Below, one piece after another: positions 1 through 34,268 of a stretch of DNA of 34,268 nucleotides. Below the pieces are notes generated by a model that had not been told where the DNA came from, did not search any database, and saw nothing but the letters and a program-made list of their open reading frames with translations. A program made the position numbers and the translations under genes. The number at the start of each line of letters is the position of its first letter. The first letter of the stretch is position 1. Source of the DNA: Candidatus Hydrothermota bacterium (GTDB lineage: Bacteria; Hydrothermota; Hydrothermia; B15-G9; DRBW01); the NCBI GenBank assembly GCA_021158525.1, contig JAGGUL010000107.1:1-34268 (forward strand), read 5' to 3'.

Positions 1-2830
1 ACCCCAACCACACCGCCAGTCCATCGTGCACATACGAAGCATTGTACACAACCTCTAACCCATCACTCCCATCTCCATTCTCTATCCCAACCGTAGCACT
101 CGTCAGATCTCCGTCCATCGTGTTGTACTGATATAACATGTGCCCGTCTGGATACAATATCGCCTCAAAAGTATAGGAACCTGAGTTGTAATAGTGAGGT
201 ACCTCTTTCCACTCCACTATGAACCGGTTGTTATCCTCGTCGTAGTAATAATATACCTGACCACCCTGTGTGGGATTCAGATCGTCCCAGAAAGGACCTA
301 TGTAATCGTTGGGATCCTCCGGATCGGGTATCGGATCGTTCGAGTAATCGGCACCATCTATTCCGAAGGTCAGATACCCGTTCGAGGATATCTTCACGCT
401 GTTCTTTGCCTCTCCATAGAAATTGAAGGTGAAAGGCAAAGATACAGTGAGGGAATCGTCATCGTCGAAATTCAAGGGCGTGCCAACTCCGCTTATCTCA
501 ACCCAATCGTACACAGGTCCACCTGGCTCGTCCGAATCTATCCACGTGTATCCATAATTGTCTGGTCCACCCTGTCCCTTCGCAGGCGATACGCCCCTTC
601 CAGGATCAGGCTCTCCCTTCGCAGGCTCATAATGAGGCCTCACCCTCTTTATGACGGTCCTGTCTCCGACTACCTTCCTCAACAATATCTCTCCCACCTG
701 CCACTCGGTATCCCTCACAGTGAAAAGAAGTGATGCCTCACCGACGTTCGATATCGTCATCCACAGGGTGTCAATTGTGTCTGGCGGCAACGTCACGTTG
801 AGGGTCAGAGGGCTCACCTCTATGTCGGGATAGAGCCAGGGCTCCACAGATATGTCGTCCACATACCAACCCTCACGCGTTACAGCGCCATCCGATGTCA
901 GGCGGAACCTTATCTTGATGACGCCGGAGAAATTTCTCAGGTCACGTTCTATCCTCACCCATCCGCCTGAAGAGCCGTTGAAGGGATCTCCCAGCTGCTG
1001 CCATGTGCTTCCTCCGTCGGCCGAGACCTCCACATAACCGTAATCATACCCTGTCTCAAGTTCGTAATAAGTCCAGAAAACGAGTTTTGATTCGGGATAG
1101 AGGGCTATGTCCTCAGAAAGGAGCCATGCATTCATGTTATCTGTATACTGCCAGCTTCCCTCCTGGCCGCAATACCAGCTGTGAGACGGCGAATTGGACC
1201 TGTGTTCCGTTATGTGCCACAGGTCATTTCCGCCGCCATGTGTCCAGTATCCCTGACCGCTCTCCACGTCATCGGAAAATCCTGGCTGTATGCCCACCAC
1301 TGTGAAGAAAAATACAGGTTTTTCGTAGGAGCCGCCGTTAGCCTGGATATCTACCTGGAATTCCACGTGAGTGCCTGGAGACATGGATGGGTCGAGATAA
1401 ACAAGGAAGGGCTGGCCCGAGTTGCTGCCGTAGCCGTCGGGGAAGGGACCTATATCCGAGAAAGGCTTGGTGCCTTCGATGACCGTTACGCCAGGGGTTG
1501 TGGAGGAGAGTATGCCCGTTACGTTCATCCCAGAATCAGCGGGGCACAGGTTTCTGAGGTTCAGGACAATCGTGATTGTGTCGCCGGGGTCGGGCAGCTC
1601 GCCGTTCAAATCACGGATCTGGGAGCCGTTGAAGGCGAGATAAAGCCCCGATGCCCTTGTCACGAAAAGGTCCATCGGTATGTTTTCTGCTACCTGTTGA
1701 GCGATAGTGGCGGAATCGGGCTGCCAGAAGGACTCTCCAACTTCCACCACAAAGGAATAAGCCCTGGGCTTTTCCGACTGTTCCCCGTACATCCAGTCAT
1801 TGGCTTCGCCGTTAACCGGATACAGAAGCTGAGCCGGTCTGCCGTAAGTGTAGCCATTTGAGGCCCTCATTATCTGGGCCATCGCGACAAAGGCGTCCTC
1901 ATCGGGGGTGGGCTGGTCCACGTACCCCCATGGGTAAATGATCATGTTGGAATAGCTGTGGTAGTTGATGACGATGGTGGGCTGAATGGAATCCACGAAA
2001 TATCTCATCGCCTGATTTTCAGGCTCGGAAAAGGCCGAAGGCCCCCTGTAGGTCTGGTCACATGGATCAGGGCTGGAGCCCGTGTTGTCATACCCCCACA
2101 TGTAACCGTAGTTCCTGTTGGGGTCAACGCCGTCGCAGTCATCAACATAGCCGTTATTATTGTTATCTCTGAGGTTTTTTCTCCAGTAACCATCACCTGA
2201 CTCGTTGTAGACATAACCGTCGGGGTTCATTACTGGAAGGAGGTATATCTCCCTGTTATTCACGAGCCATGTAATATCGGGGTCGTTGCCGTAATTTTCG
2301 CAGAGGTATTTCGCAAATTCGATCGGGATGGTGCAGGATATGGGTTCCCTGGCATGGTGGACTCCGTCGATCAGGACCGAGGGCTCATCTTCGTCTAAGT
2401 CAGGATTGTCTGAGATTTTTATCGCCCAGATATCCCTGCCGAACCAGGACTGTCCTATTGAAAACTTGGCCGTCGTTATATCAGGATACTGCTGATGGAT
2501 GCTGTCGAGCTGAGCCTGCATTTCGTCGTAGGTGTAGTAGGGGCCGAAGTTCACGAGAACGCCCTCTTTCTGCCATCTCTGCCACGTGGCCGAAAGGTCT
2601 TCGTCCAGTATCTCGTACCTGTAACCTTCGAGAATCTGCTTTTTGGATTGGGGAACCACGGCTTCGACGAACAGATGATGCGGTTCAACCCTCGCTATGT
2701 CGTCGATTCCTTTTTGAATCAACCCCTTTACCTCCTCGGGATTGTTTAGATGTATTCTCACCCACATGGGACCAGACACACCAATCCCAATGAGCGAGAG
2801 AAGCAGTATTACGCACACACTGCGCTTCAT
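1..2830 (-). CDS. Secreted M14 zinc carboxypeptidase with C-terminal accessory domains (C-terminus beyond window)
   Basis: Exported metallocarboxypeptidase of the carboxypeptidase T/A family that removes C-terminal residues from peptides outside the cell. The start ATG at 2830 follows a GGAGAT site and opens a classic Sec signal peptide (Lys-Arg, then a hydrophobic run to about residue 20). Zinc ligands of family M14 are in order: H159 and E162 in the HHAREP motif and H291 in NYHSYS; E363 in VVEVGE is the catalytic glutamate. After the catalytic domain (about residues 85-400) come a C-terminal-repeat-like region, a MAM/immune-inhibitor-A-like beta domain (about 530-660) and a further beta domain rich in Tyr and Asp repeating toward the edge. 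The frame stays open to base 2, so at least 943 residues are coded and the end is missing. It is a scavenging or surface-processing enzyme by inference. Confidence 0.93.
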   Translation of the reverse strand, partial: MKRSVCVILLLSLIGIGVSGPMWVRIHLNNPEEVKGLIQKGIDDIARVEPHHLFVEAVVPQSKKQILEGYRYEILDEDLSATWQRWQKEGVLVNFGPYYTYDEMQAQLDSIHQQYPDITTAKFSIGQSWFGRDIWAIKISDNPDLDEDEPSVLIDGVHHAREPISCTIPIEFAKYLCENYGNDPDITWLVNNREIYLLPVMNPDGYVYNESGDGYWRKNLRDNNNNGYVDDCDGVDPNRNYGYMWGYDNTGSSPDPCDQTYRGPSAFSEPENQAMRYFVDSIQPTIVINYHSYSNMIIYPWGYVDQPTPDEDAFVAMAQIMRASNGYTYGRPAQLLYPVNGEANDWMYGEQSEKPRAYSFVVEVGESFWQPDSATIAQQVAENIPMDLFVTRASGLYLAFNGSQIRDLNGELPDPGDTITIVLNLRNLCPADSGMNVTGILSSTTPGVTVIEGTKPFSDIGPFPDGYGSNSGQPFLVYLDPSMSPGTHVEFQVDIQANGGSYEKPVFFFTVVGIQPGFSDDVESGQGYWTHGGGNDLWHITEHRSNSPSHSWYCGQEGSWQYTDNMNAWLLSEDIALYPESKLVFWTYYELETGYDYGYVEVSADGGSTWQQLGDPFNGSSGGWVRIERDLRNFSGVIKIRFRLTSDGAVTREGWYVDDISVEPWLYPDIEVSPLTLNVTLPPDTIDTLWMTISNVGEASLLFTVRDTEWQVGEILLRKVVGDRTVIKRVRPHYEPAKGEPDPGRGVSPAKGQGGPDNYGYTWIDSDEPGGPVYDWVEISGVGTPLNFDDDDSLTVSLPFTFNFYGEAKNSVKISSNGYLTFGIDGADYSNDPIPDPEDPNDYIGPFWDDLNPTQGGQVYYYYDEDNNRFIVEWKEVPHYYNSGSYTFEAILYPDGHMLYQYNTMDGDLTSATVGIENGDGSDGLEVVYNASYVHDGLAVWLG

Positions 2831-2849
2831 CTCGATCTCCTTTTTTGAC

Positions 2850-2862
2850 ACCCCAACGGGGT
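2850..2862 (-). other. Short 5'-leader hairpin before the M14 peptidase
   Basis: Perfect inverted repeat ACCCC-AAC-GGGGT. In the peptidase mRNA it would form a 5-bp stem with a 3-nt loop about 10 bases upstream of the GGAGAT ribosome site. It could tune translation or be chance; there is no U-run, so it is not a convincing terminator for either strand. Confidence 0.3.
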
Positions 2863-3027
2863 CTCCTGGTTTTTAAAGAGGTATATTAAACCGGAAGGAA
2901 TGTTAAGCAGGAGATTATCGGACTCCTTTTATCTGGCATAAGATATATATATAAGCCTGTCGGCGCGTAAAATCAAGGTTAAGGTGAAATATTTTCCGCT
3001 CAGGAGCTTCTTTCTGCGAGGATGTGA

Positions 3028-3056
3028 TTGGCGAGAGGCGTCCCGTGCTTTATCAT
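3028..3056 (+). promoter_or_regulatory. Sigma-70-type promoter for the 3073 lipoprotein gene
   Basis: TTGGCG (3028-3033), a 17-bp spacer and TATCAT (3051-3056). Predicted start of transcription is near 3063, giving a leader of about 10 bases that is AT-rich (tandem ATATAAACT-like repeats) with no Shine-Dalgarno sequence. Confidence 0.5.
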
Positions 3057-3072
3057 ATAAACTATATAAACT

Positions 3073-3759
3073 ATGAAAAAGAGCTATCTCTTGCTGGCGT
3101 GGTTGTTGATCTCCTGTTCGAGGGGAGGCAGAGTCGATTACTTTCCCCTTCAGCTGGGGAATAGGTGGACTTATCAGCTTTACTCCATGCAAAAAGGCTG
3201 GAAAACGGCAAGGAGGTATGTGGACTCAAAGGCCGAGATAAAAGGGATGCAGGTTTACAGGCTGAAAAACACCTTTTTTCCCGATTACTTCCTCGTGTCG
3301 GATTCGGCAGGTGTCAGGGCCTACGGGGCGGACATGAAAAACCGCGGAAGGGACTTTTCGGACAATTCCATCGTGGTGTATTCGGAGCCCGATACCTGGC
3401 TTCTCTACCCCCTCGAAGTCGGGAAAAAGTGGGGAGGCAGTTATTATTTCGAGAAGGACCTCAAGAATGACGGGAAGTTGAGGACCGAAGTCAGGTATGA
3501 TGTCTCCGTTCTCGACAGGGGAACTGTCCGGGCCGGCAAAAGGAAATACAGAAATTCATACAAAGTTCACTATCGAGAGATAATAACCCTGATGGTCGTC
3601 GATTCCAGTGATGTTCATGCCGATATAGATACTTCGGAATACACCGTCTGGTATGCCCCGAATGTGGGCCCCGTCGTCATAGAGGGCTTTGGTTATCTGG
3701 AGGATTTCACCCGGGGCAGTCCTGAACTCGAGAAGTTGAGGGATTCCCGCAGTCAGTAG
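3073..3759 (+). CDS. Lipoprotein of unknown function
   Basis: A 228-residue protein with a lipoprotein signal: MKKSYLLLAW followed by the lipobox LISC, so the mature N-terminus would be lipidated Cys15. The mature part begins DYFPLQLGNRWTY, a motif I associate with uncharacterised secreted or lipid-anchored beta-rich proteins in FCB-type bacteria; I cannot name a function. The rest is soluble, charged and free of further membrane segments. It stands alone on the plus strand between the divergent M14 peptidase and the convergent DUF4159 gene, whose stop codon it overlaps by 7 bases. No Shine-Dalgarno sequence precedes ATG 3073; the start is supported by the immediate signal peptide and by the promoter just upstream. 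Confidence 0.8.
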   Translation: MKKSYLLLAWLLISCSRGGRVDYFPLQLGNRWTYQLYSMQKGWKTARRYVDSKAEIKGMQVYRLKNTFFPDYFLVSDSAGVRAYGADMKNRGRDFSDNSIVVYSEPDTWLLYPLEVGKKWGGSYYFEKDLKNDGKLRTEVRYDVSVLDRGTVRAGKRKYRNSYKVHYREIITLMVVDSSDVHADIDTSEYTVWYAPNVGPVVIEGFGYLEDFTRGSPELEKLRDSRSQ

Positions 3760-4394
3760 GTGAGCGAGTAGAGAACTATATTTATTCCCATTTTAAAGGC
3801 GGCTTCCCTCTTTTCCGGCGGATCGTTGTGGTTGGGGGTCCAACCATCGGAAATGTTGGTGTTGTAAGTGTAGTAGACGACCATTCTGTCCCCTATAAAG
3901 ATCCCATAGCCGTGGGGCGGTCCCGGTCTGTGTTCGTGGATTTTGGGGAGCCCTTTGGGGAAATCGTAGAATAGGTGGTAGATTGGGTGATCGAAGGGAA
4001 GCTCCACCAGTTCCCTGTCGGGAAAGACCTTTTTGATCTCCCTGCGGAAGCTTTCATCCATGCCGTAGTCATCGTCAGCATAGAGAAATCCGCCGTTCTC
4101 GAGGTATTCCCTGAGGTTTTTGGCTTCGTCCTCTGTCAGCCTGATGTTGCCGTGGCCGGTGAGGTAGAGGAAAGGATAGTTGAAGATCTCACGGCTGCCC
4201 ACATCGACAACGGCCTGGTCTGGTGCCACCGCCACCCCGGCCCTTTTCCGAAGCTCTGCCGCGAGATTCGGAAGAACGTCAGGGTCATTGTACCAGTCTC
4301 CTCCCCCTCTATATTTCACCCTGGCAAGCTGAAAATCAGTGTCAGCTCCCGCCAGGATGCCCATAAACAGGATAAAAAGGCTAATCTTTCCCAT
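3753..4394 (-). CDS. DUF4159 domain protein, exported
   Basis: About 213 residues. A signal peptide (GKISLFILFMGILAGA) precedes a DUF4159 domain, recognised from the GGGDWYNDP start, the FLYLTGHG strand and turn, the ENGGFLYADDDYG block, and the later LPFDHPIYHLFYDFP and HGYGIFIGDRMVVYYTYN blocks. Function is not established; the fold resembles a glutamine-amidotransferase/ThuA-like Rossmann arrangement, and relatives occur near MoxR, DUF58 and BatA-type genes in other phyla. I chose ATG 4394 rather than ATG 4409 because a GAGGAG site sits 6 bases before 4394 while the upstream ATG has no usable spacing. It overlaps the upstream 105-aa gene by 14 bases and the convergent lipoprotein gene by 7. 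Last gene of the thpR operon. Confidence 0.88.
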   Translation of the reverse strand: MGKISLFILFMGILAGADTDFQLARVKYRGGGDWYNDPDVLPNLAAELRKRAGVAVAPDQAVVDVGSREIFNYPFLYLTGHGNIRLTEDEAKNLREYLENGGFLYADDDYGMDESFRREIKKVFPDRELVELPFDHPIYHLFYDFPKGLPKIHEHRPGPPHGYGIFIGDRMVVYYTYNTNISDGWTPNHNDPPEKREAAFKMGINIVLYSLTY

Positions 4395-4698
4395 GAGTGC
4401 TCCTCTCATCCTCGGCTCTCTCTATGGCCTGAATTAAGAGCTCTATGTTCTTGCGGTCCTCGAGCATCTCATAGAAATCTCTGTAATCCTTGAAGCTGAA
4501 GAGGCTCTGCACTATCGGCTCGAAGAAGACCATAACCTGGCTTGCCACGAAGGAAAGGGGTTTGGCGCTCTCCAGAACCACGATAGCAGGGACCGTAAGC
4601 CTCCACTGTACGACCCGTCTGGCTATTTTCTCTATGAGGAAGGTGTAGTCTTTGCCCTCATTCGCTTTTTCCCTGGATTTTTCCGAGAATTTCAACAT
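4381..4698 (-). CDS. Conserved-looking 105-aa protein, function unknown
   Basis: Small basic/acidic protein with a central hydrophobic or amphipathic stretch (residues about 36-68, LTVPAIVVLESAKPLSFVAS and the following VMVFFEPIVQSLF) and charged helices at both ends. It may be a membrane-associated or tail-anchored helical protein; I do not recognise a named family. A GAGG site lies about 8 bases before ATG 4698. The first 41 bases overlap the end of the LptC-like gene in another frame, and the last 14 overlap the DUF4159 gene, so it is tightly embedded between two envelope genes. The gene density, intact frame and coupling argue that it is real. Confidence 0.7.
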   Translation of the reverse strand: MLKFSEKSREKANEGKDYTFLIEKIARRVVQWRLTVPAIVVLESAKPLSFVASQVMVFFEPIVQSLFSFKDYRDFYEMLEDRKNIELLIQAIERAEDERSTHGKD

Positions 4699-5149
4699 TG
4701 CTCAGCCTCGCATCGCTGATAAGCCCTTTCCCCTTTAGGATTTTCCCCCTGCTGTGTATTTCCACAGGGCTTTCCGATAAGATCTTTTTTTCTCTCTCTT
4801 TCCACCTGAGCGATGTAGTATAAAGGGTATCACCCTCCTGGGTATACACCCTGACTTTCCCGAGGGCTTTCATGTCTCCTTTATCCTGAAATACGACCCC
4901 CGAATCGGCCCAGAGTTCCGAGGTCTTGTTGCCTTCTTCGTCATAGAAGTAGAGCACAAAGTCATAGACCCGGGCCGTGTCCTTGAATTCCTCGACCCTT
5001 CTCGCGAATAGCTCCCAGGATTTTTTGCCCAGGCGCGTTTCCGTTATCCTGACCCCTCTCAGGACTTCCTGTGATTCAGATTTTTCCTTTTCTCCTCTCT
5101 GGCCGCAGGCGAGGAACAGGAAAATAAGGGCGGGGAGGAAATACCTCAT
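4658..5149 (-). CDS. lptC: LptC-like LPS export lipoprotein
   Basis: 163 residues. LptC links the LptBFG ABC transporter to the LptA bridge that carries LPS across the periplasm. The N-terminus is a lipoprotein-type signal (hydrophobic run ending LACG, Cys15) instead of the uncleaved helix of E. coli LptC; this lipidated form is common in FCB bacteria. The body fits the LptC/OstA beta-jellyroll: LRGVRITETRLGKKSWELFA, then YDFVLYFYDEEGNKTSELWA, a DSGVV strand, and alternating strands ending ISDARLSNVEILGKI. ATG 5149 overlaps the kdsD stop as ATGA, which suggests coupled translation with Kdo synthesis. lptA and lptB are not in the window. The exact symbol is inferred from domain and context. 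Confidence 0.8.
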   Translation of the reverse strand: MRYFLPALIFLFLACGQRGEKEKSESQEVLRGVRITETRLGKKSWELFARRVEEFKDTARVYDFVLYFYDEEGNKTSELWADSGVVFQDKGDMKALGKVRVYTQEGDTLYTTSLRWKEREKKILSESPVEIHSRGKILKGKGLISDARLSNVEILGKIQGKSE

Positions 5150-6117
5150 ACCACTCTTGCTCTCATAAGGTCATGGAGATGAATGATGCCTATTGGGTGT
5201 CTCTCGTCATCCACCACGATCAGGGCCGTTATTCCATACTGTTCCATCCTTTGAGCCGCCGTGGTGGCCAGCTCTTCCTTGGTTATCACTTTCGGGTTTT
5301 TATTCATCACGTCGACGGCCTTGAACCTGAATATGTCGCTTTCCCTTTCGAGAAGGCGTCGGAGGTCTCCGTCGGTTATCACCCCAACCACTTTTCTTCC
5401 ATCATCTACCACGCTCGTGATGCCCCTTTTGGCCGTCATTTCCAGGATCACCTGTTTCATATCTGCGTCAGTTCCCACAACAGGGACGTATTTTTCGCCG
5501 GTGAGCATCATGTCTTCCACCTTGAGCCAGAACCTCTTGCCTATAAATCCGCCGGGGTGGAGGGCTGCGAAATCCTCGAGCCTGAAGTTTTTCTCGAAAA
5601 GCAGGACCACGGAGAGGGCGTCTCCCAGCGCCATGGTGGCAGTTGTGGACACGGTTGGAGCCAGATCGTAAGGACAGGCCTCCTTGTCGACCTTAACTTC
5701 CAGGACGACATCGGAATTGCGGGCGAGCTCGGAGTTCCTGTTAGCGGTTATCGCTATAATGGGGAGATTCCAGCGTTTCAAAAGGGGGATAAGGAGATGG
5801 AACTCATCGGATTCGCCGCTTTTGGAAATGGCGAGGACGACATCATCCCTGGAGACTATTCCCAGATCTCCGTGAAGCGATTCCGTGGGATGGAGATATA
5901 TGGCGGGAGTACCGGTGCTCGTGAGAGTTGCGGCTATTTTTTTCGCCACTATTCCAGATTTTCCCAGGCCGGTGACGATCACTCTGCCCTTCTTGGAAAG
6001 GATAAGGCGAACTGCCCTGATGAAATCCTCCCCGAGGCCATCTATTATGGCCTGGATGCCTTCTTTTTCCTTTTGAAGCACGTCGCGGGCGATCGCCAGG
6101 ATCTTTTCTTCCTTCAT
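5146..6117 (-). CDS. kdsD: D-arabinose 5-phosphate isomerase (SIS + two CBS domains)
   Basis: Converts ribulose 5-phosphate to arabinose 5-phosphate, the first committed step toward Kdo. The SIS domain (about residues 35-190) has VIVTGLGKSGIVAKKIAATL, the LHPTESLHGDLG loop and the AISKSGESDE sugar-phosphate loop; LHPGGFIGKR supplies the conserved histidine region. Two CBS domains follow (about 205-265 and 270-323), the second with ALIVVDDERHPIGIIHLHDL. At 323 residues it has the usual full KdsD/KpsF length. It overlaps thpR upstream and lptC downstream by 4 bases each (ATGA), so it lies in the middle of a coupled operon. kdsB is transcribed divergently nearby; kdsA and kdsC are not present here. 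Confidence 0.96.
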   Translation of the reverse strand: MKEEKILAIARDVLQKEKEGIQAIIDGLGEDFIRAVRLILSKKGRVIVTGLGKSGIVAKKIAATLTSTGTPAIYLHPTESLHGDLGIVSRDDVVLAISKSGESDEFHLLIPLLKRWNLPIIAITANRNSELARNSDVVLEVKVDKEACPYDLAPTVSTTATMALGDALSVVLLFEKNFRLEDFAALHPGGFIGKRFWLKVEDMMLTGEKYVPVVGTDADMKQVILEMTAKRGITSVVDDGRKVVGVITDGDLRRLLERESDIFRFKAVDVMNKNPKVITKEELATTAAQRMEQYGITALIVVDDERHPIGIIHLHDLMRARVV

Positions 6118-6674
6118 CGTCCCCTCAGCTTGAAAACCGAGATTTTCTTGTAAAGAGGGCCCTCGGGCCGAAGGATGCTCTCATAGAGGACGACCTCATT
6201 GATCCTGAAGGATTTCCCCTTTACCTCGTCCAGATCCAGATCATCGAGGGTTACCCTTTCCCTGGAATACCTTTTGGCCCGTGCCAGCGTGAGGTGGGGG
6301 GTGAATTCCCTGTCCTCCCTGTCAAAACCGATTTTCAGGAGTTCTTTCTCTATTCTCTCCTGGAGCTTTTTGATCTCATCGAGATCACCCTCTATACCGA
6401 GCCAGAATACCCTGAGAGCTCCTCTTTTCGGGAATGTGCCGAACTCTGAAGTAGTCAGATTGAAGGGAGCCTCGGCGCGCGTTATCATGTCGAGAACACG
6501 CTTGACTTTCTCTATTTTTTCCCTTTCTACCTCTCCGAGAAATTTAAGCGTAATGTGGAGATTTTCTTCCTCTACCCATTTCAAATCCCTGTGGGATTTT
6601 CGGGCCCTTTCTGTGGCCCGCATGACCTCTTTTTTCACCATTTCGGGGATATCAACGGCTATGAAGCACCTCAT
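6114..6674 (-). CDS. thpR: RNA 2',3'-cyclic phosphodiesterase (2H family)
   Basis: 186-residue 2H phosphoesterase (ThpR/LigT), which opens 2',3'-cyclic phosphate ends on RNA. Both catalytic HxT motifs are visible: H40-I-T42 in LHITLKFLGE and H127-L-T129 in PHLTLARAK, with the typical N-terminus MRCFIAVDIPE. It is the first gene of the operon with kdsD, lptC and DUF4159; the functional link to LPS is not obvious. No Shine-Dalgarno sequence precedes ATG 6674. Instead a strong promoter places its -10 box so that the A of the ATG is the predicted first transcribed base, suggesting a leaderless mRNA. Confidence 0.95.
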   Translation of the reverse strand: MRCFIAVDIPEMVKKEVMRATERARKSHRDLKWVEEENLHITLKFLGEVEREKIEKVKRVLDMITRAEAPFNLTTSEFGTFPKRGALRVFWLGIEGDLDEIKKLQERIEKELLKIGFDREDREFTPHLTLARAKRYSRERVTLDDLDLDEVKGKSFRINEVVLYESILRPEGPLYKKISVFKLRGR

Positions 6675-6680
6675 TTTTAG

Positions 6681-6709
6681 ATTTTAATAATTGACCAGAG
6701 CCTTGTCAA
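6681..6709 (-). promoter_or_regulatory. Promoter of the thpR-kdsD-lptC operon (leaderless layout)
   Basis: On the minus strand: TTGACA (6704-6709), a 17-bp spacer and TAAAAT (6681-6686). Six bases separate the -10 box from ATG 6674, so transcription would start at or next to the start codon. The -35 block overlaps the candidate -35 of kdsB on the other strand. Confidence 0.8.
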
Positions 6710-6732
6710 TCCGATGGATTTGCATTTAAACT
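6703..6732 (+). promoter_or_regulatory. Candidate promoter of kdsB, back-to-back with the thpR promoter
   Basis: TTGTCA (6703-6708), an 18-bp spacer and TAAACT (6727-6732), or TTTAAA at 6725-6730 with 16 bp. Both choices put the transcript start at or within two bases of ATG 6739. The hexamers are weaker than those of the divergent thpR promoter. Confidence 0.45.
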
Positions 6733-6738
6733 AAAGGG

Positions 6739-7491
6739 ATGAAAACAGTTATCGTAATCCCTGCGCGTTATGGGTCTTCCAGGCTCAAGGCAAAGCCCCT
6801 CAGGGAGATCGCCGGTAAGCCCCTGATACAGTGGGTCTTTGAGGGAGCGACGGACAGCAGGTTGGCGGAAGAAGTCCTCGTTGCCACCGATGACGAGAGG
6901 GTGAGGGAGGTCGTGGAAAGTTTTGGCGGGAGGGTTGTTATGACCCCCGATGATGTGCCGTCGGGGACCGATAGGGTTTACAGGGCTGTCGAGGGGACAG
7001 ATTTCGACCTGGTGGTCAATCTCCAGGGCGACGAGCCCCTGGTAACGGGCTCTCTCCTTGACGCTGTAATTGAGGAACTTCGGATGGGCGAGAAAATGGT
7101 GACGTGTGCCTATCACCCTGAAAATATCGACGAGATAGGCGATCCCAACAGGGTCAAAGTTGTCCTCGACGAAAACGGCTATGCTCTTTATTTCTCACGG
7201 TCGCCTATCCCCTTCGTGAGGAGCGGGAGGCTGAGGCCCGATGACTTTCTGATACACGGCGGGATATACGGTTTCCGAAGGGACGTCCTCGAGGAATTCG
7301 TCAGGATGGGCGAGGGAAGACTGGAGGCGCTCGAGGGCCTGGAGCAGCTACGGGCCCTGGAGAGGGGCATCAGAATAAAGGTCATGCTCTCGGAAGTGCC
7401 GCTATATCCAGTCGACACTCCCTCTGATCTCATCAGGGTCGAGGGAGTTATAAAGCTCAAAAATGGATTCTCTGAAAGGAGAGGTCGTTAA
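6739..7491 (+). CDS. kdsB: 3-deoxy-manno-octulosonate cytidylyltransferase (CMP-Kdo synthetase)
   Basis: Activates Kdo with CTP to CMP-Kdo for lipid A glycosylation. The 250-residue length is standard. Diagnostic motifs: VIPARYGSSRLKAKPL at the N-terminus (nucleotide loop), LVATDDERV, the MTPDDVPSGTDRV block, VVNLQGDEPLV with its metal-binding acidic residues, FSRSPIPF, and HGGIYGFRRDVLEEF, LEALEGLEQLRALERG and PVDTPSDL near the end. The sequence AAAGGG directly abuts the ATG and is too close to act as a normal ribosome site; the promoter position also predicts little or no leader. It is divergent from kdsD, and its last 29 bases overlap the downstream 80-aa gene. Confidence 0.97.
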   Translation: MKTVIVIPARYGSSRLKAKPLREIAGKPLIQWVFEGATDSRLAEEVLVATDDERVREVVESFGGRVVMTPDDVPSGTDRVYRAVEGTDFDLVVNLQGDEPLVTGSLLDAVIEELRMGEKMVTCAYHPENIDEIGDPNRVKVVLDENGYALYFSRSPIPFVRSGRLRPDDFLIHGGIYGFRRDVLEEFVRMGEGRLEALEGLEQLRALERGIRIKVMLSEVPLYPVDTPSDLIRVEGVIKLKNGFSERRGR

Positions 7492-7705
7492 GAGGGCGCT
7501 GAGGCTCGGGCTTATCTGGAAGCCCGGCCTTCTTTCAGAATTGATCCGGAAGGAACCGGAACTGGAGAGAGAGCTCAACGAGTTAGAGCGGGAATTCAAA
7601 GAAGCCTGTGAGAGGGGGGATAGGCAAGAATGCATAGAGATACTCGATATGTGGGAGAGAATCCTCCTGCGGGCCTTGGGGAAGCGCGGGAAGGATGTTG
7701 ATTGA
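7463..7705 (+). CDS. 80-aa charged helical protein, unknown
   Basis: Lys/Glu-rich small protein with a predicted helical, coiled-coil-like middle (ELERELNELEREFKEACERG), no signal peptide and no recognised domain. ATG 7463 lies inside the 3' end of kdsB (29-base overlap, different frame). A GGGAG about 15 bases upstream is a weak ribosome site, so translation may depend on kdsB. The amino-acid make-up matches neighbouring proteins and the frame ends cleanly before the next promoter, which supports it as a gene. No function can be assigned. Confidence 0.6.
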   Translation: MDSLKGEVVKRALRLGLIWKPGLLSELIRKEPELERELNELEREFKEACERGDRQECIEILDMWERILLRALGKRGKDVD

Positions 7706-7747
7706 GTTTTTGTTCGGGGAGCGAATAATGCCCGGGCGCATAGCTTC

Positions 7748-7776
7748 TTGTGGAGGAGCAGAAGTTGTTGTAAAAT
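7748..7776 (+). promoter_or_regulatory. Promoter for the 30-aa ORF and PilT-like gene
   Basis: TTGTGG (7748-7753), exactly 17 bp, TAAAAT (7771-7776). Predicted start near 7783, just before a GAGGG ribosome site that serves the small ORF at 7795. Confidence 0.55.
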
Positions 7777-7794
7777 AAAGGCGAGGGAAGTTTC

Positions 7795-7887
7795 ATGATA
7801 AAGGGCCTTTTGTGGGCTCTGAGAGAATGGTGGTTTAGGCAGATGTCGATATTGGAGGAGTTATTTAAGACCAATAAAAGGGGGTAA
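7795..7887 (+). CDS. 30-aa small ORF upstream of the PilT-like gene
   Basis: Begins ATG ATA AAG GGC and codes for MIKGLLWALREWWFRQMSIL followed by EELFKTNKRG. It is Trp-rich and amphipathic, with a possible membrane-interface helix. A GAGGG site sits 7 bases upstream, well placed, and follows a good promoter. The stop TAA ends one base before the next ATG (7889), so the two reading frames are arranged for translational coupling, and the AAAGGGGG ribosome site of the next gene lies inside this ORF. It could be a true microprotein or a leader that controls the downstream gene. No homologue is recalled. Confidence 0.6.
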   Translation: MIKGLLWALREWWFRQMSILEELFKTNKRG

Positions 7888-7888
7888 A

Positions 7889-8842
7889 ATGGCTACCGTT
7901 CTTGTCGGAAATCTGATAGAAAAATTGATGTCAAACCGGGCGAGGGAGGCGATCCTCGTCCCGGGAGCGCCGCCCACCCTCAGAAGGGGCAAAGAATTCA
8001 TACCCATTTCCGCTGAGAAATTGACCCCCGACGATGTGAGGCAGGTACTGATCAACCTGCGGGCGAGATCGGTCCGCATAAATTCTCCCCTTGAGGAAGC
8101 CGGTCATTTTTCCTTCGGCGTTTCCGGAGTGGGTCGGTTCAGGGTCAGCTACGTCACACAGAGAGGTTCCTATGCCGTGTTCCTGCACGTGGTGGAGGAA
8201 AAGACTCCCTCGCTGTGGGATCTTGTCCCCGACGATGACGTGAGGTCAGTGCTGCAGGAGGTTCAGAACCTCCAGAACGGCCTTATCTTCATCACCGGCC
8301 CTTACACGATCTGCAACACCGATCTGGCCGGAGCTCTCCTCCTCGAGATCCTCACCAACAGGGCAGCCGTTATCTATACTCTGGAACAGCCCCAGGCTTA
8401 TTCGCTGAGGCACAATCGCTCTATCGTCGTCCAGAGAGAGGTGGGCTCAGATGTTCCCGATTTCGCCGAGGGAATAGCCGATGCCCTGAGGATAGCAGCC
8501 GATGTCATTTACATCGGGGATATCCCGGATACCAAAACGGCCGAGGCAGCACTGAGAGCGGTGGAGTCGGGCAGGCTCATAATAATAACCTATCCCTCGG
8601 GCGGAATAGTAGCCGGGCTTATTTCGCTGGAGAGGTATTTCGCAGATCCCATAACTATGCGTCAGAGTCTCGCTCACACCCTGTACGGGATCTTCTCGCC
8701 TTCGCCGCTTACGACCGGAGAAAGCCCCGCCCTGGCGATGGAGTGGCTCCTCAGAGACGACGAGATCACGAGGATAATAGAGGACGGCAACTTCACCGAG
8801 ATGGAGAAGAGAATCAAAACCACGAGCAGATTAACGGCCTGA
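7889..8842 (+). CDS. PilT/PilU-like protein with degenerate ATPase motifs
   Basis: 317 residues, aligning over its whole length with type IV pilus retraction ATPases (PilT family): N-terminal PAS-like domain (about 1-110, with PGAPPTLRRGKEFIP and GRFRVSYVTQRGSYAVFLH), then a RecA-like domain. The usual Walker A, TGPTGSGKS(T), is replaced by TGPYTICNTD (residues 136-145): the P-loop glycine and the lysine are gone (Asn143 at the lysine position). The Walker B glutamate region VGEMRD reads IGDIPD (209-214), and the His-box TLHT reads TYPS. It is therefore probably not an active ATPase. It may be a regulatory or scaffold subunit for an active PilT/PilB partner elsewhere. Translation is coupled to the 30-aa ORF. 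The 3' end overlaps cca tail to tail by 12 bases. Confidence 0.85.
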   Translation: MATVLVGNLIEKLMSNRAREAILVPGAPPTLRRGKEFIPISAEKLTPDDVRQVLINLRARSVRINSPLEEAGHFSFGVSGVGRFRVSYVTQRGSYAVFLHVVEEKTPSLWDLVPDDDVRSVLQEVQNLQNGLIFITGPYTICNTDLAGALLLEILTNRAAVIYTLEQPQAYSLRHNRSIVVQREVGSDVPDFAEGIADALRIAADVIYIGDIPDTKTAEAALRAVESGRLIIITYPSGGIVAGLISLERYFADPITMRQSLAHTLYGIFSPSPLTTGESPALAMEWLLRDDEITRIIEDGNFTEMEKRIKTTSRLTA

Positions 8843-10021
8843 TCTCTCGTCGAGCTGGGATTGGACGAAAGACCTCTCCTCCTCCTTGGTGCGGATTTTC
8901 CCCTGAAGGCGTAGTATTTCGATTTTTTTGAGAATCTCGCCGATTTTCCTGCCAGTAAAACCCATCTCAATCAGTTCCCTGGCGCTTATCTGGGGAGTAG
9001 CTTTTTTCTTTCTTTCAAGGTAATCGAGGATGAAATCGCGGAGAGCCGGCCGGAAAGCGGCGAGAACCAGAAGGGCTTCCTCGGCACTCTTCCCGTGTTT
9101 CAGGTGGAATTCCCCGGGATCCATCTCTATTTCTTCATCCCGAAGCCCGAGGAAATCGAGGAGAGCCTTTTTCTCGGGTTTCCCAAGAGGCAGGCTATGC
9201 ACAAATTCAAGGACCCCGGGGCCTTCAGGGAGGAAAAGGGCGAAGAACAGGATCCAGTCCTCCTCTTTTCTCTCCGCGAGCAACCCGTCGAGATCTTTGA
9301 GCTCCTTGAGGGCAGGCTTTCGGTGTTCCCAGGGGAAAAGGCCCCTCGCTTCGGCCTCGTGAAAGAACTCCGCTCGTCTTTCCTCCGCCGATCCTCTCCT
9401 GAGCTCGTTCTCTATCCTTGGAAAAGAGAGCAGCCTCACGTATTTTCTTGCCAGGTCGAACTCACGCTCCGTCAGGGAATCATAAGAGAAATTGAACCTG
9501 AGGGAGTATCTGATGGCCCTGTAGGCTCTGGTCGGATCGTCCCTGAAACTACCCTCCTTGAGGACCCTTATCCTGCCTCTTTGGAGGTCCTCGAGACCGC
9601 CCGTCGGGTCTATAAGTTCCCCGAAATTTGTTCTCTTCAGGGAAATCGCCATGGCGTTGATGCTGAAGTCACGCCTCCAGAGGTCTTCCTCTATGGATTC
9701 CGCCGGCTCGACCTCAGGGAGGACTGCCGGGCAGGGATACCTCTCCCTGCGCGCCCTTGCCAGGTCGAGGACCCTTCCGTCGGGAAACAGGAATTTCGCC
9801 GTCATGAACTCAGAGAACCGAAAGTCGACCGGGCCCAATTCCCTTATGGGCTCGACGAATTTCCTCACGTCCTTGAGAACAACGATGTCGATATCGGGGC
9901 TTCTTTTCCCGAGAAAGAGATCCCGTGGGTATCCTCCCACCACGTAAGCCTCTCTTTCTCCGAGAAGATCGGAAAGGCGTTTCAGGAAAGGATCATTCTT
10001 GAGGCGATCGGCGAGATTCAC
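8831..10021 (-). CDS. cca: tRNA nucleotidyltransferase / poly(A) polymerase family (CCA-adding type)
   Basis: Class II nucleotidyltransferase that adds CCA (or part of it) to tRNA 3' ends. The head domain shows VVGGYPRD (GG 29-30, RD 33-34) and the metal-binding D43-x-D45 in SPDIDIVV, followed by [12 protein letters not shown], the [11 protein letters not shown] flexible loop and [16 protein letters not shown]. The remaining 190 residues are helical neck, body and tail; no HD phosphohydrolase motif is evident. In some lineages two paralogues split CC- and A-addition, and sequence alone does not tell which this is. GTG 10021 starts within the accB stop (GTGA overlap). It is the last gene of the TPR-pepQ-efp-accB operon, at the position where accC often follows accB. 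Confidence 0.9.
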
Positions 10022-10470
10022 TCAAGCGGTTCCAGAAGAAACAATACCTGTCCGTATTCCACGGGCTGGGCATTTTCGACGAGGATCTCGACCACCTTTC
10101 CGTTGATGTCCGATTCTATTTCGTTCATAACCTTCATGGCCTCGACGATGCACAGTACCTGGCCCTTTTTGACCACGTCCCCGACCTGAACGAAGGGATC
10201 GGCGTCGGGGGCGGGAGCCCTGTAAAAGGTCCCGACGATGGGAGATTTAATGGGGTGGAGGTTCCTCTTCTCCTCTTCCTGTTTCACCGGGGTCTTTTCC
10301 TGAGGAGCGCTTTCCCGTTTCGGCGCGGGTACGGTCTGCGGCACTGGAACTACATCTCCGGGCCTCACCTTGACTATCCTGACCCGCGTGAAGAGGTCGC
10401 TGACCTCTATCTCCGCGAGGCCGTTTTCCTCCAGTATTTTTATGAGTTCTTTGATTTTTTCGAGTTTCAC
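10018..10470 (-). CDS. accB: Biotin carboxyl carrier protein of acetyl-CoA carboxylase
   Basis: 150 residues, normal AccB length. The N-terminal helix ([20 protein letters not shown]) is typical of BCCP, followed by a Pro/Ala/Glu-rich linker (about 46-75) and a biotinyl domain from [19 protein letters not shown]. The biotin-accepting lysine is K113 in EAMKVMNE. It carries the carboxyl group in malonyl-CoA synthesis for fatty acids. The start is GTG 10470, overlapping the efp stop as GTGA. The biotin carboxylase gene accC is not adjacent: cca follows instead. Confidence 0.96.
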
Positions 10471-11021
10471 TCCTTGACCCTCTCCAGATATTTTCCGGTC
10501 CTCGTGTCGACCCTCACCTTGTCCCCGATCTGGACGAAGAGAGGAACCTGAACGACGAGCCCCGTCTCCAGCTTGGCGGGCTTTGACCCGCCCGATGCCG
10601 TGTCGCCCTTGAGGCCGGGATCGGTCTCCACAACTTCGAGTACCACCGAATTGGGCAGCTCGATGCCGAGGGGGCTTCCGTCAATGTAAAGGATCGTGAC
10701 TTCGAGGCCCTCTTTCAGGTAAGGCAGGATGTCCTTGAGCTGGTCTTCGGGGAAAATGTGTTCTTCGTACGTCTCTATGTCGTAGAAAACGTAGTTGTCG
10801 CCGGTTGTGTAGGAGAAGGCGGCAGCTCTCCGTTCCACTCTGACTTCTTCCACAGTATCTGTGTCTCTGAGGCTTATCTCCCTCACCTGTCCTGTCCTCA
10901 TGTTTTTGAGCTTTGTCCTTATCGTGGCACCACCCCTCCCCATGTGTATGTGCTGAAAGTCCACCACCAGGTAAATTTCCCCGTCGAGTTTTATAGCCAT
11001 CCCTGTCCTGATGTCGGGCAT
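10467..11021 (-). CDS. efp: Translation elongation factor P, arginine-tip type
   Basis: 184 residues, three beta-barrel domains. EF-P rescues ribosomes stalled on polyproline. Start: ATG 11021, preceded by AAAGGAGG at 6 bases; an in-frame TTG two codons earlier abuts the ribosome site and is rejected. The N-terminal domain tip reads HMGRGGA, so arginine (R29) stands where E. coli has lysine 34 in PGKG. Known arginine-type EF-Ps are rhamnosylated by EarP, but MGRG-type tips also occur in other phyla and may be unmodified; no epmA, epmB or earP homologue is in the window. C-terminal domain motifs are [20 protein letters not shown] and [14 protein letters not shown]. Context pepQ-efp-accB is a widespread gene order. 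Confidence 0.97.
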
Positions 11022-11033
11022 GTGCAACCTCCT

Positions 11034-12098
11034 TTAAACCTTGATCAATTCCTTGCTGGACGCCGTCAGTATCCGCGGCCCATCTTTTTGAAGCACCACC
11101 ATGTCTTCGATTCTCACCCCTCCGAAACCCGGAAGGTAGATCCCGGGCTCAACAGTAAAGACCGTGTTTTCATTGAGGATTTCTTCGGAGCTCTCCGCCA
11201 CCCTGGGCAGTTCATGCACATCTATTCCCACTCCGTGGCCGAGCCCGTGGCCGAACTGTTCTCCATATCCCCGATCTTTGATGTAATTCCTGGCGATACC
11301 GTCGAGGTCAGAGGCCTTCATTCCTATCCTGGCTCTCTCTTCAGCAAGGGTCTGGGCCTTCAGGGTGATCTCATATATCTCCAGGAATTTCGGATCGGGC
11401 GAGTTCCCTATCCAGATCGTGCGGGTCATGTCGGAGTTGTAACCGTCGAGTCTGGCTCCGAAGTCTATCACCACCATGGTTTCCGTCCCCAGTTTGACGG
11501 GGCGGGGCTTGGCGTGAGGGAGGGCAGAGTGTGGGCCGGAAGCGACTATAGTTGAAAAAGCGAATCCCTCAGCGCCGTGTCTTTTCATCCTGTATTCGAT
11601 CTCAGCGGCGAGCTCCAGTTCGGTCATCTCGGGATTTATGATCTCGAGCACCTCGGAGAAAACGGCATCGGTTATTTTCTGTGCCCTTTCGATCTTCTCG
11701 ATCTCCTCGGGGGTCTTGCGAGAGCGCAGCTCCATGATGTAATCGGAGAGGGGAACGAGCTCGCGATCGTCCAGGAGTTTCTTCAGTTCCTCGTAAAAAC
11801 TGTAGGTCGTGTACCTCGATTCGAAACCCACCCTCTTTGCGTTCCCGATGAAGGCAGTCGATTCTTCCAGTAGTTTTTTCCCGATGTGGATTTCAAATTC
11901 GCTCGAGACTTCCTGAGCCGACTGTTCCTTATATCGAAAATCTGTGAAAAAATGCGCATCTTTCTCGGAGATCAAAAGCAGAGCAGCGGAACCGGAAAAG
12001 CCCGAAAGATACCTGATGCTGGAGCGATTGGTGACGTACATGGAGTCCACTTTCTCCGCGGCCATAAAAGTCCTTAACTTCTCAAGTCTATCGTTCAT
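11034..12098 (-). CDS. pepQ: Xaa-Pro aminopeptidase/dipeptidase, M24 family
   Basis: 354 residues. N-terminal creatinase-like domain (about 1-125, with YLSGFSGSAALLLIS), then the pita-bread catalytic domain. The five metal ligands are visible in the motifs VVIDFGA, YNSDMTRT, FGHGLGHGVG, FTVEPGIY and GVRIEDMV. It cleaves X-Pro bonds, either at peptide N-termini or in dipeptides; whether it is PepP or PepQ cannot be fixed from sequence. ATG 12098 overlaps the TPR gene by 11 bases, and efp begins 13 bases after its stop, so all three share a transcript. Confidence 0.93.
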   Translation of the reverse strand: MNDRLEKLRTFMAAEKVDSMYVTNRSSIRYLSGFSGSAALLLISEKDAHFFTDFRYKEQSAQEVSSEFEIHIGKKLLEESTAFIGNAKRVGFESRYTTYSFYEELKKLLDDRELVPLSDYIMELRSRKTPEEIEKIERAQKITDAVFSEVLEIINPEMTELELAAEIEYRMKRHGAEGFAFSTIVASGPHSALPHAKPRPVKLGTETMVVIDFGARLDGYNSDMTRTIWIGNSPDPKFLEIYEITLKAQTLAEERARIGMKASDLDGIARNYIKDRGYGEQFGHGLGHGVGIDVHELPRVAESSEEILNENTVFTVEPGIYLPGFGGVRIEDMVVLQKDGPRILTASSKELIKV

Positions 12099-12588
12099 CA
12101 GGTTTTTCCTCCTTGAAGCCCTGTTTCCAGACCCAGATGTTCTTTCTGTCCATGTCCTCTATGGAGCGGAAGAGCAGTCTTATCTCTTCGGTGGCGCCGG
12201 CGAGGTGAACGGCCTTTCCAGTCCGCTCCCTGAGCTCTTCGAGTTTTATCTCGATGTCAAAAGCCCAGGGATAGAGGAAATAGACCTTGCGGTAGTGGAA
12301 GAAGGCCTCTTTGAAGTCGCCCTTTTCCTCGAGAAGCTGGGCAAGTCTGTAGGCAGAGGGGAAATCATAGGGCTCCAGCCTCAAGGCCTCCCTGAAGGCG
12401 GCCAGAGCCTCACTTTTTCTCGATAGCTTGAGGAGTATCTCCCCCCTGAGATGATGGGCAAAAGGTTGCTCCCTGTTGCGCGTTATTGCCTCATCAACGG
12501 TCTTTAACGCCTGCTCATATTTTCCCTCTCCAAGGAGAATGGATGCCTTCTTGAGGAGAGGAACAAACTTTTCCCTGTTCTGCCCCAT
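12088..12588 (-). CDS. TPR-repeat protein
   Basis: About 166 residues. At least three tetratricopeptide repeats cover roughly residues 10-115: LLKKASILLGEGKYEQALKT, HHLRGEILLKLSRKSEALAA and AYRLAQLLEEKGDFKEAFFH, each with the Gly/Ala spacing of TPR helices. No signal peptide, so probably a cytoplasmic scaffold; partner unknown. I chose ATG 12588. An in-frame TTG at 12597 would lie inside the -10 promoter box, so it cannot be the start. There is no Shine-Dalgarno sequence, and transcription is predicted to begin within three bases of ATG 12588. First gene of the pepQ-efp-accB-cca operon. Confidence 0.8.
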   Translation of the reverse strand: MGQNREKFVPLLKKASILLGEGKYEQALKTVDEAITRNREQPFAHHLRGEILLKLSRKSEALAAFREALRLEPYDFPSAYRLAQLLEEKGDFKEAFFHYRKVYFLYPWAFDIEIKLEELRERTGKAVHLAGATEEIRLLFRSIEDMDRKNIWVWKQGFKEEKPDER

Positions 12589-12596
12589 TGCTCTCA

Positions 12597-12625
12597 AAGA
12601 TATGCCAAATTTTTTGCCCTGTCAA
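12597..12625 (-). promoter_or_regulatory. Promoter of the TPR-pepQ-efp-accB-cca operon (leaderless layout)
   Basis: Minus strand: TTGACA (12620-12625), 17-bp spacer, TATCTT (12597-12602). Eight bases separate the -10 box from ATG 12588, giving a leader of zero to three bases. Confidence 0.7.
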
Positions 12626-12639
12626 GACAGAGCTGACAG
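12619..12639. repeat. Operator-like cluster of CTGTC/GACAG half-sites on the TPR operon promoter
   Basis: CTGTC at 12619-12623, GACAG at 12626-12630 and GACAG at 12635-12639. The first two form a near-perfect palindrome over the -35 hexamer; the first and third form CTGTCA...TGACAG with a 9-bp gap. The spacing and position fit a repressor site, but chance cannot be excluded. Confidence 0.4.
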
Positions 12640-12674
12640 GACCTGGATGAGGCTGGTGCGTGTATACTGCCTCC

Positions 12675-12706
12675 GGGGGCGGGGCTCGCGCGCGAGCCCC
12701 GCCCCC
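12675..12706 (-). terminator. Perfect 32-bp GC palindrome after the FG-GAP gene
   Basis: GGGGGCGGGGCTCGCG followed directly by its exact reverse complement. As RNA it forms a stem of about 14 bp with a 4-base loop, nearly all G-C. It starts 11 bases after the stop codon of the FG-GAP gene on the minus strand. There is no U-run on either side, so it is not a textbook intrinsic terminator; a U-less terminator or a 3'-end stabiliser for the long minus-strand operon is the likeliest role. Confidence 0.6.
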
Positions 12707-12716
12707 TCTCATCTTT

Positions 12717-14222
12717 TCACCTCACTTTCAGGAGCCTTGCGGCCGCTCTATTCCCTTTGACTGCGAAATAGAGACCGGGAGGAAGGGCGTCATAGGGTGC
12801 CCCCATCCTCCTTCCGGCAGCGTCGAAGAGCCTTGCTCCCTCCTTTATGGGGAGGATATTTCCGCTCGCCATGTGGGCACGGGGTTCTATTCTGGACGCT
12901 GAGAGCCTTTCATCCTCCAGCCTCGGCGGAAGAGTGAAACTATTTCTCTCGTCGTGATCTTCCTGGAGCCAGTCTCCCCGCGGTGGAAGCTCTGAGATCC
13001 CGTAGGCAAAGAGGATTCCGTTTGGGCTCAGGGCGACCATGTCGGCCCTCTTGTCCCCATCTATGTCGGCTATGGCTGGAGTTAGCGACCTGTTGTTGCA
13101 CGGGCACTGGGTCAGGACGAGGGGCCAGCCCATTTCTATTTTGCCGTTCATGTCGAAGGCGTAGACCCGCACCTTGCTGTCGCTTCCACAGAACTGCACT
13201 ATGATCGAGCTATTTCCATCCCTTTGGAGTTTCGCGATGAGTGCTTCCCCCGGAAATCCCGTGCTGCCGAAGATCGGATCACCGGAGTTAAGGGGCGTCC
13301 CATCGGCCCTGGCGGCGTATACAATTCCGTTCATGATGTCCGTGGCTGTCATTATGACCTCAGGCTCACCGTCTCCGTCGAGGTCGCCGGCCGATAGACC
13401 ACAGGGAACGAAAAACAGCGATGAGATGCCTGTCCTTAAGGGCCAACCGGGGATCTGCGTTCCTTCGCGGTCCAGGGCCTCGAGGGTGAGCTGGCCCTCT
13501 GATTCTCCGAGGAGCAGGATTTCGGACTTAAGGTCGCCGTTTAAATCGACCAGGATGCCCTTGAAGATCGTGTCGAGTTCCGGGCTGAATTCCCTCAGTA
13601 TATTTCCGTTCAGGTCCACGATCCTGATAGGGTCGGTCAGGATGATGAGTTCGAGGGCGGGGTCTCCCAGTATGTCGGCAGTGAGGATGTCTCCGCCGAG
13701 AAGGCCGGGGTTTCCGTTGTGGGGTAGCATGATTTCGCCGTTGCCCTCGATCACGTGAGGCCCGAAGGATGACGGAGCGATGAGCTCGTCGAGGCCATCC
13801 CCGTCTACATCTATGAGAGAGGGGACACCGAGCCTTGTCCTCAGAGTGACCCATCCGATGGTCACGGGCCAGCCGGAGAGGAGATCTCCTCGCGTGTCAA
13901 AAAGGTAAGTCCTGATGGAATCATCGAGCCAGTAAGCTCGGCCCACGGCGATCTCGAGGAATTTTCCGGGCCGGGCATTTCCCACGGCTGCCCTTGAGTT
14001 GAATATGGCTCCCTGCATGCTCGGCCACCCGTCCATCATCACGCCGCTCCCGTCTATCGCCCAGAGGCCTCCGGCGGCGACGATTATCTCGCATTTGCCA
14101 TCGCCGTCCAGATCTGCAGTCACAGGCGAATAGACGAAGCCTCCGTTCAGGTGGAGCGGGAATCCCGTTTTGGGAGAGGGAAGAAAACAGATGATCAGGG
14201 CAAGGGACAGTCCCCATCCCAT
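12717..14222 (-). CDS. Secreted FG-GAP/VCBS-repeat protein
   Basis: 501 residues: signal peptide (WGLSLALIICFLPSPKTG), then a beta-propeller of FG-GAP/VCBS repeats. Six Ca-binding-like loops are visible: DLDGDGKCEI, DVDGDGLDEL, DILGDPALEL, DLNGDLKSEI, DLDGDGEPEV and DIDGDKRADM; the third, fourth and sixth are imperfect. GWP motifs recur (DGWPS, SGWPV, PGWPL, MGWPL), marking strands of the propeller. The C-terminus (ARLFDAAGRRM, then ALPPGLYFAVKGNRAAARLL) resembles short C-terminal sorting or FlgD-like tails of FCB secreted proteins. ATG 14222 is chosen because GGAGG lies 9 bases upstream; GTG 14228 is too close to it. Probably surface-located; ligand unknown. Last gene of the long minus-strand run. 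Confidence 0.87.
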   Translation of the reverse strand: MGWGLSLALIICFLPSPKTGFPLHLNGGFVYSPVTADLDGDGKCEIIVAAGGLWAIDGSGVMMDGWPSMQGAIFNSRAAVGNARPGKFLEIAVGRAYWLDDSIRTYLFDTRGDLLSGWPVTIGWVTLRTRLGVPSLIDVDGDGLDELIAPSSFGPHVIEGNGEIMLPHNGNPGLLGGDILTADILGDPALELIILTDPIRIVDLNGNILREFSPELDTIFKGILVDLNGDLKSEILLLGESEGQLTLEALDREGTQIPGWPLRTGISSLFFVPCGLSAGDLDGDGEPEVIMTATDIMNGIVYAARADGTPLNSGDPIFGSTGFPGEALIAKLQRDGNSSIIVQFCGSDSKVRVYAFDMNGKIEMGWPLVLTQCPCNNRSLTPAIADIDGDKRADMVALSPNGILFAYGISELPPRGDWLQEDHDERNSFTLPPRLEDERLSASRIEPRAHMASGNILPIKEGARLFDAAGRRMGAPYDALPPGLYFAVKGNRAAARLLKVR

Positions 14223-14252
14223 TGCCACCCACCTCCTTTTGGTTTTAAGGAT

Positions 14253-15146
14253 TTACCTCCCCAGAATCTCCATGGCCGCGAGCGCCGTGTTGCGGTGGAT
14301 CTCGACCACCTCGTCGAGGGGATTTGTATAGCCGCCGCCAAGGGTGATGGCGACGGGAACCGAGCGCTCGGCGGCGTAACTGTAAACCAGCTCGTCCCTT
14401 TTCCTCAAGCCCTCCTTAGAAAGCCTCAACTGACCAAGGGGATCGCCCCTGTAAGGGTCAGCTCCGGCCTGGTAAACTATGATCTCAGGTTCGATCCTGT
14501 CGAAGGCTATCTCAAGCCCTTCCCTCAGTTTTTCCAGATATTCCTCATCGCCGACCCCCGCATCGAGACCTATGTCCAGGTCACCGGGCTCCTTGGGATA
14601 GGGATATAGAAGCTCCTGATGGATCGAGAAAGTGAATACGTCGGGATCTCCCCGGAAAATGAAAGCGGTGCCGTTCCCCTGGTGCAGGTCACAGTCGACG
14701 ATGAGGGCCTTTTTAATTCTTTTCTCGGCTTTGAGTTTTTTAACGGCGTAAGCGATGTCGTTTATGTAACAGAATCCCTCGGCGTGGTCAGGGTAGGCAT
14801 GGTGAAATCCTCCCCCTATGTTCATGCTCCATCCCTCTTCGAGCGCTATCTGAGCCGCTTTATGCGTTCCACCGGCCATGTAGATGAAGCCCTCCACCAC
14901 CGTGGGGTTCAGGGGAGCCTCCGACAGCGACGTCCTCCAGGTCCAGCGCAGGTTGATGAAGTCTTCCAGGTACTCCCTCTCGTGGACCAGCGTGAGGTCG
15001 TCGAGAGCAGGCCTTTCGGTTTCGACGAAATAGCCTTCGTCGGCGAGGTCCTGCAGGAGGCGCTTCCTCAAGAGCTCGTACTTCTCAACGGGGAAGATGT
15101 GTCCCTCCAGGTCAATCAGGTATTTTTCCGAGAAAACGAATTTCAT
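14253..15146 (-). CDS. Histone deacetylase superfamily (AcuC-like) deacetylase
   Basis: 297 residues with the zinc deacetylase fold. Key motifs: GGGFHHAYPDHAEGFCYIND (active-site histidine pair and GFCYIND), VDCDLHQGNGT (zinc ligands Asp and His), FSIHQELLYPYPKEPGDLDI, AGADPYRGDPLG (third zinc ligand Asp and charge relay) and ITLGGGYT (active-site tyrosine region). It would hydrolyse an N-acetyl group on a lysine, acetyl-CoA-synthetase-like target or small amine; the true substrate cannot be read from sequence. ATG 15146 shares one base with the stop of the DUF4175-type gene (TGATG), so they are coupled. Confidence 0.93.
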   Translation of the reverse strand: MKFVFSEKYLIDLEGHIFPVEKYELLRKRLLQDLADEGYFVETERPALDDLTLVHEREYLEDFINLRWTWRTSLSEAPLNPTVVEGFIYMAGGTHKAAQIALEEGWSMNIGGGFHHAYPDHAEGFCYINDIAYAVKKLKAEKRIKKALIVDCDLHQGNGTAFIFRGDPDVFTFSIHQELLYPYPKEPGDLDIGLDAGVGDEEYLEKLREGLEIAFDRIEPEIIVYQAGADPYRGDPLGQLRLSKEGLRKRDELVYSYAAERSVPVAITLGGGYTNPLDEVVEIHRNTALAAMEILGR

Positions 15147-18100
15147 CAGCGGCTTTCCAGCAGGGTTTTAAAATAGGCCTCTATAAGCTTTCTCATCTTT
15201 GCTGGAATTTTCTCCCTGCGGGCTTCGAGAAGGGCCCTTCTGAGCCTCTCCCTTTCCTGGAGTTCCTTTATGGGGCCGGGATTTCTGGCGATGAATTCCT
15301 TCCCGGGCTTCGACTCTCTCTTTCTCGTGAACTCGCGTTTTCTTATGGATCTCTGGGCTTCGAGAAGGCGGGTCAGGAGCTTCTGCTGTTCCTGAAGCAG
15401 CTTTTCATCTATTTTTTTCTCCTGCATTTTCTTTGCTATGTCGGCGGCTTGCCTCGCAGCCTCTTCCAGTGCCCTGAGAAGGCCCTCTTCGTTTAGGCTG
15501 CTCGAGAGCTCCTGGAGCGACTGGCTTATGGCCTTCTGACGTGCGGCGAGCTGGGCGAGTTGTTCCTGTGTGGGCTGCGGAACGGGCGTCGGAAGGGGGA
15601 TCAGCGATTGGGTCCCCTGGTTTATCGATGCCTGCTGCTGTGCCATCTGAGCCAGCGACTTCATGGCTTCCTGGAGGCCGGTGGATGAACAGGAGCTGTT
15701 CATGCAGCTCTGGGTGTTGTACATTTCGACGACAGCGCGGTTGAGGCTCTCGAGGGCTCGCATCGCTGCGCGTCGCCCCTCGCCAACCCTGTTGTTCTCA
15801 CAGGATTCCTTCGCCTTGAGCATCTCGTTCCGAGCCTTTGATAGAAGGCCCGCTATGCGAGGGGAGGCGAAAAGAGTCTGTTTCATCAGGTCCATGTATT
15901 CTTTTACCGTCTTTTCGACGGCCCGCCTTAGTCCCTCTTCCCTGACGGCGAGCTCACGGGGGTCGAGCTTCTCCCAGTTGCTCAGGACCTCCTCCTGCCT
16001 CTTCGAGGTGAAGATGGAGGATTCCCTGATCTTTTTGATGGCCTCGGTCAGGCGGGCCATCCTCATGGAGGTCATGTTCATGTGGAGGGCCAGGAGGTTC
16101 TGGCTCATTTTCTTGAGCCCCTTTCTGACTTTTTCCATCTTCTTCATGGCGCTCATCTTGTTTCCGCCCTGCATCTCAGCGGAGGCCTGTTCGGCGAGCT
16201 TTTCGAGCTGTTGGAGTTGTTCGGCCGAGAGCGCGAGGCTTTCGGCGAAGGCAGAGTCGGCCGACTGGGCGAGAGATTTCTGCAGTTCTTCGAGCCCCTT
16301 CCTGAATTCCTCCATTTCGTTCTTGAGCCCCTTCTCTTTTCTGGCGGTTTCTTTTAGCTCCTCTTTTGACTTCGGCTTTGCCTCCTCCTCTATGTTTTTC
16401 TGTTTTTCGGCGAGCCTCTCGGCCATTTCCGAGAGGCGGAGTAGCTCCGATTCTTCCTTGAACCTCTTCAGTATGTTGGACATCCTTTCAAGGTTTTCCA
16501 TCATCATTTCCTGGTTGAGTTTCAGCTCGCTCAGGGCTTTCTGTATTTCACGGGGATTCAGCTTGTTGAGGGCCTCCTCCAGCTTTTTCAGCGCTTCCCG
16601 CATTTCCTCGGTCATGACCTCCTCAAAAAGCTGGCGGACCTCCTGAATCTTTTCGAGTATTTCAGGCGAGAGGCTCGGGCTCGATGCTATCTTTTCCATG
16701 AGCTGGTCCAGTTCGGAGAGTTTGTTTTCGAGCTCTTTTATGGTTTCTTTCTGGCTCTCGAGAAGCCTCTTGAGTTCTTCTTTTTTGCTCCAGTCTATAT
16801 TTTTTTCCTCTTTGAGGAGCCTTTCCATCTCCTCCATCTTCTTTTTGAGCTCCGATGCCTTTTTCCTCAGCTGGCCGGCTGTTTTCTCGCCCTGGGCAGA
16901 GGCCCTTTCGGCTTCGGCGTAGATCTCTTCCATGGTGGGCACGCGTATTATCAGGGGGGAACTGAGAGTTCGCTGGCCCTTGCTGTCGATGCCCTCGAGA
17001 TAGAACTCGATCTCGTCTCCGGGGAGGAGCAGGACTTTGCTGAAGTCCATGATAAACGAGAAAGTGTCGAGGAGAGCTCCGCCTTCATATCTTTTGACTG
17101 TGAACCTGAGGGTGTCTTTCTCGAAGATCCTTATGCCGCGGGCCTCCTTCAGGCCGAAGTCGTCCTCGAGATAGCCCATAATGGGCACTCTCATGTCTTC
17201 TCCCAGGTTGAATTCACCTCTCGGCTCGAGTATGGCCACATAAGGAGGTTCGTCCTTCACGGCGTCGAGGAAAACATCTCCGGCACAGTAGGTCTTGAGG
17301 CCCTTTCTGAAAGCGAGGAAGCGCAGCTTTCCGCCCTCTTTCAATCTGAAGGAGAACTTGAATTCGCCGCTTCCTTTCCTGACAGGCCTTCTGCCGCCGG
17401 GGTACTCGGCGAAAAGGGAATCGGCGTTCAGGACCTTCCCCTCGAAGGTTATCCGGGTTCCCTCCACGGCCATGAGATATTGAGGATCTTCGATCCTTTC
17501 GCTCTTCATGCCCGTATAGTCCGGGTAATCGAGAAGAGCGACGGCCTTTTCCACGAAGGGCCTCTTTACCACTTCGACACTGTGGGCCGGGCTCTTCGCC
17601 CCTTCCGTCTCGATCACGTAGCGGTGAAGCCCAGGATCGAGCCTTAACTTGAAGGAATAAAGGTTCCTCCTCACTTTCTGGCCCTCGAGCCTCAGGTTTC
17701 GGTCCAGGATGAGCACCGGCATTCCGGTTGTGCCCAGGAGTTCAGCCCTCACTACGAAAGTTGAATCCTCGAAGAGGAGGGCGTCTCCCGGATGGACTGC
17801 TATATAGGAAGTCGGCGAGAGGGCGTACATCCTTTGAATGTACCTGTCGGTCAGGCCGAGGAGTGAAGCTCCGAAAAGGAGGAAGCCGAGCCCGAGGGCT
17901 CTCAGGCAGTTGAAGTCGAATTTTACCGCCCTTCCAGGTGAGATGTCCCTGATTTTCCTCCTCACATCCTCTTCTAGAAGCTCCAGGAGATAGGGGGAAT
18001 ATCCGTTCTTCTCCTTATCCCGAAGCTCCAGATAGCTGAGGAGCGATTCCTCCAGCTCGGGGAATTCCCTCTCGATGAGCCGCGCGAGATAGAGGTCACT

Positions 18101-18298
18101 CCTGGACCGGCTGAGCCTCCGATAGAGGATGGCGATAAGCGGCAGGGCCGAGAGGGGCATGATTTCCAGGGCAAGCCCCGTCAGCGGATAGAGAGCCAGA
18201 AGCAGGGCAGCCAGAGCTAAAGACGATATAATTCCTTCTATAAGGCCGAGGTAAAGGCACTTCCTCCTCGCCTTACCCAGGATTTTTCCGACGTCCAT
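15146..18298 (-). CDS. DUF4175-type giant membrane protein with long coiled coil
   Basis: 1050 residues. Hydrophobic segments at about 15-60 (two passes) and 133-152 anchor it. About residues 160-455 hold Ig-like beta domains, including the block IMGYLEDDFGLKEARGIRI typical of DUF4175-like proteins. From about 460 to 1030 it is almost continuous Glu/Lys/Leu coiled coil (for example KKASELKKKMEEMERLLKEE), with a Gln-rich, Ser/Cys-bearing break near 860-930 (NTQSCMNSSCSSTGLQ). Function is not established. In other phyla, relatives are found with MoxR, DUF58, BatA-type and DUF4159 genes, suggesting envelope stress or an AAA+ chaperone pathway. A GGGTGA site about 8 bases before ATG 18298 is the likely ribosome site; a weak promoter-like TTGATA, 17 bp, CATTAT lies at 18319-18347. 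Confidence 0.82.
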   Translation of the reverse strand: MDVGKILGKARRKCLYLGLIEGIISSLALAALLLALYPLTGLALEIMPLSALPLIAILYRRLSRSRSDLYLARLIEREFPELEESLLSYLELRDKEKNGYSPYLLELLEEDVRRKIRDISPGRAVKFDFNCLRALGLGFLLFGASLLGLTDRYIQRMYALSPTSYIAVHPGDALLFEDSTFVVRAELLGTTGMPVLILDRNLRLEGQKVRRNLYSFKLRLDPGLHRYVIETEGAKSPAHSVEVVKRPFVEKAVALLDYPDYTGMKSERIEDPQYLMAVEGTRITFEGKVLNADSLFAEYPGGRRPVRKGSGEFKFSFRLKEGGKLRFLAFRKGLKTYCAGDVFLDAVKDEPPYVAILEPRGEFNLGEDMRVPIMGYLEDDFGLKEARGIRIFEKDTLRFTVKRYEGGALLDTFSFIMDFSKVLLLPGDEIEFYLEGIDSKGQRTLSSPLIIRVPTMEEIYAEAERASAQGEKTAGQLRKKASELKKKMEEMERLLKEEKNIDWSKKEELKRLLESQKETIKELENKLSELDQLMEKIASSPSLSPEILEKIQEVRQLFEEVMTEEMREALKKLEEALNKLNPREIQKALSELKLNQEMMMENLERMSNILKRFKEESELLRLSEMAERLAEKQKNIEEEAKPKSKEELKETARKEKGLKNEMEEFRKGLEELQKSLAQSADSAFAESLALSAEQLQQLEKLAEQASAEMQGGNKMSAMKKMEKVRKGLKKMSQNLLALHMNMTSMRMARLTEAIKKIRESSIFTSKRQEEVLSNWEKLDPRELAVREEGLRRAVEKTVKEYMDLMKQTLFASPRIAGLLSKARNEMLKAKESCENNRVGEGRRAAMRALESLNRAVVEMYNTQSCMNSSCSSTGLQEAMKSLAQMAQQQASINQGTQSLIPLPTPVPQPTQEQLAQLAARQKAISQSLQELSSSLNEEGLLRALEEAARQAADIAKKMQEKKIDEKLLQEQQKLLTRLLEAQRSIRKREFTRKRESKPGKEFIARNPGPIKELQERERLRRALLEARREKIPAKMRKLIEAYFKTLLESR

Positions 18299-18343
18299 TA
18301 TGTTTTCACCCAGTGAATATAATGCCCCCGTCTCTGCGTTTTA

Positions 18344-19720
18344 TCAATCCCCGTAAAGATATTCGCCCACCTCTTCCTCTTCCTCCTCGGCGAGGGGCTC
18401 GAATCTCATTATCTCCTTGAGAAATGCCAGCTTCACTCTCCCTATGGGACCGTTTCTCTGTTTCCCTATGATTATCTCGGCGATCCCCTCGTCCTCGGTG
18501 TCGGGATTATAGACCTCGTCCCTGTAAATGAAAAGGACGGTGTCTGCATCCTGCTCGATGGCTCCCGATTCTCTCAGGTCTGAGAGCTGTGGGCGCCTGT
18601 CATGGCGCTGTTCGACTGCCCTGGAGAGCTGTGAAAGCGCCATTATGGGGACGTTGAGCTCCTTGGCCAGGGCCTTCAGGGACCTCGACAGGGCCGATAT
18701 CTCCTGCTGCCTGTTTTCGGCCTTTTTGGGCCCCTGCATGAGCTGCAGGTAGTCCACCACTATGAACCTCACGCCCTTTTCCTTGACGACCCTTCGCGCC
18801 TTTGCCCTCAATTCCAGAATGGGTATGGCGGGGGTGTCGTCTATGTAAATGGGCGCTTTTTGTAATTTATCCGCAGCCTGGGTAAGTCTTGGCACATCTT
18901 TTTTGCTTATGTACCCCGTTCTCATCTTCTGAAAGGGTACGCGGGCCTCCATGCAGAGGAGCCTTTGGATCAGCTGTTCTTTTGACATCTCGAGGCTGAA
19001 AATCGCGCAGGGGACGTCCTCGTCCACCCCGAGATGCCTCAGGATGTTGAGGGCAAAACTCGTCTTGCCCATGGAGGGACGAGAGGCGAGAACCACGAGG
19101 TCACCTCTCTGGAATCCCGCTGTCATCCTGTCGAGGTCCCTGTAACCCGAAGGCACTCCTGTGATCAGGTTTTTGTTCAGCATCAGTTCGTTTATCTCGC
19201 TGAACACATCTTTTACGAGGGCTCCGACGCTCTCGAAGTCCTGTTTGAGCCGCCTCTCCCTTATGGTGAGGATGAGATGCTCAGCCAGGTCTATAAGCGC
19301 GTCGGCCGGCATCGTCTCCTTGTATGCTTCATCGAGGATCCTGGTGGCCACGTCGATCAGCTTCCTGAAGGCCGACTTCTCGAGGACGATCTCGATGTGC
19401 TGGTCTATCAGGGCGGGAGTGATGGAGGATTCGACGAGCTCGGCCAGATATTCCATTCCTCCGATCGATTCGAGCTCGCCCCGCTTCTTGAGTTCCTCTT
19501 TGACGGTGAGCACGTCCACCGCTTCCTTCTCGTTGAAGAGATGCTCCATCGCCGCGAATATCTTCCGGTGAGCGTCGATGTAGAAATCCTCGGCTTTAAG
19601 CAGGCTGAAAGCCTTGTAGAGAGAGTTAGGCTGGAGCATCATGGCCCCCAGGACGCTCATCTCGGCATCCTGGGAATAGGGGATTTTCTTTACTTCTTTT
19701 TCCTGAACCCCTGGCTCCAT
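18344..19720 (-). CDS. dnaB: Replicative DNA helicase DnaB
   Basis: 458 residues, full length. N-terminal primase-interaction domain (IPYSQDAEMSVLGAMMLQPN to about 110), linker, then RecA-like domain: GVPSGYRDLDRMTAGFQRGD, Walker A ASRPSMGKTSFALN (about residue 210), IFSLEMSKEQLIQRLL, Walker B VRFIVVDYLQLM, and the ALSQLSRAVEQRHDRRPQLS arginine-finger region with LRESGAIEQDADTVLF. No intein. The hexamer unwinds DNA at the fork. ATG 19720 follows the stop of the OB-fold gene by one base with no clear Shine-Dalgarno site, so translation may be coupled. Confidence 0.98.
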   Translation of the reverse strand: MEPGVQEKEVKKIPYSQDAEMSVLGAMMLQPNSLYKAFSLLKAEDFYIDAHRKIFAAMEHLFNEKEAVDVLTVKEELKKRGELESIGGMEYLAELVESSITPALIDQHIEIVLEKSAFRKLIDVATRILDEAYKETMPADALIDLAEHLILTIRERRLKQDFESVGALVKDVFSEINELMLNKNLITGVPSGYRDLDRMTAGFQRGDLVVLASRPSMGKTSFALNILRHLGVDEDVPCAIFSLEMSKEQLIQRLLCMEARVPFQKMRTGYISKKDVPRLTQAADKLQKAPIYIDDTPAIPILELRAKARRVVKEKGVRFIVVDYLQLMQGPKKAENRQQEISALSRSLKALAKELNVPIMALSQLSRAVEQRHDRRPQLSDLRESGAIEQDADTVLFIYRDEVYNPDTEDEGIAEIIIGKQRNGPIGRVKLAFLKEIMRFEPLAEEEEEEVGEYLYGD

Positions 19721-19721
19721 G

Positions 19722-22700
19722 CTACTTGAAGGGTGTTGAAATCACGAAGACCTTGTTTATGGTCTCCTCCTGCCCATCGTTCCTGAGGGCTTTGAGCTGA
19801 AGGATGTAGAGACCTATGGGAACTTTGTTTCCGTTTTTGTCCAGGCCCTTCCACAGATAGGTGAAAGAACCGGAGCGAGAATCGGCGAGCCTGGCTATCT
19901 CTCTTCCCTCTGTATCGAGCACCTTAAGCGTAAACCTCGTAGTGGCGGGTCCCTGGACTTCTATTCTCAGGACCTCGCCGATGTCGGGCGCGAAGACGTT
20001 CGGCGAGATGGAAAGTTCGACGGCCTCCCGAGGGGGCGTTGTGACGATCTCTATGTCACCGGGAATTCGAGGTAGCAGCTGATATCCGGAGTTGTAAGGT
20101 TCCTCTTGGTCGTATTGGCCGACGATGCCCTGGACGTTCACTATGTCGCCTACCTGGATGGAGGAGAGGTCTATTCCCGTTTCGGGGTATACATAAACGG
20201 CTATCGGCGCCTGGCCGTTCCAGATATAGAAATTTTTCCCTGTACCCGCCTGAGACGGAGGAGCTGCCACTTCCGCCTCTTTCACATAGACGTAGAGGCC
20301 CTCCAGGTCCTCGCGAAGAGCCTCCGACACCCTGAGGGTCTCAGGCGCGGGGACTTCGTATTGCTCGAAGAGAACCTGCAGGTTCCCTGGACTGGACGGT
20401 GTGATCTCAGTAGTACCATTATATTCGGTGACGGTTCCCATAACGAGCACGAGCTGGCCGATGTTGAAGGGTCCGACAAGGGAATTGTAGAAAATGTTCA
20501 CACCGCCGGAACGGTCCTGAATCCAGAAGCTCGTTTTCCCTTCGGGAGAGAAGACCTCCGAAGGGCCGGTAACCACCCCCGCTATCCTGACGCTCTTTCC
20601 CGTCATAGCGGAGTTGAACCCGTCGGGTCCGGGAGCCTGAACCATGGCGATGGGGTAGACCACATAGACAGTCGGCTGTTCGAAAATGGCCTGCATCACG
20701 CCGGCCGAGTCCAGAGACGTCTTTATCTCGAAAACCAGGCTGCATGGTTCTTCTGGTCTCAGGAAATCGCTCAACGTGATGGTGTCTTCGAGCAGTTTCA
20801 CGCTGTAGAAATAGTAGGTGTTGCCTATCACTGTGTCGGGCCCTATAGCACCTGTAAGGTCGCCGCTTAGCATCAGCTTCGTGCTGTCACCGAGCTCTTC
20901 CGGCAGAGTGAGGGAGAAGGTTCTAATCGTATCGGCCCAGGACCTCAGCACTATTTTAATCTCTTCGATGGGATCGCTATAACGTCCCGATGTGTCTTCT
21001 ATAAATATGTAAGGCGGAAGGGTGTAAGCTATGCCGCTGCCGTTGCCTTTGAACCTGAGGTCATAGGGTCCTCTCGGGACAACCCGATAGAGGGAGTCCC
21101 TCTGGTCTATCACCCCAAACAGGTCAAAGGTGCCCTCGGGGATCGTCCTGTAGCCGAGATCGGAAGACGGATCTATGTAGACAGCAAATGAAGCCGTGGA
21201 ATCGTGGGCCGTGAGGGTGTCCTCATAGGGCAGGGTCGTCGCGGATGTCCAGACGTTTCTTATCATGACGAATTTACCCTCCAGGAACTCCGCGGTATCG
21301 GAATGCAGTATGGAGCCCGTGATCGTGAGCGTGTCTATGACCGAGGGCTCGCGTCTTTCAACGACGGGGTCCTGCAATTCAGCAAGGCCTCTGTAAGGGC
21401 TGAAGGTTCCCTTGACCCAGATCATGTCGCCTATGGAATAAAGGCCATCGGGCGCAAAGAGAACGATACCTCCTGTGGAGTCCTGGATGAATACTTTGGG
21501 GTCCAGATCTGCTGTCACTACACCTCTCACCCTGGTTCCGCTTCGCCCGCTGAGCAGATCGGGGATCTCGTGGAAGAGCCTGAGGGGATAGGTGGAGTCC
21601 TCCCTTAGAATGAAGAAATAGGGAGGAGAGGCTATATCGTCCGGAGAGCCCCCTTCGCCGGCTGTCCTCACGGTGAGGGAACATGCTCCAGGGCTTCCCA
21701 CGGCCTGAACACCGAACAATGTGAGACTTGCCTCCTGATTCGCCTGAAGCTGGAAGCCGGAGATCCTCACGTAATCCGGAGCTACTGAATCCACCGTTGC
21801 TCCTTCAAAGCCCTCCCCGAGGATAAGGTCACCGCTCTCGCCCGACCAGCTCAGGGTGGACTCGGGAATGGCTATCTCGAGTACCGTGAGCATTCCCAGA
21901 TTGCTCCTGAGGGTAAGGCCGAGATCGGATGACACACCGACGGGATACTCATCGGGGTGAAGAGAAACTTCGCCCGATCCGTCGACGGTCAAAACCGAGA
22001 CTCTGGCCTGATGTTTGAGGGTGTCGAGAGAGGAGGGCGTTCCCGAGAGGACATAGAACACGTAGTCGCCCTCAGATGGAGAGGTCAGATTCTTGAAGGT
22101 AACCCACCCCATATCCCCGAGGACCGCAGGGTGCTCCACAGTGACTGTGTAGGGAGAGGAGGGGGTTCCATCTCCTTCGATCTCGAAGGAAGCCCCCTCA
22201 AAGATTCCGCCGAGGATGACGTCGCTTTCCAGGCCCGTCCAGTCGAATTCCGGGGGGACCACGAATTTCACGGCCTCAACGGTGTCGGTCAGCACGCCGT
22301 AGAAATAGATATCTATGGAATCGATCTGAGATGAAGCAGGCACTAAGGGGGTCATTGACCAGGAGAGTCCCGATCCCTCGAGGGAGAAGAAAAAGTCTTC
22401 GTCCCCTCTGGGCTCTATCTTAAAGTTCGAATAGGAATAGTCGACGATGCCGATAAGACCAGGGATGTGATCGTTTGGGCTGGGAGTGTAGGTGTATCCT
22501 GCCGCGTCGTCCACACGGCAGTCGCCGCTCCCATCGTTGATCGCCCATTCTCCGTATCCCAGGTTGGGATTGGTCACCGTGATGTCGTTTACTATTACCA
22601 GAACCCCCTCATACTGCTCTGCCTGTTCCGAACCCGTGGCCAAGTCCCCGGTGTTCACGTGGACCGGGAGAGGTATCATGGCCCCTCTCTTGAGGAGGAT

Positions 22701-23030
22701 ATGGCTCGTGTATTGAATTTCGGTTTTTTCGTAATATTCGGAGACGGTACCTATGACGAGCACAGAATCCCCCCTCTGCACGTCCACGTTCTGGGTGCCG
22801 GTGTAAACCAGGACACCTTGCCAGGGGCCCGAGGAATCCTGAATGAAAAACCCATGGATTGACCTCGCCCAGTCAGAGGGGGCTGCCGTAACCACGCCCC
22901 AGGTTACAACTTCCTGTCCAGCATAAGGCGAGGGGCCTCCAGGGTACTGTATGTCTCTGATGCTGACGGTATCGGGAGATCCCCATAGAAATCCCCCCAA
23001 AAACAACAACAGGATAGAAAGCCTGTTCAT
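19722..23030 (-). CDS. Large secreted protein with repeated OB-fold (YhcR-like) domains and a FlgD-like C-terminus
   Basis: 1102 residues. ATG 23030 is chosen: it has GAGGAGG 7 bases upstream and opens a signal peptide (MNRLSILLLFLGGFLWGS); an in-frame ATG 14 codons earlier lacks both. Repeated OB-fold modules of the YhcR/secreted-nuclease type are recognised from VVTWGVVTAAP...GFFIQDSSGPWQGVLVY, TRVRGVVTADLDPKVFIQDS, VRIAGVVTGPSE...SFWIQDRSGGVNIFY and VQGIVGQYDQEEPYNSGYQL, each ending in a 'V.GTV.EY' type strand. Between them are Ig-like beta regions, and the end (VLDTEGREIARLADS, then VPIGLYILQLKALRNDG) is a FlgD-like Ig domain. No nuclease or phosphatase catalytic domain is seen. Substrate unknown; nucleic-acid or polymer binding at the surface is inferred from the OB fold. 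ATGA overlap with lnt. Confidence 0.85.
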   Translation of the reverse strand: MNRLSILLLFLGGFLWGSPDTVSIRDIQYPGGPSPYAGQEVVTWGVVTAAPSDWARSIHGFFIQDSSGPWQGVLVYTGTQNVDVQRGDSVLVIGTVSEYYEKTEIQYTSHILLKRGAMIPLPVHVNTGDLATGSEQAEQYEGVLVIVNDITVTNPNLGYGEWAINDGSGDCRVDDAAGYTYTPSPNDHIPGLIGIVDYSYSNFKIEPRGDEDFFFSLEGSGLSWSMTPLVPASSQIDSIDIYFYGVLTDTVEAVKFVVPPEFDWTGLESDVILGGIFEGASFEIEGDGTPSSPYTVTVEHPAVLGDMGWVTFKNLTSPSEGDYVFYVLSGTPSSLDTLKHQARVSVLTVDGSGEVSLHPDEYPVGVSSDLGLTLRSNLGMLTVLEIAIPESTLSWSGESGDLILGEGFEGATVDSVAPDYVRISGFQLQANQEASLTLFGVQAVGSPGACSLTVRTAGEGGSPDDIASPPYFFILREDSTYPLRLFHEIPDLLSGRSGTRVRGVVTADLDPKVFIQDSTGGIVLFAPDGLYSIGDMIWVKGTFSPYRGLAELQDPVVERREPSVIDTLTITGSILHSDTAEFLEGKFVMIRNVWTSATTLPYEDTLTAHDSTASFAVYIDPSSDLGYRTIPEGTFDLFGVIDQRDSLYRVVPRGPYDLRFKGNGSGIAYTLPPYIFIEDTSGRYSDPIEEIKIVLRSWADTIRTFSLTLPEELGDSTKLMLSGDLTGAIGPDTVIGNTYYFYSVKLLEDTITLSDFLRPEEPCSLVFEIKTSLDSAGVMQAIFEQPTVYVVYPIAMVQAPGPDGFNSAMTGKSVRIAGVVTGPSEVFSPEGKTSFWIQDRSGGVNIFYNSLVGPFNIGQLVLVMGTVTEYNGTTEITPSSPGNLQVLFEQYEVPAPETLRVSEALREDLEGLYVYVKEAEVAAPPSQAGTGKNFYIWNGQAPIAVYVYPETGIDLSSIQVGDIVNVQGIVGQYDQEEPYNSGYQLLPRIPGDIEIVTTPPREAVELSISPNVFAPDIGEVLRIEVQGPATTRFTLKVLDTEGREIARLADSRSGSFTYLWKGLDKNGNKVPIGLYILQLKALRNDGQEETINKVFVISTPFK

Positions 23031-24538
23031 CTCGAAACCTCCTCTTGATTTTTTCTGACTTTTCTCACCCACATTATAAACAAAAGGATGACCACAATCA
23101 ACATAATGACCTGTGGAAAGAAATGCCCATAGCGGGCGTAGAAGGTTTCCCTTTGGAACAATGGGATCTCGGCCGTCAGGAGGCCCCTCTCGAAGAGGCC
23201 GAGGGATTTCACTATCCTTCCCTTATCGTCGACCACGGCGGAGATCCCCGTCTTCGCCGCCCTGACAAGATAACGCCCCTCCTCGATCGCGCGGAAACGC
23301 GCCAGATGGAAGTGTTCAACGGGACCGAGCGTCCTGCCATACCATCCGTCACTGGTGATGTTGACGAGAAAACCCGCTCCCCTGCGGCAGAAGGCCCTGG
23401 AGATCTCGGGGAAGATCGATTCGAAGCAGATCAGAACGCCGAATTTTGCCTTCTTTACAACAAGGGGGGAGATTTCCCTGCCGGGAGTGTAGTTGCCCTG
23501 TCCCAGGTTGATGTTTCTGAGGAAAGGCAGGCGGTCCTCGTAGGGCAGCCACTCTCCGAAGGGAACGAGGTGGGTTTTGTTGTATTTGGAGGTTATCCTT
23601 CCGGAGGTGTCGATGAGCAGCGCAGAGTTGTAGAACAGGTACTCCTTCCCAGCCCTTTCCCTGTCGGAGGTCCCGAGGAGGACGGGCGCGCCGTGAATAT
23701 CGATGATCTCACCGATGAGCTCCTGCGCCCTTTTCGAAAAGCGGTAGAACCCAGGAAGCGCAGATTCAGAGAGTACTATGAGGTCGACGCTGTCCTTCAG
23801 CTCTCGGTTCAGCTCCTGGAAGGCATTTTCCGTTTCCCTCCATTCCTCTGGATCGTAGTATTCCCGGGGAAGCACATTGGGCTGGAAGAGGGCGACTCTT
23901 ATTTTCTCCGTCTGTTCCGTCGGCTTTTTAAGGGTGAGAACCCCGTAGATCTCTGACGCGAACACAAAAAGAAGGGGAATTAATGCGTAAACCGCTCTCC
24001 GGTATCTGATGGAGAGAAATATCCCCCAGTTTACGAGGAGGGTGAGCCATGAGAGATAATAGGGGCCCAGGAGGGAGGCGGTCTGGGATATTCTCAGGTC
24101 GCCGAGCTGGGACATCCAGAGGGGCGACCACGGAAATCCCATGGCCCCGTGATTTCTGATGTATTCCAGGAGGACCCAGAGAGAAGGAAGGAGGATCAGT
24201 TTAAGGCCCGTCGGAGTCCTGCTTTTCTCGATAATGCCGAACAGGAAACCGAAGGCCCCGAAGTAAAGTGCAAGGTAAAGCACCATAAGCGCGAACCCGA
24301 CTGCGAGAAAAGGTTTCACCCTCGGTTCGACCTGAAGAAACAGGATCCAGTAGAGCCTCGATGAAAAGAAAAACACGCCCGTGAGGTAATAGAGGAAAGC
24401 ACGCTTTTTCGGGCTTCCGGGGGTGAAGAGAAGGGGAATAAAAGCAAAATAGGCGAGAACATACAGATTTAAAGGCAGGAAAGCCAGCGATAGGAGGACA
24501 AAACTGAAGAGAAAACCGTATTTCCTCAGGGCAGGCAA
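23027..24538 (-). CDS. lnt: Apolipoprotein N-acyltransferase
   Basis: 503 residues. Adds the third acyl chain to lipoproteins at the inner membrane. N-terminal membrane helices (about six, residues 5-205) and one C-terminal helix (about 470-490) flank a nitrilase-like periplasmic domain. The catalytic triad is visible: Glu in LSESALPGF (near 257), Lys in YNKTHLVPFGEWLPY (near 320) and Cys in FGVLICFESIFPE (near 368). The start appears to be TTG 24538: no ATG is near, and GGAGGAG lies about 13 bases upstream, a long spacing. It starts 4 bases after the NMT1-like gene and shares ATGA with the OB-fold gene. It would mature the lipoproteins coded elsewhere in this window. Confidence 0.95.
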   Translation of the reverse strand: MPALRKYGFLFSFVLLSLAFLPLNLYVLAYFAFIPLLFTPGSPKKRAFLYYLTGVFFFSSRLYWILFLQVEPRVKPFLAVGFALMVLYLALYFGAFGFLFGIIEKSRTPTGLKLILLPSLWVLLEYIRNHGAMGFPWSPLWMSQLGDLRISQTASLLGPYYLSWLTLLVNWGIFLSIRYRRAVYALIPLLFVFASEIYGVLTLKKPTEQTEKIRVALFQPNVLPREYYDPEEWRETENAFQELNRELKDSVDLIVLSESALPGFYRFSKRAQELIGEIIDIHGAPVLLGTSDRERAGKEYLFYNSALLIDTSGRITSKYNKTHLVPFGEWLPYEDRLPFLRNINLGQGNYTPGREISPLVVKKAKFGVLICFESIFPEISRAFCRRGAGFLVNITSDGWYGRTLGPVEHFHLARFRAIEEGRYLVRAAKTGISAVVDDKGRIVKSLGLFERGLLTAEIPLFQRETFYARYGHFFPQVIMLIVVILLFIMWVRKVRKNQEEVSR

Positions 24539-24542
24539 ATTT

Positions 24543-25511
24543 TTATTTGATCTCCTCCGGCCTCAAGAGGAATTTGTTGGCGTCGATCTCAAAGAGTATG
24601 ATCTCAGCTTCCTTTGCTTTGCTCACAAATCTGTTGAACTGAACAAAATCGAGCTCCTCATGTTTCTGGTAGGTCGGGAGGTTAAAGATCAGGCTGTCGG
24701 GGAGTTCGAACCTCTTTCTCGCGATCTCGATGGCCTCGTCAGGGTTTTTCCTGATCCATTCAACGGCCATGTCAGTGGCTTTAACGAGCCTTTGCACGGC
24801 TTTTTTGTGCACGCTTACGTTGGTTATGGTGGTATAGGCAAGGCCTATGGGGAAGGGCGTGAAGAGGTTCCTTTCGAAATAGGCGTCGGCGAAAAGCTTG
24901 GCGTTGGGGTCGTTCATAAGGAGACTCCTGTAGGGCTCGAAGGCAAGGAGGACATCGACCAGCTTCTTCACGAGAGCGCTGTCCATCTCAAAGTCAGCGA
25001 TGGCTATGAAGTTACATTTTTCGACGTCAACGCCGTCCTTCTTGAGGAGCAATTTAAGGAATTCCAGGGCCTTTGTGTCCCTCGGATATCCGATTTTCTT
25101 TCCCGTGAACTGTTTGAATTTCTTGATTCTGCTCCTTTTCGAGACAAAAAGGGCCGTGTAGGGCTCGCTGATTGTAGAGCTCGTACTCATCACGACCCTG
25201 TAAACTTCAGGCCTCACCGCGGCCTTGAAGAGGAAGGTCCCCCAGTCCAGGCCGAAGGAAATCTGGGAAGCGGTCTTCATCACTTCATCGACATCGGAGC
25301 CCGGCTTTTCCACCTCGCTGAGCTGACAGCGCACCCTGGTTGAATCGAAGAAGCCCATGTCCTCGGCCACGAAAAGCGGCAATGCGCTCAGATCGTTAAC
25401 GTAAAGGGCCTGAGCTTCTATGATTTTGTTTGCCTGGATCTGAGGATAAATCAGGATGTAAACGAGAATGGCGGCCAGAATAATGTTGATAACGGTGAGA
25501 ACCTTTGTCAT
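24543..25511 (-). CDS. Membrane-anchored NMT1/SsuA-like solute-binding protein
   Basis: 322 residues. The fold of ABC substrate-binding proteins for aromatic or sulfonate-type small molecules: ALPLFVAEDMGFFDSTRV, the SFGLDWGTFLFKAAV ligand-loop, KIGYPRDTKALEFLKLLLKK, DALVKKLVDVLLAFEP-like stretch and WIRKNPDEAIEIARKRFEL. A single N-terminal hydrophobic helix (VLTVINIILAAILVYILIYP) has no lipobox and no clear cleavage site, so it looks anchored in the inner membrane. No ABC permease or ATPase gene is adjacent, so it may serve a distant transporter or a non-transport sensing role. It has GAGGAGG before ATG 25511 and a strong promoter of its own. Confidence 0.85.
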   Translation of the reverse strand: MTKVLTVINIILAAILVYILIYPQIQANKIIEAQALYVNDLSALPLFVAEDMGFFDSTRVRCQLSEVEKPGSDVDEVMKTASQISFGLDWGTFLFKAAVRPEVYRVVMSTSSTISEPYTALFVSKRSRIKKFKQFTGKKIGYPRDTKALEFLKLLLKKDGVDVEKCNFIAIADFEMDSALVKKLVDVLLAFEPYRSLLMNDPNAKLFADAYFERNLFTPFPIGLAYTTITNVSVHKKAVQRLVKATDMAVEWIRKNPDEAIEIARKRFELPDSLIFNLPTYQKHEELDFVQFNRFVSKAKEAEIILFEIDANKFLLRPEEIK

Positions 25512-25547
25512 TTTATCCTCCTCTTTTTAATACGCGATGAGAACGTG

Positions 25548-25577
25548 ATTATAGGCCTCACGGGAGAGGCTTGTCAA
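25548..25577 (-). promoter_or_regulatory. Consensus sigma-70 promoter for the NMT1-like/lnt/dnaB run
   Basis: Minus strand: TTGACA (25572-25577), 18-bp spacer, TATAAT (25548-25553); both hexamers match consensus exactly. Predicted start near 25541, with a leader of about 30 bases and a GAGGAGG site. Inside the spacer, GCCTC (25555-25559) and GAGGC (25566-25570) form an inverted repeat that could be an operator. It lies directly after the cysS stop. Confidence 0.9.
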
Positions 25578-25579
25578 CG

Positions 25580-26941
25580 TCAACGGGTTCCCCTTCTCCA
25601 TCGGGTGCCTTCCGGCGTGTCCTCGAGGATTATGCCCTTTTCCTGAAGTCTGCCCCTGATGAGGTCGGCGACGGCGTAGTTTTTCTCCTCCCTCAATTTC
25701 TTTCTGACCTCGAGGAGGATCTCCATTATCTCATCGATCGCCGTCTCAGCCTTTTCCTGGGGCTTGAATCCCAGAACGCCGAGCATGACGAGTATCTCGC
25801 CGTAAGTTGATCTCGCCCGCTCCTCGTCGCCGGCGTCGAGAAATGTGTTGGCTTCCCTCATCCCCTCGAAGAGCGCCCCGAGAGCGCGGGGGGTGTTGAA
25901 GTCATCTTCCATAGCCTCGACGAAAGAGGCGGGGGGCTCGACAGAAGGGGGCTCTGCCGACTCAAAGCGAGAGAGGAAGACCTCGATTTTCTCCCAGGCT
26001 CTCTGCGCCTGCATCAGGTTTTCCTCGCTGTACTCTATGGGCGACCTGTAGTGAGTCTGAAGCAAGTAGAGCCTTATGGCATTGGGGTCATACCTCTCGA
26101 GAAGGTCAGCGATGGCAGTAAACCTTCCCGTCGATTTTGACATTTTCTCCCCCGCGAGTTTCACGTAACCCACGTGAAGCCAGTAATTGACGAAGGGCTT
26201 ATCTCTGGCCGCTTCGGCCTGGGCTATCTCGTTCTCGTGGTGGGGAAAGATGAGATCTTCACCGCCTCCGTGGATGTCGAAAGGCTGGCCGAGGTAGTGG
26301 GTGGACATGGCGGAGCACTCGATGTGCCATCCGGGCCGTCCTTTGCCCCAGGGAGAATACCAATAGGGTTCACCTTCTTTCCAGGCTTTCCACAGGGCGA
26401 AGTCAAAAGGGTTCTTTTTCAGCGGATCGGGCTCCACCCTGGCTCCCGACACGAGCTCTTCCAGTTTTTTCCCCGAAAGCTTTCCGTAGCCCTGAAATCT
26501 GGTGACGTCGAAATAAACGTTTCCCTCGCGCTCATAAGCGATGCCCTTTTTCTCGAGGAGAGAGACTATCTCGATTATCTCCTGTATGTGCTGGGTTGCC
26601 CGGGGGTAGAAGGTGGCTCTCTTCAGGTTCATCCTGTCGGAGGCCCTGAAATATTCCTCAATGTACCGCTCGCCGATCTTTCTCCAATCTGTTCCCTCTC
26701 TGATGGACCTGTCGATGATCTTGTCGTCTATGTCGGTGAAGTTCTGCACGTAGTTTACCTCATATCCGCTGAATTCAAAAAATCGCCTGACAGCATCGCC
26801 CACCACGAAGGCCCTCATGTGACCGAGGTGGGGCCTGTCCTGAACGGTCATGCCGCAAAAATAAATGCCCACACGGCCTTCCTTCACCGGTTTGAAGGCT
26901 TTCTTCTCGCGTTTGAGGGTGTTGTAAATTCTTATCGCCAT
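25580..26941 (-). CDS. cysS: Cysteinyl-tRNA synthetase
   Basis: 453 residues, standard length. Class I synthetase charging tRNA-Cys. Zinc site includes C29 in IYFCGMTV and the GWHIECSAM motif; the ATP-binding HIGH motif is HLGH (38-41) and KMSKS is present exactly (about residue 267, [11 protein letters not shown]). The DALR-type helical C-terminal domain ends with the usual [21 protein letters not shown]. No Shine-Dalgarno sequence precedes ATG 26941; the promoter's -10 box lies 7 bases away, so the mRNA looks leaderless. Divergent from a small membrane protein and plsY. Confidence 0.98.
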
Positions 26942-26948
26942 GGGCTTA

Positions 26949-26978
26949 AATATAGGCTGTCTCCGTCTTGATTGTCAA
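26949..26978 (-). promoter_or_regulatory. Promoter of cysS (leaderless layout)
   Basis: Minus strand: TTGACA (26973-26978), 18-bp spacer, TATATT (26949-26954), then 7 bases to ATG 26941. On the plus strand the same -35 block reads TTGTCA (26972-26977) and may serve the divergent 57-aa/plsY unit with a weak CTTAAA at 26995-27000. Confidence 0.8.
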
Positions 26979-27022
26979 CTTTCTTTCTGTTAACCTTAAA
27001 GAGTCAAACTCCGGAGGCATCG

Positions 27023-27196
27023 ATGAAGAAAAACCTCTCGTCGAAGGAACGCAACTGGCGCTGGGTCATTGGGTTTCTGCTCATCATAGTGGGACAGAAC
27101 TGCGGTGTGAGCTGGCTGCAGGGTCTGCTCGATCTCCTCGGCATCGTCGTCCTTCTCGAGGCTCTGTTCGGTCGCTCTCTTCTTAAAAAAGACTGA
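27023..27196 (+). CDS. 57-aa small membrane protein, unknown
   Basis: MKKNLSSKERNWRWVIGFLL begins the protein; two short hydrophobic stretches follow (about 14-24 and 30-45, the second GLLDLLGIVVLLEALF) and the end is basic. It is likely a small inner-membrane protein. ATG 27023 has GGAGG 5 bases upstream, better than ATG 26972, which lies inside the promoter region. plsY starts 11 bases after its stop, so they share a transcript. No named family is recognised; a helper of phospholipid synthesis would be a guess from position only. Confidence 0.7.
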   Translation: MKKNLSSKERNWRWVIGFLLIIVGQNCGVSWLQGLLDLLGIVVLLEALFGRSLLKKD

Positions 27197-27206
27197 GGAG
27201 GGCGCG

Positions 27207-27791
27207 ATGCGGTCCGTTATCTTTATCCTCTCGGCGTACTTCATGGGAAGCATACCTTTTGGATACATAATTGCTTCCCTGTCCAGCGGTGTGGATGTCA
27301 GGAAGGTGGGAAGCGGCAACATCGGCGCCACGAACGTCACCAGGACGGTCGGCCCTCTGCCCGGGCTCCTCACCATGGTTCTCGATATCTTTAAAGGTGC
27401 TTTCCCCGCCTTTCTCACCCTTAAATCCATTTCGCTGGAAGCAGCATGTGCGACCGGTTTTGCTGCCTTTCTGGGCCACATAACATCGCCCTACATGGGC
27501 TTTCGCGGGGGTAAGGGTGTCGCCACGGCACTCGGCGTGACGGCGGTGCTGGCGCCCAAAATCTTTCTCGCGGCCGTGCCAGTTGGGCTCCTTCTGTTCT
27601 TCATAACCCGCAAGGTTTCAGTCGCATCGCTCACGGGCTCTCTGGCCGGGGCAATCTACGCCGTCGTTCTGCTCCCCCTCCCCGTCAAGCTGCTCGCCGC
27701 GGCGATGGTGATCCTGATTTTCGTCAGGCACCGTTCAAATGTAAAGAGGCTCCTCTCAGGCGAGGAGCCGTCTTTTCCGCTGAAGAGATGA
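27207..27791 (+). CDS. plsY: Glycerol-3-phosphate acyltransferase PlsY
   Basis: 194 residues, integral membrane enzyme with about five helices. Transfers acyl from acyl-phosphate to glycerol 3-phosphate to make lysophosphatidic acid. Signature motifs: GSIPFGYIIA, the VRKVGSGNIGATNVTRTVG loop (first catalytic motif), LDIFKGAFPAFL, GHITSPYMGFRGGKGVATALG (second motif with phosphate-binding residues) and the C-terminal RHRSNVKRLLSGEE. GGAGG at 6 bases precedes ATG 27207. Overlaps gpsA as ATGA; the pair supplies and uses glycerol 3-phosphate. Confidence 0.97.
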   Translation: MRSVIFILSAYFMGSIPFGYIIASLSSGVDVRKVGSGNIGATNVTRTVGPLPGLLTMVLDIFKGAFPAFLTLKSISLEAACATGFAAFLGHITSPYMGFRGGKGVATALGVTAVLAPKIFLAAVPVGLLLFFITRKVSVASLTGSLAGAIYAVVLLPLPVKLLAAAMVILIFVRHRSNVKRLLSGEEPSFPLKR

Positions 27792-28798
27792 AGATGGCTA
27801 TACTCGGTGCCGGCAGCTGGGGGATAACCCTCGGCATCCTCCTCCACAGGAAGGATTATAATGTCATTCTCTACGAGCACAGGGAGGAGAAAGCCGAATA
27901 TCTCGAGAGGAGGAGGGAGGACCCCGGGCGGCTTCCCGGCGTCAGGATACCTGACGAGGTACACATAACTTCCCGACTTTCGGAGCTTTTCCCGGCCGAT
28001 TTTCTCATCTTTGCCGTTCCCTCCCAGACGGTTCGCGAGGTAGCCAGAAAGGTCAGGGATTTCAAGCCCTCAAAGGTGATAAGCGCAGTCAAGGGAATCG
28101 AGCTCGGTTCCCTGAAAAGGATGTCGGAGGTTCTGGGGGAAGAGCTCGGTGAGGACGTTCGAATAGCCGCGCTTTCCGGCCCCTCCATCGCCGTGGAGGT
28201 GCTGAGGGGGGATCCAACCTCCGTGGTTGTGGCCTCGGAGGACGCGGAATACGCGAAAGAGGTTCAGCTTCTTTTCCACAGCGGGAGGTTCAGGGTTTAT
28301 AGGAGCACCGATATTGTGGGCGTTGAACTTGGAGGAGCCTTTAAGAACATCATCGCCATCGGCGCTGGTGCAGTGGACGGGATGGGGTTCGGCGTCAACT
28401 CAAAGGGGGCCCTTATCACCAGGGGGCTCGCCGAGATAATGAGGCTGGGCGTTAAAATGGGGGCTGATCCCCTCACTTTTTCGGGACTGGCCGGCGTCGG
28501 CGATCTGATCACCACCTGTTTCTCGAAGAATTCCAGGAACCGGCACGTGGGAGAAGAGCTCGGAAGGGGCCGAAAGATAGACGAGATTCTCGCGGAGATA
28601 AGCTCGGTCGCAGAGGGCGTCAAGACGGCCGAGGCCGCCTGTATTTTGTCGGAGAAGCTGGGCGTGGAGATGCCTCTCACCCACGCGATACGGAACCTGA
28701 TCGCTGGGGAAATGGACAGATACGAACTCCTTCGCGGCCTGATGGAGCGCGAGCCGAAAGAGGAGATATACTGGACTACTCGAAGAGAAGGTCCTTGA
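27788..28798 (+). CDS. gpsA: Glycerol-3-phosphate dehydrogenase [NAD(P)+]
   Basis: 336 residues, full length. Reduces dihydroxyacetone phosphate to sn-glycerol 3-phosphate. Rossmann motif AILGAGSWGITLGILL at the start, AVPSQTVREVARKV, SAVKGIELGSLKRMSEVL, ALSGPSIAVEVLRGDPTSVV, and the substrate domain with the catalytic lysine motif ELGGAFKNIIAIGAGAVDG, FSGLAGVGDLITTCFSKNSRN and VAEGVKTAEA. ATG 27788 overlaps plsY (ATGA); an in-frame ATG at 27794 is a second possibility. Its last 23 bases overlap the convergent sigma factor gene. Confidence 0.97.
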   Translation: MKMAILGAGSWGITLGILLHRKDYNVILYEHREEKAEYLERRREDPGRLPGVRIPDEVHITSRLSELFPADFLIFAVPSQTVREVARKVRDFKPSKVISAVKGIELGSLKRMSEVLGEELGEDVRIAALSGPSIAVEVLRGDPTSVVVASEDAEYAKEVQLLFHSGRFRVYRSTDIVGVELGGAFKNIIAIGAGAVDGMGFGVNSKGALITRGLAEIMRLGVKMGADPLTFSGLAGVGDLITTCFSKNSRNRHVGEELGRGRKIDEILAEISSVAEGVKTAEAACILSEKLGVEMPLTHAIRNLIAGEMDRYELLRGLMEREPKEEIYWTTRREGP

Positions 28799-29627
28799 GC
28801 TGATCCCCGAACTTCTCCCGGAGGGTTTTGAGTGCCCTCTCCTTGAGCTGACGGACTCTCTCCCTTGAGATGCCCATTCTCTTGCCTATTTCCTCGAGGG
28901 TCTTGGGCTTGCCGTCGTCGAGCCCGAAGTAGAGGGAGAGGATCTTTCTGTCCCTGGGAGACAGGGTCTCCAGCATTTCTTTCAATTTAGTGGTCTGTTC
29001 GTTCCTCTCATAGGCCTCCTCGGGCGAGGGCAGAGCATCCTGGTCGAGAATGTCGAGGAGGGTGCGTTTCTCATTGTCGGGATATATGGGCGCATCCAGT
29101 GAGATCTCGGTAGTTACGAGCTTGTAGGCCTTTTTGACCTCTTCGGGATTGAGCCCCAGCTCTTTGGCTATTTCCTCAAAAGTAGGTTCTTCGCCCATTT
29201 CCTGCAGAAGGTCGATCTCCTTTTGCCTGATTTTCTTGAGCTTGGCCCTTCTCTCAGACGAGACCTTGATCAGGCGGGATTGCTCGTTAAGGGCCTTCAT
29301 AATGGCCTGCCGCACCCACCATATGGCGTAGGAGAGAAACCTCACCTTTCGCTTCTGGTCAAAACGCTGAAGCGCCCTGAGCAGCCCTATGTTTCCCTCG
29401 TTAATAAGATCGGCAAGGGGCACGCCGTAGCCCTGATACCTCTTGGCCATGTTTACGACGAACTTGAGGTGAGCGTAGATCAGTTTTTCAGTGGCTTCCT
29501 TGTCCCCCTGCTTCGCCTTGCGTATGAGTTCCTCCTCCTCCTCGGGAGTGAGGGGTTCCATTTTGCTTATCTCCCTCAGGTAAATCTCGAGGGAGCGCTC
29601 ATCAATGGTAAACGGGAGAGATGTCAT
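28776..29627 (-). CDS. SigA/RpoD-type sigma-70 factor, short form lacking region 1.1
   Basis: 283 residues. Region 1.2 starts at once (DERSLEIYLREISKMEPLTP), then region 2 (AHLKFVVNMAKRYQGYGVPL, DLINEGNIGLLRALQRFD, and RFLSYAIWWVRQAIM for -10 recognition), region 3 (ERRAKLKKIRQ to EEVKKAYKLVTTEISLDAP), and region 4 (LSPRDRKILSLYFGLDDGKP, TLEEIGKRMGISRERVRQLK). The -10/-35 reading parts are close to housekeeping sigma, and the promoters in this window match that consensus, so it may be the main sigma of the organism; an alternative heat-stress sigma is possible from its partner gene. It overlaps hspR upstream (ATGA) and gpsA downstream (23 bases, tail to tail). Confidence 0.93.
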   Translation of the reverse strand: MTSLPFTIDERSLEIYLREISKMEPLTPEEEEELIRKAKQGDKEATEKLIYAHLKFVVNMAKRYQGYGVPLADLINEGNIGLLRALQRFDQKRKVRFLSYAIWWVRQAIMKALNEQSRLIKVSSERRAKLKKIRQKEIDLLQEMGEEPTFEEIAKELGLNPEEVKKAYKLVTTEISLDAPIYPDNEKRTLLDILDQDALPSPEEAYERNEQTTKLKEMLETLSPRDRKILSLYFGLDDGKPKTLEEIGKRMGISRERVRQLKERALKTLREKFGDQLKDLLFE

Positions 29628-29920
29628 AATAGGTTCTCGAGTTCCTCCTCGAATTCTCTGAGGGCCCTGTCGATGTCGTCGATCATCTCCAGGATCATCT
29701 TCACCCCTGCGAGGTTAAGCCCTCTTTTCTGTGTGAGCAGCTTTATGAGCCTGAGTTTTTTCAGGTCATTCATCGAGTAAAGCCTCGTTTTTTTGTCGGT
29801 CCTTTTGGGCACGACAAGGCCCTTCTTCTCATATATGCGGAGGGTCTGCTCGTGCAGACCCACCAGCCTGGCCGCCACACTTATGACATATACAGGTTCA
29901 TCAGGACTTATTTTATTCAT
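29624..29920 (-). CDS. HspR-like MerR-family regulator
   Basis: 98 residues. MerR-type winged helix at the N-terminus: YVISVAARLVGLHEQTLRIY followed by EKKGLVVPKRTDKKTRLYS, then NDLKKLRLIKLLTQKRGLNL and a short dimer helix. This is the layout of HspR, the heat-shock repressor, including the AxLVGxHxQTLRxYE signature. HspR normally sits with dnaK-grpE-dnaJ; here it is the first gene of a two-gene unit with a sigma factor (ATGA overlap). ATG 29920 has no ideally spaced ribosome site; purine-rich GGAGG and AAGGGGG lie 10-20 bases upstream in a hairpin loop. Confidence 0.88.
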   Translation of the reverse strand: MNKISPDEPVYVISVAARLVGLHEQTLRIYEKKGLVVPKRTDKKTRLYSMNDLKKLRLIKLLTQKRGLNLAGVKMILEMIDDIDRALREFEEELENLL

Positions 29921-29921
29921 C

Positions 29922-29956
29922 TTACTAGCACCCCCTTTCCTCCGGGATGCTAGTAA
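29922..29956 (-). promoter_or_regulatory. Perfect 9-bp inverted repeat in the hspR leader (operator or RNA switch candidate)
   Basis: TTACTAGCA (29922-29930) and TGCTAGTAA (29948-29956), 17 bases apart. It begins one base before the hspR start codon and reaches the predicted transcription start. In RNA it makes a 9-bp stem whose loop holds GGAGG and AAGGGGG. As DNA it is a symmetric dimer site. It does not match the known HAIR box CTTGAGT-N7-ACTCAAG. Confidence 0.7.
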
Positions 29957-29958
29957 TA

Positions 29959-29986
29959 TTTATACGGATCCTCACGTTTTTGTCAA
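29959..29986 (-). promoter_or_regulatory. Promoter of the hspR-sigma operon
   Basis: Minus strand: TTGACA (29981-29986), 16-bp spacer, TATAAA (29959-29964). The predicted start (about 29952) falls inside the right arm of the inverted repeat. Confidence 0.8.
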
Positions 29987-30016
29987 GTTTTCGCAGTCAG
30001 GTTGACTAAGATTTGC

Positions 30017-31855
30017 TTAATGCCATTTTTTGATAAGTTCTTCGTATCGCTCGAGAGGATAGACTTCCAGCGACCTGATCCACTTGCTCAGCATCTCCAC
30101 CCTTTCCTTTCGGTCGGAAGGAATGTTGAGCGGCCTTCCCCTTCCGTCGAGTATGATGCCCACGACGCCGCCCTCTATCTCGGCCTCATGCCTCTTTCCC
30201 TTTCCCGCGCCCACGTCGAAACCTTTCTCCGGCTCCATGTAAATCTTTGCCTTCTGACCCACTTCCAGGGGGATCTTCTTTATCTCACCGTAGATGAGGG
30301 TGTCCTCGATGACGCTGCCGTCGGGCATCTCGATTTTGTATTTCATTATGGGCTTTTCCTGTTTCTCGGTTCCCCTCGGTGCGATGCTTGTCCCGAGCCG
30401 TATGAGGCAGTCCCTGTCAAAAACTTCGGTGGCCGCCTCCTCGTGAACCGTTGAGAGGACTCCCAGGTGAGGCATCATGAATATGGAATCTACTGCGAGC
30501 ATGGTCACTCCCTCGGGCTGGAATGCATCGAGCATCATCAGGGCCGACTGGACCCTTCTCGGAGCGTGGGAGAGCGCACCTCCGGAGCCGATTATGAGGT
30601 TCAGGGTCATCAGGTTCACCAGCGTCTCTCCCGTCATGGTCTGGAGGAAGGCCTCCGAAATGGTTCTCTCCTGCTGGACGCCTTTCAATCCCACGGCCAT
30701 GGTTTTGTGATGTTGAAAGGCCAGCCTCAGGGCTTCGCGGGCTATTGCCTGCTCTATTATCAGTTCCTCCAGCGTCTGGGGGATGGTCGTGGGCCTGATC
30801 ATCTTGTTTCTTATCCTGTTTCTTAGCTCGGAACTCTCTATGTCGAAGGGAACCCATCTCATTATGTTGTCGATTCCGGCTTCCACCAGCACGTTGGAGA
30901 TCGAATAGCTCATGCCGAGGTTAGCCGAGACCGTCCTGTTGAATATGCCCTGAAAGACGGAGAAGACGTCGGTAGTGGCTCCTCCTATGTCGACGCCGAT
31001 CACCTCGATGTTTTCCTTCCGGGCAACTTTCTCCACCAGAAGCCCGACTGCGCCTGGCGTAGGCATTATGGGGACATCAGTCCAGCTCATGAGTTTCTTG
31101 TAACCCGGAGCGTGCTGCATCACGTGTTCCATGAAGAGCTCGTGGATCTTGTCTCTCGCTGGCTTCAGGTTCTCCCTCTCCATCACGGGCCTGATGTTGT
31201 CCACTATGTAGAGGGCCACTTTGTCTCCGAGGATATTCTTTATGTCTTCTCTGGCATCCTTGTTGCCGGCATATATCACCGGCAGCTTATACCCCACGCC
31301 GAACCTGGGCCTGGGATCTGCCGCCGCGATGAGCTCTGCCAGCTCTATCACGTGTTTTTTCGTTCCCCCGTCGACCCCACCGGCCAGGAGGATCATGTCC
31401 GGCCTGAGCCGCCTGATGAGTTCAACCCTTTCGTGGGGAAGCCTTCCGTCATTGGAAGCTATCACCTCCATGACGATGGCCCCGGCGCCCAGAGCGGCTC
31501 TGGCGGCGCTCTCGGCCGTCATCGTTTTGACGACTCCGGCCACAAGCATCTGAAGGCCTCCTCCCGCCGAAGACGTGGAGACATAGATGTCCACTCCCTC
31601 TTTCTCGCTCTTGGCCGGTTTTATCAGCTTTTCGCCGTCCAGTATCTTCTTGTTCGTGAGCTCTTCTACCTCTCTGATCGCATTCAGCACGCCACGGGTC
31701 ACGTCCTCGAAAGGCGCCTCGACGGTGGTGGGAGCCTCGCCCCTGGCTATCAATCTGTAGCTATGGTTCTTTTTCTCAATGGATATCGCTTTGGTCGTGG
31801 TACTTCCACAATCCGTAGCTATAATACTCCTGATTTTCTCCTTGTTTATCTTCAT
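30017..31855 (-). CDS. GlmL/MutL-family protein (cobalamin-mutase accessory, ASKHA fold)
   Basis: 612 residues. ASKHA ATPase-like protein of the GlmL/MutL family, which in clostridia accompanies B12-dependent glutamate mutase or related aminomutases. Phosphate-binding motif ATDCGSTTTKAISI near the start and a second one VIGVDIGGATTDVFSV near residue 280; conserved STSSAGGGLQMLVAG, ILLAGGVDGGTKKHVIELAE and PTPGAVGLLVEKVA blocks. Its exact job is not settled even in model organisms. No mutase subunit gene (B12-binding or TIM-barrel) lies in this window. ATG 31855 has GGAGG 6 bases upstream. It has its own promoter and stands alone between hspR and the M16 peptidase. Confidence 0.9.
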   Translation of the reverse strand: MKINKEKIRSIIATDCGSTTTKAISIEKKNHSYRLIARGEAPTTVEAPFEDVTRGVLNAIREVEELTNKKILDGEKLIKPAKSEKEGVDIYVSTSSAGGGLQMLVAGVVKTMTAESAARAALGAGAIVMEVIASNDGRLPHERVELIRRLRPDMILLAGGVDGGTKKHVIELAELIAAADPRPRFGVGYKLPVIYAGNKDAREDIKNILGDKVALYIVDNIRPVMERENLKPARDKIHELFMEHVMQHAPGYKKLMSWTDVPIMPTPGAVGLLVEKVARKENIEVIGVDIGGATTDVFSVFQGIFNRTVSANLGMSYSISNVLVEAGIDNIMRWVPFDIESSELRNRIRNKMIRPTTIPQTLEELIIEQAIAREALRLAFQHHKTMAVGLKGVQQERTISEAFLQTMTGETLVNLMTLNLIIGSGGALSHAPRRVQSALMMLDAFQPEGVTMLAVDSIFMMPHLGVLSTVHEEAATEVFDRDCLIRLGTSIAPRGTEKQEKPIMKYKIEMPDGSVIEDTLIYGEIKKIPLEVGQKAKIYMEPEKGFDVGAGKGKRHEAEIEGGVVGIILDGRGRPLNIPSDRKERVEMLSKWIRSLEVYPLERYEELIKKWH

Positions 31856-31880
31856 GAGAGTCCTCCGATCATGCGAAACT

Positions 31881-31910
31881 ATTTTAAATCCACAGGACCG
31901 ATATTTTCAA
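31881..31910 (-). promoter_or_regulatory. Promoter of the glmL-like gene
   Basis: Minus strand: TTGAAA (31905-31910), 18-bp spacer, TAAAAT (31881-31886). Start near 31874 gives a leader of about 18 bases containing GGAGG. Confidence 0.7.
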
Positions 31911-31946
31911 GCCTACGGCGTTCCCTAAAAGAGATCCTTTCAACCT

Positions 31947-31984
31947 GAAGTCAAACGACTTCTGCCCGATTCCAGAAGCTCGGG
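31947..31984 (-). repeat. Nested, mutually exclusive hairpins between the M16 peptidase and glmL
   Basis: Three inverted repeats interlock: GAAGTC/GACTTC (31947-31952 with 31957-31962), CTTCTG/CAGAAG (31959-31964 with 31973-31978) and CCCGA/TCGGG (31965-31969 with 31980-31984). The shared arm 31959-31962 means the first two cannot form together. On the minus strand they follow the M16 stop by 20-60 bases and precede the glmL promoter. No U-run, so terminator or attenuator function is uncertain. Confidence 0.4.
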
Positions 31985-32005
31985 CCTGACTGACAGTCCC
32001 TTATC

Positions 32006-33259
32006 TCAGGGGCTCCAGTTCATTATGGATTCGGGACCGACGAGGCCAATGCCGTAGTTCTCCGGAATCAGGAACTCGGAGGCCACCTCCATCACCTCAT
32101 CCAGTGTTATCCGGTCAAATCTCTCGAGGACCTCGTCTATGTGAAGAAAATCGAGCTTGTGGAGCTCGTAGTTCGCCACTCTCGACATCCTGCTCGAGCT
32201 CGATTCCTGCGAAAGGGCAAGTGAACCCCTCACCCTTCCCTTGGCTCTTTTGAGCTCGTCCTCCCTAATCCCGTTTTTGCGGACCTTTTCGAGTTCGTCC
32301 AGTAACACTTTGTAGGCCTTATCGAGATTCCCCGGCTCGAGGGAGAAGTAAACGCCGAAGACGCCTGCATCCCTGTAGAACTCGAGAAAAGAAGTGACCG
32401 AATAAACCAGTCCTCTCTTCTCCCTCAGCTCGAAGAAAAGCCTGGAGGACATCCCGTAGCCCAGAATGGAATTCAGAATTATGAAGGGATAGCGCCTCCT
32501 GTCGCGGTAGGGAGGGATTCTGACCCCGAGGGAGAAATGGGCCTGATTCAGGGCCGGACGGGATTCTTTGTAAAATCCGGGCTCAGGAAACTGCCCCTCG
32601 CCCCAGCGCGTCTCTTCATTTTTGGGAAAGGAGAATTTCTCGTTTATCATGGCAACGAGCTCATCGTGATCGATAAACCCCGCCGCCGCTATGAAGGAGT
32701 TCTCAGGCGCGATTGCTTCTTTCCATCTCTCCACTATGTCTTTTCGAGTTATGGCCTTTATCGTCTCGGGTTTCCCGAGCACCTCGCGCGAAAGGGGATG
32801 GCCCTCAAAGAGGGCTCTGAAAAGCAGGAAGAAGACGTATTCCTCGGGGGAATCGACGAACTCCCGGTACTCCTCAAGTATTACGCCCTTTTCTTTTTGT
32901 AATTCCTCTTCGGGAAAAGTGGGATTGGATACCAGGTCTCCTATCAGATCGACGGCGAGCTCGAGGTCTTCGAAGAGGAATCGTGCGTACACCGAGATGA
33001 ACTCCTTTGCCGTCGCCGCATCGAGGCTTCCTCCCCTGTCTTCGAGTTCCGAGGCTATTTGCCTCGCGTCCCTGTTTCTTGTTCCCTTGAAGAGCATGTG
33101 CTCAAGAAAATGGGATACTCCAGCGACCCCCGGTTCCTCATCGCGGGTTCCCTGACGGGTGAAGTAGCCGAGAGAGATGGATCTTATGCCCTCCATGCTC
33201 TCGGTGGCTACCACGAGCCCGTTTTCAAGAACTGTCTTTCTGTAAGTTTTTTTCGCCAA
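32006..33259 (-). CDS. M16-family zinc peptidase (processing-peptidase-like)
   Basis: 417 residues. Inverzincin signature H50-FL-E53-H54 in VSHFLEHMLFKGT, with the downstream third-ligand region AATAKEFISVYARFLFEDLE. Two M16 domains are seen: peptidase N-half (about 5-205) and inactive C-half (about 210-410, with NSILGYGMSSRLFFELREKR and the RGLVYSV motif). Homologues in bacteria (YmxG, PqqL-type) cleave short peptides; substrate unknown. The start is called TTG 33259, preceded by GGAGG at exactly 6 bases; the upstream ATG at 33283 has no ribosome site and would lengthen the overlap with the L7Ae gene. Ends the rseP-L7Ae unit. Confidence 0.9.
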   Translation of the reverse strand: MAKKTYRKTVLENGLVVATESMEGIRSISLGYFTRQGTRDEEPGVAGVSHFLEHMLFKGTRNRDARQIASELEDRGGSLDAATAKEFISVYARFLFEDLELAVDLIGDLVSNPTFPEEELQKEKGVILEEYREFVDSPEEYVFFLLFRALFEGHPLSREVLGKPETIKAITRKDIVERWKEAIAPENSFIAAAGFIDHDELVAMINEKFSFPKNEETRWGEGQFPEPGFYKESRPALNQAHFSLGVRIPPYRDRRRYPFIILNSILGYGMSSRLFFELREKRGLVYSVTSFLEFYRDAGVFGVYFSLEPGNLDKAYKVLLDELEKVRKNGIREDELKRAKGRVRGSLALSQESSSSRMSRVANYELHKLDFLHIDEVLERFDRITLDEVMEVASEFLIPENYGIGLVGPESIMNWSP

Positions 33260-33542
33260 GGAGAACCTCCAGTTTTCTGGCAAAGCCGCTGTCCGTGACC
33301 AGAAGGATGCCGACCGGCCTCATTCCCAGGGCCCTGCCAAGTTCATCTTTTTTCGAGAATTCACATACTTTAAAGCCGTATCTCTTGCTCTCATTGAGCC
33401 AGCGCACTTTTTCTCTCGCCGAGATGTCCCCGGCCAGGATGAGGAGTTTGCCCAGGTTTATTTTTCTCCTGACGGCCTGCCTGCCGGCAGCCAGCCTGCC
33501 CGCCCTGCGCGCGAGCCCGAGAAGGTTCAATATCTCCTTCAT
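33225..33542 (-). CDS. L7Ae/L30e-type RNA-binding protein (YlxQ-like)
   Basis: 105 residues. NLLGLARRAGRLAAGRQAV and the KLLILAGDIS strand fit the L7Ae/L30e/YlxQ family that binds kink-turn RNAs; such proteins often lie in nusA-infB operons. Here it sits between rseP (ATGA overlap) and an M16 peptidase (35-base overlap), an unusual neighbourhood. Its exact RNA partner is unknown. Confidence 0.85.
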   Translation of the reverse strand: MKEILNLLGLARRAGRLAAGRQAVRRKINLGKLLILAGDISAREKVRWLNESKRYGFKVCEFSKKDELGRALGMRPVGILLVTDSGFARKLEVLLGEKNLQKDSS

Positions 33543-34268
33543 CGCCCGAGGAGCCTCAGGATGTCCATGATCATTATAAGAGCGATGAGAAGGACTATAA
33601 AGCCGAAGCCTATCTGTTGAATTATCGACTGCGCTCTGGGGGAGAGCCTCTTTCCCGTCAGGGCTTCGATCCCGTAAACCAATATGTGCCCTCCGTCGAG
33701 GGCCGGAAGGGGAAGTATGTTGACCACGAACAGGTTTATTGAAATCAGAGCCAGTAAAATCAACAGGCTGAAAAGGCCATAGCTCTGGGTTTCTTCGATC
33801 ATCTTCCCGATCATTATGGGGCCCCCGACGCTTTTCACCGAGATCCCACCGCTTATGATCTTGTAAAAAACGTAGAATATGAGGATGGTGGACTCCACTG
33901 TTTTTTCTGCCGATATCTTCACGACCTCCAGGGGGTTCAACCTGATGTCCAGGGAGGCCACTTTGATGCCTATTTTCCCTATTTTTACTTCTTTGCCGCC
34001 CTGTAGCTGTGAGGCGGCCTGGGTCTTCAGCACGGCCGACATGATCCTGCTACCCCTTTCCCACTTTACCTCCAGTTCTTCGCCTGGATGTTTTTGAACC
34101 AGGTCAACCAGCTGGCTCCAGGTCTCTATTTTTTGGCCGTTTATCTCCACGATGCGATCGCCCGGCCTCATGCCCGCTTTGTAAGCGGGGCCTCCTTTGA
34201 GGACTTTGCCCACCACAGGGGGGATATAGGGCACGATCCCGGGATCCTGGTCCTTCTTGAGCCTGAGG
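33539..34268 (-). CDS. rseP: RseP-type site-2 membrane protease, C-terminal part (N-terminus beyond window)
   Basis: The frame enters from the right edge, so only the last 242 residues are visible. A PDZ domain (VVGKVLKGGPAYKAGMRPGD to about residue 95 of this piece) is followed by membrane helices and the second catalytic motif LPLPALDGGHILVYGIEAL, where Asp is a zinc ligand. The HExxH motif should lie upstream, outside the window. It cleaves membrane-bound anti-sigma factors and signal peptide remnants. An apparent GTG at 34234 is not the start because the frame stays open to the edge. It overlaps the L7Ae gene as ATGA. Confidence 0.93.
   Translation of the reverse strand, partial: LRLKKDQDPGIVPYIPPVVGKVLKGGPAYKAGMRPGDRIVEINGQKIETWSQLVDLVQKHPGEELEVKWERGSRIMSAVLKTQAASQLQGGKEVKIGKIGIKVASLDIRLNPLEVVKISAEKTVESTILIFYVFYKIISGGISVKSVGGPIMIGKMIEETQSYGLFSLLILLALISINLFVVNILPLPALDGGHILVYGIEALTGKRLSPRAQSIIQQIGFGFIVLLIALIMIMDILRLLGR

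Follow-up and report, generated by a model that had tools for sequence, protein, structure and literature searches.

What does the perfect inverted repeat that stands directly before the start codon of an hspR gene do: is it read as DNA, by the repressor that this gene encodes or by another regulator, or does it act within the messenger RNA? The repeat, TTACTAGCA-N17-TGCTAGTAA at 29922-29956, lies in a window of 34,268 nucleotides (the whole stretch of DNA analysed), which is contig 9 of a 2.0-Mb genome held in 129 contigs. The deposited MAGs of same-order relatives are labelled candidate division WOR-3, and the host is probably a heat-loving, uncultured WOR-3 bacterium. The evidence described here suggests that the repeat is more likely to tune the output of the repressor and its partner sigma factor than to serve as HspR's DNA target, a role for which a different palindrome, shared among heat-shock promoters, is the better candidate.

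Results

The hspR-sigma operon and its promoter

The identification of the gene as hspR-like, made in the earlier note from the letters alone, is borne out by the family models, narrowly: its product scores 105.9 bits against the NCBIfam HspR equivalog, for which the cut-off is 105. The start of the sigma factor gene overlaps the hspR stop codon by ATGA. Sixteen bases separate the TTGACA and TATAAA elements of the promoter assigned here (Table 1); a strict consensus promoter scan listed no hspR promoter. The repeat begins only 2-3 bases past the -10 element, and the transcript therefore probably starts within its left arm. The repeat had been described as spanning from the transcription start to the ATG; it does end one base (29921) before the ATG, but at its other end the start probably falls inside the arm. 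RNA from this promoter would then have a stem of 8-11 bp, with 2-5 pairs of the perfect repeat possibly missing.

Table 1. Features of the hspR locus, in window coordinates
Feature	Position	Strand	Remarks
GlmL/MutL-like gene	30017..31855	minus	Co-directional, upstream of hspR
Candidate HspR operator ATTAAGCAAATCTTAGT	30005..30021	minus	13/17 to clade palindrome; upstream of hspR promoter
-35 element TTGACA	29981..29986	minus	Invariant in 7 ortholog promoters
-10 element TATAAA	29959..29964	minus	By eye; orthologs well conserved as TATAAATATTA
5' arm of repeat, TTACTAGCA	29948..29956	minus	Sequence
17-base spacer TCCCGGAGGAAAGGGGG	29931..29947	minus	Holds GGAGG and AAGGGGG
UCCC pairing with GGGG	29944..29947 with 29931..29934	minus	Predicted fold; loop GGAGGAAAG at 29935..29943
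Shine-Dalgarno AAGGGGG	29931..29937	minus	Conserved in ortholog leaders (GAAGGGGGG)
3' arm of repeat, TGCTAGTAA	29922..29930	minus	Sequence
hspR, MerR-family heat-shock repressor, 98 aa	29624..29920	minus	NCBIfam HspR equivalog, Pfam MerR_1
Sigma-70 family factor, regions 1.2, 2, 3 and 4, 283 aa	28776..29627	minus	Pfam/NCBIfam

An intrinsic terminator at the hairpin was considered and rejected: no T run follows 3' on the minus strand, and the terminator scan lists none there. On the strand opposite to hspR, positions 29801-29854 (+) give a sub-threshold match to the Rfam ClpQY_promoter family (21.9 vs 42 bits), probably by chance. Elsewhere in the window, at 12675-12706, lies another perfect inverted repeat with 14-bp arms and a 4-base loop, GGGGGCGGGGCTCG-CGCG-CGAGCCCCGCCCCC.

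Our HspR search covered all 147 available genomes of the phylum and returned 14 positives at E <= 1e-12; HspR was not found in the viral contigs searched. G165:C15 (L012) encodes two HspR-like domains in a single open frame, as in the fused-homodimer HspR type. The sigma gene lies downstream of hspR in most orthologs of the class. The f3 genomes without hspR have the sigma gene directly abutting the GlmL/MutL-like gene, and hspR with its promoter was therefore either inserted into, or cleanly lost from, a GlmL/MutL-like-sigma operon. Read-through from the upstream GlmL/MutL-like gene may be ancestral, and only in RNA made by such read-through would the 13-bp stem be complete.

An exceptional predicted fold around the translation start

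The 9-bp arms have the coordinates first reported for them and are perfectly complementary, and the minus strand of the 17-base spacer holds both GGAGG and AAGGGGG as claimed. Seventeen bases is correct as the distance between the arms but not as the size of an RNA loop: the spacer pairs too (UCCC:GGGG), which leaves a predicted hairpin of 13 bp with a 9-nt loop. Similarly, the suggestion that the loop presents the ribosome site holds for GGAGG, which is predicted to be free in the apical loop 18 nt from the AUG, but not for the conserved AAGGGGG 10 nt from the AUG. There, AAG lies in the loop and GGGG is predicted to be paired with UCCC in the stem, and the mean unpaired value of AAGGGGG is 0.43. 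The computed accessibility of the Shine-Dalgarno is ordinary, as 31% of other genes in the same genome are as low or lower.

Arms of 9 bp are not by themselves rare: the count of perfect inverted repeats in the window is seven for arms of at least 9 and loops of at most 30. The hspR leader as a whole is nevertheless exceptional and non-random. Its fold of -21.2 kcal/mol (z -6.6) was reached by none of 69,701 dinucleotide shuffles, the closest being -21.1, and fewer than about 0.03 such leaders are expected by chance among 2,000 genes. In a sample (not a census) of 98 other leaders of the same genome, picked by a simple rule of ORF plus Shine-Dalgarno, none folds below -16.9 and none has z <= -3.5.

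Ortholog leaders

The comparison of leaders in related genomes proposed by the earlier note, with compensatory changes expected of an RNA and base-exact conservation of a DNA site, gave a divided answer. In four genomes of the same order (f2), HspR is 80% identical and the promoter and Shine-Dalgarno are kept; the repeat and hairpin were not found in these four leaders. Merely a 5-bp stem lies on the Shine-Dalgarno in G002 and G004. The same-genus G001, whose contig begins inside the sigma gene, was left out of this comparison.

In G014 (f8), whose HspR is 74% identical with a nearly identical DNA-binding part, the leader has a strong hairpin of its own (fold P 0.003 by shuffle). Placed at an equal distance from the -10 element, this leader fits 11 of the 13 stem pairs (shuffle P 0.0004, uncorrected for the six leaders tried, in a superposition examined after the G014 fold had already been seen). 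The two stems differ by four double and two one-sided compensating changes. Such pairing is absent in G002, G004, G006 and G019, and in G019, from a sister genus of G014 in the same family, no hairpin was found. The hairpin was either lost twice or arose twice. The arms of G014 are not base-exact, with 4 of 8 paired positions differing from the source genome, and because the arms diverged with the DNA-binding part of HspR almost unchanged, the comparison leans toward RNA structure and away from a DNA site. The support for an RNA role is weakened by the missing hairpin in the four f2 orthologs and G019.

A palindrome shared by heat-shock promoters

A 17-bp palindrome, ACTCARAAAATYTGAGT, occurs at the hsp20, clpB and grpE-dnaK promoters of the source genome and of hspR-bearing relatives (loci L090, hsp20; L111, clpB; L088, grpE-dnaK; and L112, L069, L094 and L117), and it is not a HAIR box. 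Scored against a consensus that is the majority of the sites outside the source genome (one column tied) and was compiled with knowledge of all sites, the source-genome copies match at 14/17 (hsp20), 13/17 (clpB, where the site sits between -35 and -10), 12/17 (grpE-dnaK) and 13/17 (hspR). Relatives reach 13-16 of 17 in G019, 14 at grpE in G014, 15 at clpB in G004, 13 at hsp20 in both G004 and G008, and 14 at clpB in G006. G034 has hspR and no clear palindrome. At hspR itself, G000 (the source genome) and G019 alone show a clear palindrome; the copy in the window shares bases with the stop codon of the GlmL/MutL-like gene, and taken alone it has a shuffle fraction of 0.015.

Six heat-shock promoters of the source genome together give 73 palindrome matches against 59.2 +- 2.0 in shuffles, and none of 1,500 shuffles reaches 73. 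The main hsp20 promoter has a site of at least 12/17 in 6 of 7 hspR-clade genomes and in 0 of 11 without hspR (Fisher P 0.0004, for relatives that are not independent, and with G001, whose hspR locus is unassembled, counted among the seven by kinship). HrcA was not found in the ten clade genomes searched, and HspR is therefore the likely, putative reader of the palindrome.

In Streptomyces and Helicobacter, HspR is autoregulated through HAIR, CTTGAGT-N7-ACTCAAG (PMC6102357). The system described here resembles that one in having an HspR ortholog by the NCBIfam model and chaperone genes that share a palindrome with half-sites of the ACTCA/TGAGT type. It differs in the order of the half-site letters, which in the clade palindrome (ACTCAGA-AAA-TCTGAGT) is the opposite of that in HAIR. 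The hspR-leader repeat resembles neither, and the earlier note was correct that it is not a HAIR box. The HAIR search singled out no G000 promoter, ortholog promoters gave nothing convincing (G019 reaches P 0.04), and HAIR is not enriched over the same six promoters (46 vs 48.3 in shuffles).

Discussion

We consider it about an even bet that the hairpin is a lineage-restricted translational damper on hspR and the sigma gene, acting as RNA. The operon transcript would fold into a leader-spanning hairpin that ends just before the AUG. The stem would hold the 3' half of the Shine-Dalgarno, so that translation of hspR would be lowered or made conditional, and through the ATGA coupling that of the sigma factor might be lowered too. 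HspR itself would probably act through the separate DNA site, ACTCARAAAATYTGAGT, at chaperone promoters and in the copy upstream of its own. The exceptional fold energy and the compensatory changes in one ortholog favour the RNA element that the earlier note offered as one of its two readings, and the absence of the hairpin from the other orthologs speaks against it. The ordinary accessibility of the Shine-Dalgarno and a transcription start inside the left arm also count against a translational hairpin. With the same accessibility and with most orthologs lacking the hairpin, it is possible, though unlikely, that the repeat has no regulatory role, being either an accidental or neutral palindrome or a stem at the 5' end whose sole effect is to shield the mRNA from degradation. 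The shuffles that never matched the fold energy, and the similar geometry in G014, argue otherwise.

If the damper were also a thermometer, the stem would close the Shine-Dalgarno at growth temperature and melt on heat shock, so that more HspR and more sigma factor would be made. The heat-shock regulator gene with its coupled sigma factor and the conserved Shine-Dalgarno half in the stem suit such a role. So does a thermophilic host, suggested by the proteome through an IVYWREL estimate of 77 C, which comes from crude ORFs by a rough method. A start inside the left arm would also weaken the stem, to -3 to -5 kcal/mol at 80 C. Even so, we regard a thermometer as unlikely. The predicted pairing hardly shifts over 20 to 85 C, the stem stays closed to 85 C, and in shorter transcripts that start inside the arm it is predicted to be weaker yet still closed at 80 C; a switch near 85-90 C is conceivable, though the models do not point to one, and the heat-sensitive switch raised by the earlier note stays a minority reading. 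Across the compared genomes, higher estimated growth temperatures do not go with more stable hairpins: the thermophile-like G006 and G034 are without a strong hairpin, and G014, with the lowest estimate (43 C), has one. Nor is there a match to an Rfam thermometer family. The known RNA thermometers include the fourU, ROSE and rpoH types. Like them, this hairpin lies in the leader of a heat-shock regulator gene and is predicted to pair part of the Shine-Dalgarno; unlike them, it has a stem so stable that by prediction it would not melt below about 85-90 C, and its anti-Shine-Dalgarno strand is neither U-rich nor destabilised by internal loops. A two-layer circuit in a probably thermophilic lineage, with HspR acting through the non-HAIR 17-bp palindrome and a fast-evolving, temperature-responsive leader hairpin setting the synthesis of HspR and the sigma factor, seems to us quite unlikely.

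The other reading of the earlier note, in which the repeat is an operator at +1 through which HspR represses its own gene, making it a new type of HspR target, is improbable. A site lying across the transcription start would be well placed for repression, and part of the palindrome lies before the likely start, where an RNA element would have no use for it. The repeat is, however, a single copy, the genome search having found no other within 3 mismatches, and its half-site has best matches of just 6-7/9 at other heat-shock promoters. The arm centres lie 26 bp apart, as opposed to 14 in HAIR, the repeat is absent from the same-order orthologs with its arms not conserved in G014, and the 17-bp palindrome fits the regulon better. 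A perfect palindrome over a start site might instead be the operator of some other, locus-specific regulator; the same lack of a second copy and of conservation in the same order, together with the absence of HrcA from the ten clade genomes and the fact that no candidate regulator emerged, make this very improbable. The HrcA-bound CIRCE element has the form TTAGCACTC-N9-GAGTGCTAA. The repeat resembles it as a palindrome in a heat-shock operon leader whose arms share the letters TAGCA/TGCTA, but its spacer does not fit 9 bases, and with no HrcA in the ten clade genomes a CIRCE reading was rejected.

If the translational damper is real, a repressor and a sigma factor would come from a single mRNA in which the fold hides the translation start, and their dosage would be linked. 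The shared heat-shock palindrome is the more durable result and matters more than the hairpin. It provides a candidate HspR operator that can be tested, in a phylum where we found no experimental data on regulation. Moreover, the opposite order of its half-site letters, compared with HAIR, bears on the evolution of HspR recognition.
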